In this document: positions 1-64,000 of the stretch, piece by piece
Layout: every line of letters begins with the position of its first letter
Numbering within the stretch: position 1 is the first letter of the stretch
Assembly (NCBI RefSeq): GCF_022347785.1
Contig: NZ_JAKRGA010000002.1
Span: 806,001-870,000, forward strand
Direction: 5' to 3'
From: Psychrobium sp. MM17-31
Lineage (GTDB): Bacteria; Pseudomonadota; Gammaproteobacteria; Enterobacterales; Psychrobiaceae
Length of the DNA stretch: 64,000 nt
Made by a program: the position numbers and the translations under genes
The notes under the pieces: model-generated
The model's database searches: none
What the model was told of the DNA's origin: nothing
What the model saw: only the letters and a program-made list of their open reading frames with translations

Positions 1-675
1 TTCTTAGTACTGGGCATCGCGAACCTAATTGTTGCTGGCTACATCTACTGGCAAGTGACCGAATTTGTGTTGCGCTTTGTGATTTGGATTATCAGTCATA
101 CTATGTATCGCGTTAAACATCGTGGAATCAAGAATATCCCAGAACAAGGCGCTGCCGTGTTAGTGTGTAATCACGTCAGCTTTGTCGATGCACTACTTAT
201 CGCAGGTAGTTCGCGTCGCCCAGTCCGCTTTGTGATGGATAAAACTATCGCCAATATGCCAGTAATGAAGTATGTATTTAAATGGGCGAAAACCATTCCT
301 ATTTGTTCACCTAAACAAGATATCGATACTTATAACCGCGCGTTTGAGCAAATTAAGCAAGAGCTTGATGACGGTGAACTGGTGTGTATTTTCCCTGAAG
401 GACGCATTACCAAGGACGGCGAACTTAACGAATTTAGAGGTGGCATCGAGAAAATCCTCGCGACTAATCCTGTGCCAGTCATTCCTATGGTATTAACAGG
501 TTTGTGGGGCTCATTCTTTAGCCACAAAGACGGCCATGCATTTACCACTAAGCCGCGCCGTTTTTGGTCACGCGTTGGTTTAGTTGTCGACAAGCCGATT
601 GCTGCACAAGATGCATCAGCTAAACATTTACAACAGGTTACCCAAAATCTGTTAGACAGCGAAGAAAAGCGTTAA
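1..675 (+). CDS. MFS transporter / 1-acyl-glycerol-3-phosphate acyltransferase fusion, C-terminal part (5' truncated)
   Basis: The frame is open from base 1, so the gene begins outside the window; the GTG at 55 is only an internal codon. The visible part starts with a hydrophobic segment (bases 1-100) and continues as a PlsC acyltransferase domain. The HX4D catalytic motif is seen as NHVSFVD (around bases 160-192) and the phosphate-binding block as FPEGRIT (around 394-414). PlsC enzymes transfer an acyl chain to lysophospholipid at the inner membrane. A membrane segment running directly into PlsC is typical of MFS/acyltransferase fusions of the LplT-Aas kind, which import and re-acylate lysophospholipids. 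The MFS half is not visible, so the fusion is an inference; the acyltransferase domain is secure. Confidence 0.8.
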   Translation, partial: FLVLGIANLIVAGYIYWQVTEFVLRFVIWIISHTMYRVKHRGIKNIPEQGAAVLVCNHVSFVDALLIAGSSRRPVRFVMDKTIANMPVMKYVFKWAKTIPICSPKQDIDTYNRAFEQIKQELDDGELVCIFPEGRITKDGELNEFRGGIEKILATNPVPVIPMVLTGLWGSFFSHKDGHAFTTKPRRFWSRVGLVVDKPIAAQDASAKHLQQVTQNLLDSEEKR

Positions 676-745
676 TTATTAGTCGCTAAGCCTTTAAAAA
701 TATGGTTAAGTATTCGCCACTATAATAACAAAGTAGGATTTTATT

Positions 746-2290
746 ATGTGGCGTTTACTTTTGCCCCTCTGGCTAACTTCAGTTTCCCTCACCGCCAACG
801 CCCAGCAAAGTTTTGACGATGAGAAGTTTAACGATCTCACGCTGACCAAAGCCCAGCAGCTGCTAGCAAGTAAGAAGTTAACCAGTGTCGAACTGGTAAA
901 TTTCTATTTACATCGCATCGAACAATACGATCAAACAGGGCCCAGCGTAAATTCTGTGCCGGTCATCAATCCAATGGCTTTAGCGATTGCGAAGCAATTA
1001 GATAACGAACGGGCAAAAGGACAATCTCGCGGGCCTTTACATGGCATTCCAGTGGTATTAAAAGACAATATCGATACCGGTGACGGCATGGCCAACACGG
1101 CTGGCTCCTTGGCGCTAAAAAATAACTACCCAACACAAGACGCTCACCTCGTCGCAAAATTAAGAGAAGCAGGGGCTATTATTCTAGGCAAAGCCAATCT
1201 AAGTGAATGGGCAAATTTTCGCGGCTATAAATCATCAAGCGGTTGGAGTGGCCTTTGGGGACAAACTAAAAATCCACATAACATAAATTACTCAACATGC
1301 GGTTCAAGCGCTGGCTCTGGTGCAGCTGTCGCAGGTGACTTTGCCTTACTTGCTATAGGCACTGAAACCGATGGTTCTATCACCTGCCCTTCAGCACTAA
1401 CAGGTATTGTTGGAATCAAGCCAACGCTTGGTACTGTTAGCCGCCAAGGTATTATTCCACTTGCTCACAGTCAAGATACTGCAGGCCCTATGGCAAAGAC
1501 AGTAGCTGGAGCAGTAACCGCATTGGACGCAATGCGTAATTTTGATGCCAAAGATCCGAATGCCATTAAAACCACTGACTCGTTGCTGCCTCACTTGAAA
1601 TTAAATGGTCTCAAAGGAAAACGCATTGGCATTGTTAGAAACCTTATGGGATATCACAAAGGGTTAGATGCGCAATTCGACATAGCCATCGCAGACTTAA
1701 AAAAGCGTGGCGCCATCATCGTAGATAACGCTGACATCCCAAATTTAGAACAAGCTGGAGAATATGAGTTTACCGTTTTACTGTATGAGTTTAAGCATGA
1801 TTTAAACAAGTATCTCACAGCTGCCAACACAGGATTTACGTTAAAAAAATTAATCGAGTTTAACAAAAAGCATGCTGACAAAGAGCTAGTACATTTCGGC
1901 CAAGAACTGTTTGTACAAGCTCAAGCAACAGCGGGGATAACTGACAAAGCCTACCTCAATGCCAGACAACAAGCCCAGCAGCTCATGGGCAAAAATGGAA
2001 TAGATAAGGTATTAAAAAAGCACAAGCTCGATTTATTGATTGCACCAACAACCCAACCGGCTTGGAAAATAGACTGGAAAAATGGTGATGAATACCTAGG
2101 CTCAGCAACCAGTCCGGCAGCTATTTCCGGCTATCCACATATTACCGTTCCCATGGGATTTGTTGATAACTTACCCGTCGGCTTGTCTTTCTTCGGTGGA
2201 TTCTTATCAGAGCCGACGTTGATAGAAGCGGCCTACGATTTTGAACAGGCGACTCAATACCGCAGACAACCGAAATTAGCTCTCAACTAA
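746..2290 (+). CDS. Secreted amidase-signature family hydrolase
   Basis: 514 aa with an N-terminal signal peptide ending near ANA-QQ (residues 1-20), so export to the periplasm is likely. It belongs to the amidase signature family: the first lysine of the Ser-cisSer-Lys triad lies in VVLKDNID, the glycine/serine-rich block in CGSSAGSGAAVAG, and the nucleophile region in TDGSITCPSA. The MANTAGSLAL stretch resembles bacterial peptide amidases that remove C-terminal amides, but the substrate cannot be read from sequence. Start ATG at 746 is preceded by AGGA. It stands alone, with a hairpin terminator at 2311-2355 downstream. Confidence 0.8.
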   Translation: MWRLLLPLWLTSVSLTANAQQSFDDEKFNDLTLTKAQQLLASKKLTSVELVNFYLHRIEQYDQTGPSVNSVPVINPMALAIAKQLDNERAKGQSRGPLHGIPVVLKDNIDTGDGMANTAGSLALKNNYPTQDAHLVAKLREAGAIILGKANLSEWANFRGYKSSSGWSGLWGQTKNPHNINYSTCGSSAGSGAAVAGDFALLAIGTETDGSITCPSALTGIVGIKPTLGTVSRQGIIPLAHSQDTAGPMAKTVAGAVTALDAMRNFDAKDPNAIKTTDSLLPHLKLNGLKGKRIGIVRNLMGYHKGLDAQFDIAIADLKKRGAIIVDNADIPNLEQAGEYEFTVLLYEFKHDLNKYLTAANTGFTLKKLIEFNKKHADKELVHFGQELFVQAQATAGITDKAYLNARQQAQQLMGKNGIDKVLKKHKLDLLIAPTTQPAWKIDWKNGDEYLGSATSPAAISGYPHITVPMGFVDNLPVGLSFFGGFLSEPTLIEAAYDFEQATQYRRQPKLALN

Positions 2291-2310
2291 ATCGATAATT
2301 TCATATCTAC

Positions 2311-2355
2311 AACTATCAACCTCTCATCCTGAAGATTTGCGGTTGATAGTTTTTA
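2311..2355 (+). terminator. Rho-independent terminator after the amidase gene
   Basis: An 11-bp perfect stem, AACTATCAACC (2311-2321) with GGTTGATAGTT (2341-2351), encloses a 19-nt loop and is followed by a T run. The loop is long for a terminator, so efficiency is uncertain. Confidence 0.6.
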
Positions 2356-2545
2356 CGCAAGTCTTTAAGATCTTGCGCCGAATTTAATGCCATACTGTTT
2401 TTTTAAGTCCATTGGCATTAAGTAATAATTCCTAATGCTTATTACATCAATCAACAAAAAGAGCTGATCAACTTTTATTGCAGTAATACTGATCACAACC
2501 TTATATTGATGAATATCGATAACAAACTACAAAGTGAGCAGATTC

Positions 2546-3250
2546 ATGATTAAAACATCAATCGCATTACTAACTGCTGGCATGCTAACGCTTAGTTCAC
2601 ATGCCAATGCTGATATTTCATCGACAGTAAAACTGGCGTCTGACTACACTTTTAACGGTGTTAGCCAAACACAAGATAAACCAGCGCTGCAAGCGAGCTT
2701 AGACTACGCCAATGACAATGGTTTATACGCTGGTACTTGGGCATCAAACGTTGACTTCGGCGGCGCAGATGACACTAATCTAGAGTGGGATTTTTACTTA
2801 GGTAAATACTACCAACTCAACGAAAAAATCGGTGTTGACGTAGGCATCGCCTACTACACCTATCATGGTGATTCTGCATCGAGCGATTACAAATACCCAG
2901 AGGCTTACGCTAAGTTTAGCTCAACCTCGAAACTAGGAACCAGTGAGTTCAACTTATGGTACAGCTGGGACTATTTCGGCCTAGACGTTGGCCACACTAT
3001 CGCTATGGTTGCCCATACTTTTGAAGTAGCTCCTAATCACAACGTACGCGTGAGCTTTGATCGTTCTATTTCTGACGACAGCGCCAAGTGGACTTGGGAC
3101 GGTAAAAGTGGCTACAACCACTATCGCGTGGCGTATAACACAACGTGGAAAAAGTTCGATTTAGAGCTGGCTTTAGAAGACACCAGCATGAATTTAGATA
3201 CAGCAGATACTCGTGTCGTGTTCTCTGTATCACGCACCTTTAATCTTTAA
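2546..3250 (+). CDS. TorF-family putative porin (TIGR02001 type outer-membrane protein)
   Basis: 234 aa from the ATG at 2546; an in-frame GTG at 2534 would add four residues but has no ribosome site and breaks the signal peptide. The signal peptide runs to about residue 22 (SSHANA-DIS). The mature part alternates aromatic and polar residues as in a beta-barrel and ends in a C-terminal RTFNL, close to the terminal aromatic expected of OMPs. The opening DYTFNGVSQTQDKPALQASLDY is typical of TIGR02001 proteins. The ligand is unknown. It lies 18 bp upstream of a class III aminotransferase on the same strand, so co-transcription is likely. Confidence 0.75.
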   Translation: MIKTSIALLTAGMLTLSSHANADISSTVKLASDYTFNGVSQTQDKPALQASLDYANDNGLYAGTWASNVDFGGADDTNLEWDFYLGKYYQLNEKIGVDVGIAYYTYHGDSASSDYKYPEAYAKFSSTSKLGTSEFNLWYSWDYFGLDVGHTIAMVAHTFEVAPNHNVRVSFDRSISDDSAKWTWDGKSGYNHYRVAYNTTWKKFDLELALEDTSMNLDTADTRVVFSVSRTFNL

Positions 3251-3268
3251 TTATTGTTTGAGAAGATC

Positions 3269-4600
3269 ATGACCAACACAAACAAACCAAACGGCAGCGC
3301 GATGCTAGAGCGCGCTCATCAAAACATGCCGATGGGCGTTGCCGACAGCTACCGCTACTGGGGCGAAGACAACACCGTATTTCTAAGCAGCATGAAGGGT
3401 TGCACCATCACAGATTGTGACGAGCAAACCTTTACTGACTTTCGTCTAGCCTATGGCCCTATTATCCTAGGTTACCGCGACGAGCGTATCGACAACGCCG
3501 TTGTTGACGCCATCACCAACATCGGTAGCATCTCAGGCTTCTCAACTGGCTTAGATTCGGACGTAGTTGAGCTTATAAAATCACTTTGCCCTAATATCGA
3601 AAAGATGCGTTTTGCTAACTCTGGTACAGAAGCTGTGATTGGCGCTGTTCGCACGGCACGTGGCTTTACCGGGCGCAATAAAATCGTTGTTGTTGAAGGT
3701 GGCTTCCACGGTTTACACGACGAAGTTATGTGGAAATCAGACGTTGATAACTGGGACGTAGCCAATGAGAAAGATCCTGCGATCATTCCATTTGGTGCTG
3801 GTATCCCAGATAGCACTAAAGATCACCAAGTAAGCGTTCCTTTAAACAACTTCGACGCATTAGACGCAGTTTTCAAAGCATTTGGCGATGATATCGCTGC
3901 AATTCTTATCGAGCCAATCATGGGTAACTGTGGTTCAATTGCCTCAACGCAGGAGTATATGCAAAAGCTACGCGATATCTGTGATGCCAATGGTTCGCTA
4001 CTTATCTTAGATGAAGTTAAGACAGGCTTCCGCGTAGCTAAAGGCGGCGCACAAGAATTATACGGCATTCACGCCGACTTAACCACTTATGCGAAAGCCA
4101 TGGGTAACGGTTACCCAGTTGCAGGTTTCGGTGGTCGTGCGGATGTCATGGATACTATTTCATTTGCGAAAAACGGCGTGACTCACGGCGGTACCTACAC
4201 GGCGAATATGGTGGCACTAAGTGCAGCTAAAGCGACGCTAACTGTATTAAAAGAGACCGATGCATTAGCAAACGTTGATAAAGTAGGTCGCGATATCCAA
4301 GAGCTACTTTCTCGCGTATTCACTAAGCACGGCGTTGAGCATCGTTTTGCAGGCCCAGACTCAATGTTTGGAGTTCACTTTGGCAGTGAAGTACCGCAAA
4401 ACTACCGCGATTGGAAGCAAACAAACAGCGATCTCTACACCGAGTTCGCCATGAATCTAATCGCCAACGGCGTTATGCTAGAACCAGATTCACGCGAACC
4501 TTGGTTTATCTGTGAAGCTCACAAAGACATGGATTTAGCATGGCTTGAGCAAGTGGCTGACAAATCAATGGCAGACGCCATTACTGCTCACAACGCTTAA
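3269..4600 (+). CDS. Class III PLP-dependent aminotransferase (glutamate-1-semialdehyde aminomutase-like)
   Basis: 443 aa from ATG 3269, which has GAGAAG as ribosome site; an in-frame TTG at 3254 is less likely. Fold-type I hallmarks are present: cofactor-phosphate region ANSGTEAV, LDEVKTGFR, and the Schiff-base lysine in YAKAMGNGYPVAG. The overall pattern (RFANSGTEA, THGGTYTANMVA) resembles glutamate-1-semialdehyde 2,1-aminomutase and related omega-aminotransferases. True HemL would be expected near heme genes; here it follows a porin, so a catabolic or specialised amino-group donor role is more likely. Substrate unresolved. A strong terminator follows at 4622. Confidence 0.8.
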   Translation: MTNTNKPNGSAMLERAHQNMPMGVADSYRYWGEDNTVFLSSMKGCTITDCDEQTFTDFRLAYGPIILGYRDERIDNAVVDAITNIGSISGFSTGLDSDVVELIKSLCPNIEKMRFANSGTEAVIGAVRTARGFTGRNKIVVVEGGFHGLHDEVMWKSDVDNWDVANEKDPAIIPFGAGIPDSTKDHQVSVPLNNFDALDAVFKAFGDDIAAILIEPIMGNCGSIASTQEYMQKLRDICDANGSLLILDEVKTGFRVAKGGAQELYGIHADLTTYAKAMGNGYPVAGFGGRADVMDTISFAKNGVTHGGTYTANMVALSAAKATLTVLKETDALANVDKVGRDIQELLSRVFTKHGVEHRFAGPDSMFGVHFGSEVPQNYRDWKQTNSDLYTEFAMNLIANGVMLEPDSREPWFICEAHKDMDLAWLEQVADKSMADAITAHNA

Positions 4601-4621
4601 TTAAGCACGCAGTTTAATCCC

Positions 4622-4657
4622 CAAAAAGCTTGGCTGTATAGCCAAGCTTTTTTCTTT
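4622..4657 (+). terminator. Rho-independent terminator after the aminotransferase
   Basis: Perfect stem AAAAAGCTTGGCT / AGCCAAGCTTTTT with a GTAT loop and a T-rich tail. Confidence 0.85.
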
Positions 4658-4858
4658 TAAGCATCAATAAGAGCAGTTGCACTTGTGGAGTGCTCCTACT
4701 TTTCCCGCTATCAAACGCCTCAGATTTGCCCACTAACAATTTACTACTATCAATTACCTAAACTTATTCAATAACAGAGTAATTTAGAATATCAATGGTA
4801 AGATATTCCCAACATCCACGGTCTCTTGCCATAACGAGTGAATATTGAGAAAAATTAG

Positions 4859-6262
4859 ATGATTTTACCTGTGATTATGGCGGGCGGTAACGGGTCGCGA
4901 TTATGGCCGCTATCGAGACAGCTTTTTCCCAAACAGTTTCTTAAACTGCATAGTGATGACACTATGTTGCAAAGCACAGTTTCCCGCTTACAGGACATCG
5001 AGCACCAGCCGCCATTGATTATCTGTAATGAAGAACATCGCTTTGTTGTTGCCGAGCAGCTGCGCAGTGCGGGGCTTAATCACGGGCAAATTCTATTAGA
5101 GCCAGTCGGTCGTAATACAGCTCCCGCTATAGCACTGGCTGCATTTAATGCCGTTAATCAAGGGCAAGATCCTCTACTATTAGTACTAGCCGCCGATCAT
5201 GTGATTCAAAATACCGATGCTTTTACGCAAGCTGTCGAGCAGGCAGCTACACTGGCGGCACAAGATAAACTCGTCACCTTTGGTATTACACCAACTCATC
5301 CAGAAACAGGCTATGGCTATATTAAAGCTGGTGTTATGGAAAGTAACAGCGCTGCGGTTGAGCAGTTTGTTGAGAAACCTGATTTAGCCACCGCACAAGA
5401 TTATCTTCAATCAGGGAATTATTTTTGGAATAGTGGCATGTTTATGTTTAAAGCCAATGTTTTCCTCGACGAGCTAAAACAGCACCGCCCTGATATCTAC
5501 AGCGCTTGTCAAAGCGCTATGAACAATACCAGTAGTGATTTAGATTTTATTCGCATTGATAAAACGGCATTTGAACTATGCCCCGATGACTCCATCGACT
5601 ACGCCGTAATGGAAAAAACCGCCCAAGCTATGGTAGTTCCTATGAATGCAGATTGGAGTGATATTGGCAGTTGGTCAGCATTGTGGGATATCGAAGAAAA
5701 AGATGACAACGGCAATGTCTGTCACGGTGACGTACTTAACGTTGATAGCCGTAACAGCTACATCAATGCTCAAGATAAACTCGTTGCTACCGTAGGTTTG
5801 GATAATGTAGTCATTGTCGAAACCAAAGACGCAATTTTAGTGGCAGATAAATCCAAGGTGCAAAACGTCAAAGATGTGGTTAATGAGTTAAAAGCTCAAG
5901 GACGCAGCGAAGTCTCTGAACACCGCGAAGTCTATCGTCCTTGGGGAAAATACGATTCCCTCGATGACGGTAATCGTTTTAAAGTTAAACGCATCACGGT
6001 CAAACCCGGCGCGCGTTTATCAACGCAGATGCATCATCACCGCGCCGAACATTGGATTGTGGTAACGGGCACAGCCAAAGTCATCAAAGACAATGAAGAA
6101 GTGTTCCTTACCGAAAACCAATCAACCTACATTCCCGTTGGCAGCGTTCATTCGCTAGAAAACCCAGGAATGGTAGACTTAGAACTAATTGAAGTGCAAT
6201 CTGGCGGCTACCTTGGCGAAGACGACATAGTGCGCTTTGACGATAAATACGGACGCGAATAA
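4859..6262 (+). CDS. cpsB: Mannose-1-phosphate guanylyltransferase / mannose-6-phosphate isomerase
   Basis: 467 aa, the usual length of bifunctional type II PMI-GMP enzymes (ManC, AlgA, CpsB). The N-terminal nucleotidyltransferase carries the signature [14 protein letters not shown] and FPKQFL (residues 7-27) and FVEKP. The C-terminal cupin isomerase carries [17 protein letters not shown] and [12 protein letters not shown] with metal-binding histidines. It converts fructose-6-phosphate to mannose-6-phosphate and mannose-1-phosphate to GDP-mannose. The phosphomannomutase gene follows 5 bp downstream, so the pair supplies all GDP-mannose steps. GDP-mannose could feed the glycosyltransferases of the minus-strand operon at 13.7-17.4 kb; that link is inference. 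Confidence 0.93.
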
Positions 6263-6267
6263 CACCT

Positions 6268-7659
6268 ATGGCACTCGCTTGTTTTAAAACTTATGACATT
6301 CGCGGCCGTTTGGGCAGTGAACTCAATGAAGACATTAGCTATCGTATTGGCCGCGCCTTTGGCCTAGTGACGAAAGCCAAATCCGTGGTGATTGGTGGCG
6401 ATGCACGAGCAACTTCTCCAGCACTAGCGATTGCTTTAAGTAATGGTCTGCGCGATAGTGGCGTTAATGTCATCGATTTAGGACTCGCAGGTACCGAAGA
6501 GATTTATTTTGCTACATCGAATCTCGATTGCGACGGCGGCATCGTCATTACTGCCTCTCACAATCCTATCGATTACAATGGCATGAAACTGGTTGTTAGA
6601 AACAGCAAACCAATTTCGCGCAATAGTGGTTTGAATGAAATTGAACAACTAACAGAAACCCAACCTTGGTTAATAGATAAATCTTCAGCTGCTCGTGGCA
6701 GCTATCAACGTCATTCCAATCTCGATGCTTACATAAGCCACCTCTTTGGCTATATTACACCCAGCAATATCAAGCCAATGAAGTTGGTAGTTAACGCGGG
6801 GAATGGCGCAGCAGGCCATGTCATCGATGCACTGGAGCAACAATTCACAGCGTTAAAGATTCCCGTTGAGTTTATTAAAATCCACCATCAACCCGATAGT
6901 AATTTCCCCAATGGGATCCCCAATCCATTACTTGTTGAAAATAGAGCGTCAACCCGCAATGCGGTAATTGAGCATAAAGCGGATTTAGGTATCGCGTGGG
7001 ACGGCGATTTTGACCGCTGCTTCTTATTCGATGAACGCGGTGAATTTATTGAAGGGTATTACATTGTCGGTCTACTCGCGCAAGCGTTTTTAGCAAAGGA
7101 AAACGGTGCTAAGATCATTCACGATCCGCGCTTAACGTGGAATACCCAAGAACTCGTTAGCAATGCAGGCGGTCAAGCGATAGAAAGTAAAACAGGTCAT
7201 GCGTTCATCAAAGAGCGCATGCGTGATGAAGATGCTATCTATGGCGGAGAAATGTCGGCGCACCATTACTTTCGCGACTTTTTCTATTGCGACTCGGGCA
7301 TGATCCCTTGGCTATTAATTATTGAACTGCTTAGTAAAGAAGGAATATCACTATCACAAGCGGTCAATGCACGCCAGTGGCGCTATCCTTCATCCGGTGA
7401 AATCAATTTAAGATTAACAGCCCCTGCCGAAGCAATTGCCGCTGTTAAAGCTCACTTCTTGAAGAGTGCTACAAAGATTGATGAAATAGATGGCCTTTCG
7501 ATGGCATTTGAGAATAACGACCAGCGCTGGCGTTTTAATTTACGCAGCTCTAATACCGAGCCTGTTGTTCGTTTGAATATTGAATCATTTGCCAATAACG
7601 AACTAATGAAAGAAAAAACAGCCCTAATTTTGTCCCTGCTACAAGAAATTAATCCTTAA
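6268..7659 (+). CDS. cpsG: Phosphomannomutase / phosphoglucomutase
   Basis: 463 aa alpha-D-phosphohexomutase. It interconverts mannose-6-phosphate and mannose-1-phosphate for GDP-mannose. Visible motifs: the catalytic serine loop [13 protein letters not shown], the metal-binding loop DGDFDRC, the sugar-binding loop [11 protein letters not shown], and the phosphate-binding [12 protein letters not shown] near the C-terminus. It lies 5 bp after manC/cpsB and is clearly co-transcribed. Either manB or cpsG is a usual name; whether glucose-1-phosphate is also used cannot be told from the sequence. Confidence 0.92.
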
Positions 7660-7795
7660 TCAACGAAAAAGTACAAAAAATCAGCACTAAAGTACCAAGA
7701 ATATTGGTTGTTATTAGTGTATTTTACTAGTTATAAAATAACAATAATAACAAGGATTGCTTACCTAGTATTTGGCAAGACACGGAAGGTTTATC

Positions 7796-8854
7796 ATGAC
7801 GCCGCAATTGGTACAAAATATTCAGCATCGCCGCGAAGTAATGCGTGCACTGCTTTTTATTATTTGCTTGGGTGGAGTTAGCTTTTTTACTATCAACATC
7901 TATCGCGAAATCTATTTTCTCGCCTTTCTTGAACTCAGCTATAGTATCTACGCCGTTGCTCTGCTGCGCATTATTTCCAAGACAGACAATTTTCAACGCT
8001 GGGTTGTCGCCTTTTTAATCCCCTTGTACTCGCTGATCCTGTACGCCCTTTATTTACCTGAAACATCAAAATCAATGTTTGTGTGGATATTGGCATTTCC
8101 CATCGTTTCTTATTTGTTATTAGGAAAAAAGGCAGGTTGCTTAGTTTCAGTTTTATTCTTGATGACGGCACTTATCATCTATCACGTAAAGTTTTTAACG
8201 ATGCAAGGCTCAGTGGATATAGCAGAGTCACTCAACGTAATATTTAGCTCTGCCTTAATGATTTCATTTGCTCATGTCTATGAAAAAAATCGCGAAAGCA
8301 ACGAAGTGAGGCTGCTGGAATTAGCGGGTACCGATAGCCTAACAGGCGTACCTAATCGACTAAAACTCTATGAAAGCTACGGCCAATGGCTAAAACAGCT
8401 CAAGTGTGGACAGCCTACACCGATGTCGGTTGCGCTAATAGATTTAGACCACTTTAAAACAATCAATGATAAATATGGCCATAGTGCTGGCGATGAAGCA
8501 TTGCGTCATGTTGCTAATTTCATTCGCGCGAAAATGCCTGCTAATGCCTTGCTAGCAAGAATTGGTGGTGAAGAATTCACATTGAAAATAACCGAAGTAG
8601 AGCTAGCGCAGTGTTGCGACTTTATTAATGAGCTACGAAAAGAGCTCAATGAATCTCCACTTGTTCACGAAGGCAAGGTGATAAAGATTACATTTAGCGC
8701 TGGCATTGCAACCTATGGCGAAGATGGCACTAGCCTTGATGCCTTATTGGCTTGCGCCGATAAACGCTTATACATTGCTAAGCGTCAAGGGCGCAATCGC
8801 GTGTGTTGCGAGGGTGTTCACGAGGTTAAAACATCAAACAAAGTTCTTTGCTGA
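7796..8854 (+). CDS. Membrane-bound diguanylate cyclase (GGDEF)
   Basis: 352 aa from ATG 7796 with a good GGAAGG ribosome site; an upstream in-frame TTG at 7772 is unlikely. About six hydrophobic segments cover residues 15-165, followed by a GGDEF domain with the active-site motif GGEEF at residues 257-261 and the DxxxF.NDxxGHxxGD pattern (DLDHFKTINDKYGHSAGDEA). This should make cyclic di-GMP at the inner membrane. The RxxD inhibitory site upstream of GGEEF is replaced by MPAN, so product inhibition is probably lost. The 3' end overlaps the convergent mtnP-like gene by 37 bp. Confidence 0.88.
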   Translation: MTPQLVQNIQHRREVMRALLFIICLGGVSFFTINIYREIYFLAFLELSYSIYAVALLRIISKTDNFQRWVVAFLIPLYSLILYALYLPETSKSMFVWILAFPIVSYLLLGKKAGCLVSVLFLMTALIIYHVKFLTMQGSVDIAESLNVIFSSALMISFAHVYEKNRESNEVRLLELAGTDSLTGVPNRLKLYESYGQWLKQLKCGQPTPMSVALIDLDHFKTINDKYGHSAGDEALRHVANFIRAKMPANALLARIGGEEFTLKITEVELAQCCDFINELRKELNESPLVHEGKVIKITFSAGIATYGEDGTSLDALLACADKRLYIAKRQGRNRVCCEGVHEVKTSNKVLC

Positions 8855-9666
8855 GGATCCATCGCCTCAACAGGCGTTAGTACTGAGCTAGCCAATACGT
8901 GATTACATCCTGTTTGACATACAGCGTCTTGTCCTTTGATATAAGCGGCTAATACGGCCTTGGCTTTTTCTAAACTCTTGCCATAGCGACTAATCACCTG
9001 CTCTACCGTCACATGCTCTTTAGGATCGTCTTGCCAGCAATCATAATCTGTGGCTATGCCGATAGTGCAATAACAAATTTGTGCTTCGCGGGCTAAAAAC
9101 ACCTCAGGCACGTTTGTCATACCAACTAAATCTGCCTGCACGGCATTTTTGAGAAATAAACTCTCAGCTTTAGTGCCTAAGCGCGGGCCATCGACACAGG
9201 CATAGGTTTTGTTGCGATGAACATCGATATCGATAGTAGCCGCCGCTTCGCTAATGCTATCGGCTAACGCACTACACGTTGGCTCTGCCGTTGAAACATG
9301 TGCTACTAAGCCATTACCAAAGAAAGTTTTCTCACGTGGTGATTTCACGAAATCAAAATACTGATCGGCAATAGCTAAATCACCTGGCTTAATTTCTTGC
9401 TGCAAGCTACCTACGGCAGACATCCCAATAATTTGTTTTACCCCTAGCGATTTTAGCGCCCAAATATTAGCGCGATAATTTACTTCCGACGGCAATAACC
9501 CGTGGTGGTTACCGTGACGCGGTAAGAACAAGATTTCCTTACCCAGATATTGGCCGCGAATAATAGGTGCTGACGGCGCGCCAAATGGCGTCTCTACTTC
9601 GTGAGTCTCGATGACCTCTAAGCCATCAATGCTGTAAATTCCAGTGCCACCGATAACGGCTAACAT
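8818..9666 (-). CDS. mtnP: S-methyl-5'-thioadenosine phosphorylase-like nucleoside phosphorylase
   Basis: 282 aa, PNP/MTAP family. Motifs: phosphate-binding GGTGIYS at residues 6-12, PRHGNHH, the base-site MSAVGSL, and MTNVPEVFLAREA followed by TDYDCW. Family members split MTA to adenine and methylthioribose-1-phosphate; some accept 5'-deoxyadenosine or methylthioinosine. It is the last gene of the ten-gene arsenic operon and its start overlaps the arsC stop by 7 bp. It may clear MTA or 5'-deoxyadenosine from the radical SAM reaction, or phosphorolyse an arsenical adenosine adduct; both are inference. A C-terminal extension of about 40 residues contains two cysteines. Confidence 0.87.
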   Translation of the reverse strand: MLAVIGGTGIYSIDGLEVIETHEVETPFGAPSAPIIRGQYLGKEILFLPRHGNHHGLLPSEVNYRANIWALKSLGVKQIIGMSAVGSLQQEIKPGDLAIADQYFDFVKSPREKTFFGNGLVAHVSTAEPTCSALADSISEAAATIDIDVHRNKTYACVDGPRLGTKAESLFLKNAVQADLVGMTNVPEVFLAREAQICYCTIGIATDYDCWQDDPKEHVTVEQVISRYGKSLEKAKAVLAAYIKGQDAVCQTGCNHVLASSVLTPVEAMDPQQRTLFDVLTS

Positions 9667-10097
9667 AAACTTTCCTTATTAAATTGAGCTGGCAATGAGG
9701 TGATCCAATGTTTAATTTCGTCACGTACATCGCGATAGTAATTGAGTGCTTCCTCTGGTGAACTAGCACTTTGCGCGAGTTTCGGCGGATCGTCAAATTG
9801 ACGCATAATTACGTTCGTTTTAGCGGGAAATGTCGGACAATTCGTCGCCGCATGTTCACACACTGCCACCACGTAATCGAACTCACAATCGTCGAATTCA
9901 TTCAGCGTTTGCGATTGATGATTACTAATATCTACACCCACTTCTTGCATTACTTGCACCGCATTCGGGTTTAAGCCGTGGGATTCAATTCCCGCCGAAT
10001 AGCTACGGAATTCATCGCCGAGTAGTGAATTAGCAAAACCGTGCGCCATCTGGCTGCGACACGAGTTTCCGGTACATAAAAATAAAATCGATTTCAT
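9660..10097 (-). CDS. arsC: Thioredoxin-coupled arsenate reductase (LMW-phosphatase fold)
   Basis: 145 aa from the ATG at 10097, preceded by GAGGAAA; a longer reading to 10127 lacks a ribosome site. The P-loop C-X5-R is C8-TGNSC-R14. A C80/C87 pair (CEHAATNC) seven residues apart gives the C10/C82/C89 relay of the S. aureus pI258 ArsC class, and a DP motif follows (FDDPP, 101-105). This cysteine triad separates it from simple low-molecular-weight tyrosine phosphatases. It reduces arsenate to arsenite, the substrate of ArsM encoded two genes upstream. It starts 7 bp after the radical SAM gene. Confidence 0.88.
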   Translation of the reverse strand: MKSILFLCTGNSCRSQMAHGFANSLLGDEFRSYSAGIESHGLNPNAVQVMQEVGVDISNHQSQTLNEFDDCEFDYVVAVCEHAATNCPTFPAKTNVIMRQFDDPPKLAQSASSPEEALNYYRDVRDEIKHWITSLPAQFNKESLC

Positions 10098-10104
10098 CGT
10101 TTCC

Positions 10105-11049
10105 TCACATTTCACTACAACTGGCACCTAGTGCAAAACAGCTGTAACACCTATGGTGTTTAAGGTTTATGATTTGCTTCATGCTCGCGGCAAGGCTAGT
10201 TGCCAAAAAGTAATCTTCGTCATCGTCCACCAACGTGCAAGCGTAAACCTGCATCTGATTGCCTTTCTTAATGATCATCTTAGAGTTGGCGCACATGTAA
10301 TTTTCACGCTGCTGTTCAGTCTGATACTTGGTCATACAGGTGGTAGTAATATGCGGCACATCGGCGATAGAACCCGGCGCTAAAAAGTCAGGAAAGGCCA
10401 CCATAGTCATATCTTCTGGCAGTTTATACTGCGCAAAAAGCTCGTGATACTGCGCTTCAACAGTCGCCGTATCTTCCCCTTTAGCCATGTGTCGTGCGAG
10501 AGAGACGTGAAAACCGTGTTCGTGCAACAGCTGCATACCTTCGAACGCTTTAACGAAGTTTCCTTCACCGCGTCCTGCATCGTGCGTTGCTTGATCTGGT
10601 GAATCGATACTGACACGAAAAGATACAGGATGTTGCCCCTTAGCTTGCAATGCCAATAAGGCATCCATGCGTTTAACCAAAGGTTCGGTGCCATTAGTCA
10701 GCACCAAACAAGGTTTAAACTGCGAGGCATAATCTAAAATTTTAACGATATCTTTAGCGAGAAATGGCTCACCGCCGGTAAACGAAAACTGTTCGACGCC
10801 CATAGTTAAGGCTTCATCGATAAAAGGCTTAACTTCTTCAAACTTAGGCGTTAACAAACGCTTATCAGACGGGCTTGAGCCCTCCAAACAAAAATCGCAC
10901 GCCAAATTACACTTGGTGCCAGTGTGAAACCACAGCTCTTTTAGCGAATGCGGTTTAATGTAACCGCGCGCATCACCCAGTGGCGTGTACTGCCAATTGT
11001 GCAGACGCTCCTGACGAATAGGGATGATTTCACCGACGGAGATATTCAT
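10105..11049 (-). CDS. Radical SAM enzyme with Twitch/SPASM-like cysteine tail, arsenic operon
   Basis: 314 aa. The radical SAM cluster motif CX3CX2C is C47-C51-C54 (KCNLACDFC); the SAM-binding GGEP motif is at residues 92-95, followed by TNGTEP and RVSIDSPD. Further cysteines at 253, 271, 301, 304 and 311 are spaced like a Twitch/SPASM auxiliary iron-sulfur site or a thiolate arsenite site. Its ATG overlaps the arsM stop (TAATG), which ties it to methylarsenic chemistry. It lacks the CHVxASP context and DUF3641 tail expected of cyanobacterial-type ArsS, so it may be an alternative arsenosugar alkylase or an ArsL-like aminocarboxypropyl transferase. Function is inferred from context. Confidence 0.75.
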   Translation of the reverse strand: MNISVGEIIPIRQERLHNWQYTPLGDARGYIKPHSLKELWFHTGTKCNLACDFCLEGSSPSDKRLLTPKFEEVKPFIDEALTMGVEQFSFTGGEPFLAKDIVKILDYASQFKPCLVLTNGTEPLVKRMDALLALQAKGQHPVSFRVSIDSPDQATHDAGRGEGNFVKAFEGMQLLHEHGFHVSLARHMAKGEDTATVEAQYHELFAQYKLPEDMTMVAFPDFLAPGSIADVPHITTTCMTKYQTEQQRENYMCANSKMIIKKGNQMQVYACTLVDDDEDYFLATSLAASMKQIINLKHHRCYSCFALGASCSEM

Positions 11050-12125
11050 TAGCAGCAGCTCGTCTTAGCTTTAGGTGCGGGTGCGCAGCAACCACCACTT
11101 TGCTCGGTTTCATCAGCCATAAAATCGAATTGATGAGCAGGTACGTCAAATAGTCCTTGATGCGTATTAAAATCACCATGAAACTCGAAATGTTTGGCAA
11201 AACGAGACTGCTGTAGTGTGCGCCATGTATTGCCGCTAACCGCCGTTGCTTTCCCCTTAGCAAAGGCCGTATTCTCATCAAAGTTCCACTTACAACCGTG
11301 ATCTTTAATGGTGCCTAAATAGGTTACTGTTTGGCCGTAGTCTTGCGGTGATACTTCAAGATCTTGCGCTTTGAATAAGCGATAAGTCGCCGATGTAAAC
11401 TTAATGTCGCCAAGCTTTTGTGCCAGTTCATCATTATCTATAGTAATGGCGCGACTGCTCACTAAGCGCGGCTCAGCAAAGCCAACCGCCTTAGCTAGGT
11501 TTTCGAAATCGTTCCAATACAGCGCGCCACTTAAGCACTCACCGTACAATAAAGGATCGTCTTTTAGGTGTTGCGGCACACGCTTGTCGGCGTAAACATC
11601 GGAAAAGTAAATTTCGCCACCCGCCTTTAAGATGCGGAACACTTCTTTTAGTACCGCATACTTGTCTGGGCTTAGGTTAATCACACAGTTAGAAATCACT
11701 AAATCCATGCTGTTATCGCTGATATTTAGCTCATCTAACTTTTCAATATAACCTTTTAAAAACTGTGTGTTGGCCTGTTGATAGCCAAATTTTTCACGAT
11801 GATATTCGACATGCTTGTTAGCGACAGCTAGCTGCTCGTCTGTCATATCAACGCCAGTTACACTACCATTTTCCCCAACCATTTGTGCAATGGCGTAACA
11901 ATCGCGTCCAGCGCCACAGCCAAGATCTAATACATCACAGCCAGCTAACTCTTCTGGCGTAACCAAACCACAACCGTAATAGCGTGCCATCACTTCATCG
12001 TGAATATTCGATAAAATCTGTTTAACCTCTGGCGTTAAATCGTCGTCGGTGCAACAAGCATTGGTTTGTAGATCCTCTGATCCTTGTAACACATTGCCGT
12101 AATAATCTTGCACAACGTTATGCAT
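11049..12125 (-). CDS. arsM: Arsenite S-adenosylmethionine methyltransferase
   Basis: 358 aa. The start YYGNVLQGSEDLQTNACC is the family's N-terminus. The SAM motif DLGCGAGRDC is at residues 67-76. The conserved arsenic-binding cysteines are C24/C25 (NACC), C147 (SNCVINL) and C197 (GECLSGAL). The C-terminus adds two pairs, C346-C347 and C357-C358, which may bind As(III) as in other ArsM tails. It methylates arsenite to mono- and dimethylarsenicals. It overlaps the DUF2064 gene by 8 bp at its start and is coupled to the radical SAM gene by TAATG at its end. No arsR or arsB lies nearby, so biosynthesis rather than efflux is suggested. Confidence 0.92.
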   Translation of the reverse strand: MHNVVQDYYGNVLQGSEDLQTNACCTDDDLTPEVKQILSNIHDEVMARYYGCGLVTPEELAGCDVLDLGCGAGRDCYAIAQMVGENGSVTGVDMTDEQLAVANKHVEYHREKFGYQQANTQFLKGYIEKLDELNISDNSMDLVISNCVINLSPDKYAVLKEVFRILKAGGEIYFSDVYADKRVPQHLKDDPLLYGECLSGALYWNDFENLAKAVGFAEPRLVSSRAITIDNDELAQKLGDIKFTSATYRLFKAQDLEVSPQDYGQTVTYLGTIKDHGCKWNFDENTAFAKGKATAVSGNTWRTLQQSRFAKHFEFHGDFNTHQGLFDVPAHQFDFMADETEQSGGCCAPAPKAKTSCC

Positions 12126-12855
12126 GGCTAATTACTCCTGAAGAAATAAACATTTCATTTAAAATAGATAATAATTTTTTGCGCGCCGGGCGCTCATCGC
12201 CTTTCAAATCTTTGATCAGCTTTTTAATATCAGCGACATAATCGATGTCATAACCCGGCGTCATATAGTGCACATCGAGCTCTTGCTCGCTACAACTTTG
12301 CGAGAGTGCCTGCGACAAAGACTCGGTACTCCACGGTAAGTCGATGATGTTTGGCCAAGGATGAGCGTTGGCCATAATCACCACCCCACCATCGTCGGCG
12401 TGACTAAGCACGATGTCGTGCTTGTTTAGCTCGCGCGCTGCTTCGCTAAAATGCTGCGCGGTGAGCATAGGCGCATCGGTGCCTATGGTAATAATTTTTT
12501 CATGACCGAAAACGCGTAATACGTGATCGACATAGTTAAGGCGCTGTCCCAAGTTACCGGACATTCCTGACGGTAATTGCGTCATTACCTGGGCGTTTTC
12601 GTTTAAGCTCTGCGCCCATTCGACATCTTCGTCATGGCTACAAGCGATAACGACAGGCCCGCGCCACGCGTGGCTATCTTCGATTGCACATGCCAACAAC
12701 GCCTTAGCAACAATCAAGGTTTTTTCGGCAGAAATCGTCTCGGCGATGCGCTGCTTTCCTTGATGCAACTTAGGACGTTTACAAAACAACACCAAGGTCG
12801 GCCACTGCTTATTAGCAGTCCCGTCATAATTTGATGTTGGTAATTGATAAGGCAT
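12118..12855 (-). CDS. DUF2064 / CofC-like transferase of the TIGR04282 type
   Basis: 245 aa, GT-A-like nucleotidyl/glycosyl transferase fold. Recognisable DUF2064 motifs are LVLFCKRPKLHQGKQRIA (residues 21-38), MSGNLGQRL, IGTDAPMLTAQHF and DDGGVVIMA, then DLPWSTESL. Some are degenerate compared with the usual GDxCP and DGGYYLIG forms. PGAP-type annotation calls TIGR04282 proteins arsenosugar-biosynthesis glycosyltransferases because they travel with ArsM/ArsS clusters; the biochemical role is not established. It overlaps arsM and follows the DUF547 gene by 38 bp. Confidence 0.8.
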   Translation of the reverse strand: MPYQLPTSNYDGTANKQWPTLVLFCKRPKLHQGKQRIAETISAEKTLIVAKALLACAIEDSHAWRGPVVIACSHDEDVEWAQSLNENAQVMTQLPSGMSGNLGQRLNYVDHVLRVFGHEKIITIGTDAPMLTAQHFSEAARELNKHDIVLSHADDGGVVIMANAHPWPNIIDLPWSTESLSQALSQSCSEQELDVHYMTPGYDIDYVADIKKLIKDLKGDERPARKKLLSILNEMFISSGVISHA

Positions 12856-12893
12856 TGGCTCTCTCGAATAAATAGCGGTTAAATCAAAAGACC

Positions 12894-13724
12894 CTAGTTC
12901 GGCTGATTTAATTTCCAGTTATATGCAAAATCTATGTTGCCGTCGAAGTTACGCAATTTTTCACCCAGCTCAGGCTCAGCGTAATGGCTAAGATGAAGCA
13001 ATAAATCGCGCTCGTTATCGCCAAAGTCGATAGAGAACCAGCTGTAAATACTCGAAAGGACCAAGGTGTCATTATCAAAGTGTACGCCTTTGCGCTGATT
13101 GATAAAACGTTTGGCGCCCTGCTCTAATTGACTTTCGATATCCGATCCAGTTAAGGGTTTTGCTGGTAAATCGGGACAGCCAATGCTGGCACAATTAATC
13201 ACATAATGAATGCGCTTATCTTGATAGATACCGCGCAAAATACCGTGCTCTATTTGATTAAGGGTCAATGGCGTATTAGCGACTACTGCAAGCTCTTCAT
13301 TCCACGGCCCAGTAATGCCATCACCAATCTCTTTAATGGATGAAAGTGGATAATTTTTTAAGATCAGATCTATGGTGAGGGCGTTATAGAGGTTTGCCCA
13401 ATAAGCCATTTGTTCACGCTGATTATAGTCTCGCGGATCGATGCCTTGCAGCTGCGTTAAATAAATCGTTAACTTAGCTTTATCGCCTTGTGACACCGCA
13501 GCGTAATCAAATTCGCGCACGCCGCTATTAACATTTTCACGCAGATAATGATTGAGAATATCGCCCCATAATTGATGATCGATAACGCCGTTACTTTGCT
13601 CATCACTTTGCTGCCATGAAACAATGGCATTGGGGCTAATAGCTTGATACAGCGTGTAAGCTTTTATCGCCAATGCACCAGCGAAAATCACGGCGATAAT
13701 GAATAAAATCTTTAACTTACTCAT
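12894..13724 (-). CDS. DUF547 membrane-anchored protein
   Basis: 276 aa with one N-terminal hydrophobic segment (residues 4-24), so periplasmic with a membrane anchor or uncleaved signal. The DUF547 core is recognised by YWANLYNALTIDLIL and INCASIGCPDLP, which includes two closely spaced cysteines. DUF547 proteins have no assigned activity but often occur beside ArsM-type and glycosyltransferase genes. Its start overlaps the stop of the preceding GT2 gene by 4 bp (ATGA), which indicates translational coupling. A periplasmic DUF547 protein in this operon suggests that the product is handled outside the cytoplasm; that is inference. Confidence 0.8.
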   Translation of the reverse strand: MSKLKILFIIAVIFAGALAIKAYTLYQAISPNAIVSWQQSDEQSNGVIDHQLWGDILNHYLRENVNSGVREFDYAAVSQGDKAKLTIYLTQLQGIDPRDYNQREQMAYWANLYNALTIDLILKNYPLSSIKEIGDGITGPWNEELAVVANTPLTLNQIEHGILRGIYQDKRIHYVINCASIGCPDLPAKPLTGSDIESQLEQGAKRFINQRKGVHFDNDTLVLSSIYSWFSIDFGDNERDLLLHLSHYAEPELGEKLRNFDGNIDFAYNWKLNQPN

Positions 13725-14464
13725 TGCCCGTACCGCAAATAGTGTTTAACGATACGGCGCTTTTTTAGATAAAGCTTGGCAATCATCGATAAGATACCGA
13801 TACCCGCTTTTACCGAGCCTGACAGCGTGCCACTGATTTTAGACTCACCGATACGCACCTTCGAATCTACCGAGTATTCGCTCACCTGCATGCCGCAAAT
13901 AATAGCTTTCACTTGCATCTCTACCGTCCAACCGAACGTTTTATCCTGCATATCGATTGCCATTAACGAGTCACGGCGCATAGCGCGAAATGGCCCGAGA
14001 TCAGTAATCTTTTGTCCCCAAAACAAAGTAATGAGATGGCTCGATAACCAGTTACCAAACATCTGAGTGCTAGTGAGTGCACCTTTTTCGATGTGACCGA
14101 GATTGCGAGAGCCAATCGCCAAATCATCACCATTAACGATCCCTTCTAACATAGGCAACGCTTGCTCCGCAAAGCACGAATCATCACCATCGACAAAGAG
14201 CACGATATCGCAATTAGGTAAACGCTCCATTGCCGTTAAACAGGCGATGCCATAACCCGGAATATCTTGTCTCACCACAACAGCACCAGCCTCTGCTGCC
14301 ACTTGCGCCGTGCTATCGGTAGAGCCGTTATCGCAAACGATAACTTCATCAATAACCTGCTGCTCATTCGCGCGCAGCGCCAGCAATTGACTCACTACCT
14401 TCTTGATAGCAAGCTCTTCATTAAGCGCTGGAATAATGGCGACAACCGATTGACCTTTATACAT
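13721..14464 (-). CDS. GT2 glycosyltransferase, polyprenyl-phosphate mannose synthase-like
   Basis: 247 aa. The GT-A start VVAIIPALNEELAIKKVV, the VCDNGSTDST donor-binding aspartate and the VDGDDS metal site are clear. The acceptor region TDLGPFRAMRR and the EMQVKAI stretch resemble DPM1-type enzymes that load a hexose on polyprenyl phosphate at the cytoplasmic face. There is no transmembrane tail. It precedes DUF547 with an ATGA overlap and follows a GT87-like gene that could use the lipid-linked sugar. It could also be the TIGR04283-type transferase of arsenosugar clusters. Donor sugar unknown; GDP-mannose from the manC-manB pair is possible. Confidence 0.8.
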   Translation of the reverse strand: MYKGQSVVAIIPALNEELAIKKVVSQLLALRANEQQVIDEVIVCDNGSTDSTAQVAAEAGAVVVRQDIPGYGIACLTAMERLPNCDIVLFVDGDDSCFAEQALPMLEGIVNGDDLAIGSRNLGHIEKGALTSTQMFGNWLSSHLITLFWGQKITDLGPFRAMRRDSLMAIDMQDKTFGWTVEMQVKAIICGMQVSEYSVDSKVRIGESKISGTLSGSVKAGIGILSMIAKLYLKKRRIVKHYLRYGQ

Positions 14465-14492
14465 GTAAAACCTCTATGTGCTCAAAGTTATC

Positions 14493-15881
14493 CTATTGAG
14501 CGTGAATATCTCGACTTATCGCTTTATGACTTATCCATTGACGATAAAAATAACGCATAACAGCAACCGCAGCTGCCAACTGTACCAAGCCAACTAACCA
14601 CACTGGCCAAACGGCAGGTTGCCATAGACGCTCACTTAAAAAACCGTTTAGTACTTCATACGTCAATGGCATCAGAAGCGTCCACAAAATTAAATAACGA
14701 TTTGGCGCTAACGCTAACAGGGGCAATAATGGCATTAAATACCACGGGAAAATTACCGGACTAATGAGTAGCGGAATAGCTACAGCAATCTGCGCAGCAA
14801 GAATCAATTGTGATTTATCTGATAACTTTACTCTTTCTTTCCATAAGAAAAGCGCGATTGCCAGTGAAAGTGCAGCGGCGAAAATCAGCATGGTTATCAA
14901 TATTTGATAGCCGTTAAATACCTGATCCAACGCTACAAATAATGGCGCGGCAAAACGCCATTTTTCAAAAAATACCCCGATACTGCCTACCGGATGCAGC
15001 CCTAATCCCAAGGTCACTAGATAAATAGTCGCAATAGTAATCAGAGCGCTAACAACTAATTTAGCAGCGGCTTTGATATTAGGCATGGTAAATATCAAAG
15101 GTAATAACAACATGATTGGTACGACCTTTATCGCCGTACCTAATCCGATGACAACGCCTGTTAGTACAACGCGCTGTCGTTGCCATAAATAAAGCGCAGC
15201 AGCCACCGACAAGGTCGATATTGCATCGATATGTAAACCAATATTGGCTTCTAAGATCAGCAGGGGCGAAAAGGCAATTAACGATAAATGCTGCAATTTC
15301 CCCGCATACTCAAGCACTTTAGCGGCAATAAAAAGTGTGGCTAAACTAGCGCTAAGAATAATCAGCTTCCACGCTAAAAGCGCATGTTCTAATCCAACCG
15401 ATGCTGCAAGTGAAAACAGTCCTAATGCCAAAGGTGGATACAAAGTGACATATTTGGCGTGTTCGCTTGGTGGTTGCCATTGCGCCCGCAGTTCTTGTAG
15501 CTGCGGCGCATCGTGACTAACCCGATAAGGATCTAGTCCTTCAACGGCAATGCGGCCATCAAACAAATAACGATCAACATCGTTAGAGGCATAAGATCCC
15601 GCATCAATAAGTAGTATGCGTGCCAGCACTGCAACCGCTAATAACCAGCTAATATCCTTAAAGCTAATTGCCTCTGGCGCACTCTTCCATGCCGCTAGCA
15701 TGGCGATTGCCATGAGCGAATACTGCGCCATGGTCAAATAACCCATGTTATAAGCAGGCCTAACCGCAGCAAGCTCTGCTAAGTAATAACTTGCCAAGGC
15801 GAGTAGCAACACCGCAAATGCGCTAATCCGAAATACAGCGCTATGTGGCGTGCGCGCAAAAAGCCCTGACAAAACAGCCAT
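14493..15881 (-). CDS. GT-C integral membrane glycosyltransferase (GT87/DUF2029-like)
   Basis: 462 aa with about eleven hydrophobic segments. A periplasmic loop near residues 96-107 carries NDVDRYLFDG, the acidic pair typical of GT-C enzymes, and later YPPLALG and GTAIKVVPIMLLLP, which match GT87-type mannosyltransferases. Such enzymes take sugars from polyprenyl-phosphate donors on the periplasmic side. The neighbour at 13721 is a plausible donor synthase. It is separated from the upstream cellulose-synthase-like gene by 2 bp. The acceptor is unknown. Confidence 0.75.
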   Translation of the reverse strand: MAVLSGLFARTPHSAVFRISAFAVLLLALASYYLAELAAVRPAYNMGYLTMAQYSLMAIAMLAAWKSAPEAISFKDISWLLAVAVLARILLIDAGSYASNDVDRYLFDGRIAVEGLDPYRVSHDAPQLQELRAQWQPPSEHAKYVTLYPPLALGLFSLAASVGLEHALLAWKLIILSASLATLFIAAKVLEYAGKLQHLSLIAFSPLLILEANIGLHIDAISTLSVAAALYLWQRQRVVLTGVVIGLGTAIKVVPIMLLLPLIFTMPNIKAAAKLVVSALITIATIYLVTLGLGLHPVGSIGVFFEKWRFAAPLFVALDQVFNGYQILITMLIFAAALSLAIALFLWKERVKLSDKSQLILAAQIAVAIPLLISPVIFPWYLMPLLPLLALAPNRYLILWTLLMPLTYEVLNGFLSERLWQPAVWPVWLVGLVQLAAAVAVMRYFYRQWISHKAISRDIHAQ

Positions 15882-15883
15882 AA

Positions 15884-17368
15884 CTACTTAGATAGCTGGT
15901 AGTGGTGATAGAAACTATGCAGCGCTGCTGTAACAAAGCCGATGGTTAGTAGCAATAAGAACGGCAACATAAACCAATGTTGATGGTTAATCGCCCACAT
16001 TAGTACTACGGCATAAACACCAGCAATAATGAATTCGAATATGGCTCCTTTCGGCGCTACGGCTTTATAGTTCTTAATCGTCTCAGGAACAATACTCACC
16101 GGCTTAACGTCATTTTGCAGCTCGCCCGTCTTCGGCGTGCGCACGAATTCACTTTCGCGGCCCATTAATGCTTCGAGACCCGCTTTCGAGTTGTTAATCG
16201 CCAGCTGAATACCAAGCATCACTAAGTTAGGTACTTTCACTAATGCACGACTCTTATTACGTTTCAGAGCGATTTGTCCCCAGTACAAGTAAATTAGGTG
16301 ACCACCAGATGACATGATTAACAGCGGAATATCGATCCACCAGATATTCAAGAAATCGTATTTATCACGTAATAATAAACTCGGCACCAAGAAGAATAAG
16401 GTGTCCACTAGCATCACGAAATACGCAAGGTTATTCGACAAATGAAAGGTCGACTCGATTTTCTTAGTCAGCGGTATTTTAGCGCGCCATACTGTCGACA
16501 GCATCTTCATCATTACCTGCACACCGCCTTTCGCCCACCGATATTGCTGTGACTTAAAGGCGTTCATATCAGCAGGTAACTCTCCCGGACATGGAATGTG
16601 ATTTAGATACACCATCTTCCAGCCTTTAAGCTGAGCACGGTAACTTAAATCGAGATCTTCGGTAAGAGTGTCGGCGCTCCAATGTCCAGCATCGATAATG
16701 GCCGACGTACGCCAAATACCCGCAGTACCATTAAAGTTAAACAGCATATTACTCGCGCTGCGCACTTGTTGCTCCAGACTAAAATGCGCATCAAGCATAA
16801 TGGCTTGGGTCTTGGTTAACAGGCTGCTACGGCGATTTAAATGCTCCCAACGCAGTTGCACCATAGCCACATCTTTTTGGGTGAAATAGTGAATGCTATC
16901 GAGCAAGGTATTAGGGTGCGGAATAAAGTCGGCATCGAAAATTGCGATAAATTCACCAGTCGCCGTATCCATCGCATCTTTAAGCGCGCCTGCTTTAAAG
17001 CCTTGACGATTAACGCGCTGCACATGCTCGATGTCGATGCCTTGTTGCTGATAAAACTTTACTCGCTCGGCAACTAACTCACAGGTATCGTCGTTAGAAT
17101 CATCGACAATCTGTATTTGCAGCTTATCGTGTGGGTATTCTAACTTAACGATAGAATCGACAATACGCTGCGCCACCATGCGCTCGTTATACAACGGAAT
17201 TTGCACAGTTACCTTAGGTAACTGAGCAAATTCTTTCGGCGTTGCAGGTTGATGCTTGCGATAGCGAAACCAACGAAATACCATCGACAAGCGATGCAAA
17301 CCAAATAAACAAAGGATAAATAGCAATGCAAAGTGAATTGCTATAATCGACATACTTAACACCGACAT
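15884..17368 (-). CDS. Cellulose-synthase-like processive GT2 membrane glycosyltransferase
   Basis: 494 aa. An N-terminal TM segment (7-27) is followed by a GT2 domain with VTVQIPLYNE, DDSNDDT, the DxD motif FDADF, TEDLD and the QxxRW motif as QQYRWAKG. Four or more TM segments follow (from about residue 300). This D,D,D,Q(Q/R)XRW set is shared by cellulose, hyaluronan, glucomannan (CslA/CslC) and ceramide-type glucosyltransferases. There is no PilZ domain, BcsB or BcsZ nearby, so bacterial cellulose is unlikely; a glycolipid or short glycan is more probable. It is second in the operon, 42 bp after the beta-barrel gene. Confidence 0.82.
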   Translation of the reverse strand: MSVLSMSIIAIHFALLFILCLFGLHRLSMVFRWFRYRKHQPATPKEFAQLPKVTVQIPLYNERMVAQRIVDSIVKLEYPHDKLQIQIVDDSNDDTCELVAERVKFYQQQGIDIEHVQRVNRQGFKAGALKDAMDTATGEFIAIFDADFIPHPNTLLDSIHYFTQKDVAMVQLRWEHLNRRSSLLTKTQAIMLDAHFSLEQQVRSASNMLFNFNGTAGIWRTSAIIDAGHWSADTLTEDLDLSYRAQLKGWKMVYLNHIPCPGELPADMNAFKSQQYRWAKGGVQVMMKMLSTVWRAKIPLTKKIESTFHLSNNLAYFVMLVDTLFFLVPSLLLRDKYDFLNIWWIDIPLLIMSSGGHLIYLYWGQIALKRNKSRALVKVPNLVMLGIQLAINNSKAGLEALMGRESEFVRTPKTGELQNDVKPVSIVPETIKNYKAVAPKGAIFEFIIAGVYAVVLMWAINHQHWFMLPFLLLLTIGFVTAALHSFYHHYQLSK

Positions 17369-17410
17369 GTTGTAACGACCTACCTAGTAAAATTTATCTA
17401 AAAGACTTAC

Positions 17411-18262
17411 TTAGAAGACTTTGGTAAAACCAATTTCAAATCTATCGCCTTTCAAAATATTGTCGCCATAGATTTCATTGGTATAAGTGAACTCGACACC
17501 ATAGCCTTTAAGGCTGCTGTTTTTGTCGAAGTTCCAACCAGCTGTTAACTCTAACTTACCAGAATCGAACTCAAATGGGTTAGAAAGGTTTCCAGTGTTG
17601 ACCGCCGTCGCATCAGAGTTCTCTGCGCTTAAAATACCATCAAGTTTGGTTCTAAAATACAGATTTTCATTGGCGTTAAAACCGTATTCTAGTAAATAAC
17701 GATACTCATCTGATGGATCGCCTTGACGCAGACGGTAACCAAATTCAGCACCAAAATAACCGTATTCGTTTAAGCTCTTACCGATAAGTACTTTAGCTTC
17801 GTAATCGGTTTGGTCATTCCCCAAACCATCTTCCGCGTCATACAAGAACGGGGTTTTGATTAAGAATGACGTTGAAACAACAAAGGGATTTGCTTGCCAT
17901 TGGTATTTGATACCAATTTCTGCATCGCCAAAACCGCTCGCACTGCTTTTACCAAGCACTGTATCTTCTTGATCGTAAGATTGGTTTAACAGTGACCCAT
18001 AAAGCGCGAATTTCTTACCTAACCCGTATTCTGCATAAAGTGAAACACTGTTGCTTTCGAAATCAACGAATGTTGGATTAGAGCCGTGGTAATCATCTGC
18101 ACTGTAGGTAGCAACGCCTAGTTTAACGTAGCCAGAATCTTTCTTGGCAACCCAAGCACCAGCGTTGGCATTAGCAGTTGCTAATAGTGCTGTTACCGCT
18201 AGTGCAGTAGCAGATAATTTAGTTATAGAACCTTGGGTACTGCCTGACTTTAAGTTTTTCAT
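17411..18262 (-). CDS. Outer-membrane beta-barrel protein, first gene of the arsenic/glycan operon
   Basis: 283 aa with a signal peptide cleaved after ATANANA (about residue 34), although the n-region is long. The mature protein shows alternating aromatic strands (YVKLGVATYS, VSLYAEYGLG, LYGSLLNQSY, FGAEFGYRLRQG) and ends in the C-terminal F of BAM substrates (FEIGFTKVF). No specific family is recognised. As the promoter-proximal gene of the operon, 42 bp before the membrane GT2, it may export or receive the glycosylated product; that role is inference. A long hairpin at 18462-18520 separates it from the upstream PAS-EAL gene. Confidence 0.75.
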   Translation of the reverse strand: MKNLKSGSTQGSITKLSATALAVTALLATANANAGAWVAKKDSGYVKLGVATYSADDYHGSNPTFVDFESNSVSLYAEYGLGKKFALYGSLLNQSYDQEDTVLGKSSASGFGDAEIGIKYQWQANPFVVSTSFLIKTPFLYDAEDGLGNDQTDYEAKVLIGKSLNEYGYFGAEFGYRLRQGDPSDEYRYLLEYGFNANENLYFRTKLDGILSAENSDATAVNTGNLSNPFEFDSGKLELTAGWNFDKNSSLKGYGVEFTYTNEIYGDNILKGDRFEIGFTKVF

Positions 18263-18461
18263 TGTTTTTCTCGAGTCCGTAGTTAGTAGTTGGATGGTTT
18301 CAAACTAGATTTTCAGCTTTTAAAAAACAAGCGACACAGGCTGCTTTAACTAAAACGTTAATGTTCTGTGATAAATCTGTTAGAAACTCCTTAACGAACT
18401 AAAAGACCCACCTAAAACTAAATATATTTCAGGCAGCAATAAAAAACTTTAGGAAGAGTGA

Positions 18462-18520
18462 TATACCCAAGCTACTTCAAGACTTGCTGAAGACTAGCAT
18501 CTTAAGGTGGCTTGGGTATA
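18462..18520 (-). terminator. Long imperfect hairpin, putative terminator or repetitive palindrome
   Basis: TATACCCAAGC (18462-18472) pairs perfectly with GCTTGGGTATA (18510-18520), and the interior continues imperfectly (CTACTTCAAGA against CATCTTAAGG). It lies 5 bp after the stop of the PAS-GGDEF-EAL gene. Similar ATACCCAAGC-type palindromes are scattered in Vibrio and Shewanella genomes (from memory). Confidence 0.55.
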
Positions 18521-18524
18521 CAAG

Positions 18525-20594
18525 TTAGTCAGCAACCGAATGGCTGATTAGTTTTGATTGATGCAAAGCACTCGGTTTATCAAATAGATACCCTTGAAAA
18601 TACTCGATATTGAGAGTGCACAATGTTTCATAAATAGATTGGTTGGCAACATATTCAGCAACTACTTTAACGCCGAGCGCATGACAAATCTCTACAATGG
18701 CCTTTACTGTCACAAAATGGCGTTGGTTTATATCGATATCTCGAACGAGAGAGCCATCAATTTTGACAATATCAACAGGGATTTGCGTTAAATAATTAAA
18801 ATTTGAGTAGCCGCTACCAAAGTCATCAATCGCCAGATGGCAATTAAAGCGTTTAATTAGCGCTAAAAACGCCGTAAAAAATTCACTTTCAATATCTAAA
18901 CTATCTGACTCTACTAACTCGATAGTTACTCGACTGCCACATTGATATTGCTCAAGCAGTTGCTCTAGTAACCCCATAGTTACGGCATCGCAGATATCCA
19001 TATAGGTTACATTGAGAGAAAAACGCTGCGTAGAATCAGCAAAGTAAGCAAATGCCTTTTCAAAAACTAACTGAGTTAACTTGTTATAAAGTTTGGCTTT
19101 ACAGGCATAGTCCAAAAAGAAATACGGAGAGGTGAAGATGTCTTTCTCATGATCGTGATGGCGCATCAAAACTTCAGTTGAATACGTATTTTGTTCACGG
19201 TCAAAAATCTTTTGACCAAATATCGCAAAGCCATCACTTTGCAATGCATGTTTAATACTTTGAGTCCAACCTACTGTTTCTTCAATAGCTCTTAATAGCT
19301 TTCGCTGTGGTTTGTAAACATTAATTTTTGCGCAACTACCTTCCGCGAGTTTAATCGCGTGAATTGCGTTAATGTATGGATCCATTCCAGCAAAGTTTTC
19401 AGCCACGCCAACAAACAAAGATAAATTCATTGTTTTGTTTTGGCATTCGAATCCAGTTTCTTCAAAGCGATTAGCCATCTTTTTACAAAAATCAGCGAAG
19501 CTTTCGATACTATTATGCACTTTAGAAACTAAGGTAAACTGATATTCGCCAGTGCGATACAACGTTAAATCTCTAGTCACTAACGAGCGTAAATGGCTGA
19601 CAATATCTCGTAATAGTTCGGTAAATTGCTGCTTGGTGGTAATTTGATTAATAGCTTCGAGTTCGTAAACATCTAATACAGCTAACTTAGCGCCTAGTGC
19701 TTTCTTAAGATCGCTATATAGTTTGGTTTTATTTGGCAAACGAGACTGACGATCTGTATTTTGAAAAACGATAACTTTTTCTTTTTCGATAAGACTCGTA
19801 ATGTCGTTACGAATTGCAATGTATTCGACGATTTCACCATCAGTATTAAAAATCGGGCTAATGGTAGAATCAACAAAGTAACTCTCGCCATTCTTTTTAC
19901 GGTTTTGGATAACACCTTGCCAGATTTTTCCAGCACGTATCGTCAGCCAGAGATCTTTAAATAAAGCCTTAGGGACATCGGGGTGATTAATCACGCTATG
20001 ATCGCGACCTAACAGCTCTTCCATTTCGTAGCCAGAAATATCACAGAACTTTTTATTGGCATAAACGATCTTGCCTGCGGCGTCTGTTTTAGACACGATC
20101 GAACTAAAATCAATGACTTTTTTATGCTCATTGAGCAAATTGTAATTTATGGAATCGATGGCGCGGTTGTTTTCTAAGTCACCGCCAAACTCCTTTTGTA
20201 GCGCCTTAATGTCAATTACGCTAGCAAGCACCATTCGCTTATTTTGGTAGGAAATATCCAATAGGCGTACATAGGCCTCATTCAGCTGCCCGTCTTGGCT
20301 TCGATGCGTCCAGAAAAACTCAGCATGGCCATCTCGGTAACATTTTTCTCTAAAATGTGCAGCCTTGGAGACAGAGCTTTGGCCATCTGGCTGATATTCT
20401 GGAGCAAGCTCGGTAGGATGAATAGAGACACACTTTGATTTATCGTTAAAACCCAAATAAGCTGCGGCGGCGGGGTTACAGTCTAAGATACGATTATTTG
20501 CTAATACATAAATAGGGATAGCTGCGCGTTCATAGGCCGCCGACGAGATATATTCACTCAGATTGGTGTATTTATTTTGAGAGGAATTATTCAA
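18525..20594 (-). CDS. PAS-PAS-GGDEF(degenerate)-EAL cyclic-di-GMP phosphodiesterase
   Basis: 689 aa, no TM segment. A first PAS-like region (about 15-130) and a second PAS/PAC (about 165-275: FSSIVSKTDAAGKIVYANKK, then FVDSTISPIF and IAIRNDITSL) precede a GGDEF domain whose signature is replaced by TGEYQF, so cyclase activity is not expected. The EAL domain keeps the catalytic residues: EVLMR for EALLR, SLNVT, ELVES, DDFGSGYSNFNYL, VKIDG, VAEYV and YFQGYLFDKP. It should hydrolyse cyclic di-GMP under sensory PAS control. The second PAS resembles aerotaxis-type FAD or heme PAS modules, but the ligand is unknown. It stands alone and ends at a hairpin. Confidence 0.88.
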   Translation of the reverse strand: MNNSSQNKYTNLSEYISSAAYERAAIPIYVLANNRILDCNPAAAAYLGFNDKSKCVSIHPTELAPEYQPDGQSSVSKAAHFREKCYRDGHAEFFWTHRSQDGQLNEAYVRLLDISYQNKRMVLASVIDIKALQKEFGGDLENNRAIDSINYNLLNEHKKVIDFSSIVSKTDAAGKIVYANKKFCDISGYEMEELLGRDHSVINHPDVPKALFKDLWLTIRAGKIWQGVIQNRKKNGESYFVDSTISPIFNTDGEIVEYIAIRNDITSLIEKEKVIVFQNTDRQSRLPNKTKLYSDLKKALGAKLAVLDVYELEAINQITTKQQFTELLRDIVSHLRSLVTRDLTLYRTGEYQFTLVSKVHNSIESFADFCKKMANRFEETGFECQNKTMNLSLFVGVAENFAGMDPYINAIHAIKLAEGSCAKINVYKPQRKLLRAIEETVGWTQSIKHALQSDGFAIFGQKIFDREQNTYSTEVLMRHHDHEKDIFTSPYFFLDYACKAKLYNKLTQLVFEKAFAYFADSTQRFSLNVTYMDICDAVTMGLLEQLLEQYQCGSRVTIELVESDSLDIESEFFTAFLALIKRFNCHLAIDDFGSGYSNFNYLTQIPVDIVKIDGSLVRDIDINQRHFVTVKAIVEICHALGVKVVAEYVANQSIYETLCTLNIEYFQGYLFDKPSALHQSKLISHSVAD

Positions 20595-20811
20595 TGCTAT
20601 ACCTACGATAAACCAGCGACTGTCAGATACTAATCAAATTCAGTTTAGCATCCTGCTGAAAAAGCTCCGCAATGTATATTTTATATTTTTTCGAATAAAG
20701 ACTAAATTGATCGGTATCAACTCACAGTATATTAACGGCAATTAACTCTAGTTAGAACTAATTTATTCTAGTGCTTTAGGTTAACAGTTGAGATTTAGTC
20801 TTAAAAGGAAA

Positions 20812-21178
<367 letters not shown>

Positions 21179-21185
21179 AGCGCGG

Positions 21186-21191
21186 ATTATA
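21186..21191 (-). promoter_or_regulatory. -10 box of the rnpB promoter
   Basis: A perfect TATAAT on the minus strand ends 7 bp before the rnpB 5' end and is followed by a GC-rich CCGCGC discriminator, as expected for stringently controlled stable RNA genes. The -35 region is weak. Confidence 0.7.
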
Positions 21192-21237
21192 CGGCAAGCA
21201 TTTCAAAATTCATAGAATTTGATAAAATTAGATTTAG

Positions 21238-21260
21238 TGATGTGATCTTTCATCACATTA
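21238..21260. promoter_or_regulatory. Inverted repeat, possible operator
   Basis: TGATGTGAT-CTTTC-ATCACATTA is an 8-of-9 bp dyad between rnpB and the small gene at 21304. It resembles a CRP site (TGTGA...TCACA), but the spacing is one base too long. Confidence 0.3.
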
Positions 21261-21303
21261 TGGTTTTATATATTAAGAACACCGCAAGACACTGGGGTCA
21301 AAC

Positions 21304-21648
21304 ATGGTTATACAAAGTGAGGGATACTCTTCATTAATTGAGTATTTATGTGAAAACATAGCAGTTTTTGGCCCGTCTGAATCAGAGCATCATCAACCGA
21401 TGACAATTAAGCTCTACATTAGATACCAACTAGTAGAACAAATGTCCTTACTCTTTGAGCAGAATAAAGGGCTCATTGAGCAAGAAAAAATTTACATTGT
21501 TGAAGAGTTTGATAAAGCTTACGACGACTTATGTGAAGTACTAGGCCAAAACGTCAACAATAAAATCACCGAAAGTCAGCGCGCCTTTATCACTGACTTT
21601 GCGGGATTATTAAAGAACCTATTCGATGCACAGCTAGAGCCAGTTTAA
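21304..21648 (+). CDS. Small conserved-looking hypothetical protein
   Basis: 114 aa, acidic and mostly helical in appearance, with no signal peptide, TM segment or recognised domain. Amphipathic stretches rich in Leu, Glu and Gln ([20 protein letters not shown]) suggest a helical bundle. Coding is supported by normal codon use and by its own terminator at 21662, which lies inside the 3' end of the convergent rsmI gene. The ribosome site before ATG 21304 is weak (GGGGTC). Not recognised. Confidence 0.6.
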
Positions 21649-22487
21649 AGCCCTAGCTCAAGCCCTGTTTTATACAGGGCATTTTTTTTGCCACCATATA
21701 ATTTAGCCACTAATGCCGCCGCTTTTTTAAGTGGTAATTCCTCGCTCAATAATTTAAGCGCATCAATTACTTCAGGTGCAATGGTTTCATCGTTAGCTTT
21801 ATAACCAGCAACCATCACCACCATTTCACCACGTTGATTATTTTCATCACTTCTGAGCCATTCCAGTAAATCACCTGCTGGTGCACCGTGAATAGTTTCG
21901 AACGTTTTAGTCAACTCGCGAGCCAATACAATATGGCGCTCGCCACCAAATACTGCAATCATATCGCTAATCGTATCGACAATACGGCGTGGTGACTCAT
22001 AAAACACCATGGTGCGCGGCTCACTCTTTAAATTAGCCAACTGAGATTGACGGCCTGCACTTTTCGCGACTAAAAAGCCTTCAAACGCAAAACGATCTGT
22101 TGCCACCCCAGCTGCGCTAAGCGCGGTAATTGCCGCACAGGCTCCCGGTAAAGGAACAACTTTAAAACCTGCATCGCGAATACCATTAACAAGATGATAG
22201 CCAGGATCACTAATCAACGGCGTTCCAGCATCAGATACTAAGGCAATTGACTGCCCCTGCTCGAGCTTGTTAACCAGTGTTTGTACCCGAGCGCGCTCAT
22301 TGTGATCATGTACCGACATAGTTTGAGTTGTAATATTGTGATGACTCAATAATTTGCCAGTATGACGGGTATCTTCAGCACAAATTAAATCGACTTGTTC
22401 GAGAACCGTTAAGGCTCGTAAGGTAATATCTGCCATATTCCCGATTGGAGTCGGCACGATATACAATGTTGCGCTGGATAATTCCAT
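21645..22487 (-). CDS. rsmI: 16S rRNA (cytidine(1402)-2'-O)-methyltransferase
   Basis: 280 aa from ATG 22487, which has the ribosome site GAGGAAG; the TTG at 22499 lies inside that site. It belongs to the tetrapyrrole-methylase fold: [19 protein letters not shown] (residues 7-25), [49 protein letters not shown], and the terminal KNALYK. It methylates the 2'-OH of C1402 in the 30S decoding centre. It is divergent from lpoA, the usual gammaproteobacterial order. Confidence 0.95.
21662..21689 (+). terminator. Rho-independent terminator embedded in the rsmI 3' coding end
   Basis: GCCCTGT-TTTAT-ACAGGGC followed by A and eight T residues. The same bases encode the conserved KNALYKTG tail of RsmI on the other strand. 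Confidence 0.85.
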
Positions 22488-22564
22488 GAACTTCCTCAAT
22501 GATTACTGTCTTAACTGACAGTTTGTTATACACTTAACCGACTATTGTAACAGAGAGAAATATT

Positions 22565-24415
22565 GTGTTTAAACTTTCCTATGGCAAAGGCTGTAAACAA
22601 TTATCTTGTATTGCGGCGGTTTGCTTAACACTTTGGGGCTGTGGCTCAACCCCGACAACTAATGCACCACGCACCACCAATGTTATTAGCCTGGGACAAG
22701 CAACACAATCTCACGAGTATTACGCCAATAAAGCAGTGCAATCATCTGGCATCAGTCAACAGGCTTATCGCTTACTCGCTCTTCGCGCGGCGTTGAATAA
22801 CGGACAACTAGAAGCAGCGGATAGTTATTTAGGTCAACTGCCTAGTAGTGCGATGCTAAACGACAATCACCGCCTAGAATTACAACTGTTACAAAGCCTA
22901 CGCTTTGCCTATGCCGATGATTTAACGCTAGCAATTGCAACATTGACTCCATCGTCAACTTGGCAAGTTGCCCCACAACGATTAGCGTCGGTTTATCAAC
23001 AACGTGCTAATTTTCATGCCCAGAATCAAGCCCCACTTATAGCTGCGAGCGATTTGATAAAAGCATTATCACTTTCCCAAGATGAAGACTCAAGAGCAGC
23101 ACTGCGGCAAGCAATATGGCAAGAATATCAACTGATTTCTACTGAAGACTTAACCACACAATTAACCAATACCAGTGACCGAGAAGAGTCTGGTTGGCTC
23201 GCGCTCGCAGTCATCGAAAAAAACGCATTGCAGTCGCCAGAAGCGCTTAAGCAACAACTTATGCAATGGTCAAGTGACTACCCAAATCACTCCGCGAGTA
23301 ATCATCTGCCGGAGCGCTTAGTAGCTGCCGCCAGCGTTGTACCTTATGCACCTCAAAAAATTAGCGTGATCCTACCACTCACAGGTCGCTATGCCAGACT
23401 CGGACAAGCGGTACAAAATGGCTTGTTAAGCAACCTGATGCAGAATAATAGCGAGCAAGACATTACGCTTATAGATAGTAACGAATTAGGAGCTCAGGCA
23501 GCCTACCAACAGGCTATCGATGATGAAGCACAATTCATAATTGGCCCCCTGTTAAAAAATAATGTCGAGCAAGTAAGTGCAATAGAGACAGAGATCCCGA
23601 CCTTATTCCTCAATGCGCCACAGGAGCTCAACGCAGCATCAAATCAATTTTATTTCGCCCTTGATAGAGAAAGTGAAGCATTGCAAGGCGCTCGTTATAT
23701 TTTTGAGCAAGGCAAAGAGCATCCAGTAGTCGTTGCACCAGATAATGTGCGCGGCCATCAGATCAGCAAACTATTTTCACAGCAGTGGCTAGAGCTTCAC
23801 GAAGGCGATATTGAAGCCGACGATGTCGAAGTAATTTACTTTAAAAAAGACAGTGAATTAAAAGCGACAATTGAACAACTCTTTGAAACAGATAAGTCAC
23901 AGGCGCGCATTAACACCATGCGCTACTTAGTCGGCACTAAAATGCAGGCTGAAACCCATTCAAGACGCGATATCGACGCTATTTATTTAGTTGCAAACCC
24001 TAAACAAACAGCGATGCTAATGCCCTCGGTAAAAGTTACCGTTAGTGCCTACGCCAGTGAAGTTCCTGTTTTTGTCGGCTCCGGCGGTAATGCTTACCAA
24101 ATAACAGATGGCGGGTTAACACATCTCAACCAACTTACTGTTAGTGAAATCCCTTGGTTACTCTCTACCAGTAATGACCTGTCGCCAAGCGAAGTGCAAA
24201 ATTTATGGCCGAAGATGAAACAAAGTCAGATGCGCCTATTTGCAATGGGACATGATGCCTATAGTTTGATCGCGAAATTAGCACAGATGAAACTATTTCC
24301 TGAATATCACCTCGAAGGCTTGAGTGGCCAACTCAACCTCGACCAAGACAGTAAAATAAACCGTCAGATGTCATGGGCACAATTTCAGCGAGGACGACTG
24401 AAAAAAATCCAGTAG
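22565..24415 (+). CDS. lpoA: Penicillin-binding protein activator LpoA
   Basis: 616 aa, GTG start. The signal peptide ends in the lipobox LTLWGC with C26 as the lipidated residue. The N-terminal half is a TPR-like helical domain (about 35-250). The C-terminal half is a periplasmic-binding-protein-like fold (ISVILPLTGRYARLGQAVQNG from about residue 262). LpoA is an outer-membrane lipoprotein that reaches through peptidoglycan to activate PBP1A. It is followed by yraN after 10 bp and then diaA and dolP, the same order as in E. coli. Confidence 0.93.
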   Translation: MFKLSYGKGCKQLSCIAAVCLTLWGCGSTPTTNAPRTTNVISLGQATQSHEYYANKAVQSSGISQQAYRLLALRAALNNGQLEAADSYLGQLPSSAMLNDNHRLELQLLQSLRFAYADDLTLAIATLTPSSTWQVAPQRLASVYQQRANFHAQNQAPLIAASDLIKALSLSQDEDSRAALRQAIWQEYQLISTEDLTTQLTNTSDREESGWLALAVIEKNALQSPEALKQQLMQWSSDYPNHSASNHLPERLVAAASVVPYAPQKISVILPLTGRYARLGQAVQNGLLSNLMQNNSEQDITLIDSNELGAQAAYQQAIDDEAQFIIGPLLKNNVEQVSAIETEIPTLFLNAPQELNAASNQFYFALDRESEALQGARYIFEQGKEHPVVVAPDNVRGHQISKLFSQQWLELHEGDIEADDVEVIYFKKDSELKATIEQLFETDKSQARINTMRYLVGTKMQAETHSRRDIDAIYLVANPKQTAMLMPSVKVTVSAYASEVPVFVGSGGNAYQITDGGLTHLNQLTVSEIPWLLSTSNDLSPSEVQNLWPKMKQSQMRLFAMGHDAYSLIAKLAQMKLFPEYHLEGLSGQLNLDQDSKINRQMSWAQFQRGRLKKIQ

Positions 24416-24425
24416 AGGGAAAGAA

Positions 24426-25393
<968 letters not shown>

Positions 25394-25396
25394 TCC

Positions 25397-25978
25397 ATGA
25401 CGCGTCATCACAAGTCGCTTAAACTCGCCGTTTGCTTAACCGCCTTTCTGTCTTTACAGGGCTGTGTATCTGGTATCGTATTAGGTGCACTTGGCGTGGC
25501 AAGCGTTGTTAACGATCGTAGAACCACTGCGACGCAGTTGGAAGATGAATCAATCGAGATCAAAGCTAACAGCGCATTAAATAAAGATGAAGGATTAAAA
25601 GATCACAGTAATATCAGTGTTGTTAGTTACAACCGCACTATTTTATTGATTGGTCAGGTACCCAACACCATGCTCAAAGACCGCGCAGCTAAAATAGCGG
25701 GCGATGTTGAGAATGTCGTGCGTGTGCACAATCAGCTTCGAATTGGTAATAAAACCGCATTAACCACTCGCACAAATGACAGTTGGCTAACATCGAAAGT
25801 TAAAGTTGCGCTGACCGGAGATGAAACCTTAAAGGGCTCACAAATTAAAGTAATTACGGAGCACGGTGAAGTCTTTTTAATGGGGTTAGTGACTCAACAA
25901 GAGGGTAACTTAGCGGCAGAGTTAGCACGCAATGTTAGCGGTGTTAAGCAGGTTATCAAAGCGTTTGAATATCAATAG
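25397..25978 (+). CDS. dolP: Division/outer-membrane stress-associated lipoprotein DolP (YraP), two BON domains
   Basis: 193 aa. The lipobox SLQGC places the lipidated cysteine at C23. Two BON domains follow (about 50-115 and 125-192), each with the IKANSALNKD / VKVALTGDE helix and the ...LIGQV / FLMGLV strand. DolP sits at the outer membrane, binds anionic phospholipids at division sites and supports BAM function. It begins 3 bp after diaA and ends the lpoA operon before the terminator at 26017. Confidence 0.93.
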   Translation: MTRHHKSLKLAVCLTAFLSLQGCVSGIVLGALGVASVVNDRRTTATQLEDESIEIKANSALNKDEGLKDHSNISVVSYNRTILLIGQVPNTMLKDRAAKIAGDVENVVRVHNQLRIGNKTALTTRTNDSWLTSKVKVALTGDETLKGSQIKVITEHGEVFLMGLVTQQEGNLAAELARNVSGVKQVIKAFEYQ

Positions 25979-26016
25979 TTAACCTGAGCTCGGGTTAGTT
26001 AATTACGTCAGACAAC

Positions 26017-26042
26017 AAAAAAGGAAGCCTAGCTTCCTTTTT
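26017..26042. terminator. Bidirectional terminator between dolP and sspB
   Basis: AAAAAAGGAAGC-CTA-GCTTCCTTTTT: a stem flanked by A and T runs, serving both convergent operons. Confidence 0.85.
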
Positions 26043-26070
26043 AGTTTTTATTACACGGTTAACACTGCGC

Positions 26071-26514
26071 TTACTTGATGACCTTCAAAAACGAACGATC
26101 TTTCTTGCCGCCATCTTTTGGTTTTTCAGCAGCTTCGTCAGCATTAGTAGAATGTTCAAGTTTAATTTCATTAAGCATGTTATCAACTTGCTCGATGTAG
26201 AAATCTTCTTCTTCGAACATGGTGCCAGCACCGTTTTCACGCGCGTAAATGGCAACAACCGCCGCCATAGGAATGATTAATTGAAACGGTTTACCACCAA
26301 AGCGCGCACTAAACACCACGCGCTCATTGCTCATTTCAATATCACCAATCGCATGTGGCGCGATATTTAAAACGATTTGTCCGTCTTGTACATGTTCACT
26401 AGGCACCTGAACACCGGGAATATCGGCGTTAACGACTAGATGCGGCGTCATTTCATTGTCCAGTAACCACTGGTAAAAAGCCCGCAATAGATATGGACGA
26501 TTCGGACCCATCAT
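26071..26514 (-). CDS. sspB: ClpXP protease specificity-enhancing factor SspB
   Basis: 147 aa. The N-terminal substrate-binding fold is recognised by RPYLLRAFYQWLLDNEMTPHL (one residue longer than can be quoted in full) and ARFGGKPFQLIIPM. The acidic, flexible middle is followed by a short basic tail ending RSFLKVIK, the ClpX-docking motif. SspB delivers ssrA-tagged peptides to ClpXP. Its ATG overlaps the sspA stop as TAATG. Confidence 0.95.
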   Translation of the reverse strand: MMGPNRPYLLRAFYQWLLDNEMTPHLVVNADIPGVQVPSEHVQDGQIVLNIAPHAIGDIEMSNERVVFSARFGGKPFQLIIPMAAVVAIYARENGAGTMFEEEDFYIEQVDNMLNEIKLEHSTNADEAAEKPKDGGKKDRSFLKVIK

Positions 26515-27143
26515 TATTTCAATCGAATTTCGCGTTCTGCGTCTGTTAATGACGCTTGGAAAGACTCACGCTCAAATACGCGTTGCATGTATAAGCGAAG
26601 CTCTTTACTTGCATTACCCGTTAGTTCAATGCCCAACTCAGGTAGACGCCACAATAGCGGTGCAAGACAACAATCAACTAGGCTAAAGTCTTCACTCATA
26701 AAGTAAGGCATTTCAGCAAAGATAGGTGCGATAGCCGTTAGCTCTTCGCTAAGTTGTTTACGAGCCGCTTCGCTCTTAGAGCCTTCTAGTTGAATAGTTT
26801 CAACTAGCGAGTACCAGTCTTGCTCAATACGGTGCATCATTAAACGGCTTTTTGCACGTGCTACTGGGTATACAGGCATTAAAGGTGGGTGCGGGAAACG
26901 TTCATCCAAGTATTCCATTACGATGTCAGCTTTGTATAACACAAGGTCACGGTCAACTAACGTAGGAACGTTGTTATATGGATTTACTTCGATTAACTCT
27001 TCAGGAAGGTTATCAGGATCAACCTGTTTGATATCAACGTTGACGCCTTTCTCTGCTAATACGATACGTACTTGGTGACTCTTCATGTCTTTTGCGCCTG
27101 AATAAAGCGACATTACTGAACGTTTGTTGGCAGTTACGGCCAT
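26514..27143 (-). CDS. sspA: Stringent starvation protein A
   Basis: 209 aa, GST-like fold without glutathione chemistry: N-terminal thioredoxin-like part ([20 protein letters not shown]), then [17 protein letters not shown] and the helical C-terminal domain with [16 protein letters not shown]. SspA binds RNA polymerase with sigma-70 and controls stationary-phase and stress genes. Start ATG has GGAGAG upstream. The sspA-sspB pair downstream of petABC is the standard gammaproteobacterial order. Confidence 0.95.
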
Positions 27144-27311
27144 TGATACTCTCCAATATTTCTAATTTTTTCGATACTCGGCCACTTAGGCCTAGCAAGT
27201 TTACTGGCGCGTAGTATAGCAGATAATTACATTCAAGCGGCATAATATGCCTCAAACTCCCGTAGAACCTGAGTTCGCTTGATGTCAATAATTATCTTTG
27301 TTTGCGGCAAT

Positions 27312-27340
27312 AAAAAAGGAGAACCGAAGTTCTCCTTTTT
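27312..27340 (-). terminator. Terminator after petC
   Basis: AAAAAAGGAGAAC-CGAA-GTTCTCCTTTTT, a strong symmetrical stem with A and T runs; it may act both ways. Confidence 0.85.
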
Positions 27341-27362
27341 AGTATCATCAATTCACTACAAA

Positions 27363-28109
27363 TTAGTGAACATCTCTCCAGTATTCTTTCTTCAGGAAGT
27401 ACGAAAGTACGAAGAAGAAACCTAGGAATACTAACACCCAAACACCAATGCTTTGACGCTCAAGTTTAGTTGGCTCTGCAGAGTATGTTAAGAAGTTAGT
27501 GATGTCACGTACAGCATTATCGTACTCATCATCGCTCATTTCACCACTGCCATCAGTAGAGAAAATTGCTAAACCATTCTCGTCTTTTACAAGAACTTTG
27601 TTACCGTCTGCGTCAGTCGTAAACTCAGCAGTTGGAACACCTTGAAGGTTTTGAAGTACGTGTGGCATACCTACGTCTTTAAATACGCTGTTGTTTACGC
27701 CAAATGGACGCTCAGGATCAACATAGAAGCTCTTAAGGTACGTGTATACAAAATCTGTACCTTTAACACGAGTGATCATTGTTAAGTCTGGTGGTGTTTG
27801 ACCAAACCACTTAGCACCTTGCTCGTCAGTTGTTGAGTTATACATTAAGTCACCAACTTTAACGCCAGTGAAAACCATGTTCTCAAGCATTTGCTCATCA
27901 GTGATACCGATGTCGCGAGCAACGCGGTTGTAACGCTGATAACGTGTATCGTGACAACCAAAACAGTAGTTCATGAACAACTTAGCACCATTTTGCAGAG
28001 ATGCTTTGTCAGACAAATCAATTGGTGCTTTCATAGTCGGTGCACCGCCACCGGCTGCCATGCCCAGTGTTGGGATCAAAGCAACTAACGCGATAATTAA
28101 TTTTTTCAT
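27363..28109 (-). CDS. petC: Cytochrome c1 of the bc1 complex
   Basis: 248 aa. Signal peptide MKKLIIALVALIPTLGMAA, heme c motif C49-FG-C52-H53, and a single C-terminal TM helix (about 222-240: VWVLVFLGFFFVLSYF) that anchors it to the inner membrane. It carries electrons from the Rieske centre to soluble cytochrome c. Third gene of petABC; its ATG overlaps the petB stop (TAATG). Confidence 0.95.
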   Translation of the reverse strand: MKKLIIALVALIPTLGMAAGGGAPTMKAPIDLSDKASLQNGAKLFMNYCFGCHDTRYQRYNRVARDIGITDEQMLENMVFTGVKVGDLMYNSTTDEQGAKWFGQTPPDLTMITRVKGTDFVYTYLKSFYVDPERPFGVNNSVFKDVGMPHVLQNLQGVPTAEFTTDADGNKVLVKDENGLAIFSTDGSGEMSDDEYDNAVRDITNFLTYSAEPTKLERQSIGVWVLVFLGFFFVLSYFLKKEYWRDVH

Positions 28110-29374
28110 TAGTGTGAAATCCTCTCTGGTAATGGCTTAGTCTTTTCGTTCTTCGAGTAGAACCAAAGCGCGATAAAGAACCCGAAGTAACCCACAGTAG
28201 TTACTGTACCGATGAAGTTATTTAATGGTGTAGCAGGTTTAGTACCTAAAATACCCAAGATAACGAAACACACACAGAATTGAATTAAGTTAATTTTGTG
28301 TGCTGTACAACGGTAACGTACAGATTTCACAGTGCCACGGTCGAACCAAGGCAATAGGAATAGCATAATAATTGCGCCAAACATTAACGCCGCACCAGCT
28401 AGCTTATCTGGAACTACACGTAAAATGGTGTAGAACGGACCGAAGTACCATACAGGAGCAATATGCTCTGGTGTCTTCAGTGGGTTAGCAGGTTCAAAGT
28501 TCGGTTTCTCTAGGAAGTAACCACCGCCTTCAGGTGCGAAGAAAATTACCGCACAGAAGAAGAATAGGAAGCCAACCACGCCCATGATGTCTTTAACAGA
28601 GTAGTATGGGTGGAAAGGTACCGCATCAACGATGTCGTACTTATCAGAGAATTGCTTGTGGAACTTAAATGGGGCTTGCTCTTCTTCTGGGATAGAACCT
28701 TTAGGCTTCTTGATTTCAATACCTTCAGGGTTGTTAGAACCCACTTCGTGCAGTGCAACGATGTGAAGGAATACTAAAACAACAAGTACTAACGGTAATG
28801 CAATAACGTGTAATGCGAAGAAGCGGTTTAATGTTGCACCAGAGATTACGTAGTCACCACGGATCCAAGTAGTTAGGTCATCACCAACAATTGGAATCGC
28901 ACCGAATAGTGAAATGATTACCTGTGCCCCCCAGAATGACATGTTACCCCATGGTAATAAGTAACCCATGAAGCCTTCAGCCATTAATACTAGGAAGATG
29001 AACATACCGAATAACCACAGTAATTCACGTGGTTTTTGGTATGAACCATACATCATACCGCGAAGCATGTGCAGGTAAACAACAACGAAGAATGCCGACG
29101 CACCAGTAGAGTGCATATAGCGTAGCAACCAACCGTATTCAACATCACGCATGATGTATTCGATCGAAGCAAATGCTTGCTCGCCAGATGGCGTGTAGTT
29201 CATGGTCAGCCAAATACCTGTAAGGATTTGGTTAACTAAAACAAGAATGGCTAATGAACCAAAGAAGTACCAGAAGTTAAAGTTCTTTGGTGCTGGGTAT
29301 TGACCAACATGCTTATTGAATGAGTCGGTCATTGGAATGCGCTTGTCAATCCAATTCATAATATTTGTAAGCAT
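28109..29374 (-). CDS. petB: Cytochrome b of the bc1 complex
   Basis: 421 aa with eight or more TM helices. Heme-ligand histidines lie in helices B and D (YMHSTGASAFFVVVYLHMLRG and FFALHVIALPLVLVVLVFLH regions). The quinol-site motif PEW is seen as PVW in IAPVWYFGPFYTIL; the conservative E-to-V change in the PEWY loop is typical of some gammaproteobacteria and is worth noting. It overlaps petA and petC by TAATG junctions, so the three subunits are translationally coupled. Confidence 0.94.
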   Translation of the reverse strand: MLTNIMNWIDKRIPMTDSFNKHVGQYPAPKNFNFWYFFGSLAILVLVNQILTGIWLTMNYTPSGEQAFASIEYIMRDVEYGWLLRYMHSTGASAFFVVVYLHMLRGMMYGSYQKPRELLWLFGMFIFLVLMAEGFMGYLLPWGNMSFWGAQVIISLFGAIPIVGDDLTTWIRGDYVISGATLNRFFALHVIALPLVLVVLVFLHIVALHEVGSNNPEGIEIKKPKGSIPEEEQAPFKFHKQFSDKYDIVDAVPFHPYYSVKDIMGVVGFLFFFCAVIFFAPEGGGYFLEKPNFEPANPLKTPEHIAPVWYFGPFYTILRVVPDKLAGAALMFGAIIMLFLLPWFDRGTVKSVRYRCTAHKINLIQFCVCFVILGILGTKPATPLNNFIGTVTTVGYFGFFIALWFYSKNEKTKPLPERISH

Positions 29375-29967
29375 TATGCCTCTCCCTCATCAACACCGAT
29401 AAGTAGTACACCATCGTCTTTATAGCTGTGTGGTGGAACTACTAAGTTTAACGGCGCTGGTACGTTGTTAAATACACGACCAGCCATATCAAATTTAGAA
29501 CCGTGACATGGACAGAAGAAACCGTTCGCAACACCTTCAACGATCTCGTTGAAGTCGCCAGCACGGTAGGTTGGAGCACAACCAAGGTGAGTACATACAC
29601 CTAATGCCACTAGGAATTCTGGATTTGGTGAGCGGTGACTATTTACCGCATACGCTGGTTGTTGATCTTCAACTGAATCCGGATCTTTCAACTGATCATT
29701 GTGCCCTGATTTCAATTGCTCAAGTACTTCTTCAGTACGGCGAACAACATATACCGGCTTACCACGCCATTTAACCCTAACAAGTTGTCCAGGCGCCATT
29801 TTAGTTACATCGTACTCTACTGGAGCACCTGCAGCTTTTGCCTTTTCACTTGGGTTCCACGACTTGATAAAAGGTACAGCAACACCTACGGTGCCAGCAC
29901 CACCAACCACTGCCGTAGCAAGGGTTAGAAAGCGGCGACGACCATTGTTCTCTGGCGCACTACTCAT
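29374..29967 (-). CDS. petA: Rieske iron-sulfur subunit of the bc1 complex
   Basis: 197 aa from the ATG at 29967, eight bases after AGGAG; the ATG at 29973 is only two bases from that site and is rejected. Twin-arginine signal RRRFLTLATAVVGGAG with uncleaved TM anchor, and the 2Fe-2S ligands in CTHLGC and CPCHGS. It moves electrons from ubiquinol to cytochrome c1. First gene of petABC; the promoter must lie in the 800-bp gap upstream. Confidence 0.95.
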   Translation of the reverse strand: MSSAPENNGRRRFLTLATAVVGGAGTVGVAVPFIKSWNPSEKAKAAGAPVEYDVTKMAPGQLVRVKWRGKPVYVVRRTEEVLEQLKSGHNDQLKDPDSVEDQQPAYAVNSHRSPNPEFLVALGVCTHLGCAPTYRAGDFNEIVEGVANGFFCPCHGSKFDMAGRVFNNVPAPLNLVVPPHSYKDDGVLLIGVDEGEA

Positions 29968-30432
29968 CCACATATCTCCTGTTTAGATGCTTTGGGGAAG
30001 CATCACTAAATTTACGGTTATTTTTCTAATCATTTACCAGTTTATAAAACCAGCAACCTTAGTGTTTTTCTTCTAAGAATTGACAACGACTAAAGCATCA
30101 TCCACCCAGCGGGCAGAAAATTTTACAAATTATAAGCGTTTTGAAATGAAAAATCACAGCTTATTGATGGGAAAAAGGTATTAATTTCTCCTCGAAGGGC
30201 GATTTAAATCAATTTTATTTCACCTTGGGATAGAAAATAATCAAATCAAGGGTTTTGGGAGGTTTGAGGATATCGAAATCAATCGTTTTGTCTCAATTAG
30301 CAGTCTTAAACATTAGTCGTATAAAAATGAAAGTTAGATGGTGTGTTGGTTTGGTTGGAGGGTTTAGAAAGTATCGGGGCGGTTTTATTTAATGGTTTTG
30401 TATTGGGGATTGTTTTAATTCCGTTTTGCCAT

Positions 30433-30518
30433 TGCCTACATGGATGTAGGTACTTAGGCTTTGCAGGAGCCAAAAGCCGGTGCCTACATGGATGTAGGTA
30501 CTTAGGCTTTGCAGGAGC
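30433..30518. repeat. Two tandem copies of a 38-bp palindrome-containing repeat, period 48
   Basis: The unit beginning TGCCTACATGGATGTAGG and ending TTTGCAGGAGC occurs at 30433-30470 and again, identically, at 30481-30518, separated by CAAAAGCCGG. Each unit contains the palindrome CCTACAT-GG-ATGTAGG. A third partial resemblance (AAAGCC after the second copy) marks the same flank. Confidence 0.9.
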
Positions 30519-30695
30519 ATAAAGCCTGACGATTCATTCCTGAACATCCCAGCTCCTTGCCTAAATGATCTATTGAGATTAATGAGCGCTTCCGGAACAC
30601 TGCTTTCGTCGTCCATAACTACGCATTAGCGCTCGCTTTAATCGCGTCGCTCTTTGCCATCCATGGTACCGCGCCGTACTGTCCATCCTGGACAT

Positions 30696-30724
30696 AAAAA
30701 AACCCAGCCGGAGCTGGGTTTTTG
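30696..30724 (-). terminator. Terminator after rpsI
   Basis: AAAAACCCAGC-CGGA-GCTGGGTTTTT, symmetrical with A and T runs. Confidence 0.85.
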
Positions 30725-30784
30725 TCGTTTTGCATTTGGTGAGGATTGTAAAACAACCCAAACCAAAATAACTGCATATAACGA

Positions 30785-31177
30785 TTAACGTTTTGAGAAT
30801 TGTGGCTTCTTACGTGCTTTACGTAGACCAACTTTCTTACGCTCAACTTTACGTGCATCACGGGTAACGAAACCAGCGCCACGTAGTTCAGAACGTAGAG
30901 ATTCATCAAATTGCATTAGTGCACGAGTGATACCGTGACGGATAGCACCAGCTTGACCAGTAGTACCACCACCTTTAACAGTAACGTTCACGTCGAATTT
31001 TTCAGTCATTTCAACTAGCTCTAATGGTTGACGAACAACCATACAAGAAGTTGGACGACCAAAGAACTCGTCTAATGGACGGTTGTTGATAGTGATGTTA
31101 CCGCTACCTGCTTTAATAAAAACACGAGCTACTGAGCTTTTGCGACGACCTGTGCCGTAGTATTGATTTTCTGCCAT
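30785..31177 (-). CDS. rpsI: 30S ribosomal protein S9
   Basis: 130 aa, exact family length. Start [15 protein letters not shown], the [15 protein letters not shown] signature and the basic tail RKKPQFSKR that reaches the P-site tRNA are all present. It follows rplM by 16 bp in the conserved L13-S9 operon. Confidence 0.98.
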
Positions 31178-31193
31178 TTGCTTAAATTCCGTA

Positions 31194-31622
31194 TTAGATG
31201 TCTAAAACTTGAGGCTGTTGAGCAGCATGTTGGTGCTCAGAACCCGCGTATACTTTCAACTTACGGAACATTGCGCGGCCTAGAGGACCTTTTGGCAACA
31301 TACCTTTAACTGCTTTCTCGATGATTTGCTCAGGAGCTTTATCAAGTAACTTATCGAAAGTGATAGACTTGATACCACCGATGTAACCAGTGTGGTGGTA
31401 GTAAGTTTTATCAGTGCGTTTTGCACCAGTTACAGCAATCTTTTCACAGTTGATAACAACGATGTAATCGCCAGTGTCAACGTGTGGAGTGTACTCAGGC
31501 TTGTGCTTACCACGTAAACGTGAAGCGATTTCAGTAGCCAAACGACCTAACGTTTTACCGTCAGCATCTACAACATACCAGTCGCGTTTTACGCTTTCTG
31601 GTTTTGCGCTAAAAGTTTTCAT
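31194..31622 (-). CDS. rplM: 50S ribosomal protein L13
   Basis: 142 aa from ATG 31622, the usual E. coli-type start [20 protein letters not shown]; a longer open frame to 31676 lacks family similarity. Motifs [18 protein letters not shown] and [20 protein letters not shown] are clear. It is an early 23S rRNA assembly protein. Confidence 0.98.
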
Positions 31623-31933
31623 TATATATAAAACCCATATAAAATTTTTATTTATGCTTTTGTCTGCCACAAACAATCAAAGCAAGACAAAAACAATGTC
31701 CAGTGTGCTTGAATCTTACCCCTTCGAGTAATTTTCGAAAGCGAACGCTGCATAATCTCGGGAAAAAGAATACACAACTAACTTGGGCAGGCGCAGGATT
31801 ATACAAGACGGCGAATGAAAAATCACCTGTTAATTATCAATTTGGGTAAGGTTTTTTGCGGTTTTTAGTGGCTTTGATAAATTTCGCCAAGTCTCTCACA
31901 AAAACAAGAGACTTGGCGCAGCTAATCATCGCT
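31623..31933. other. Intergenic region rplM-zapE
   Basis: Holds the leader and promoter region of rplM-rpsI and, at 31885-31918, a 12-bp hairpin (CGCCAAGTCTCT / AGAGACTTGGCG) just after the zapE stop. The hairpin has no clear T run on the minus strand, so termination is uncertain. No gene seen. Confidence 0.6.
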
Positions 31934-33043
31934 TTATGGCTTGTGGGCTTCAGCTAAGTAGTCGTGAGATTGCATTTCTTGAAGACGGCTAAGGCAACGC
32001 TTAAATTCAAACTCTAGTTGCCCTTTGGTATACAGATCTTCCATCGCGACTTCAGCCGAGATTATCAATTTAACGCGGCGCTCATAAAACTCATCCACCA
32101 TCGCGATAAAACGACGCGCAATATCATCAACACCTTGCCCCATTTGCTCAACGTTACTCACCAATACAGAGTGATAGCAACGAGCAATTTCCATGTAATC
32201 AACCTGGCTACGCGGCCCATCACACAACGCTCTAAACTCAGCTAATAAAACGCCATCGGCATCTAATCGCACATCAATGGCACGCCCTTCAACTTCGATG
32301 CTACCGACGTCATGGCCTGGTTCTGGCGCTAATTGTTCGAAATACGTCAGCAAATTGCTATCAGCCACTTCATCTAATGGATAGTGGTAGATTTCCGCCT
32401 GCTCAAGTGCCCGCAAACGATAATCGACGCCGGAATCGACATTCACAACTTCAGTGTTTTCGTTAATTAATGCAATTGCGGGTAAGAAACGGGCGCGCTG
32501 CAAACCGTTGCGATAAAGTTCATCGGGAATAATGTTTGAGGTTGCCACCAAAATTACGCCATGCCCGAAGAGTTCTTGGAATAAGCCGCCGAGGATCATC
32601 GCATCGGTAATGTCCGATACGAAAAACTCATCAAAGCAGATAATGCGGGCTTCTTGTGCGAATTGTTTCGCGATGATCTTTAAAGGATCACTTTGCCCCT
32701 GCAACTGAGTAAGCTCGTGATGAACGCGATGCATAAAACGGTGAAAGTGCACCCGCATTTTTTGCTCAAACGGCAAAGCCTCAAAAAAAGTATCTACCAA
32801 ATAAGTTTTACCGCGGCCAACTCCGCCCCAAAAATACAACCCTTTTATTGATCTAACTTCTTCTTTTCCACCAAGGAATGATTTCAATTTGTGTGCAAAT
32901 CCCTTAGGCTTATCTTGTGGCGCAGTCAGGTCATCGAATAAACGTTGTAAGTGTTTTACGGCGTTCTCTTGAGCTCCGTCGTAGCTAAAATCATCACGTG
33001 TTAAGTCTTGTTGATATTTTTGTAACGGGGTAAGCTGAGCCAT
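31934..33043 (-). CDS. zapE: Cell division protein ZapE (AFG1-like ATPase)
   Basis: 369 aa from ATG 33043; the longer frame starting TTG at 33070 runs through the ribosome-site region. Walker A is YFWGGVGRGKTYLVD, Walker B IICFDEFFVSDI, with sensor ATSNIIPDELY. ZapE is an FtsZ-ring-associated ATPase needed for division under low oxygen. It is divergent from zapG, as in E. coli (yhcM-yhcB). Confidence 0.94.
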   Translation of the reverse strand: MAQLTPLQKYQQDLTRDDFSYDGAQENAVKHLQRLFDDLTAPQDKPKGFAHKLKSFLGGKEEVRSIKGLYFWGGVGRGKTYLVDTFFEALPFEQKMRVHFHRFMHRVHHELTQLQGQSDPLKIIAKQFAQEARIICFDEFFVSDITDAMILGGLFQELFGHGVILVATSNIIPDELYRNGLQRARFLPAIALINENTEVVNVDSGVDYRLRALEQAEIYHYPLDEVADSNLLTYFEQLAPEPGHDVGSIEVEGRAIDVRLDADGVLLAEFRALCDGPRSQVDYMEIARCYHSVLVSNVEQMGQGVDDIARRFIAMVDEFYERRVKLIISAEVAMEDLYTKGQLEFEFKRCLSRLQEMQSHDYLAEAHKP

Positions 33044-33157
33044 AGATCGCAATTTTCCTTTGGGTAACAATTGACGGTTGATTTAAGGACGTATTTTCAA
33101 AGCCAGTGATATTAGCACATTCGTTAAAACTGGCACTATCATTCTTTAGGAGACACT

Positions 33158-33625
33158 ATGGATTTGACGATTAGCATTCTTTTAATTGTTATTGCTGCGG
33201 TAATTGGTTTTGTCGTTGGCAAGGTCACGTCAAATACTTCTGCAGACAACAGTGCAGAAAAGGCTAAAACTCAGCAACTAGAAGCCGAGCTCAATCAATA
33301 CAAGCAAGATGTTGAGCAGCATTTTGCGCAAAGCGCGGAACTGCTTGGCAATATGGCGCAAGAATATCGCAACGTTTATCAGCACATGGCACAAGCTCAG
33401 CAAAGCCTACTTCCTGAAAGTGACGAAATTATTAAGATTCCGTTTAAAGAGCCTAAAGAAGCAAGCTTAGTTCAAGAAGCGATTAGCGAAGTTGAATTAG
33501 AAGCACAAGAAGCGGCTAATGATACAGAAGAAGTGGTTGCAGCCCAGCCAAATGACTACGTACAAGGCACCCATAACATTATCACGCCGAAAGCTGATGA
33601 TGACAAAGACAAAGCTTCAGCGTAA
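33158..33625 (+). CDS. zapG: YhcB/ZapG (DUF1043) inner-membrane protein
   Basis: 155 aa. One N-terminal TM helix (residues 5-22, ISILLIVIAAVIGFVVG) is followed by a coiled coil (35-90) with YRNVYQHMAQAQQSLL, the DUF1043 core, and an acidic tail. It links division and cell-wall synthesis in the envelope. It has AGGAG before ATG and a strong terminator at 33635; degQ follows from its own promoter. Confidence 0.92.
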   Translation: MDLTISILLIVIAAVIGFVVGKVTSNTSADNSAEKAKTQQLEAELNQYKQDVEQHFAQSAELLGNMAQEYRNVYQHMAQAQQSLLPESDEIIKIPFKEPKEASLVQEAISEVELEAQEAANDTEEVVAAQPNDYVQGTHNIITPKADDDKDKASA

Positions 33626-33634
33626 CTTAAGTCG

Positions 33635-33694
33635 CCTAAGCATAAAAAACGCTAGCCAACTTATCCGTTCGCTAGCGTTTTTTTTATGCTTAGC
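33635..33694 (+). terminator. Terminator after zapG
   Basis: AAAAAACGCTAGC / GCTAGCGTTTTTTTT stem, extended outward by TAAGCAT / ATGCTTA, with a 14-nt loop and an eight-T run. Confidence 0.88.
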
Positions 33695-33814
33695 TCACAT
33701 TTTTGTTTAAATTTAATGCAGTTGTACCATTGAATGAACTTGAACTGGAACTAATACTAATTAAGCCAGTCACTTTGAATAGACGCATTCTTTTTAGTTA
33801 GGAGACACAACACT

Positions 33815-35164
33815 ATGACGACTAAGAAACTTACTGTAATTAGTGCCGCATTACTCGCGCTTTCTCTTGGATTTACCTCAGCGCCTTCTCAAGCAGCGTG
33901 GCCAAGCTCTAGCAGTGCATCACAAAGTCTTGCACCTATGTTAGAAAAAGTAACTCCAGGTGTAGTATCAATTTCTGTAGAAGGCACACAAAAAACTCGT
34001 AACCGAATTCCTGAAGCATTCCGACCTTTCCTTGGTCGCGGTGGGCAACAACGAGAACAACCATTTCGTGGTTTAGGCTCTGGCGTAATTATCGATGCCG
34101 ATGAAGGATACATTCTTACTAATCATCACGTTGTTGATAATGCAGATAAAATCAAAGTGTCATTAAACGACGGTCGTAGCTTTGAAGCGAAAATGATCGG
34201 TTCCGATCCACAAAGCGATGTCGCATTACTGCAAATTGAAGGCGAAGACTTAGTGGAAGTAAAAAAGGCCAACTCAGATGATCTACGCGTTGGTGATTTC
34301 ACGGTGGCAATCGGCTATCCATTTGGTTTAGGTCAAACGGTGACATCAGGCATCGTATCAGCCTTAGGTCGCTCAGGCTTAAACAATCAAAACCTTGAAG
34401 ACTTCATTCAAACTGATGCTGCGATAAATAGCGGTAACTCAGGTGGTGCTTTAGTAAATCTAAAGGGCGAGCTAATTGGTATTAATACTGCGATTATTGC
34501 ACCAACCGGTGGTAACGTAGGTATCGGTTTTGCCATTCCGATTAACATGGCAGATAACCTCGTTAAACAAATTATCGAGTTTGGTGAAGTTCGCCGCGGC
34601 GTATTGGGTATTAGCGGTCAGCCACTAACTCAAGAGCTGGCAGAAAGCTTCGGTCAGAAAACCAAGCACGGCGCTTTCGTTAGTCAAGTGATGGACGATT
34701 CAGCTGCGCAAGAAGCCGGTATTGAAGCAGGTGACATCATCACTAAGATCAACGGTAAAGCAATCAAAGGCTTTGGTGATCTTAAAGCGAAAATCGGCAC
34801 CATGGGCGCTGGTAGCAAGTTAAAAATCACCGTTATCCGTGACGGAAAACAAAAAACTTTTAACGTTACACTTAAGAAAGCTGATGGCACTGATGTAAAC
34901 GCTGGTGCTATTCACCCTGCCCTTGAAGGCTCAACGCTTTCAAATGCCGAAGACGGTTCAGTAAAAGGCATTTTAGTGAGCGATATTCAGCGTAACTCGC
35001 CTGCATTCCAAGTGGGATTACGCAACGACGATATCATTATTGCAGCTGGCAGAACACGTGTTAAAACGGTTGGCGAATTACGTGATTATGTAAAAGATCA
35101 CGAAGATGTTGCAGCACTGCGTGTTAAACGCGGTAACAACGTGCTCTACATCATTTTAAAATAA
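33815..35164 (+). CDS. degQ: Periplasmic serine protease DegQ (Do/HtrA family)
   Basis: 449 aa, close to E. coli DegQ. Signal peptide to about residue 28 (APSQA-AW). The trypsin-like triad is H in TNHHVVDNA, D in SDPQSDVALL and S in GNSGGALVN. Two PDZ domains follow (about 255-345 and 365-445). The loop LA (RNRIPEAFRPFLGRGGQQ) is short, as in DegQ rather than DegP. It degrades misfolded periplasmic proteins and can act as a chaperone. Start ATG has AGGAGA upstream. Confidence 0.92.
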   Translation: MTTKKLTVISAALLALSLGFTSAPSQAAWPSSSSASQSLAPMLEKVTPGVVSISVEGTQKTRNRIPEAFRPFLGRGGQQREQPFRGLGSGVIIDADEGYILTNHHVVDNADKIKVSLNDGRSFEAKMIGSDPQSDVALLQIEGEDLVEVKKANSDDLRVGDFTVAIGYPFGLGQTVTSGIVSALGRSGLNNQNLEDFIQTDAAINSGNSGGALVNLKGELIGINTAIIAPTGGNVGIGFAIPINMADNLVKQIIEFGEVRRGVLGISGQPLTQELAESFGQKTKHGAFVSQVMDDSAAQEAGIEAGDIITKINGKAIKGFGDLKAKIGTMGAGSKLKITVIRDGKQKTFNVTLKKADGTDVNAGAIHPALEGSTLSNAEDGSVKGILVSDIQRNSPAFQVGLRNDDIIIAAGRTRVKTVGELRDYVKDHEDVAALRVKRGNNVLYIILK

Positions 35165-35183
35165 TAGACTGTAACTCCAGAAC

Positions 35184-35214
35184 AAAAGCCAGCCTCGCGC
35201 TGGCTTTTATTTTT
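35184..35214 (+). terminator. Terminator after degQ
   Basis: AAAAGCCAGC-CTCGC-GCTGGCTTTT followed by ATTTTT. Confidence 0.88.
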
Positions 35215-35276
35215 CCTCCCCAAAATTAACCGCTTATGTTAATCTTTCCAGTCCGTCATTTATATGAGTATTAGGT

Positions 35277-36359
35277 GTGTTCAAAGGGTTAGTCTCTACA
35301 TTCAAAGCGGTCGCCGTCGGTATTGCGATAGGCGCTGTTATCGTTATCGCATTACCTAATACGCGAACAGCCACCCTCAGTGCAATTAAAGAATGGCTGG
35401 TTACACACACAGCGCCATTGTCATATTCCTATGCCATAAAACGCTCAGCGCCTGCAGTTGTAAACATTTATTCAATTACCCAGCACCGAGATCCATTTAA
35501 TAACTCTAAAGCTGATATTCAAGGCTTAGGCTCTGGCGTTATCATGTCATCTAATGGCATTATTATTACTAATCTGCACGTGATTAGCGGCGCTGATATT
35601 ATCTATGTCGCATTGCAAGATGGCCGCCACGCCATCGCATCTATTGTCGGTACAGATGATTACACGGACTTAGCTATACTCCATATCAAAGAAGATAACT
35701 TGCCTGTCATTCCATTTGATTTAAAGAAAGAACCACAAATAGGCGATCTGGTGTTGGCTATCGGTAATCCATATAATCTGGGACAAACGATAACCCAAGG
35801 TATTGTCAGTGCGACGGGACGAACTCGCGGCATTACTCGTTCGGCGTTTCAACACCTGCTTCAAACAGATGCCGCGATCAACGACGGCAATTCAGGTGGC
35901 GCACTGATCAATTCCCGCGGTGAGTTGGTGGGAATTAATGCTGCTAACTTTCAATCACTTGATACTAACAGTAGCAATGGAATTGGTTTCGCCATTCCCG
36001 CCAAAATCGCCTACAAAGTGTTGAAAGATATTATTGCCGAAGGTTACGTGCCGCGCGGTTCACTTGGTTTTAATATTGATCGAGTATTTCGGCAAGACAA
36101 TAGAACAACCTATGGCGAAGTTAGCGCGATTGAACCCAATGGTCCAGCAGACATCGGCGGAATGGAAGTAGGCGACATTATCGTCGCGGTGAACAACACC
36201 CCATTTGCGAGTATCGACGACTTGTTGCACGTGATATCAGAAACCAAGCCTAACAATGAAATCGAACTGACAGTGCTACGGGGAACAGAGTCGTTCAACT
36301 TGAGTATGAAAACGGTGCAACGCCCACCGCTAATCCTCAACACAATCAATCGCCCATAA
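35277..36359 (+). CDS. degS: Site-1 protease DegS of the sigma-E pathway
   Basis: 360 aa, GTG start. One N-terminal TM anchor (residues 10-28) instead of a cleaved signal, a trypsin-like domain with H in TNLHVISGA, D in DDYTDLAIL and S in DGNSGGALIN, and one PDZ domain (about 255-345) with the YVPRGSLGF entry. DegS senses unfolded OMP tails through PDZ and cleaves RseA. It follows degQ as in E. coli; the terminator between them suggests separate transcripts. Confidence 0.93.
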   Translation: MFKGLVSTFKAVAVGIAIGAVIVIALPNTRTATLSAIKEWLVTHTAPLSYSYAIKRSAPAVVNIYSITQHRDPFNNSKADIQGLGSGVIMSSNGIIITNLHVISGADIIYVALQDGRHAIASIVGTDDYTDLAILHIKEDNLPVIPFDLKKEPQIGDLVLAIGNPYNLGQTITQGIVSATGRTRGITRSAFQHLLQTDAAINDGNSGGALINSRGELVGINAANFQSLDTNSSNGIGFAIPAKIAYKVLKDIIAEGYVPRGSLGFNIDRVFRQDNRTTYGEVSAIEPNGPADIGGMEVGDIIVAVNNTPFASIDDLLHVISETKPNNEIELTVLRGTESFNLSMKTVQRPPLILNTINRP

Positions 36360-36384
36360 AAAAAACGCCCTAACGGGCGTTTTC
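36358..36384. terminator. Bidirectional terminator between degS and murA
   Basis: AAAAAACGCCC-TAAC-GGGCGTTTTC, between convergent genes. Confidence 0.82.
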
Positions 36385-36408
36385 AGAATCTAATCTCTGA
36401 TGAGAAAA

Positions 36409-37677
<1,269 letters not shown>

Positions 37678-37935
37678 TTAATTTAGAGGATTTAACAGCT
37701 GCTCACGCTGCCATTTTTCAGGAGTGAATGCTTTGATTTGTACGGCATGTAAAGCGCCAGATGCAATAACTTCGTTAAGCGGTGCATAAATAGCTTGTTG
37801 CTGTTTTACGCGGCTCATGCCTTCAAACATTTCTGATACAGCAATTACTTGGTAATGACCGTTTTCACCTTTAACGTGTAATTCGTCTAACGTTAGCTGC
37901 GCTTCAATCAGCGCTTTGATTTCTTCAATTTCCAT
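37678..37935 (-). CDS. ibaG: BolA-family acid-stress protein IbaG
   Basis: 85 aa. BolA fold with the ELHVKGENGHYQVIAVSEMFEGMSRVKQQ segment (conserved between 18 and 48) and HAVQIKAFTPEKW. IbaG partners with monothiol glutaredoxin in Fe-S handling. It is 9 bp upstream of murA. Confidence 0.93.
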   Translation of the reverse strand: MEIEEIKALIEAQLTLDELHVKGENGHYQVIAVSEMFEGMSRVKQQQAIYAPLNEVIASGALHAVQIKAFTPEKWQREQLLNPLN

Positions 37936-37975
37936 TACAACCTCTAAACTTAAATTCTCTACTTAACCGCAAAAC

Positions 37976-38269
37976 CTAATTTGCCAGTAATGATTCGGCA
38001 TTATACAGCGCGACTAACTTTTCTAGCGCTGGTGTCGCGCCTTCATATTGCAATGAAATCCCCTTGTGATGACAGTATTGCTGTAATTCCACAAGGTAAG
38101 CGAGTCCCGCACTGTCGACTTTCGTTAATTGCCCTAAGTCGATATAAAGCTGGTCATTATACTGCTGTAGATACTTTTTAATAGGAATTAATGAAGGAAC
38201 TGTCGACTGCGACAATTTACCAGTCAACACCACTTTATTATCTCCAGCTGATTGCCATTCAACTGTCAT
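37976..38269 (-). CDS. mlaB: Phospholipid transport STAS protein MlaB
   Basis: 97 aa STAS domain; the conserved KVDSAGLAYLVEL loop (about 50-62) contains the serine and threonine region that contacts MlaF. It is the cytoplasmic accessory of the MlaFEDB ABC transporter. Its ATG overlaps the mlaC stop as TAATG. Confidence 0.9.
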   Translation of the reverse strand: MTVEWQSAGDNKVVLTGKLSQSTVPSLIPIKKYLQQYNDQLYIDLGQLTKVDSAGLAYLVELQQYCHHKGISLQYEGATPALEKLVALYNAESLLAN

Positions 38270-38925
38270 TATTTCGCCTTAGCTTCAACTGATTCAGCTG
38301 CCTTTTTGTTAAGCTGATTAATCAAGTAATCGATGCCTTTCTTATTAATGATGGCATCAAATTCTTTTGCTTTCGTTGATACCATGCTGATGCTTTCAGC
38401 AACCATGTCATAGGCTTTCCAATCACCTGTTTTTTTGTTTTTACGCAACTTAAAATCAATATCAACTGGAGGACGCTGTGCATCAACGATAGTTACTTTA
38501 ACTGTGGCAACTTTCCCCTCTACTGCTTTTGCCGGCTCATAAACAATCTTTTGATTGTCATAGAGTGTAAAAACATTAGCGTAAGTCAGAATTAAGTAAT
38601 CGCGAAATGCCGCGCGAAAAGCGCTAAATTTTTTGTCTTTACGCGCTTTCTTATAGTGCTTATTGCCCAACACCATGCCCGCAGCACGTTTATCATTGAT
38701 ATAAGGCATCAACTCTTCTTCGACAATGACTTTTAAATGGTTTAGATCTTTGTCGATTAGCTCGCGGTCAGCTCTAAAGCGCGCAAAAGTTTTTTCTGAC
38801 ACGTTTTTGATCAGCGCATGAGGATCTTTCATGTCAAATAGTTCTATTTCGGCAGCATTGGCACTGCCAAAAGCGAATACAGCAGTAAGCAACAATGCAC
38901 TTAACTTGGTAAATAATGCTTTCAT
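38269..38925 (-). CDS. mlaC: Periplasmic phospholipid-binding protein MlaC
   Basis: 218 aa from ATG 38925 (AGGAGAAAG upstream). Signal peptide to FGSANA (about residue 24). The body has the MlaC/Ttg2D pattern (ALIKNVSEKTFARFRADRE, FRAAFRDYLILTYANVFTLY, WKAYDMVAESISMV). It shuttles phospholipid between MlaA at the outer membrane and MlaFEDB at the inner membrane. Confidence 0.94.
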   Translation of the reverse strand: MKALFTKLSALLLTAVFAFGSANAAEIELFDMKDPHALIKNVSEKTFARFRADRELIDKDLNHLKVIVEEELMPYINDKRAAGMVLGNKHYKKARKDKKFSAFRAAFRDYLILTYANVFTLYDNQKIVYEPAKAVEGKVATVKVTIVDAQRPPVDIDFKLRKNKKTGDWKAYDMVAESISMVSTKAKEFDAIINKKGIDYLINQLNKKAAESVEAKAK

Positions 38926-38935
38926 AATCTTTCTC

Positions 38936-39397
38936 CTAGTCTTCACTGTTGCCGTATAGGAACTGGCCGATTAAATCTTCTAATACCATGGCTGAGCGAG
39001 TATCTTCAATGACATCACCGTCAGCTAAGATTTCTGTTTCTTCGTCAACAAAACCCGGTGTTAAGCCAACAAACTGCTCACCCAACAAACCAGAAGTTAG
39101 AATGGCTACCGAGCTAGAATCAGGAAACTGGTTAAACTTCGTGTCAATTTCCATCACTACCTTAGGTGAGAAATCATCATCAAGGCTAATCGATGAAACG
39201 CGGCCAACCACAACACCGCCAACCTTCACTGAAGAACGAACTTTTAGACCACCAATATTGCTAAATTTAGCAACGAGCTGGTAGCTCTCTGAACTACCGC
39301 CCAACTGACTATCTGCTACTTTCAAGCCCAACATCAATATCGCAGCAATGCCTGCAAATAAAAATGCGCCCACTAATAATTCTATTTTTCTACTCAT
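38936..39397 (-). CDS. mlaD: Phospholipid transport MCE protein MlaD
   Basis: 153 aa. One N-terminal TM helix (about 7-26) then one MCE domain (SYQLVAKFSNIGGLKVRSSV, VKVGGVVVGRVSSI, LLGEQFVGLTPG). MlaD forms the hexameric periplasmic ring of the MlaFEDB complex. 10 bp upstream of mlaC. Confidence 0.95.
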   Translation of the reverse strand: MSRKIELLVGAFLFAGIAAILMLGLKVADSQLGGSSESYQLVAKFSNIGGLKVRSSVKVGGVVVGRVSSISLDDDFSPKVVMEIDTKFNQFPDSSSVAILTSGLLGEQFVGLTPGFVDEETEILADGDVIEDTRSAMVLEDLIGQFLYGNSED

Positions 39398-39463
39398 TAT
39401 TTTTTCCTTGCGCCGTCAATGGCAAACTAACTTTGGCGCGATGGCCAATATACTTAACTGTGA

Positions 39464-40243
39464 TTAACCGAACATGACTGCGGTTAATACAAAATCTAAA
39501 CCTAAAATTGCTAAACTCGATTGAACTACAGTTGATGTGGTTGCCGCGCTAATACCTTCCGAAGTTGGCACCGCGTCATACCCTTTGTGTAAGGCAATCC
39601 ACGTTACAACGATAGCGAAAATAATACTCTTGATACCGCCGTTAACGATATCTTCGCCCCATTCAACCGACGATTGCATCACCGACCAAAATGCGCCACT
39701 GTCAACACCTAACCAATCAACACCAACTAAGTGGCCACCTAAAATACCCACCGCCGAGAAAATCGCCGCTAGTAAAGGTAGGCTAATCACGCCCGCCCAA
39801 AAACGCGGCGCAACTATTTGATGCAGTGGATCTATTGCCATCATCTCAAGCGAGCTAAGCTGCTCCGTTGCTTTCATCAAGCCAATTTCAGCAGTTAACG
39901 CAGAACCTGCTCGACCAGCAAATAGCAACGCGGAAACTACAGGACCGAGCTCTCTAAGTAACGACAAAGAAACCATTTGCCCTAAGCTTTGCTCTGCGCC
40001 ATAGCCCACAAGAATGGTGTAGCCTTGCAGTGATAACACCATGCCAATAAAGAGGCCTGATACCACAATAATAATTAGTGATTGCACACCAACAACATAA
40101 AGCTGCTTAATTAATAAAGGTAATATTTTAAATCCGCGCCCCGACGGTTTTAAGGCGCCAAATAACATCGCCCCTGCGCGGCCTAATCCGGCAATGGTAG
40201 ACAAACCATTGCGGCCTAGATTTGCAATAGTGTTAAGTAACAT
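39464..40243 (-). CDS. mlaE: Phospholipid ABC transporter permease MlaE
   Basis: 259 aa with about five TM segments. The MlaE family signature [27 protein letters not shown] region (bases about 39830-39905) and the [19 protein letters not shown]-type stretch ([18 protein letters not shown]) are clear. Its start overlaps the mlaF stop by 11 bp. The 66-bp gap to mlaD is the longest in the operon. Confidence 0.95.
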
Positions 40244-41042
40244 GATTTAGCAAATCCTTCTTATAATCTTCACTTGGAAAATGGAAAGGCACTGGGCCAT
40301 CTGGGTTACCCTGCATAAACTGAACAACCTGAGGAGACGTTTCACCGCGCAACTGCTCTGGCGTGCCATGAGCAATAACCGTTTTATTAGCGATGATGTA
40401 AACGTAATCGGCGATACTTAGTACTTCATCAACATCGTGAGAGACCACAATTGAAGTCACGCCTAAGGCATCGTTTAACTCTTTAATCAGGCGAACGATA
40501 ACACCCATTGAAATAGGATCTTGGCCAGTAAATGGCTCATCATACATGATTAAATCAGGATCCAATGCGATGCTTCGCGCTAACGCTGCTCGTCTTGCCA
40601 TACCACCAGACAGCTCTGACGGGAACAAATTAGCTGCACCACGTAAACCCACGGCTTCGAGTTTCATTAACACGACTTTGCGGATAATTGATTCTGGTAA
40701 ATCAGTGTGCTCACGAATTGGAAACGCCACATTATCGAACACACTAAGCTCGGTGAATAATGCACCAGATTGGAATAACATGCCCATCTTGCGGCGCACC
40801 TTGTAAAGCGCTTTGCGATCGATGCCCACTAACTCCTGGTCGTTAAACTTAATTGAGCCAGAACTCGGTTTAATTTGTCCACCGATAAGGCGTAGCAGCG
40901 TGGTTTTCCCTATCCCACTCGGCCCCATAATGGCCGTTACTTTGCCACGGGGCACAGAAAGATTAATATCGTTATAAATCACTCTATCTTCACGACTAAA
41001 GTTCATCGCAGATATTTCGATTATATTATCTGTTTGATTCAA
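40233..41042 (-). CDS. mlaF: Phospholipid ABC transporter ATPase MlaF
   Basis: 269 aa if the TTG at 41042 is the start. This matches the E. coli MlaF length exactly and has AAGGA nine bases upstream; the longer frame to 41165 begins with 41 residues that match nothing in the family. Walker [14 protein letters not shown]-loop LFQSGALF, signature [13 protein letters not shown], Walker B LIMYDEPF and switch H in VVSHD. It powers Mla phospholipid transport; first gene of mlaFEDCB-ibaG-murA. Confidence 0.93.
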
Positions 41043-41237
41043 AAGTGTATTGTCCTTAATGACGCGGTATTTTTGCCTATTACTTGCTGTTAATTCACGA
41101 GAGTATAGACAAATGCAATGAATGAGCAGTGCTAATCTCAAGAATTTTAATCGATTTTCCAACAAGGGTACAATGAATGTTGATTATATCCTATGTCGGA
41201 CACGGTCTACGACCGCAAAAATTTTAAATAATTCGCA

Positions 41238-41256
41238 TAAAATGATAATTATTTAA
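41238..41256. promoter_or_regulatory. Fur-box-like sequence in the mlaF-yrbG divergent promoter region
   Basis: TAAAATGATAATTATTTAA matches the 19-bp Fur consensus at 13 positions, with the core ATGATAAT intact. It lies between the divergent starts of mlaF and yrbG. AT-rich promoter DNA can match by chance. Confidence 0.3.
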
Positions 41257-41403
41257 TTGTCACAGATTGTAAAATGACTTTAACCCGCCGTTATTTGTTC
41301 GTTATTATCTGAGTTATCGCAAAATAACCTGTTTTTATACTTTATTTTTAGCAACTAAATAGGGACAATTACTGCTTTATACGCTGAGGACTACCTTCTC
41401 CCC

Positions 41404-42378
41404 ATGACATTCCCTGAATTAGGCAGTAGTTTTGCCATCTTACTTGCTGGTCTCGTCGGATTAATCTGGAGTGCCGATAAATTTGTATACGGCGCAGCAG
41501 CAGTAGCCCGTAACTTCGGTTTACCGCCACTAATCATTGGTTTAACCATAGTAGCAATGGGATCGTCAGCGCCGGAAATCATGGTCGCCTTTACCTCAGC
41601 AATGGATGGCAACAGCAATACTGCAATAGGTAATGCGCTGGGTTCTAACATAACCAATATTGCATTGGTCCTTGGTATAACCGTATTACTGCAGCCCTTG
41701 GTTGTTCATTCACAGCTGCTTAAACGCGAACTACCTATTCTACTGCTTGTCACATTAATCGCGGCCTACATGCTGTGGGACCAAACCTTAACCTTTACTG
41801 AAGGCTTAGTGTTAATCATCTTATTTTTCACGACCATTGGTGGCCTGTGTTGGTTAACGCTACGTGATAAAAAACATAAAGATCCACTGCTAGAAGAAGC
41901 CCAAGAAGATGTCCCAGAAGGCGTATCAAATGCGATGGCTGCATTTTGGGTGATTTTAGGCATGGTAATGCTGCCTGTCGCTTCCCATTATGTCGTAGAA
42001 GGCGCTAGCGACATTGCCCGCTACTTTGGTTTATCTGAACTCATTATTGGCTTAACTATTATCGCAATTGGCACCAGCTTGCCAGAACTCGCCGCGTCAA
42101 TTGCCAGTATCAAAAACAATGAACACGACCTTGCGCTTGGTAACGTCGTAGGTTCAAACATTTTCAACATTCTCGCCGTATTGGCAATGCCAGCACTGTT
42201 TAACCCAGGTGGATTCGATCCAGAAGCGGCAACTCGCGATTTATACATGGTTGTCGGCCTTACTGCGTTATTATTCTTAATGAGCTGGCATCTTTTTGGT
42301 AAGCGTAAAATTACTCGACTTGAAGGTGGTATCTTATTTGCCATATTCATCGCTTATCAATTTTTACTATTTGGTTAA
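41404..42378 (+). CDS. yrbG: Calcium/sodium antiporter YrbG (CaCA family)
   Basis: 324 aa with about ten TM segments in two inverted repeats. Each repeat has its CaCA alpha motif: GSSAPEIMVAFTSAMDG (about 57-73) and GTSLPELAASIASIK (about 223-237), followed by GNALGSNITNI and GNVVGSNIFNI. It should exchange Ca2+ for Na+ at the inner membrane. First gene of the yrbG-kds-lpt-rpoN-hpf run and divergent from mlaF, as in E. coli. Confidence 0.93.
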   Translation: MTFPELGSSFAILLAGLVGLIWSADKFVYGAAAVARNFGLPPLIIGLTIVAMGSSAPEIMVAFTSAMDGNSNTAIGNALGSNITNIALVLGITVLLQPLVVHSQLLKRELPILLLVTLIAAYMLWDQTLTFTEGLVLIILFFTTIGGLCWLTLRDKKHKDPLLEEAQEDVPEGVSNAMAAFWVILGMVMLPVASHYVVEGASDIARYFGLSELIIGLTIIAIGTSLPELAASIASIKNNEHDLALGNVVGSNIFNILAVLAMPALFNPGGFDPEAATRDLYMVVGLTALLFLMSWHLFGKRKITRLEGGILFAIFIAYQFLLFG

Positions 42379-42390
42379 CGAGAGATTTTT

Positions 42391-43362
42391 ATGGCTACAG
42401 CGCAAGAACTATGTCAGTGGGGAAAATCAGTTATAGAAACTGAAATCGCCGCACTCAACGAAGTCACTCAATACGTCGACGAAGCCTTCGCACAGGCGTG
42501 TCAGTTGATACTAGACTGCAAGGGCAAAGTGATAGTGATGGGCATGGGCAAGTCAGGCCATATTGCCAACAAAATTGCCGCGACATTAGCCAGCACAGGT
42601 ACGTCATCGTTTTTTGTTCACCCTAGTGAAGCTAGCCATGGCGATCTTGGCATGATCAGCCAAGATGATGTCGTGTTAGCCATTTCCAATTCAGGTACCT
42701 CAGCAGAAATTCTTACCTTGTTTCCAGTGATTGAGCGCGTAGGCACACCAGTTATCTCGATGACAGGCAACCCGCAGTCAGCGATGGCAAAACTCGCCCA
42801 GATTCATCTGTGTATCTCGGTTTCGAAAGAAGCTTGTCCATTAGGCCTTGCGCCTACCTCAAGCACCACAGCAACCCTAGCAATGGGGGATGCCCTTGCC
42901 GTTGCGCTACTGCAAGCTAAAGGATTTACCGCCGATGATTTTGCGCTATCTCACCCCGGTGGCGCGCTCGGCAAGAAATTACTACTCCGCGTTATGGACA
43001 TAGCCCACACAGGCGATGAATTACCACTAGTTAAAACTGATACCAGCGTCAGTCACGCACTAGTAGAAATTTCAGAAAAAGGCCTCGGTATGACAGGTGT
43101 CGTAGACGAACAAGGTAAGTTTATCGGCATATTCACCGACGGTGATTTACGCCGCACACTCGATCAACGCATCGATTTTCACACGACTAGCATTGCGCAA
43201 GTCATGACTGAAAACCCAACAGTTCTAACTGAAAACGTCTTGGCAGCTTCTGCACTAAAAACCATGGAAGAATGCAATATTAACGGCTTTTTCGTGTTAG
43301 AAAATGACAAGCCTGTCGGCGCATTAAACATGCTAGATATGGTTCGAGCGGGAGTAATGTAG
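42391..43362 (+). CDS. kdsD: D-arabinose-5-phosphate isomerase KdsD
   Basis: 323 aa. N-terminal SIS domain (KVIVMGMGKSGHIANKIAAT, then HPSEASHGDLGMI and NSGTSAEIL) and two C-terminal CBS domains (from about residue 205; TDGDLRRTLD). It makes arabinose-5-phosphate for Kdo synthesis. Its TAG stop overlaps the GTG start of kdsC (TAGTG). Confidence 0.95.
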   Translation: MATAQELCQWGKSVIETEIAALNEVTQYVDEAFAQACQLILDCKGKVIVMGMGKSGHIANKIAATLASTGTSSFFVHPSEASHGDLGMISQDDVVLAISNSGTSAEILTLFPVIERVGTPVISMTGNPQSAMAKLAQIHLCISVSKEACPLGLAPTSSTTATLAMGDALAVALLQAKGFTADDFALSHPGGALGKKLLLRVMDIAHTGDELPLVKTDTSVSHALVEISEKGLGMTGVVDEQGKFIGIFTDGDLRRTLDQRIDFHTTSIAQVMTENPTVLTENVLAASALKTMEECNINGFFVLENDKPVGALNMLDMVRAGVM

Positions 43363-43916
43363 TGAAGCAAGTCGAAACTATTTACGGCACCATTAACGAG
43401 TCAGCTTGGATTAAGGCGCAGCAAATTAAGTTACTGATTTGCGACGTAGATGGCGTGTTTTCAGATGGCCGTGTCTACATGGGCAATGATGGTGAAGAGC
43501 TTAAAGCCTTCCACACCAAAGACGGTTTTGGCGTAAAATCATTACTCAACGCAGGCATTGAAGTGGCTATTATCACGGGTCGTAAATCAAAGATTGTTGA
43601 AAATCGCATGACGGGCCTTGGCGTTAAATACATCTACCAAGGCCAAAGTGACAAATTCGCCGCCTACCAAGAGCTGCTAACTAAATTGAACTTAACGCCA
43701 GCCCAAGTGGCCTACATTGGCGACGATGTTGTCGATAAAATCGTGATGGATGATTGCGGTTTAGGTGTCGCAGTAAATGATGCCCATCCTTTATTGCTCA
43801 ACGACTGTGATTACACCACGTTCACACCGGGTGGCTTTGGCGCAGTGCGTGAGTTAAGTGATTTAATATTGGCGAGTAATGGCCAATTGGAAAATGCCGA
43901 AGGCATGAGTGTATGA
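43362..43916 (+). CDS. kdsC: 3-deoxy-D-manno-octulosonate-8-phosphate phosphatase KdsC
   Basis: 184 aa, GTG start. HAD-superfamily C0 phosphatase with nucleophile motif DVDGVFSDG (about 27-35), TGRKSKIVENR, and the acidic motif YIGDDVVDKIVM. The last motif differs slightly from the usual GDDxxDLPV form. It removes phosphate from Kdo-8-P. It overlaps lptC by 4 bp (ATGA). Confidence 0.95.
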   Translation: MKQVETIYGTINESAWIKAQQIKLLICDVDGVFSDGRVYMGNDGEELKAFHTKDGFGVKSLLNAGIEVAIITGRKSKIVENRMTGLGVKYIYQGQSDKFAAYQELLTKLNLTPAQVAYIGDDVVDKIVMDDCGLGVAVNDAHPLLLNDCDYTTFTPGGFGAVRELSDLILASNGQLENAEGMSV

Positions 43917-44473
43917 CGAGAATTATTGTATTAATCGGGCTTTTCTTTGCCTCTTGTGCGCTGTTTTTCTACAACCCGTTTTGGTCGGTAACTGAAGAAA
44001 AACAAACGCCAGCACAAGATGTTTATTTGCCAGATTTTACAGCCAAAGACATGACACTAAGACGCTTTGACGAACAAGGCGCACTCGAGTCATTAGTGAA
44101 AGCCGAAAAAATGGAATACTATGACGATAGCGTGACGACCTTTGTTAAGCCAAGTTATGTTATTTATCCTAAAAATGGTGCTCCCCATTGGAAGATCGAT
44201 GCAGATAACGGCGTATTCGATCAAAACGATCGCGTGATACTCAATGACAATGTCATCATTAGCTCAACAGATCCAGAGCAATCGTTGAAGCAAATTAAAA
44301 CCTCTTATTTGGAGGTTAATTTAACGACGATGCAAGTCACTAGTGACAAAAAGATTATTATTGAAGGAACACAATACAACGCCACCGGAATTGGCTTAAA
44401 AGCAGATCTCAATCTGCGACAATTTGAATTAATTAAAGATATACAGGCAACCTATGAAACTATTACGCCTTAG
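43913..44473 (+). CDS. lptC: LPS export protein LptC
   Basis: 186 aa. Single N-terminal TM helix (about 4-20) then a beta-jellyroll OstA-like domain (DADNGVFDQNDRVILNDNVI). LptC bridges LptB2FG in the inner membrane to periplasmic LptA. It overlaps lptA by 20 bp. Confidence 0.92.
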   Translation: MTRIIVLIGLFFASCALFFYNPFWSVTEEKQTPAQDVYLPDFTAKDMTLRRFDEQGALESLVKAEKMEYYDDSVTTFVKPSYVIYPKNGAPHWKIDADNGVFDQNDRVILNDNVIISSTDPEQSLKQIKTSYLEVNLTTMQVTSDKKIIIEGTQYNATGIGLKADLNLRQFELIKDIQATYETITP

Positions 44474-44996
44474 TGCCCTATTGTTAGTTGGTGTGTTAAC
44501 ACAAACCAATGTGCACGCGTTAACAGACGATTTAACCAAAAAAGCGGAAATTAGTGCCGACAATCAAAATATCGATATAGGTAGAAACATTGCCATCTAC
44601 AAAGGCAATGTACGTATTACACAAGGCTCAATCAATATCAGCGCCGACTACCTTGAAGTGTACAATCACGGCCGCCGCGGCGAAGAAGTCATGGTGTTTA
44701 GTGGCAAGCCAGCGAGCTTCTCGCAAACGATGGATGATGGCGCGAAGATCTCTGCCCAAGCCAAAGACATCCGATTTGAACGCGCCAAAAATCTTATCAA
44801 AATGTCAAAAAGCGTTTCAGTAAAATGGGGCGAGAATACAGTGAGTGGCGACGCCATCAACTACGATATTGAAAAACGTATTCTCAATGCCGACGGCAAC
44901 CCAAAAAACGACGAACAAGTGACTACGGTGCTACAGCCTAAAGAAGAGCCGCAGCCTAAAGAAGACAAGCAGCCTAAAAAAGACGAAAAAGAATAA
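44454..44996 (+). CDS. lptA: LPS transport periplasmic protein LptA
   Basis: 180 aa. Signal peptide to VHA-LT (about residue 22), then the OstA jellyroll with AEISADNQNIDIGRNIAIY, GNVRITQGSINISADYLEVY and NTVSGDAINYDIEKR. It forms the LPS bridge across the periplasm. The last 20 residues are a lysine/proline repeat, PKEE-PQ-PKED-KQ-PKKDE, encoded by imperfect 18-bp tandem units (about 44936-44990), which is longer and more repetitive than in E. coli. Confidence 0.94.
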   Translation: MKLLRLSALLLVGVLTQTNVHALTDDLTKKAEISADNQNIDIGRNIAIYKGNVRITQGSINISADYLEVYNHGRRGEEVMVFSGKPASFSQTMDDGAKISAQAKDIRFERAKNLIKMSKSVSVKWGENTVSGDAINYDIEKRILNADGNPKNDEQVTTVLQPKEEPQPKEDKQPKKDEKE

Positions 44997-45722
44997 ATGA
45001 GCAAACTCAGCGCTTCACATCTAGCAAAAAATTACTCTGGCCGTCAGGTTGTAAAAGACGTCAGTTTAGAAGTATCCAAAGGCCAAATCGTTGGCCTACT
45101 CGGTCCTAATGGCGCCGGTAAAACAACGACCTTTTACATGGTTGTTGGACTTGTACCAAGCGACAACGGCCAAGTGACTATTGGCGATACCGATATGACG
45201 TTGATGCCAATGCATTTGCGTGCGCGCCAAGGCATCGGTTATCTGCCGCAAGAGTCGTCAATCTTTCGCAAGCTCACTGTCTTTGACAATATTATGGCGA
45301 TCTTGCAAACCCGCAAAGATCTCAACAAGAAACAGCGCCTAGAAAAGCTAGAGAGCTTACTCGATGAGTTTCACATTCAACACATTCGTGACAGTTTAGG
45401 GATGGCACTCTCTGGTGGCGAGCGTCGCCGCGTCGAAATCGCCCGCGCCCTTGCCGCTGATCCCGAGTTCATTTTACTCGATGAGCCATTTGCAGGCGTC
45501 GATCCCATCTCGGTAATTGACATAAAACAAATAATCGAGCAATTAAAGAACCGTGGTCTCGGCGTATTAATTACCGACCACAATGTACGTGAAACCCTTG
45601 ATGTGTGTGAGTTTGCTTATATCGTTTCTCATGGCGAAATGATTGCCCAAGGCAAGCCCGATGAAATATTAGCCAATCAAACTGTAAGAGATGTTTATTT
45701 AGGTGAGCAATTCAGATTATAG
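44997..45722 (+). CDS. lptB: LPS export ABC transporter ATPase LptB
   Basis: 241 aa. Walker [18 protein letters not shown], signature [15 protein letters not shown], Walker [14 protein letters not shown] and switch H in [10 protein letters not shown]. Starts immediately after the lptA stop (TAA-ATG). It energises extraction of LPS from the inner membrane. Confidence 0.97.
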
Positions 45723-45765
45723 TAGTAGGCAGCTGTCACAGTAAGAAAAACAATAACGGATATAG

Positions 45766-47259
45766 ATGAAAGCGTCATTACAGTTAAAATTAGGTCAGTC
45801 ACTCACTATGACCCCTCAGTTGCAACAAGCAATTCGCTTATTGCAACTATCAACGCTCGACCTGCAACAAGAGATACAAGAAGCACTCGACTCAAATCCG
45901 TTACTTGAAGTAGAAGAAAACTTTGAATCAAACGACAAAGCCGACGCATCAACAAGCGAACAAAAATCAGAGGAGTTCAACAACAACGACGATTTTGAAG
46001 CGCCATCCGATGCCAGCTCAATAGATACCTCAGAAGCCCTTGATCAAAACAGCGTGTCAGATGAATTACCAACTGACACCACTTGGGACGATTACATATC
46101 TTCAGGTCCAGCGGCGCCAGTTTCATCTTCAACTCCTGGCCCAGATAGCGATTTTGTCTATCAAGGTGAAACCACTGAAAATCTACAAGACCATCTAATG
46201 TGGCAAGCTAACCTAACGCCATTTTCAGATACCGATCGCGCTATCGCTTTTGCCATTATCGATGCCATTGAAGAAACAGGTTACCTCACACAAGATTGTG
46301 AAGACATTCTACAAGCAATGTCAGATCCTGAAATTGAACTAGACGAAGTAGAAGCGGTTTTAAAACGCGTTCAACACTTCGATCCTATCGGCGTAGCAGC
46401 ACGCACTCCAAGCGAATGTTTGGCTATTCAGCTCAAGCACATGCCAGATGACACCGAATGGCGCGACGAAGCCATTATGCTGGTCGAAAACTACATGGAA
46501 ATGCTGGCACTACGAGATTACCGCACCTTAGCCCGCAAAACCAAGCTCAAAGAATTACAGCTTGGCAACGCCATCAAGCTAATTCAAACCTTGAACCCGC
46601 ATCCGGGCACAACGGTTGTTAAAGAAAAAGAAGAATACGTCATCCCAGATGTTTCTGTGAAAAAAGTAAAAGGGCGCTGGAAAGTCGAACTCAATCCAGA
46701 TTGTATGCCGAAGATTCGCGTCAACGAGCAATATGCGGCGCTGTCTAAAACCAGCAAAACCAGTGGTGACAGCCAGTTTATTCGCGGTCATTTACAAGAA
46801 GCAAAATGGTTTATTAAAAGCATCGAAAGCCGCAACGAAACACTGCTAAAAGTAGCCAACTGTATCGTTATGCAGCAACGCGGCTTCTTTGAATATGGCG
46901 AAGAAGCCATGAAGCCGCTAGTATTAAATGACGTGGCCGAAGCAGTAGAAATGCACGAATCAACCATTTCTCGTGTCACCACTCAAAAATACATGCACAC
47001 TCCACGCGGTATTTTTGAACTTAAATACTTCTTCTCTAGTCATGTAAGTACGGAGAATGGTGGCGAATGCTCATCCACCGCCATTCGCGCTATCATCAAA
47101 AAACTGGTGGCAGCGGAAAATCCTAAAAAGCCATTGAGCGATAGCAAAATTGTAGATTTGTTAGCGGAACAAGGGATCAAAGTAGCTAGACGTACTATTG
47201 CAAAATACCGCGACGCGCTATCTATCCCACCGTCCAATCAAAGAAAGAGCTTGTTGTAA
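45766..47259 (+). CDS. rpoN: RNA polymerase sigma-54 factor
   Basis: 497 aa. The glutamine/leucine-rich activator-interacting region I ([20 protein letters not shown], residues 5-24), an acidic region II (about 55-120), the core-binding domain, and the RpoN box ARRTIAKYR at residues 474-482 are all present. It directs transcription of nitrogen, flagellar and other genes from -24/-12 promoters with enhancer-binding proteins. It follows lptB and precedes hpf as usual. Confidence 0.97.
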
Positions 47260-47283
47260 GCTCTATTACGGAGGATACACTTT

Positions 47284-47571
47284 ATGCAAATTAATTTATC
47301 TGGTCATCACGTAGAAATTACCGAATCTCTTCACGAATACGTACACAGTAAATTTAGCAAGCTTGAGCGACACTTTGAGCACATCAATAACGTGCACGTC
47401 GTTTTGAATGTAGAAAAGCTCCAACAAATAGCCGAAGCAACCCTTCATCTCAACGGCGGTGAAGTCTTCGCTCAGTCATCTCACGAAGATATGTACGCCG
47501 CCATCGATTCCATGGTGAGCAAATTAGACCGACAAGTGATCAAACACAAAGAAAAACTACAACGTCACTAA
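47284..47571 (+). CDS. hpf: Short-form ribosome hibernation promoting factor
   Basis: 95 aa, S30AE/YfiA fold: MQINLSGHHVEITESLHEYV, HVVLNVEKLQQIAEATLHL, and the basic end VIKHKEKLQRH. It binds the 30S decoding region in stationary phase and promotes 100S dimers. Here it is not followed by ptsN-rapZ. Confidence 0.95.
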   Translation: MQINLSGHHVEITESLHEYVHSKFSKLERHFEHINNVHVVLNVEKLQQIAEATLHLNGGEVFAQSSHEDMYAAIDSMVSKLDRQVIKHKEKLQRH

Positions 47572-47587
47572 TTTACAATTCGATTCT

Positions 47588-47613
47588 AAAGGCCCATTTT
47601 ATGGGCCTTTTTA
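47588..47613 (+). terminator. Terminator after hpf
   Basis: AAAGGCCCAT-TTT-ATGGGCCTTTTT. It closes the yrbG-hpf transcript. Confidence 0.88.
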
Positions 47614-47689
47614 ATGTCCAAACCTTCGTCTTGCTTTGCCGCTTTCAGCACTATGATGGGCTCACAATGATAAAAATGTGTAAATATTC

Positions 47690-48949
47690 ATGAATACTCA
47701 GCAATACATATCCCCGGTTCACCGTTTTATCATCATCTTTGCTATCGTCTTCGCAGGCGAAATCATTTTCAGCTTACCTTTTCATATTGCGCGATTCTTC
47801 AGACCAACGCTGTTAGAAGTATTCGAGCTCTCTAACACCCAGTTAGGCGACATCTTCGGTTTATACGGCATTATGGCAATGATTGCTTATTTCCCCGGCG
47901 GCGCAATCGCCGACCGTTTTTCCGCTAAAAACTTAATGACTATTTCACTAGTAGCCACTGCATTAGGTGGCTTCTATCTAATGCAAATACCATCAGTACT
48001 AGGATTAACAATACTATTCGGCTATTGGGGCGTAACCACAATACTGCTGTTTTGGGCAGCTATGATAAAGATCACTCGCTTGTGGGGCGGCGAAAACACA
48101 CAAGGCATCGCCTTTGGGATTCTCGATGGTGGGCGCGGTTTAGTGGCAGCAGCCATGGCTACGGTAAGTGTACTCATCCTTAATTACAATCTACCTAGCG
48201 AAGCGGGATTAGTCTCGTTAGCGGACAAACAAGCGGCCTTAGTATACGTTATCGCCTTCTATACAACCTTGACACTGGCAGCGGCGGCGCTGGTATATAT
48301 CATGATACCCTTTACCCCAGCTACTAGCTCAGAGCATAGAAGTATTAAAAAAACTATTCTCGATGTCATCAAACAGCCAAGTATCATTAGCCAAGCACTG
48401 ATCGTACTCAGTGCCTACTGCGCTTATAAGAGCATCGATTACTTTGGCCTTTATGCGACTCAGGTGCTGAATATGGATGATGTAGCTTCGGCGCAACTAG
48501 TATCTAACGCCTCTTTTGTAAGACCTCTAGTCGCCATTGGCGCAGGTTTGTTAGCCGACCGATTACAGCCAAGTAAACTCATCAGCATTATATTTGCACT
48601 GGCAATCGCCGCTTACTTAAGTTTCATTCCATTAGGCGAGTCTTGGTTACTGCAAGCTAATATCTTCATTACCTTCGTTTTAGTATTTGCCGTTCGCGCC
48701 GTCTACTTCGCACTTTTAGCAGAATCTAAAATCAGCGGCGCCATCACAGGCACAGCAGTGGGGATCATCTCAGTGGTGGGCTACACGCCAGATATTTTCT
48801 TCGCACCTATCGCTGGACGCATTCTAGATGCATCCCCAGGCACAGCAGGATTCAACCAATTGTTTATAGTGATGGCAGCGATATCTGTAATAGGTTTAGT
48901 AAGCTCACTGTTTTTAAGTAAGACGACCTGTAACGGAAATTCTCAATAG
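47690..48949 (+). CDS. Major facilitator superfamily transporter
   Basis: 419 aa with twelve predicted TM segments. The A-like loop after TM2 is GGAIADRFSAKNLMTIS (about 68-84), a typical MFS motif. The general layout resembles E. coli YihN and other uncharacterised anion/sugar-phosphate-like carriers, but no substrate can be assigned. It takes the place normally held by ptsN after hpf. Confidence 0.8.
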   Translation: MNTQQYISPVHRFIIIFAIVFAGEIIFSLPFHIARFFRPTLLEVFELSNTQLGDIFGLYGIMAMIAYFPGGAIADRFSAKNLMTISLVATALGGFYLMQIPSVLGLTILFGYWGVTTILLFWAAMIKITRLWGGENTQGIAFGILDGGRGLVAAAMATVSVLILNYNLPSEAGLVSLADKQAALVYVIAFYTTLTLAAAALVYIMIPFTPATSSEHRSIKKTILDVIKQPSIISQALIVLSAYCAYKSIDYFGLYATQVLNMDDVASAQLVSNASFVRPLVAIGAGLLADRLQPSKLISIIFALAIAAYLSFIPLGESWLLQANIFITFVLVFAVRAVYFALLAESKISGAITGTAVGIISVVGYTPDIFFAPIAGRILDASPGTAGFNQLFIVMAAISVIGLVSSLFLSKTTCNGNSQ

Positions 48950-48985
48950 AACATCATTTTTAATGACTTTATCTTTGTTCCTCTT

Positions 48986-49053
48986 AGCGCAAGAATCACT
49001 GCGCTATCTGAAATTTGGTGTTGCTCCTTTATAGAAGCAACAACAAATTTCAG
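48986..49053. repeat. Two hairpins in the gap after the MFS gene
   Basis: A small hairpin (AGCGCA / TGCGCT, 48986-49005) is followed by a long near-perfect one: CTGAAATTTGGTGTTGCTCC (49008-49027) pairs with GAAGCAACAACAAATTTCAG (49034-49053) with two mismatches. No T run follows. Confidence 0.65.
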
Positions 49054-49128
49054 TTGTAAGAATAATATGATCTTTCATTAAACAGCATTCGTATTCATGA
49101 CTTAACCACCTTAAATAAGGAGAGCGTT

Positions 49129-49380
49129 ATGACTCACGAACCTACCATCATAGGCATTGCTGACGGTACGCACTATTTAGTTGGCTCCACCGACAATCAA
49201 GGAAACTTCTCAGCCCTGCCTAGTCTTAGCGAAGTAGCTATTTGCCAATCACTTAGCGATGCGAAACAACTATTGCGTCAGCATGACGTTCAATCGGCAA
49301 CCTTGAGCTTGCAGACCGCTTACGACGAAATGTGCGGTTTATCATCGCCAGCAGCAACAAACGAAACTATCTGGTTGTAG
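49129..49380 (+). CDS. Small protein, DUF6482-like
   Basis: 83 aa, soluble. GTHYLVGSTDNQGN and the end SLQTAYDEMCGL resemble the DUF6482 family (from memory, its proteins end in xYDEMCG). No function is known. It has GGAGAG before ATG 49129, and the next small gene starts 8 bp later, so the two are co-transcribed. Confidence 0.6.
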   Translation: MTHEPTIIGIADGTHYLVGSTDNQGNFSALPSLSEVAICQSLSDAKQLLRQHDVQSATLSLQTAYDEMCGLSSPAATNETIWL

Positions 49381-49387
49381 CAACGCA

Positions 49388-49630
49388 ATGGCGCTTCATA
49401 ATTATTTAAAAGTATTCAATAAAATACTCGAACATGGTGTCGAGCGCGATGGTAAATATCACTATCGCCAACTCAGTGCGTGGCATGATTTTGATGGTTA
49501 TACCTGCTTTCTTAGTTATAAAACGCTAACTATGACCATCTACTTTCACAACAAGTACACCATTGAATCGTCAGATCGCATCGCTAGAAGCGAGTTTGAA
49601 AATTTAATCAGAAAAATCGCTCGCGATTAA
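49388..49630 (+). CDS. Small protein, DUF3081-like
   Basis: 80 aa, soluble and basic. The sequence YLKVFNKILEHGVERDGKYH followed by DFDGYTCFLSY and TIYFHNKYTIE matches what is remembered of DUF3081. No function is known. It sits between the DUF6482-like gene and a CIA30-domain gene on the same strand with short spacers. Confidence 0.6.
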   Translation: MALHNYLKVFNKILEHGVERDGKYHYRQLSAWHDFDGYTCFLSYKTLTMTIYFHNKYTIESSDRIARSEFENLIRKIARD

Positions 49631-49649
49631 CAAACCAATGAGTGGTGAC

Positions 49650-50207
49650 ATGATGAAAACAGTAATCACTATAATCGGACTAGCGTTAATGACCTACAAC
49701 CCTTCACTCGCTAAAAAAACAAGCAGTACGCCAACTCAACTAGCATTCAATAGCGCTAACTGGCGTATCACCAACGACGGTGTCATGGGAGGACTTTCTC
49801 AAGGAAATGTCGTTAAAGTAAATGGTGACATTGTATTCACAGGCCAAATCTCTACCGAAAATAACGGCGGTTTTAGCAGTACTTACACAGCGCTGCCGCC
49901 ACTTAAGGAAGGTATTGAGACTGTTAACATTACTGTGACTGGCGACGGCAATGACTATCAGCTTAGATTTCGCAGCCTGTTTCGCGGCTATTTAATTGGT
50001 TATAAACTAGAGTTTCCAACTAAGGCTAATCAAACCATCAGCCATCAACTCTCATTACGAGACGCCCAAGCAACGTTTCGCGGGCGACTTATAAGCAACG
50101 CGCCAACATTGAGCAGTGATTCAATTCGCGATATCGGCGTATTAATTTCAAGTAAAACTCCCACCCCTTTTCACATAACACTGCACAACATTAGCTTTAG
50201 CGAGTAA
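49650..50207 (+). CDS. Secreted CIA30 (complex I intermediate-associated protein 30) domain protein
   Basis: 185 aa from ATG 49650 (GAGTGG upstream); an ATG at 49638 would precede this site. Signal peptide to NPSLA (about residue 21). The CIA30 core WRITNDGVMGGLSQGNV and FTGQISTENNGGFSST is clear. CIA30 domains are carbohydrate-binding-like beta sandwiches; bacterial members are exported and uncharacterised. Confidence 0.75.
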   Translation: MMKTVITIIGLALMTYNPSLAKKTSSTPTQLAFNSANWRITNDGVMGGLSQGNVVKVNGDIVFTGQISTENNGGFSSTYTALPPLKEGIETVNITVTGDGNDYQLRFRSLFRGYLIGYKLEFPTKANQTISHQLSLRDAQATFRGRLISNAPTLSSDSIRDIGVLISSKTPTPFHITLHNISFSE

Positions 50208-50209
50208 CT

Positions 50210-50425
50210 ATGAACAAAGTTAGCCCTAAAAGCCTGCTCCACAGTAAATGGACCAAGGTAAATATCACAAACAAAGAAAAACACTTCGCTATCATTCAAG
50301 TGGACTACGACGAAGAACAGCGCGTTGAGCAGTGCATCATCCAAGCTGTCATCAACAACAACGAATACGCCATCAACTGGCGCGATCTAAAAGATCCCAA
50401 ACAATGGAAATTAGGTTGGCAGTAA
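50210..50425 (+). CDS. TIGR02450 family tryptophan-rich small protein
   Basis: 71 aa. KVSPKSLLHSKWTKVNITNKEKHF and INWRDLKDPKQWKLGWQ match the TIGR02450 family. Function unknown; members often lie near photolyase or DUF393 genes. It starts 2 bp after the CIA30 gene. Confidence 0.78.
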   Translation: MNKVSPKSLLHSKWTKVNITNKEKHFAIIQVDYDEEQRVEQCIIQAVINNNEYAINWRDLKDPKQWKLGWQ

Positions 50426-50441
50426 CTCTCATTGCTAGCCA

Positions 50442-51176
50442 TTACCACTCAATAGTTTTCCCTTGCCAATCGAGATAACTCAGCAAGCCATCGAGCTTGC
50501 TGCGCTCGACAATATCCACCAGCTGTTTCGCGACAAATTCAGCGCTAAACAGCTTTTCTGGCGCGACATTATGGGAAAATGGCTTTGATAGCGGAGAATC
50601 CGTAGTACCGGGATGAAAAGAAATCAACTTAACATTTTTAGCGCGGCGGCCAAGCTCTATTGCTGCTGATTTTAATAACATATTAAGCGCTGCTTTTGAT
50701 GCGCGATAGCTATACCAACCACCTAATCCATTATCACCAATGCTGCCAACCCGGGCTGAGAAAAACGTCATCACACAACGATACTTAGAATTTACCAAAG
50801 GCAATAGATATTTAAGCCACAACATCGGCGTAGTGGTATTGGCTCCAATAACGTCATTAAACGCTTTAGACGAAAAATCTTCCAAGCGCTTTTCAGGAAA
50901 AACATCATCGTTGTGTAAGACACCATGACAAATAAATACTCGTCCAATGATCACGTCATCTTTGAGTTTCGCAATCTTACGGGTTGCCGCTTCAATCGAG
51001 CTTTCTTGATAATCAGCAATATCAATACAATGAACGCCATTGAACTTAGCTTGCTCATAATGGCTTGTATTGCGACTTATCACGATAAGACGCTCGTCTG
51101 CACTGAAATATTCACAAGCCAGCGCTTTAGCGATTTCGCTGTTAGCGCCGATGATTAGTGTTGCGCTCTTTTGCAT
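50442..51176 (-). CDS. Short-chain dehydrogenase/reductase
   Basis: 244 aa from ATG 51176, which has GGAGGT as ribosome site. The cofactor site is IIGANSEIAKALA (TGxxxGIG replaced by GANSEIA), and the active site is S in FFSARVGS with Y-S-Y-R-A-S-K (YxxxK). It resembles CsgA-type SDRs. Substrate unknown. Its start overlaps the end of the DUF393 gene by 35 bp, so it is the third gene of a lipoprotein-DUF393-SDR operon. Confidence 0.82.
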   Translation of the reverse strand: MQKSATLIIGANSEIAKALACEYFSADERLIVISRNTSHYEQAKFNGVHCIDIADYQESSIEAATRKIAKLKDDVIIGRVFICHGVLHNDDVFPEKRLEDFSSKAFNDVIGANTTTPMLWLKYLLPLVNSKYRCVMTFFSARVGSIGDNGLGGWYSYRASKAALNMLLKSAAIELGRRAKNVKLISFHPGTTDSPLSKPFSHNVAPEKLFSAEFVAKQLVDIVERSKLDGLLSYLDWQGKTIEW

Positions 51177-51570
51177 AACACACACCTCCGTCACAATGCG
51201 CTTGCCCCAAACCAAAACGGCGATGTAGAAAGCTTGAGATAGTCTGACGATGCTTCGCCACCTGCAGATATATACGATGAGATACGGGTTTGATTATCGG
51301 CCACAGCAGTGGCGCTACCCAAAATCCCAATCCAACTAACTGCCAAGCGCGATGAGTCACATCTAGCGCCTTTAGTATTTGTCCTTGATAGACACCGTGC
51401 AACACCGCCATCGCCTCGGCTTTTGTCACTTGCTCAAAACGCTCAAAGTCTCTGCTGTGAATGTTAATCAAGCGAATCAAATTATTGTTATCACGGGCGC
51501 GCAGTTTATCCATTTCCATACAACACAACGGACATTCTCCATCATAAAAGATGGTTAATTTTTCCCTCAC
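51142..51570 (-). CDS. DUF393 (DCC family) thiol-disulfide oxidoreductase-like protein
   Basis: 142 aa, GTG start overlapping the lipoprotein stop (GTGA). The DCC motif YDGECPLCCME (residues 9-19) has the CxxC pair. A hydrophobic stretch (about 78-95) suggests membrane contact. Members are thought to be thioredoxin-like; substrates are unknown. Confidence 0.82.
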   Translation of the reverse strand: MREKLTIFYDGECPLCCMEMDKLRARDNNNLIRLINIHSRDFERFEQVTKAEAMAVLHGVYQGQILKALDVTHRAWQLVGLGFWVAPLLWPIIKPVSHRIYLQVAKHRQTISSFLHRRFGLGQAHCDGGVCYAKERNTNHRR

Positions 51571-52100
51571 TTTGCTATCTCCTGTGCAAGTACGGCGCGC
51601 AAATTATTCAGCGGCTCAACGGCGAATCCGCGATCGTAAAAATAAATCACCTTACCAGCACTATCTAACAGCAGCACCCGAGCATTGTTAGGGTTAGTAT
51701 TGCCTGTAAACTCCTGAACGGCTGCGCCATCTTTATAAACCGTCACCACACCGCCCCACAACTCCTTTGGAATACCAGCGCGCATGCCATTGTCGATAAC
51801 GGTACTGAACATACGAGGAAACATTCCAGCAATGGTAGGAATTTCATAGACTGCCACTTGAGTCTGCGTCATATCTAAACCGATAAGCCAGCGGTCGATA
51901 TCAAATTGTGAGTCTTGAACATAACCGACAAGCAGCAAGGTTGGCTCACCAGAAAAATCTTGTGGAATCAGCACCGCTTTTTGAGAAAGACTTTCGCCAG
52001 ATACACTTGGAAAGGCAAGTCCTGTCACATCTTGGTTGGGAAACACAGTGCTACAAGCAGAAACAGTCAGTACCAGCAACATTGCAAAAATTGCACGCAT
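51567..52100 (-). CDS. Lipoprotein, thioredoxin-like fold suspected
   Basis: 177 aa. Signal peptide with lipobox LTVSAC (C16). The body (PTLLLVGYVQDSQFDIDRW and ARVLLLDSAGKVIYFYDRGF) resembles thioredoxin-like/peroxiredoxin domains without an obvious CxxC. Its DUF393 neighbour is another thiol-redox-like protein. Not assigned. Confidence 0.65.
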   Translation of the reverse strand: MRAIFAMLLVLTVSACSTVFPNQDVTGLAFPSVSGESLSQKAVLIPQDFSGEPTLLLVGYVQDSQFDIDRWLIGLDMTQTQVAVYEIPTIAGMFPRMFSTVIDNGMRAGIPKELWGGVVTVYKDGAAVQEFTGNTNPNNARVLLLDSAGKVIYFYDRGFAVEPLNNLRAVLAQEIAK

Positions 52101-52166
52101 AATAAATCTCTTTGATTAGGGATAGATTTACATACGCAGTCCCAAACAGTACCGATCATCCAAAAA

Positions 52167-52194
52167 CAAAAAACCTCGCCGCAGCGAGGTTTTG
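52167..52194 (-). terminator. Terminator after lldD
   Basis: AAAAACCTCGC-CGCA-GCGAGGTTTT; it serves the minus-strand lldD. Confidence 0.82.
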
Positions 52195-52222
52195 AATAAG
52201 CAATTTGATTAAGCCAAGAAGT

Positions 52223-53371
52223 TTACAAGTCGCGAGCGATATTCACTAAGGCTTCACTATTTAGTTCACTAATGCTCTTAGCACCAGTGAGTGTCATCGC
52301 AACGCGCATTTCTTTTTCAATTAAGTCCAACACGTTATACACACCGCGTTCACCGTCAGCTGCTAATGCGTAAACAAAGGCACGGCCTAGCATGGTGCAA
52401 TCTGCGCCCAATGCAATCATTCTCACCACATCCAAGCCTGTGCGAATGCCTGAATCAACTAAGATTTTTAAATCACCTTTTACGGCATCGGCAATCGGTG
52501 GTAGCGCCTTAGCGGTGGAGAGCACGCCATCAAGCTGACGTCCGCCATGGTTAGATACCACGATGCCATCTGCACCAAAACGCACAGCGTCTTGGGCATC
52601 TTCTTTATCTAAAATACCTTTGATGATCATTGGACCATCCCAAAAATCGCGGATCCATTCGAGATCTTTCCACGAAATTGAAGGATCGAAGTTATTACCA
52701 AGCCAGCCAATGTAATCTTCAAGCTTGGTTGGTTCACCGCGATAGGTAGAAATGTTGCCTAAATCGTGCGGTTTACCCATCACGCCAACATCCCACGCCC
52801 AGCGTGGATGCATAGTTGATTGCAACACACGACGAAATGCCGCATTAGGGCCACTCATTCCCGAGTGAGCATCGCGGTGACGCGCACCAGGCACAGGCAT
52901 ATCAACAGTAAAGACCAGCGTCTTCACTCCCGTAGCTTTAGCGCGCTCAAGCACATTGCGCATAAAACCGCGATCTTTTAACACATATAGCTGAAACCAC
53001 ATCGGACGAGAAATCGCAGGAACCACCTCTTCAATCGGACACACAGAAACTGTCGACATGGTAAATGGAACGCCTTTGCGCTCTGCCGCTTTCGCCGCCT
53101 GAACTTCACCACGGCGAGCGTACATGCCCGTTAAACCGACTGGCGCCAATGCGATTGGCAAACCAAGTTTTTCATCGAACAACTCAGTGTCGAGACTTAA
53201 ATCAGACATATTACGCAGCACGCGCTGACGCAGCGCAACATCGGCTAAGTCATCGCTATTGCGACGCAGCGTTTGCTCGTCGTACGAACCACCATCAATA
53301 TAGTGAAACAAAAACGGCGGTAACTTCGCCTTAGCCGCTGCGCGGTAATCATTCGATGCTGAAATAATCAT
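52223..53371 (-). CDS. lldD: FMN-dependent L-lactate dehydrogenase (alpha-hydroxy acid dehydrogenase)
   Basis: 382 aa. FMN-binding and catalytic motifs: [35 protein letters not shown] and the active-site histidine in SNHGGRQLD (about 272-280). It oxidises L-lactate to pyruvate, passing electrons to quinone. It stands alone, without lldP or lldR. Glycolate oxidase-type relatives cannot be excluded. Confidence 0.88.
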
Positions 53372-53746
53372 AAACTTTACTCAACCTTTATTGCCCGTAT
53401 CACCGTTTTTATAAGAATAAACACAGGAATTAATTGCTTGACTCAAACCATATCTCAGCCGCTTATTTTAAATAAATAGAAACAATGAAAATAACTACTT
53501 CCAAAAATAACACAATATAAATAAAGAACAGCTAAAACAGTTAATTAAATTAAAATGCAAAATATAATAATCAACGATAGTAAGAAAATAAGACTAAAAA
53601 AGATACTCAAACGAGCTCGACCTTGGTCTAGCGGTGTCTAATAAAGACATCACACAATGCTGTTAAAATTCGTTACAACTTTATGATTTTTAAACATACA
53701 AATCTTTATTACTCTGATGGTAATTCATACAAAAACTATAAAAACA
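53372..53746. other. Intergenic AT-rich region
   Basis: Divergent promoters for lldD and the esterase-TPR gene must lie here. The central part (53450-53600) is very AT-rich. No gene or RNA is recognised. Confidence 0.6.
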
Positions 53747-54931
53747 ATGAAAAAACATATCGCCCTCGCAGCCTTGGTAACGATTTTCACGCTTTATTTC
53801 ACCTCGCAAGCCACAGCCAATACATCCCAACCGATTCCTAAGAGTCTCAATGAGAACTTCGGCGAAATACACTACATTTCATCAAAGATACTCGACGAGA
53901 ATAGAGAGTTACTCATCCACCTCCCTGATTCCTACTCTTCTTCGACTATTTCTTACCCTGTGTTACTCGTTCTCGATGGCGACAGCCACTTTAAACATGC
54001 AGTGTTGGCGAGTGACATGTTACAAGCAAGTGGAAAGATTCCAGAATTAATAGTTGTAGGCATTCCAAATAATACCGGGCAAAGAATGCGTGATGCCTAT
54101 GATGCATCAGACAAGTTCCTCGCATTTATCACCGAAGAAGCTGTGCCATATTTAAAAAATAAATTCCGTGCATTAGATATCAATACACTTTTCGGGCATT
54201 CCGCGATGGGGACTGTAACTCTAACAACGAAACTGACTACACCTCAGACTTTTGAAAATTTGATAGCGTCTAGCGCCGCTCTAGGTGATTCAGACAAAGA
54301 ATTAATCGCAAAGCTAGCTAATACAATAAAATCCGCGCCATCCAACGCTATTTATTTTTCTGTTGGTCAAGCAGAACGGGAAGGTAAGGGCTTTTCAGAC
54401 AGTGCCCATGAATTGGCTAAAAGACTCAACTCTAGTAACGCCCTAAATTGGACATTTGAACAGCATCCTAGACACAATCATACTTCCGCAGCTTATATAG
54501 CTCTTTATCAAGGATTGGCCTATGTTCATCAAGATTACGAAGGACCAGCATTAAAGACTTATCAAGAATTCAAAACGTTTGGTGGTCTTGATGCCCTTAA
54601 CAAGTTTTACCAGCAACGCGGTAAAAAGTACGGCGACAACTCACAGATCCCAATTCACGTGATCACAGGCTTAGCCTTTGCGTTTTACGGAGAAAATAAA
54701 ATAGATCGAGGAATCGAGTTACTGAATAAAACGGTCGCCAATTATCGTGATGCATCACGAATTTATGGAGCACTAGGCTTTTTATACGAACAGGAGAAAG
54801 ATACTAAAGCAGCCAAATCTTCATATCAAAAAGCACTCGACGCAGTTATTAAAAACAACGGGAAAGCAGACTCTAAGGCCTATTACCAAAGTAAGGTTGA
54901 GCAATTAACAACGCAAATAGGTAATAACTGA
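53747..54931 (+). CDS. Secreted esterase D-like hydrolase with C-terminal TPR
   Basis: 394 aa from the ATG at 53747 (an ATG at 53717 is possible; neither has a strong ribosome site). Signal peptide to SQATA (about residue 24). An alpha/beta-hydrolase of the IroE/Fes (putative esterase) type has DGDSHF, nucleophile motif GHSAMGT and catalytic H in HPRHNHTS. The C-terminal third contains a TPR-like pair (IDRGIELLNKTV, YGALGFLYEQEKDTKAAKSS). Function may be hydrolysis of siderophore or peptide esters; unproven. Confidence 0.78.
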   Translation: MKKHIALAALVTIFTLYFTSQATANTSQPIPKSLNENFGEIHYISSKILDENRELLIHLPDSYSSSTISYPVLLVLDGDSHFKHAVLASDMLQASGKIPELIVVGIPNNTGQRMRDAYDASDKFLAFITEEAVPYLKNKFRALDINTLFGHSAMGTVTLTTKLTTPQTFENLIASSAALGDSDKELIAKLANTIKSAPSNAIYFSVGQAEREGKGFSDSAHELAKRLNSSNALNWTFEQHPRHNHTSAAYIALYQGLAYVHQDYEGPALKTYQEFKTFGGLDALNKFYQQRGKKYGDNSQIPIHVITGLAFAFYGENKIDRGIELLNKTVANYRDASRIYGALGFLYEQEKDTKAAKSSYQKALDAVIKNNGKADSKAYYQSKVEQLTTQIGNN

Positions 54932-54941
54932 TTAAAACATT

Positions 54942-55403
54942 CTAGAGAGAATTCATGAAAAATCGACTGTGGGGATCAAGCTGATAATCACCAAAAGGGC
55001 CACATTCGCGAAAGCCGTGTTTCTCATACATCGCAATCGCGGGTAAAAAGGCGTCATGGCTGCCAGTTTCTAGATACAAAAATTTGTAGCCGCGTGTAGT
55101 TGCCGACTCAATAATCGCAGACAAAATACGCTGCGCAACACCTTGGCGCAAAAATGCTGGATGAGTTTTCATTGACTTAATTTCTCCGCTATTGTCCGTT
55201 AAAGATTTCAATGCGCCACATCCCGCGAGCTTACCGTTTGATTTCGCGCTCCAAAATGTCATGGACTTATCGCGTAGCTTATCCATATCTAACGCATGAA
55301 TGCTCTCTGCAGGAGAGTACTTTTGCATTTCACGTAAATGCATCGTTAGTAACTCGGCAATAGCGCCATCACTTAAATCATCAACTTCAATGCTAAAATC
55401 CAT
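54942..55403 (-). CDS. GNAT family N-acetyltransferase
   Basis: 153 aa. Acetyl-CoA binding site MKTHPAFLRQGVAQRILSAI (about 78-97) and YEKHGF near the end. It resembles putative acetyltransferases of the YhfO/ElaA type. Its ATG overlaps the stop of the upstream gene (TAATG). Confidence 0.82.
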   Translation of the reverse strand: MDFSIEVDDLSDGAIAELLTMHLREMQKYSPAESIHALDMDKLRDKSMTFWSAKSNGKLAGCGALKSLTDNSGEIKSMKTHPAFLRQGVAQRILSAIIESATTRGYKFLYLETGSHDAFLPAIAMYEKHGFRECGPFGDYQLDPHSRFFMNSL

Positions 55404-55858
55404 TAAGAGCCTCGTGTCTCATCAATACGATCAATCAACGCTAAAATGTCTCTATTCTTCTTAAATGCCCATAAAGAAGTTACCGGAGTGAATGATATCT
55501 CTTGGCCAAAATCTATCTTCTTGCGCAAACTCAAGGTCACCCGCTGCGGGTTGCTCATGACCTGATAACTAACATTTTTAATATCTTTCAACGCAACGCG
55601 AATATCTCGTCCCTTATTGCGAACAATCAAGCTATCACCAGCGTCAAAAACCTCATCCATCAAATCAAAGATCAAAGCCTTCATTACCACATAGCCGACA
55701 ATCATAAACATTAAAGGCGCCCCCATGAACATCCAATCAATGGGATTCTCGAGTGATCCCCAGATACCGATGGCGAGCATACCAACACAGAGACCAAGCC
55801 AAATTATTGGAAAAAATACTTTATTAAAGAAGGTACTGCGTGAAGAGATTTTTTTCAT
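55403..55858 (-). CDS. Hypothetical membrane protein with PH-like domain
   Basis: 151 aa. Two TM segments (about 15-32 and 43-62) precede a beta-rich domain (DEVFDAGDSLIVRNKGRDIR, KNVSYQVMSNPQRVTLSLR) that looks like a bacterial PH or YcxB-like domain. Function unknown; coupled to the downstream GNAT gene by TAATG. Confidence 0.65.
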   Translation of the reverse strand: MKKISSRSTFFNKVFFPIIWLGLCVGMLAIGIWGSLENPIDWMFMGAPLMFMIVGYVVMKALIFDLMDEVFDAGDSLIVRNKGRDIRVALKDIKNVSYQVMSNPQRVTLSLRKKIDFGQEISFTPVTSLWAFKKNRDILALIDRIDETRGS

Positions 55859-55926
55859 ATGACGTAATATTCCATTAAAAACGAAAACGATGATAACTCA
55901 TTAAAAACAAAAACTTAATGGATAAA

Positions 55927-56757
55927 TCACGAAGAAACTGACTTACCTTTACTCGATAGTGCCCACACATTGCCTAGCAGCATAATAAGCGCGCCTACAA
56001 TCAGCGACAACTCAAAGGCTTCGTTGTACAACAACACGCCCACAACGCCAATGGCAGGCAAGCGTAAGAAGTCTATAATCATCACCAGAGTTACTTCGGT
56101 TGTCGCCATGGCCTTAGCCAAACAAAAATGCGCACTCAGTGCCGTAATTCCAATAAGCGTGAGCCACATCCATTCAACACTCGTCGGCCATTGCCAATTG
56201 TCTAACGAAAATAAAAATACGACGGGAAGCTGCATCACACACATCATATATAGAATCGTCAGCGGATGCTCAGTACTAGCAAGTGACTTCGTGGCGACAT
56301 GAGAAACCGCGTAACAAACTGCCACACCAAGCACAATCAACGATGCCATATCGACTGCATCAGTCGACGGCTTAACGATAATCAGCACACCGATTAATCC
56401 CAACACAATAGATAACGCTTTCTTGCCCGTCAGCCGCTCCCCTAAAGACACCGCCGCAATTAACGCTGTCCATAACGGAACCGTGAATTCCAACGCAAAC
56501 ACCTGCGCCAATGGCAGTAGCGCAATGCCGACAAACCAGCCGTATTGACCAATCAAATGAATACTATTGCGCGCCGCATGAAGTTTCAGTCTGTTGGTGG
56601 TAAATAACGTGAAGTCCTTAGTGGCCATAATGAGCACAGTCACTATCGCCAAGCCGATTAAGCCGCGAAAAAATAGCACCTGAAAAGTACTCAATTCCCC
56701 TGTTAACTCCCGCGCGCCAATCGCCAATAAGCAAAAGGACAGCACAGTGCCAAACAT
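55927..56757 (-). CDS. EamA family (DMT superfamily) transporter
   Basis: 276 aa with about nine to ten TM segments in two EamA repeats (PLWTALIAAVSLGERLTGKK and LPAIGVVGVLLYNEAFELS endings). The first helix is short, so the true start may lie upstream, but no better ATG was found. It probably exports metabolites; substrate unknown. Confidence 0.78.
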   Translation of the reverse strand: MFGTVLSFCLLAIGARELTGELSTFQVLFFRGLIGLAIVTVLIMATKDFTLFTTNRLKLHAARNSIHLIGQYGWFVGIALLPLAQVFALEFTVPLWTALIAAVSLGERLTGKKALSIVLGLIGVLIIVKPSTDAVDMASLIVLGVAVCYAVSHVATKSLASTEHPLTILYMMCVMQLPVVFLFSLDNWQWPTSVEWMWLTLIGITALSAHFCLAKAMATTEVTLVMIIDFLRLPAIGVVGVLLYNEAFELSLIVGALIMLLGNVWALSSKGKSVSS

Positions 56758-57015
56758 CCAACCAACCGACTGTAAAATAACGTATTCCTCAATTCATCAA
56801 ACTCACTATCAGCACTATAACCACTACCGTAATAAGTGCAATGACAGTCCGACGAATGTCGATAATAAACAAATGATTCAATTAACAACGCTAATCGACT
56901 CAAAATATGAGTCGATTAGAGCGCTAAGTAAAATAAAAAGGGACAGTCACCTTTTAATTTATGAATAATTTTAGCAATCTGAAGCTAGCCCATTAAAAAT
57001 TCGTAACGATACTCC

Positions 57016-57085
57016 TGTGACTTTCTTACAGACATAAAAAAAACTCGTCTAAGCGAAGTTTAAATATTCACCAAATGGTATCAAT
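57016..57085. repeat. Degenerate duplicate of the tRNA-Leu 3' flank
   Basis: GACTTTCTTACAGACATAAA (57019 onward) recurs at 57111 as GACTTTCTTACAGGCATAAA, and AAATGGTAtc (57073 onward) as AAATGGTAcc at 57164. In both, about 30 bp of terminator-like AT-rich DNA separates the two landmarks. The period is about 92 bp, near one tRNA length, so this looks like a decayed tandem tRNA copy. Confidence 0.55.
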
Positions 57086-57127
57086 TGAGAGCGCAGAATT
57101 GTCTGTCTGCGACTTTCTTACAGGCAT

Positions 57128-57152
57128 AAAAAAACCAACTTTCGTTGGTTTA
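57128..57152 (-). terminator. Terminator after tRNA-Leu
   Basis: On the minus strand, AAACCAAC-GAAA-GTTGGTTT is followed by a T run, 14 bp after the CCA end. Confidence 0.82.
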
Positions 57153-57165
57153 TTTATTCACGAAA

Positions 57166-57250
57166 TGGTACCGGTAGGCGGACTTGAACCGCCACGCCCG
57201 AAGGCAACGGATTTTGAATCCGTCATGTCTACCAATTCCATCACACCGGC
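57166..57250 (-). tRNA. tRNA-Leu (anticodon CAA)
   Basis: 85 nt with encoded CCA. Acceptor stem GCCGGTG / TACCGGT with closing mismatch-tolerant pairs, D arm GGAATTGGTAGAC, anticodon stem ACGGA / TCCGT with loop TTCAAAA (anticodon CAA), a long class II variable arm (TGCCTTCGGGCG) and T arm GGCGGTTCAAGTCCGCC. It decodes UUG. Confidence 0.95.
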
Positions 57251-57297
57251 ATTTCATGTGGCTATTTAGCGGGGTTGTTGCTAAATAAGTGTCTGGC

Positions 57298-57325
57298 ATT
57301 ATACCTAGGCTTGCTATGTTGGCAA
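57298..57325 (-). promoter_or_regulatory. tRNA-Leu promoter
   Basis: -35 TTGCCA (57325-57320) and -10 TATAAT (57303-57298) are 16 bp apart on the minus strand, about 48 bp upstream of the tRNA. The leader contains a TATTTAGC / GCTAAATA dyad (57263-57287). Confidence 0.75.
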
Positions 57326-57396
57326 GCCTGATTTTGGCCAAATAGTGTTAATTGTTGGTCACTTGCGTTTATTCGTTTAAATAACCAACAATTGAT

Positions 57397-58704
57397 TTAT
57401 CTGCGACGTCGACGGCGGCGGCGTTTCGGTTGATCGTCGTATGACGCCACCATTTCCTCTTCTAGCTGATCGCTGATGGCATCAGAATCTTCAACACTCT
57501 CGTCGACACGGCGGCCAATGCTGCCATCATCGACGTATTTACCTTTGAGAATATAGTCAAAGTCACCTTCTGTACCTGTGGCATGAGCTGGTGATTCGTA
57601 AGACTGCGGCGTATCTTCATCAATCGTCATTGATTGAATTTTCGCGGCAATGGCCAAGTCTTCGGCGGTAATGTCTTCGCTAAATTCAACACGTGATATT
57701 TGCTTTGGCGCAGGCTGACTATAACTAGGTTCAGGCGCGATGCTTTCGACCTGTTCAGACAGTGACGCCGCAGCACGGCTGGCTTGTGGACTCGCTACTG
57801 CATCAGGCTTTTTCACGACTCGTTCAACGATTGGGCCTGTTGTAGTTTCAGCTTCAACAGCGGGTAAAGACTCATCTTCAATAGAGAAACTATCAGACTC
57901 GGTAATGGAAACACTTGGCTCTTCTAAAACTTGTTTTTCTGAATCGAGTTCCTTCGAAACAGGCTCTTTTAAAACCGATTCTTTAGAAATCGCTGGTGCT
58001 TGCTCAGTAACAATAGGTTCTAAAATCACATCTTCATCAGCGACTGTTTCGCTGACAACAGTTTCATTCACAACTGGCTCTGGCTTAGCAACTAAGGGCT
58101 CTGGCGTCGCGGACACTTGAACATCCTCAACAACAGGTTGCGCTGGTGCAACAGTTGGTGGCGTTACAGCTTGTGCTTCCTGCACCTCAGGTGACTTTTT
58201 TGGCGTTAAGGCCTCTCCACCCGTCGATACATTTTTGAATTGCTCTACCGTTTGTGCAAACGCTTTCTTATCGCTGGCTGCATTTTGGGTGAAGTTCTGA
58301 AGATTTGCTTTTAGACGAGCGTATTGCTGCTCGATGCTATTAAGCGTTTCTTGCACGTCTAAATTACAGTTACGCGTGAGCTCTTTGTAATACTCTACTT
58401 CAGATTCAAACTCAGATAATGCGTTAATCGCATTAATGATTTTGCCATCTAGGGTACTTAGATTTTCTACCAGCGCTTTTTCTTTAGTGATGAACTGTTC
58501 GATAAGTTCTTTAGGAACTGTGCTGGGTGCTTTTGGCGCTTTGATGATATTGGCAAATTCAGCAATGTAGGTTACTGGCATCCAATGGGTATAAGACGGT
58601 CGCCATGCGTAAGCCGTCGGATTGTTAGCGACATACTGCATTGCTTCTTCGCCGCTAAGTGGTTGAGTTGTCTGGTCATTACAGCTAAAAATCCAAGATT
58701 TCAT
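57397..58704 (-). CDS. GYF_2-like protein with long low-complexity region and poly-arginine C-terminus
   Basis: 435 aa from ATG 58704; an upstream ATG at 58737 is possible, and the ORF extends further with no homology. Residues 1-44 resemble a GYF_2/DUF4339 domain (SWIFSCNDQTTQPLSGEEAM, WRPSYTHWMPV). A coiled coil follows (about 70-165), then a long Pro/Val/Glu-rich acidic disordered stretch (165-400). The protein ends KRRRRRRRR. The mix of GYF domain, acidic linker and arginine tail suggests a nucleic-acid or ribosome-associated scaffold, but no function is known. Confidence 0.7.
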   Translation of the reverse strand: MKSWIFSCNDQTTQPLSGEEAMQYVANNPTAYAWRPSYTHWMPVTYIAEFANIIKAPKAPSTVPKELIEQFITKEKALVENLSTLDGKIINAINALSEFESEVEYYKELTRNCNLDVQETLNSIEQQYARLKANLQNFTQNAASDKKAFAQTVEQFKNVSTGGEALTPKKSPEVQEAQAVTPPTVAPAQPVVEDVQVSATPEPLVAKPEPVVNETVVSETVADEDVILEPIVTEQAPAISKESVLKEPVSKELDSEKQVLEEPSVSITESDSFSIEDESLPAVEAETTTGPIVERVVKKPDAVASPQASRAAASLSEQVESIAPEPSYSQPAPKQISRVEFSEDITAEDLAIAAKIQSMTIDEDTPQSYESPAHATGTEGDFDYILKGKYVDDGSIGRRVDESVEDSDAISDQLEEEMVASYDDQPKRRRRRRRR

Positions 58705-58911
58705 AGCGTTCTCACTGTTCTTATTATTCTTATCCATAGAAACTATTGAGTACAACACAATTAAAACAATAGCGAGATGATTGGCAGGCATCTTATCAGC
58801 TAAAAGTATTAAATTGTACTCTATATTTCGAATATCCTTATTCCGTAAAATCAATACAAATTCATTTGCTTTTGGTAAACTAGCGCCACGCTAAAAAGAG
58901 ATTCCACATCA

Positions 58912-59469
58912 ATGAAAAAATCGAAGAAAAAGACCAAGGCTCAACCTGAAGAACAAGTTCAAGCACAACCAGCTCGCGAGAATCATGCCGACTTTCTACG
59001 TGCTAGTTTTACCCGTCGTTTAGGCGCGCTCATGTACGACTCGTTAGTAGCCATGGCGGTGTATGCGGTAGCCCATTTTATTGGTTTTATTGTTGTTGCC
59101 CTATTAGCGCAGGTAAATCCGAGTTTCTGTAGCGACAATACTGATATTCAACGCTGTGTTATCACCAGTGATGTGTACTCGGGTTACTTAATCTTTGCTG
59201 TGTGTTTCTTCTTTATTTGGTTTTGGACGCACGGCGGTCAAACCCTTGGCATGCGTGCGTGGCGCTTAAAGGTTCAACGTATGAACGGCGCTTCAATTAC
59301 CACCTTGCAAGCGGTTATTCGCTTGTGTACTGGTTTTTTCGGTTTAGGCAACATCTGGTTATTATCAAAAAATAGCGAAGGCATGAGCTTGCAAGATCGC
59401 ATGTCAGGCTCTGAAATTGTAGTGCTTAGTCCTGAGGCTAATAAGATTAAGAACTGGCGTCAGCTATAA
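58912..59469 (+). CDS. RDD family membrane protein
   Basis: 185 aa. Lysine-rich cytoplasmic start, then the RDD domain with TRRLGALMYDSLV (the R and D residues of the family name), about three TM segments and GQTLGMRAWRLKV. RDD proteins are implicated in Na+/H+ or other small-solute transport; unproven here. It is divergent from the GYF-like gene and ends at a terminator. Confidence 0.87.
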   Translation: MKKSKKKTKAQPEEQVQAQPARENHADFLRASFTRRLGALMYDSLVAMAVYAVAHFIGFIVVALLAQVNPSFCSDNTDIQRCVITSDVYSGYLIFAVCFFFIWFWTHGGQTLGMRAWRLKVQRMNGASITTLQAVIRLCTGFFGLGNIWLLSKNSEGMSLQDRMSGSEIVVLSPEANKIKNWRQL

Positions 59470-59487
59470 GCTGAGACTACTCTCGGG

Positions 59488-59515
59488 AAAGGCGACTTAT
59501 GAGTCGCCTTTCTTT
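59488..59515 (+). terminator. Terminator after RDD gene, overlapping the DUF3833 3' end
   Basis: AAAGGCGACT-TATG-AGTCGCCTTT followed by CTTTTC. The stem includes the last codons and stop of the convergent DUF3833 gene. Confidence 0.75.
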
Positions 59516-60036
59516 TCTATAAACAACACGATTTCTCCCACTTTAAAACCAAACTTCAAGATATCGGTTTTATTAAATAAGCGTTTGTCATCGAGTAAAT
59601 ACATCCAATCATCCAGCGTCACTTGATAGTCGGTGCCATCAACGTTTATTGTCATGTCATACTGCCAATAAAGCGCTGATCCTGATGTTTCGCCAGTAGC
59701 AATACCAATCACGTCCCCTGCTTCACCTTGATATTGATTCGGTGCGGTTTTAGTCAGACGCCAAACGCGTGTTGATTGCTCGCCGTCGTCAAAATAAAAT
59801 ACTTCATCGATAACACCTTTGTCAGCCTCCCAAGACGCTACTAAATCAGCTCTAAAACGGCGCGTCAGTTTACCACCGCGATCGAGCACCATGCCGTAGG
59901 CGGTCAGCTCACCATTGAAGAATTCTTCTAAATTTAATTGCGGCGTGGTTTGCTGATAATCCGATAACGAAGGACTTGAACAACCAATAATACTCCATGC
60001 GATAACAGTGGCTAAAAAATTACGCATTAACTTCAT
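59497..60036 (-). CDS. DUF3833 family lipoprotein
   Basis: 179 aa. Lipobox WSIIGC (C19). The core NLEEFFNGELTAYGMVLDRGG and RRFRADLVASWEAD, WQYDMTINVDG, DDWMYLLDDK matches DUF3833. Last gene of the CFA-like operon; its ATG overlaps the previous stop (ATGA). Function unknown; outer-membrane lipid-modification context. Confidence 0.85.
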   Translation of the reverse strand: MKLMRNFLATVIAWSIIGCSSPSLSDYQQTTPQLNLEEFFNGELTAYGMVLDRGGKLTRRFRADLVASWEADKGVIDEVFYFDDGEQSTRVWRLTKTAPNQYQGEAGDVIGIATGETSGSALYWQYDMTINVDGTDYQVTLDDWMYLLDDKRLFNKTDILKFGFKVGEIVLFIEKKGDS

Positions 60037-60596
60037 GAGGATGCTCCTAACAATTTGCGACGAAATTTAGGCCGCGAGGTGTTTTCTGATAACCAAATGG
60101 CCAGAAATGCCGGGCCAAATTCCGGATTAGTAATCTCGCCGATTGGCTTTATCTCACCGCCTTTAGGCTTAAAATAAAACTGAGAACGACGCTGTTTATC
60201 GACGTATAGCACTATGCTGTCACCATCGGTAACATTTGGAAAAATCGGTTGTAACAAGGTTATCCAAGGCGCGCGTTGCGCCTTATCAATCTTAAGGTGC
60301 TGCCATTGCTCGTCTGTTGCAGTAACGAGATCTTCACCGTCGATATCGCGCAAGTAAGTTATTTTGAGGGCTTGTGGGTAAACGTTTTGCTGATAGCCAT
60401 CGTTTACCGTGAAAAACTCAGCGCTATACACCTTCCAAAACATGACTTTCATGGTGCCTTGGCCAAGCTTGGTCAATTGCTGCAATTTCTGTTCAATGCT
60501 TATTTTGGATGTCGACGATGAATCTTTTTCCAGTGATTGATTTGCTATTACAATTGATGAGAACAAGAAGCTCACAACCAATAAAAGACTACGCAT
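60033..60596 (-). CDS. Chalcone isomerase-like periplasmic protein
   Basis: 187 aa. Signal peptide to VIANQ (about residue 19), then a chalcone-isomerase-like domain: GQGTMKVMFWKVYSAEFF, ALKITYLRDIDGEDLV, GPAFLAIWLSENT. Bacterial members bind fatty acids or lack known activity. It overlaps the DUF2878 gene by 8 bp. Confidence 0.85.
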   Translation of the reverse strand: MRSLLLVVSFLFSSIVIANQSLEKDSSSTSKISIEQKLQQLTKLGQGTMKVMFWKVYSAEFFTVNDGYQQNVYPQALKITYLRDIDGEDLVTATDEQWQHLKIDKAQRAPWITLLQPIFPNVTDGDSIVLYVDKQRRSQFYFKPKGGEIKPIGEITNPEFGPAFLAIWLSENTSRPKFRRKLLGASS

Positions 60597-61104
60597 AACC
60601 TTGTTTCTCCTTACGATGAGTATCTATAAGTCGTTGGCGAAGCACACACAGCGCTGGCAACAAACCGCACCAAATAATAGCTTCGATCATTGTAAAAACA
60701 GTTAGCGTTAATGGGGTTGAAATAGCACCTAATTCTATCGCCGCCAAATAACTAGTCGCTCCCAACACGCCGCCCAAGATGGCCACTTGCCACAGCTTGA
60801 TATTACTAAGCCAAGACAGGCTATGGTTTAAGCTCCACGTAAGAATGATCCACAGTAAAACAAGCCATATGGGAATCATCGACTGCTTAACGTCAATCAC
60901 GCCAAAACTAATCAGCAACTGATCTACTACAATGCCGATTAGCGCTAATGGCAAAAGCTTCAAGTCATCTAATTTAGTGGGAGACAGCGCAAGGTGGAGA
61001 ATGAGCGTAGCACTCATAATGAGTACTGCACGTTGGCTAAATAGCGCGGCGCTCCACCAGCAAAGCTGAAATAATGCGGCGTTAATAATCCAAAACAGTC
61101 GCAT
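60589..61104 (-). CDS. DUF2878 membrane protein
   Basis: 171 aa from ATG 61104; the longer frame to 61326 lies inside the cfa-like gene. About five TM segments. MRLFWIINAALFQLCWWSA and the DQLLISFGVID region match DUF2878. It overlaps the end of the CFA-like gene by 23 bp. Function unknown. Confidence 0.82.
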   Translation of the reverse strand: MRLFWIINAALFQLCWWSAALFSQRAVLIMSATLILHLALSPTKLDDLKLLPLALIGIVVDQLLISFGVIDVKQSMIPIWLVLLWIILTWSLNHSLSWLSNIKLWQVAILGGVLGATSYLAAIELGAISTPLTLTVFTMIEAIIWCGLLPALCVLRQRLIDTHRKEKQGYA

Positions 61105-62347
61105 CGTGGTTGTCTTTGTATTGCGGCTTGCGAGCAACGATATGATGGGTGCTAATGACGCGCTCGATAAAGGCGCCTTCGCAATAACACAGGTAGTAAT
61201 GCCACAGGCGCTTAAAGGTATCGTCGTAACCGAACTCAGTAATATCAGCCCAGTTTTCATCGAATTTGTGACGCCAATCGAACAAGGTTCTGGCGTAGTG
61301 CAAACCAATATCTTGCACGTTATCAATCATCATATCTGTCGTGTCTGCAATATGCTGACTCATTACCGCCATCGACGGTAGACAGCCACCAGGGAAGATG
61401 TACTTATTGATAAAGTCCACTGATTTACGGTAAGTATCATAACGTTGATCGGCAATGGTTATCGCTTGGAGCAGCATCTTACCGTCCGGTTTTAATAAGC
61501 TAGAACACTTATTGAAAAACTGTCCTAAGAACTCATGACCAACGGCTTCAATCATTTCAATAGACACTAACTTGTCGTACTCGCCTTCAAGCTCGCGATA
61601 ATCTTTTTTGAGTAAAGTGATTTGTTTGCTAAGTCCTTGCGCTGCAATTTTCTCACGAGCATAGGCGTGTTGAGCGTCAGAAATAGTAGTTGTTGTTACC
61701 TTACAACCGTAATTTTGTGCCGCGTAAATAGCTAAACCGCCCCAACCTGTGCCAATTTCAACTAGGTGATCACTTGGCTTGAGATCGAGTTTATCGCAAA
61801 TGAGTTTTAGCTTGGCTTGTTGTGCCTCTGACAACGAGATATCACCATCATAATAAGCACAGGAATACATCATCTTTTCATCGAGAAAACGAGTGTAGAG
61901 TTCGTTACCTAAATCGTAGTGCGCCAAAATATTACGCTTAGAGCCTTCTTGAGTATTGCGATTGCTAAAGCTCAACAACTTCTTCTGTAGCTTATTGAGA
62001 ATGCTACTATTTCTTTCTAACTCATCCACTAATTTTTGGCTGCGAGCGAATACTTGAATAAGTTTGGTTAAATCAGGACTATCCCATTTCTTATCGATGT
62101 AAGCTTGCGCAGCTCCTAAGCTACCGCCCGTCACAAAATCGCTGTAAACGCTACTATCGTTGATACGCAACTCACCAGCTAACTCACTTTCAATATTGCC
62201 AAGTTCAACACGCTGACTACCTTCAACAACAGTGATTTTGGCATCGGTAAGTTGTGCTAATAAATCAAAAATACCTTGGCGATATTTGTTGTCTAACCAG
62301 CTCAATTTGTCGCTTGGTGCTTTACCTGCTGTTTGCGTTTGTTGCAT
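61082..62347 (-). CDS. cfa: Cyclopropane-fatty-acyl-phospholipid synthase-family methyltransferase
   Basis: 421 aa. N-terminal lipid-binding region (1-120), then SAM motif LVEIGTGWGGLAIYAA, SIEMIEAVGHEFL, YIFPGGCLPS and FDWRHKF, all CFA landmarks. It methylates unsaturated acyl chains of phospholipids. In this operon (with DUF1365 and a FAD oxidoreductase) it may instead make a methylated intermediate of furan fatty acids, as known for Rhodobacter relatives; inference. It overlaps DUF2878 and lies 18 bp after DUF1365. Confidence 0.87.
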   Translation of the reverse strand: MQQTQTAGKAPSDKLSWLDNKYRQGIFDLLAQLTDAKITVVEGSQRVELGNIESELAGELRINDSSVYSDFVTGGSLGAAQAYIDKKWDSPDLTKLIQVFARSQKLVDELERNSSILNKLQKKLLSFSNRNTQEGSKRNILAHYDLGNELYTRFLDEKMMYSCAYYDGDISLSEAQQAKLKLICDKLDLKPSDHLVEIGTGWGGLAIYAAQNYGCKVTTTTISDAQHAYAREKIAAQGLSKQITLLKKDYRELEGEYDKLVSIEMIEAVGHEFLGQFFNKCSSLLKPDGKMLLQAITIADQRYDTYRKSVDFINKYIFPGGCLPSMAVMSQHIADTTDMMIDNVQDIGLHYARTLFDWRHKFDENWADITEFGYDDTFKRLWHYYLCYCEGAFIERVISTHHIVARKPQYKDNHDATVLDY

Positions 62348-62365
62348 GTTGACCTCGTGCTAGTC

Positions 62366-63118
62366 TCATTGCTTAGGGTGGGGAATAAAAGGCACACCAC
62401 CAATAAATATTTTTAAAGCTTGCCAGTAAATTAAGCTCACTATTTTGATAGCGGAAAATGGCAAACTAAACCATGTTTTTATCATCGCCAAGCTACTCAT
62501 AGGCTGCTTAGTTAACGCCATGGTGGCATCGAATACCTTAGCTGCCTGTGGCGATTTATCTAAGTTCTCCAAATGAACAAATAACTTGTCACTCGGTGGC
62601 TTCACTCGCCATTTGTAATACATATCCAGTGGCATAAAAGGCGATACGTGAAAGTCTTTCTGCGTTAACTGTGGCTGTTCAACATCCACCAAATAGTAGT
62701 GTTTTTCATGCCACGGCGTATTGCTCACTTCAGCTAACATCAACGGACAACTGCCATCGTCGTTAAAGCAGAAAAAGAAGTTCACCGGACTAAAATACAT
62801 CCCTAAACTACGACATTGCACCAGCATCATCACTTGATTGCCTTGCCAGTCGCCGCCTAACTTAGCGACTTTCGAAGCAATACGTTGCTTGAGATTGCCC
62901 GGTTCACTTTTTATGTAATCTTTTTCGCAAAAACGCACCGGATTAAACCAACGGGTGCCAAATAAGAAGTGCTTTTTGGTGACTTGTTCTATTGCATCGG
63001 GATTAAGGCCAAACATCGAGAAAGAATAACTAAAGGCGCGAGCAACAGGGCTAAACCTGCGATGGCGCACATTGCCTGTGTAGATACCGCTTTCTTGAAT
63101 AATTGGCCGCTGAATCAT
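62366..63118 (-). CDS. DUF1365 family protein
   Basis: 250 aa. Start ESGIYTGNVRHRRFSPVARAF and YFSPVNFFFCFNDDG, EVSNTPWHEKHYYLVD, FHVSPFMPLDMYYKWRV match DUF1365. Such proteins are constantly paired with a FAD-dependent amine-oxidase-like enzyme and CFA-like methyltransferase. Its ATG overlaps the stop of that upstream gene (TAATG). Confidence 0.9.
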   Translation of the reverse strand: MIQRPIIQESGIYTGNVRHRRFSPVARAFSYSFSMFGLNPDAIEQVTKKHFLFGTRWFNPVRFCEKDYIKSEPGNLKQRIASKVAKLGGDWQGNQVMMLVQCRSLGMYFSPVNFFFCFNDDGSCPLMLAEVSNTPWHEKHYYLVDVEQPQLTQKDFHVSPFMPLDMYYKWRVKPPSDKLFVHLENLDKSPQAAKVFDATMALTKQPMSSLAMIKTWFSLPFSAIKIVSLIYWQALKIFIGGVPFIPHPKQ

Positions 63119-64000
63119 TACAGTGTTATCCCAAAACGTTTGGCAACATCGACAGCACTTTTAACACCGTCTTCGTGGAAGCCGTTATACCAATATGCCC
63201 CGACAAAATGGGTGTTGTTTTGACCGCAAATCAGCGAACGCTGACGCTGCGCCGCCATGCTTTTACTGTTGAACACAGGATGGTGATAAACGTACTGTTC
63301 AATGATCTTTTCAGGATCAATCAATTGAGTCTGATTGAGCGTGACACAAAAGGTCGTTTCACTTTCAATCCCCTGTAGAATATTCATATTGTAGGTGACG
63401 GTTGCAGGCTGAGTTTGCGTACCTGATTCGGCCAGTAAATAGTTCCAGCTTGCCCATGCTAAGCGGCGCTTAGGCAGTAGATTGGTGTCGTGATGTAACA
63501 CAACCTCATTGCGACTATAAGGAATATCCCCTAATACTGCAGTTTCACTTGGTGTTGGGTTGTGAAGCAATGACAATGCTTGATCTGAATGACAAGCAAA
63601 TACCACTTCATCGAATCGCTGCTCACTGCCGTCTTCGAAGACCAAGACAATGCCATCACTATCACGCGACACATGTTTTAGTTGGCTATTGAGAAAAATG
63701 CGCTCACTAAAATTTGCTGTCATCGCAGGAATATAACTACGAGAGCCGCCTTTAATGACATACCATTGTGGCCTGTCAGAGACATTCAATAAGCCGTGGT
63801 TATAGAAAAATTGAATGAAAAATTTAAGCTCAAAATCGCGCATTTCTTTGAGCGATGTTGACCAAATCGCCGCCCCCATTGGCAAAATGTAATGCTGCGC
63901 AAAAAAATCTGAAAACCGATAAGAATCTAGAAAATCACCAAGGGTTAACGTGGTATCGATATTGCCCTCAGAATAGAGCTTTTTACACTGTTTATTAAAG
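63118..64000 (-). CDS. FAD-dependent NAD(P)-binding/amine-oxidase-like oxidoreductase (5' truncated)
   Basis: C-terminal part, at least 293 aa; the frame is open to the window edge, so the FAD-binding N-terminus is outside. Visible text includes WYVIKGGSRSYIPAM, DEVVFACHSDQALSLL, RRLAWASWNYLL and FVGAYWYNGFHEDGVKSAVD, the usual C-terminal FAD site. Members of this group act in lipid desaturation or carotenoid-like oxidations. First visible gene of the lipid operon. Confidence 0.87.
   Translation of the reverse strand, partial: FNKQCKKLYSEGNIDTTLTLGDFLDSYRFSDFFAQHYILPMGAAIWSTSLKEMRDFELKFFIQFFYNHGLLNVSDRPQWYVIKGGSRSYIPAMTANFSERIFLNSQLKHVSRDSDGIVLVFEDGSEQRFDEVVFACHSDQALSLLHNPTPSETAVLGDIPYSRNEVVLHHDTNLLPKRRLAWASWNYLLAESGTQTQPATVTYNMNILQGIESETTFCVTLNQTQLIDPEKIIEQYVYHHPVFNSKSMAAQRQRSLICGQNNTHFVGAYWYNGFHEDGVKSAVDVAKRFGITL

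Follow-up and report, generated by a model that had tools for sequence, protein, structure and literature searches.

The window, namely the whole stretch of 64,000 nucleotides of Psychrobium sp. MM17-31 that was analysed, carries on its minus strand a dense block of genes extending from 18262 to 8818, in which a gene for a radical SAM enzyme lies between those of an arsenite methyltransferase and an arsenate reductase. From the first gene onwards, the block comprises:

17411-18262, minus strand: outer-membrane-protein-like gene, no Pfam match
15884-17368, minus strand: GT2 glycosyltransferase of the processive type (cellulose/PgaC-like; NCBIfam, Pfam)
14493-15881, minus strand: GT87-type membrane glycosyltransferase (Pfam)
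13721-14464, minus strand: GT2 glycosyltransferase, AglJ/dolichyl-phosphate-sugar-synthase-like, with a weak TIGR04283 match (NCBIfam, Pfam)
12894-13724, minus strand: DUF547 protein (Pfam); DUF547 is also found beside ArsS in locus L060
12118-12855, minus strand: TIGR04282/DUF2064 CofC-like protein, the model being named "arsenosugar biosynthesis glycosyltransferase"
11049-12125, minus strand: ArsM-type arsenite methyltransferase with a C-terminal extension, 358 aa, best NCBIfam model PRK11873
10105-11049, minus strand: radical SAM gene, 314 aa, nine invariant cysteines, no family model
9660-10127, minus strand: ArsC-like low-molecular-weight arsenate reductase, 155 aa counted from GTG
8818-9666, minus strand: MTAP (S-methyl-5'-thioadenosine phosphorylase homologue) of the adenine type, TDYDCW

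An earlier note on this DNA had rightly placed the radical SAM gene at 10105-11049, on what proves to be the minus strand, and beside arsM (11049-12125), with which it overlaps by 1 base upstream; downstream, it overlaps by 23 bases with the ArsC-like gene, which has an in-frame ATG shortly after its GTG start. A 95-aa open reading frame at 10407-10694 was rejected as a gene, being a shadow frame within the radical SAM gene, and scans for promoters and terminators gave matches that were rarer than in shuffled sequence and hence uninformative. As for the NCBIfam scores of the neighbours, MTAP reaches 289 bits with TIGR01694, above the cut-off, and has relatives in the PDB. The ArsM-type protein scores 184 bits with the arsenite methyltransferase model PRK11873 (cut-off 263), the ArsC-like protein 145.7 bits with TIGR02691 (cut-off 174.3) and the CofC-like protein, which also matches DUF2064 in Pfam, 111.3 bits with TIGR04282 (cut-off 134), each of them below the respective cut-off.

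The order ArsM-radical SAM-(ArsC)-MTAP is kept in 14 relatives, 63-83% identical and found in named GTDB genomes of Colwelliaceae, Shewanellaceae, Alteromonadaceae and uncultured gammaproteobacteria. In these relatives TIGR04282, DUF547, GT2 and GT87 genes lie upstream wherever the contig reaches, and the outer-membrane-protein-like gene keeps its position in several of them; in locus L012 the TIGR04282 gene was seen in one reading of the neighbourhood and not called in another. ArsC is encoded in most Colwelliaceae and Shewanellaceae loci and is absent in L015 and L016.

The radical SAM protein and its relation to known families

The protein belongs to the radical SAM superfamily, as it possesses the CX3CX2C motif and scores 67.8 bits with PF04055 (Radical_SAM), for which the gathering score is 29.5; the other Pfam match is a weak one to Fer4_12. 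The claim of the earlier note that it is not a canonical ArsS is borne out by a search with TIGR04167, the ArsS model, in which the protein reaches 45.9 bits, the cut-off being 300, and is matched at residues 32-209, that is, in the core only. The best NCBIfam model is NF049973, the Rv1681 family, with 121.5 bits against a cut-off of 380 over residues 38-214, and six further members of the family give the same picture (75-102 bits with this model). Assignment to Rv1681 was rejected, since the score is under the cut-off and the tail is unmatched. The family is not represented by any model of NCBIfam release 20 or Pfam, and no paper on it was found in the literature searched. Iterated profiles drifted between ArsS and the new family, one member (L078) being drawn in as ArsS; therefore, proteins were assigned to families by their NCBIfam scores and by an A1-based search. 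The protein is a member of an unnamed, divergent ArsS-like family, and the reaction proposed for it is of a class already known from ArsS.

Nine cysteines, specifically C47, C51, C54, C238, C253, C271, C301, C304 and C311, are invariant and near-fixed in spacing among 48 non-redundant members, a degree of conservation far beyond chance. This set is made up of the gammaproteobacterial clade and of a second, more distant clade within the same phylum (137-197 bits in the search). The triad C47, C51 and C54 and the five additional cysteines at 253, 271, 301, 304 and 311 lie where the earlier note had put them; two had escaped it, namely the invariant C238 and C114, the latter not conserved beyond close relatives. 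The auxiliary Fe-S cluster, which the note had suggested beside As(III) binding as a possible role of its five cysteines, gains support from the conservation of the tail cysteines: judging from the sequence, C238 and the later C253, C271, C301, C304 and C311 most likely bind an auxiliary cluster of the twitch type.

The tail also bears on the relation to ArsS. In profile-profile comparisons the alignment of the family with ArsS spans 271 columns and includes the tail, whereas those with MoaA, with two SPASM-type controls and with Rv1681 span 138-170 columns and are confined to the core; in other words, ArsS alone among the families tested gives a full-length alignment that includes the Cys-rich tail. 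When the C-terminal third is compared by itself, ArsS is matched at E 3e-4 (probability 38%) and the controls at E 0.16 or worse, and the match to ArsS is weaker when the clades are taken separately (E 0.007 for the gammaproteobacterial clade, E 0.035 for the distant one). Moreover, C253, C271, C301, C304 and C311 are in register with the ArsS cysteines of VMC, YDC, HCYGC and GSSC, and the CLEGSSP that follows the triad lies opposite ArsS CHVxAGP in the profile alignment. The earlier note is right on the absence of the literal CHVxASP and of DUF3641, of which a Pfam search of the protein found no match, but to call the ArsS features absent is too strong in view of these aligned tail cysteines and CLEGSSP. 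The protein probably has a divergent version of the ArsS-type tail, for which the alignments provide moderate evidence, not proof.

The catalytic core matches the Rv1681 profile (E 1e-29) better than that of ArsS. In a tree of the core, the family and ArsS are separated from MoaA, SPASM and Rv1681 with support of 99/97, on very long branches and with AU tests rejecting no alternative placement; the tree is compatible with ArsS as a sister to the family or inside it. The predicted structure, of moderate confidence (mean pLDDT 74) and low-confidence in the tail, has the fold expected of a radical SAM enzyme, the best fold matches being BlsE, SkfB and MoaA. Matches to solved structures are confined to distant radical SAM cores, for this protein and for true ArsS alike, and offer no template that would decide the reaction.

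Distribution and gene neighbourhoods compared with ArsS

Among 399 genomes of the phylum, the family is carried by 39 and true ArsS by 116 (E 1e-50), and the two never occur in the same genome, as compared with 11.3 joint occurrences expected (hypergeometric P 7e-7). TIGR04282, present in 167 of the 399, is found in all 39 carriers, in 104 of the 116 ArsS genomes and in 24 of the 244 with neither (carriers against neither, Fisher P 1e-31); both P values are nominal, as the sampled genomes are related and the carriers cluster in some families. Two of the 39 carriers, G233 and G248, encode true Rv1681 proteins that lack the Cys tail, and the 37 with the nine-cysteine form give the same result. 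TIGR04283 is matched in all 34 nine-cysteine carriers tested, near or above the cut-off in 28, by a model that also gives weak matches in many unrelated genomes. Of the GTDB families in the sample, 19 have carriers, 25 have ArsS and none has both. The family is present in nine of ten genomes from the genus of the window. In its place the remaining genome, G002, has ArsS, a single swap that is only suggestive, the assembly being 94% complete with 3% contamination. In G002, the one congener in the sample that has true ArsS, the locus (L060, contig C177) includes MTAP, GT87 and an AglJ-like GT2 no more than 8 kb from ArsS, and contamination of the assembly is possible.

The genes found near the radical SAM gene in the 34 family loci that were read include ArsM (22 loci), TIGR04282 (21), MTAP (16) and those of the TVP38/oxidoreductase type (16). 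TVP38-FAD oxidoreductase, TIGR04282, TIGR04283, the long ArsM and MTAP are common to ArsS and family loci, as exemplified by L060, L103, L104 and L105 for ArsS and by L062, L063, L066, L067, L071 and L098-L101 for the family. In particular, the long ArsM subtype is next to or near ArsS in L104 and L105, and MTAP neighbours true ArsS in L105 and is 6.6 kb away in L060. With ArsM, TIGR04282, DUF547, TVP38-oxidoreductase and MTAP in common with ArsS, the family is found in an arsenosugar gene neighbourhood; the "arsenosugar" names of TIGR04282 and TIGR04283 probably rest, in turn, on association with ArsS.

Mutual exclusion with ArsS and the common partner set argue that the two enzymes act in the same pathway, and the complementary distribution is the new point here. 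The idea, already put forward from the sequence, that the enzyme replaces ArsS and yields the same 5'-deoxyadenosyl arsenical is in this way well supported, though indirectly, with ArsS in 0 of 39 carriers, TIGR04282 in 39 of 39 and partners of the ArsS type.

At a threshold of E 1e-30, ArsM is detected in 18 of 39 carriers, as against 69 of 116 ArsS genomes, and therefore it is not certain for every carrier that arsenic is the substrate; where no match is found, a divergent ArsM may have escaped the search, or the organism may import its substrate or use one other than arsenic. One could thus suppose that the enzyme serves a TIGR04282/TIGR04283 glycan or lipid pathway, dealing with something other than arsenic in most carriers, and that the linkage to arsM is secondary. 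This would accommodate the 21 of 39 carriers without ArsM at that threshold, several distant-clade loci without a nearby ars gene, and the true Rv1681 family, which likewise lies beside TIGR04282 and glycosyltransferases in L088 and L089. We consider it distinctly unlikely, however, as ArsM is next to or near the gene in 22 of the 34 loci read, ArsS genomes too are often without ArsM at E 1e-30 (47 of 116), and the mutual exclusion with ArsS and the common partners speak against it.

Some arrangements in other genomes touch on the same gene set. The true Rv1681 proteins of G233 and G248 (L088:11073-12182 and L089:10738-11847; 497-498 bits) are encoded near TIGR04282, a second radical SAM gene, GT87 and GT2, and possibly represent a third kind of radical SAM enzyme associated with these glycosyltransferases. 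TVP38-oxidoreductase, TIGR04282 and TIGR04283 genes adjoin in G085, G424 and G344 (L090, L091 and L097), complete genomes without ArsS or the family. The 1.2 Mb genome G388 has a radical SAM gene of the family beside a TVP38 gene (L070:6263-7171), TIGR04282 and TIGR04283 elsewhere in the genome, and no ArsM at E 1e-30.

A proposed pathway and the role of MTAP

ArsS is described in PMC12159101, with reference to Cheng et al. 2021, as the radical SAM enzyme that adenosylates arsenic in arsenosugar biosynthesis. Taking sequence and genomic context together, we consider it likely that the new family is an alternative synthase of 5'-deoxy-5'-dimethylarsinoyl-adenosine (DDMAA), placing a 5'-deoxyadenosyl group onto dimethylarsenite. 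Arsenate would be reduced by ArsC, and arsenite would be methylated by ArsM to a trivalent dimethylarsenical. SAM would be reductively cleaved at the [4Fe-4S] cluster of C47, C51 and C54, and the 5'-deoxyadenosyl radical would react with dimethylarsenite to give DDMAA, which elsewhere is the job of ArsS; Cheng et al. in 2021 reportedly identified DDMAA as the ArsS product. MTAP would then exchange the adenine of DDMAA for phosphate, yielding arsenoribose-1-phosphate, which the TIGR04282 and glycosyltransferase proteins would activate and then transfer; nucleotidyl transfer by TIGR04282 is proposed because of its relationship to CofC.

The involvement of MTAP is suggested by its linkage. Among 40 relatives, an MTAP-family gene is present in all 12 carriers and in 3 of 28 non-carriers, and in 10 of the 12 it adjoins the radical SAM gene; the cluster copies that were read through all keep the adenine-type TDYDCW (or TDYDSW). 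The genome of the window and most of its genus have the MTA nucleosidase MtnN and no MtnA. MTAP is therefore not needed for the disposal of MTA and, MtnA being absent, its usual product leads nowhere in the known salvage route. Consequently, DDMAA, as another 5'-modified adenosine, would be a reasonable substrate, and we give about even chances to MTAP phosphorolysing the 5'-deoxyadenosyl arsenical as the step next after the radical SAM enzyme. In the literature searched, no enzyme is named for the step in which DDMAA loses its adenine, and the conserved MTAP neighbour is a concrete candidate for it.

In the other two carriers, G025 and G031 (L129 and L128), both with MtnA, the best phosphorylase copy is outside the cluster and has VVNMAAG or VVNKAAG instead of TDYDCW, a sequence difference that suggests 6-oxopurine specificity.

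A different role for MTAP would be to remove the 5'-deoxyadenosine produced by radical SAM turnover, with no part in making the arsenical. This compound is presented as an inhibitory radical SAM by-product in PMC8102628, and MTA-salvage enzymes can handle it (PMC6302742). Adenosylation, however, uses up the radical, so that 5'-deoxyadenosine should form in small amounts only; these genomes also have MtnN, which can deal with it, and a linked MTAP is often missing in carriers outside the lineage of the window. Such a clean-up function is, on balance, rather doubtful.

The neighbouring MTAP would also suit an enzyme that releases MTA, as in the alternative raised by the earlier note of an ArsL-like transferase with MTA as by-product. 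ArsL, a protein of 428 aa with only three conserved cysteines, is encoded next to arsM in arsQML (PMC8552651), and the radical SAM gene of the window adjoins arsM in the same way. We rejected an ArsL-type reading, which is very improbable for a 314-aa protein with nine invariant cysteines and no ArsL model among its 25 best NCBIfam hits: the block has no arsQ-type gene, the partner genes are those of ArsS clusters, and the genome has MtnN for MTA, without MtnA.

Returning to DDMAA synthesis, the block at 8818-18262 as a whole might encode a complete alternative arsenosugar pathway, tentative as this extension is, with ArsC, ArsM, a second DDMAA synthase, MTAP as arsenonucleoside phosphorylase, TIGR04282 as nucleotidylyltransferase, and GT2 and GT87 proteins passing arsenoribose to a polyprenyl carrier and then to a lipid or glycan. 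If the family is indeed an alternative DDMAA synthase, genome surveys that use TIGR04167 only would miss a second family of arsenosugar makers in about 10% of the sampled genomes (39/399), including Colwelliaceae, Shewanellaceae and Alteromonadaceae.

Compared with known systems, the new family resembles SPASM/twitch enzymes (BlsE, SkfB and MoaA folds) in its radical SAM partial barrel and Cys-rich C-terminal region, but similarity in sequence is limited to the core and the spacing of the tail differs (CX17-19C, CX2-3CX6C). With ArsL of arsQML it has in common a gene adjoining arsM, whereas length, conserved cysteines and neighbours are other and no sequence match appears among the best models. 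The Rv1681 family provides the best-scoring core, a CxxxCxxCxxxSSP context and, in two genomes, a position beside TIGR04282 and glycosyltransferases, but its match ends at residue 214 and its true members in L088 and L089 are without the Cys-rich tail. Finally, the family differs from ArsS (TIGR04167) in having CLEGSSP after the triad, where ArsS has CHVxAGP, and the additional invariant C238, while it shares with ArsS the radical SAM core, a similar length, the C-terminal MC...C...HxCxxC...SC pattern of cysteines as aligned by profile, and the neighbours TIGR04282, TIGR04283, TVP38-oxidoreductase, DUF547, ArsM and sometimes MTAP.

Follow-up and report, generated by a model that had tools for sequence, protein, structure and literature searches.

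In Rhodobacter and Rhodopseudomonas, methylated furan fatty acids are the product of three proteins, UfaM, UfaD, and UfaO, according to the available text of Lemke 2020. The R. sphaeroides system (RSP_1091-1087, rpoE-chrR, and RSP_2144) has UfaD, UfaO, UfaM, an ECF sigma factor, ChrR, a photolyase, and an SDR in common with the locus described here, which lies at the end of a 64,000-nucleotide stretch of the Psychrobium sp. MM17-31 genome (the window) and continues beyond it. The two also differ. In R. sphaeroides ufaM (RSP_2144) sits at a separate locus, whereas here it is within the operon; the GPH symporter RSP_1089 occupies the place of the window's DUF2878 gene; and the accessible part of the published operon table holds neither a DUF2878 nor a chalcone-isomerase-like gene. 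RSP_1088 is very probably the R. sphaeroides DUF3833 gene, because it encodes 186 amino acids, its best match in P. syringae is annotated as a lipoprotein, and MFS and DUF3833 genes are neighbours in Azospirillum and Ensifer. Those neighbours conflict with the statement, in the accessible portion of PMC3818230, that conservation of RSP_1089-1087 is restricted to Rhodobacteraceae, as does the core regulon quoted in the part of PMC5507510 that we consulted.

Among gammaproteobacteria, published excerpts show sigmaE control in Shewanella and Vibrio. The S. oneidensis operon SO_3386-SO_3374 carries an RpoE2-type promoter and includes ybgA, phrB, and cfa; RpoE2 induces SO_3386, and the authors interpreted cfa as a cyclopropane synthase (PMC4336711, available sections). 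That RpoE2-ChrR regulon resembles the present one in having those three genes in a single RpoE2 operon, a LON-rpoE2-chrR arrangement, and the same promoter motif (PMC4336711, same sections). S. oneidensis MR-1 divides the regulon between two loci (SO_3386-SO_3374 and SO_1987-SO_1985), while the window organism has a single contiguous run of thirteen. All thirteen are known from annotation in identical order in Pseudoalteromonas sp. THAF3 (pTHAF3_a, NZ_CP045419.1), on a record typed as a plasmid, and the same order recurs in 13/87 comparison loci. Given this recurrence and the published Shewanella regulon, the operon is of a kind already known. New here are a block of DUF2878, chalcone-isomerase-like, and DUF3833 genes co-travelling with the furan pathway, the distribution of an MFS_2 transporter relative to DUF2878, and the fold predicted for DUF3833, all described below.

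Gene content and regulation

Six minus-strand genes occupy positions 59497-64000, overlapping their neighbours by 1-23 bases with a single gap of 18 bases, and all six families were called above the Pfam curated cut-offs. The initial annotation had listed these six families as overlapping or closely spaced genes, and we recovered both the list and the spacing. The first, ufaD (FAD amine-oxidase-like desaturase, PF01593), is cut by the window at 63118-64000; the complete gene spans window-equivalent positions 63118-64377 and scores 83 bits over its full length. It is followed by ufaO (DUF1365; 62366-63118; PF07103, 243.2 bits) and ufaM (CFA-like SAM methyltransferase, CMAS; 61082-62347; PF02353, 286.9 bits). 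Next comes the DUF2878 membrane protein gene (60589-61104; PF11086, 119.1 bits), whose start we set to 61104, 61326 being merely the start of the longest open frame. The chalcone-isomerase-like gene (Chalcone_3; 60033-60596; PF16036, 41.7 bits against a cut-off of 27) and the DUF3833 lipoprotein gene (59497-60036; PF12915, 220.8 bits) end the operon. Scanning for generic sigma-70 promoters and terminators returned no excess of sites over shuffles.

Position 64000 is the edge of the window and not of the operon. Past it the operon goes on with genes for an SDR, SnoaL/NTF2, photolyase, DUF523/DUF1722, ChrR (window-equivalent 67908-68576; 9909-10577 of L002), and an ECF sigma factor (68573-69196; 10574-11197 of L002), the last two upstream of the ufa genes and transcribed in the same direction. 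The regulators had been anticipated just outside the window, with the absence of a nearby ChrR-like gene named beforehand as one half of the grounds for abandoning the reading; ChrR is present. The label of lipid-modification operon stands for the lipid core but not as an exclusive description, since the photolyase and DUF523/DUF1722 genes lie inside; this is therefore a light-stress operon that extends beyond lipids alone.

The sigma gene precedes chrR with a 4-base overlap, which is the RpoE-ChrR (ECF11) arrangement, and the pair carries PF04542, PF04545, and PF12973. ChrR passes its family model (TIGR02451, 190.9 bits; cut-off 124.5) and stays below the stricter equivalog (NF051881, 94.2; cut-off 300). 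Aligned to R. sphaeroides ChrR (2z2s), it keeps HH, HxxxCxxC, HxHxxxE, and the distal H, which we take to be the zinc-binding and cupin residues that matter. The HxxxCxxC motif of ChrR is also stated in the literature.

A sigmaE-type promoter match, TGATCC-N16-CGTA, lies just upstream of the sigma gene and ends 34 positions before its start. The pattern occurs 34 times in the genome, and we examined the thirty matches with loci. Across relatives we used TGATC-N16-18-CGTA, with a background of 167/4200 random pieces (4 per cent). The motif was upstream of the ECF gene in 40/48 loci, of LON in 24/40, and of NTF2 in 19/25 cases without an annotated same-strand gene within the preceding 250 bases. 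It was weaker at other leading genes (YBGA 10/29, SDR 3/7) and rare at internal ones (UfaD 0/84, DUF3833 0/65, photolyase 0/57, DUF2878 1/67), with regions internal to the chalcone-isomerase-like gene above the random level (8/63). Detached DUF2878 blocks failed this test, with the motif in just 1/6, and the window organism's own LON gene lacks it. We also considered whether phrB contains a further sigmaE promoter, upstream of NTF2, and rejected this. The pattern there, found in 44/57 loci and in the window genome (L086), falls in the latter within the photolyase codons for DPDG.FIR, and is more simply explained by codon conservation.

By its regulators and promoter match, the operon is assigned to RpoE-ChrR (ECF11-type) singlet-oxygen control, and activation by singlet oxygen is predicted. 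In A. salmonicida RNA-seq, riboflavin lowered expression of the cluster, the opposite of what is expected from a photosensitiser.

The probable furan pathway and its alternatives

By family and gene order, the DUF1365, FAD oxidoreductase, and CFA-like proteins correspond to UfaO, UfaD, and UfaM, so the three-protein furan pathway set is complete. This assignment agrees with the accessible text of Lemke 2020 and supports the furan reading of the initial annotation. Profile matches were obtained to named alphaproteobacterial ufa orthologues other than those characterised in R. sphaeroides and R. palustris; UfaO is only 28-30 per cent identical to three such UfaO orthologues.

We consider it highly probable that this is a gammaproteobacterial RpoE-ChrR (ECF11) operon, with a core that produces a methylated furan fatty acid on the phospholipids of the membrane. 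On exposure to singlet oxygen or organic peroxide, the zinc-cupin anti-sigma factor ChrR would be inactivated or removed, and the freed sigma factor would transcribe its own operon from TGATCC-N16-CGTA, in the order ChrR, DUF523/DUF1722, photolyase, SnoaL, SDR, ufaD, ufaO, ufaM, DUF2878, chalcone-isomerase-like, DUF3833. UfaM, a predicted cis-vaccenate 11-methylase, would methylate cis-vaccenoyl chains with SAM; UfaD would desaturate the product to a methyl-diene; and UfaO, a predicted O2-dependent furan-forming enzyme, would add O2-derived oxygen and close the furan ring. The direct basis in the window organism is gene content, order, regulator identity, and the promoter match. For the chemistry of the three enzymes, shown in alphaproteobacteria, we infer the same reactions here. 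The operon supports the view that furan acids are part of a light-stress programme in many non-photosynthetic gammaproteobacteria, whose ufa genes usually still carry cyclopropane-synthesis annotations.

Cyclopropane acids are made by plant enzymes that share the FAD-plus-CFA architecture, and the CFA-like protein here could make them too. The FAD and DUF1365 proteins would then merely modify or regulate, and no furan would form. UfaM does belong to the CMAS family and is the only strong CMAS match in the genome (288 bits, with the runners-up at 30.4 and 28.5), so any cyclopropane acids would most likely come from ufaM. In the available account of Halomonas ufaM expressed in E. coli, the strain made 11-methyloctadec-12-enoate and also contained cyclic acids. 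However, window UfaM scores under the curated cut-offs of all four listed NCBIfam cyclopropane/mycolic synthase models, including PRK11705 (304 bits; cut-off 400), CfaB (241.3; 650), and the Brucella type (275.1; 600), and by curated equivalog score it is not an ordinary Cfa. It has the EAVG and Q signature typical of 116 UfaM-type proteins from the compared loci, among which Cfa H266 is replaced by Q in 115 and the H of EHVG by A in 113. A point against the furan reading is the cysteine at the Cfa C139 position, kept in window UfaM but in only 15/116. Gene association also argues against ordinary cyclopropane synthesis. ufaD and ufaM were both near DUF1365 genes in 87/88 loci of one set, the contig of the remaining locus ending before ufaM, and in 29/31 class loci, where, within the stretch read, L054 is without ufaM and L067 without ufaD. 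Both sets were picked by their ufaO, and this recurrence beside DUF1365 indicates that the grouping is not chance. The eighty named loci are the best 80 among 585 matches found with a query from a gammaproteobacterium, and frequencies among them are therefore not representative. We regard an ordinary cyclopropane synthase as very unlikely. Another possibility, which we hold to be doubtful, is that the main output is a signal: ChrR turnover would be set off by UfaO and the furan chain, and the LON-domain protein would serve as proteolysis adaptor. In the accessible part of PMC3818230, R. sphaeroides RSP_1090 (UfaO) is required for ChrR degradation under singlet oxygen, but the same source has R. 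sphaeroides relying on DegS and RseP homologues. Of the 51 loci that have an ECF gene, 39 carry a LON substrate-binding-domain gene, and in S. oneidensis this gene (SO_1987) depends on RpoE2 (PMC4336711, available sections), yet signalling leaves the photolyase and DUF523/DUF1722 unexplained. Signalling is compatible with furan synthesis, and both can hold.

If the core makes a furan acid, as we favour, the product should be monomethylated. We found no FufM-like second methylase (coclaurine-methyltransferase-like CMAS) in the genome using a stand-in query (L101:5618-6643), which matched only ufaM (27 per cent, 83.2 bits) and one 19-bit hit. The monomethyl prediction follows from this and from the lack of another strong CFA-type match.

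UfaO now has a confident predicted structure (AlphaFold2 pLDDT 93.9, pTM 0.91). Foldseek found no match to it at E 0.001 or better, and its best VIA hit, to nitrobindin (Z 6.7, rmsd 4.0, 129 aligned), falls within the tool's range for common arrangements, so we make no cofactor claim. A PDB sequence-profile search with UfaO, DUF3833, DUF2878, and the chalcone-isomerase-like protein gave no credible relatives, the two UfaO rows having E 0.18 and 0.93.

A block that co-travels with the furan genes

DUF2878 and DUF3833 were associated with DUF1365-bearing genomes of the class in Fisher tests that ignore shared ancestry. Among the eighty-two class genomes without DUF1365, DUF2878 occurred in five (one below the Pfam cut-off) and DUF3833 in one. 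Chalcone_3 as a whole family was rejected as a specific marker (33/114 genomes: 18/32 with DUF1365 and 15/82 without), and many of its genomes carry a different subtype that scores higher than the operon's. Cupin_7 was rejected as well (45/114; 22/32 and 23/82). The genes singled out as pathway partners are DUF2878, DUF3833, and the chalcone-isomerase-like subtype found in the operon.

Hydropathy gives DUF2878 about four hydrophobic segments, and the chalcone-isomerase-like protein has an N-terminal one (residues 1-19), a signal or anchor. The DUF3833 lipobox cysteine is present in 53/53 aligned sequences. Its AlphaFold2 model (pLDDT 94.3, pTM 0.85) matched BFA1 (VIA Z 16.2, rmsd 3.0, 140 aligned), nitrobindin (13.9, 2.8, 135), CpeS (13.9, 3.7, 144), and FABP7 (9.6, 3.2, 116), and DUF3833 is predicted from the model to be a calycin beta-barrel on a lipoprotein.

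The block may handle furan chains once synthesis is over, and the three genes may reveal an unstudied lipid-handling step. We tentatively suggest, as a possibility, a post-synthesis third arm of the furan regulon, in which a membrane component, an exported chalcone-isomerase-fold protein, and DUF3833 would act on furan chains, extracting, carrying, or disposing of them, while the SDR and SnoaL proteins detoxify the dione in the cytoplasm. The cargo would most likely be furan chains oxidised by singlet oxygen to reactive diones, and the membrane component would be DUF2878 in some lineages and an MFS_2 transporter in others. MFS_2, searched within 20-kb stretches, was near the ufa genes in nine class genomes, and DUF2878, searched genome-wide, was in 0/9. 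In the genomes sampled, DUF2878 and MFS_2 are mutually exclusive near ufa genes, and what becomes of spent furan chains can thereby be put to the test.

Operon layout and distribution

The window (contig C2, 806001–870000, of a 4.17 Mb genome) carries on the minus strand at its 3′ end all six genes listed in the initial annotation, and they are packed as described there, with overlaps of 1–23 bases and a single gap of 18. By family match to UfaD, UfaO and UfaM, three of these are ufaD (FAD oxidoreductase), ufaO (DUF1365; 62366–63118) and ufaM (CFA-like; 61082–62347); the complete ufaD gene (63118–64377) extends past the window edge. The operon ends with DUF3833 (59497), and a convergent RDD-family gene (58912–59469) ends 27 bases away. 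The annotation also predicted regulators just outside the window, and 20 kb read across the edge (L002; window position = L002 position + 57999) contains both ECF sigma and ChrR genes. Transcription order on the minus, operon strand, in window-equivalent coordinates, is a LON-domain gene (69259–69864, L002:11260–11865; LON substrate-binding domain the only Pfam match), ECF (68573–69196), ChrR (67908–68576), DUF523/DUF1722 (66947–67894, start chosen by us), photolyase (65552–66943), SnoaL/NTF2 (65105–65542), SDR (64374–65108), the FAD oxidoreductase and then the window genes. No gap from the sigma gene to DUF3833 exceeds 18 bases.

A sensor-to-sigma cascade would control this operon, with DNA repair and a furan armour of the membrane as its putative output and a lipid-handling arm perhaps added to the furan core. 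The core (sensor, sigma cascade, DNA repair and predicted membrane armour) is very probably as described; the accessory arm is a tentative suggestion. The core is already known: in R. sphaeroides the regulon has eight core genes, rpoE, chrR, RSP_1087, RSP_1088, RSP_1090, RSP_1091, phr and cfaS (PMC5507510; reviewed in PMC6852236), and the corresponding Shewanella operon has been published (PMC4336711). New and testable are the partner genes and the swap between DUF2878 and the MFS_2 transporter.

DUF1365 is present in 32 of 114 class genomes and 21 of 39 relatives. Within the genus it occurs in 5/9 genomes, the same five that carry DUF2878; one of the four genomes lacking it is only 88% complete. 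This patchiness resembles the Shewanella regulon, which is reported absent from deep-sea and cold-loving strains (PMC4336711). A search of genome contigs with a gammaproteobacterial query gave 80 named loci, the best 80 of 585 matches, so their frequencies are not representative; the closest among the matches listed is the metagenome-assembled genome Gammaproteobacteria MedPE-C45 (UfaO 89%). Adding the window itself and seven loci on plasmids or chromids gives a set of 88, containing UfaD (88), UfaO (88), UfaM (87), SDR (84), NTF2 (82), DUF2878 (74), the chalcone-isomerase-like gene (CHI; 73), DUF3833 (69), DUF523/DUF1722 (56), photolyase (56), ChrR (52), ECF (51), LON (39) and MerR (17). The complete 13-gene order recurs in 13/87 other loci, from Shewanella, Pseudoalteromonas, Vibrio or Vibrionales, Motilimonas and the MedPE genome (one with two LON matches), and the arrangement is therefore ordinary for the group.

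Regulators and promoters

In alignment, ChrR retains the zinc and cupin residues of the solved R. sphaeroides protein, and it scores above the NCBI ChrR family cut-off and below the narrower equivalog cut-off. TGATCC-N16-CGTA lies upstream of the sigma gene; in print, the V. cholerae motif is TGATC-N18-CGTAT, and that of S. oneidensis pairs TGATCC with CGTATT or CGTAAT (PMC4336711). We scanned 84 loci for TGATC-N16-18-CGTA and as a control took 360-base pieces drawn at random from those loci, real sites included. The pattern was upstream of ECF in 40/48 cases and LON in 24/40, and before NTF2 in 19 of the 25 cases with no annotated same-strand gene within 250 bases upstream (13 of the 19 in Vibrionaceae), against 167/4200 control pieces. 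Results were weaker for leading DUF523/DUF1722 (10/29), leading SDR (3/7) and detached DUF2878 genes (1/6). Across the whole genome a related pattern had 34 matches, versus 13 when reversed.

Two sigmaE-like sites lie elsewhere in the window, at 49068–49094 (plus) before a DUF6482 gene and at 52132–52158 (minus) before a gene for a small, lipoprotein-like protein with no Pfam match. Other intergenic sites in the genome precede genes for an azurin-like copper protein (L096), a pyridoxamine-phosphate-oxidase-like protein (L093) and an epimerase divergent from the LON gene (L088).

LON is present in 39/51 ECF-bearing loci of the 88, and its product may serve as an adaptor in the proteolysis of ChrR. 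A MerR-type regulator, possibly the PhrR named for Vibrio, occurs in 17/88 loci, including L099, L129, L132, L141 and L145, where it sits between DUF523/DUF1722 and photolyase. In Aeromonas salmonicida J223, riboflavin lowers eighteen genes (PMC10012899, Table 3), eight of which are operon genes (NTF2, SDR, FAD, DUF1365, cfa, DUF2878) and regulators (ChrR, LON-domain gene); the available text of that paper does not connect them to the sigmaE-ChrR regulon.

Putative furan enzymes and predicted product

Lemke 2020 showed that three enzymes turn cis-vaccenoyl phospholipid into the monomethyl furan acid 9M5-FuFA: UfaM (CFA-like), UfaD (an FAD protein akin to phytoene desaturases) and UfaO (DUF1365); the second methyl is added by FufM. 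The three genes are likewise consecutive in Halomonas. Compared with E. coli Cfa, 116 UfaM-type proteins from the fetched loci have A for the H of EHVG in 113 and Q at the H266 position in 115; at C139 they have S (84), A (17) or C (15, including the window protein). C139 and H266, in Cfa numbering, are bicarbonate ligands, and their loss would fit a methyl-branched product rather than a ring. Caution is needed because plant cyclopropane synthases share the FAD-plus-CFA architecture.

Apart from ufaM, CMAS matches in the genome reach 30.4, 28.5 and 19.8 bits, of which two barely clear the Pfam cut-off of 27, and a genome search with a stand-in query for FufM returned no second methylase. On these grounds the predicted product is the monomethyl furan acid only. 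Four loci (L037, L040, L042 and L052) combine DUF2878 with DUF1295 and an additional, short CMAS protein. The Rhizobium representative of this CMAS type most resembles coclaurine N-methyltransferase; the group is a possible FufM-type dimethyl-furan module.

DUF2878 and its partner genes

Of the 74 loci with DUF2878, 67 have it immediately downstream of ufaM. The remaining seven (L125, L126, L127, L130, L136, L169, L170) carry DUF2878-CHI-DUF3833 upstream of the regulators, lacking DUF3833 at L169; kept together even when detached, the block behaves as a unit. With ancestry ignored in each Fisher test, DUF2878 tracks DUF1365 among relatives (19/21 positive vs 0/18 negative, p 3e-9) and class genomes (13/32 vs 5/82, p 3e-5, one of the five under the Pfam cut-off), as does DUF3833 in the class (17/32 vs 1/82, p 1e-10).

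An MFS_2 transporter (PF13347) lies within 10 kb of ufaO in 9/31 class loci, window excluded (57.5–275.3 bits, the lowest clipped by the stretch end). These nine genomes all have DUF3833 and none has DUF2878 anywhere; of the other 23 DUF1365 genomes, 13 carry DUF2878 (p 0.004, ancestry ignored). DUF2878 and MFS_2 co-occur in 0/88 loci of the named set. We have not met this exclusion in print, in a literature search not aimed at it; in accessible passages, publications that mention DUF2878 or DUF3833 by name or by Pfam accession gave no link to furan acids.

R. sphaeroides RSP_1089, RSP_1088 and RSP_1087 are annotated as GPH symporter, hypothetical and SDR, and the best P. syringae match of RSP_1088 is a lipoprotein (PMC5507510); we therefore read them as MFS_2, DUF3833 and SDR. 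Deleting each in a chrR deletion left the fatty acid profile without detectable change (Lemke 2020), so all three are dispensable for making furan acid, and we infer that the accessory block may act after synthesis. Recent deletion of the Vibrio DUF2878 gene VC1123 altered outer-membrane porin expression, which would fit, but does not show, an envelope role. Hydropathy gives DUF2878 about four membrane segments. DUF3833 is confidently modelled as a calycin-barrel lipoprotein. Calycin folds often hold small hydrophobic ligands, some chalcone-isomerase-fold proteins bind fatty acids, MFS_2 includes a lysophospholipid transporter, and singlet oxygen converts furan acids to diones. In Erwinia, a CFA-synthase gene adjoins a DUF3833 lipoprotein gene.
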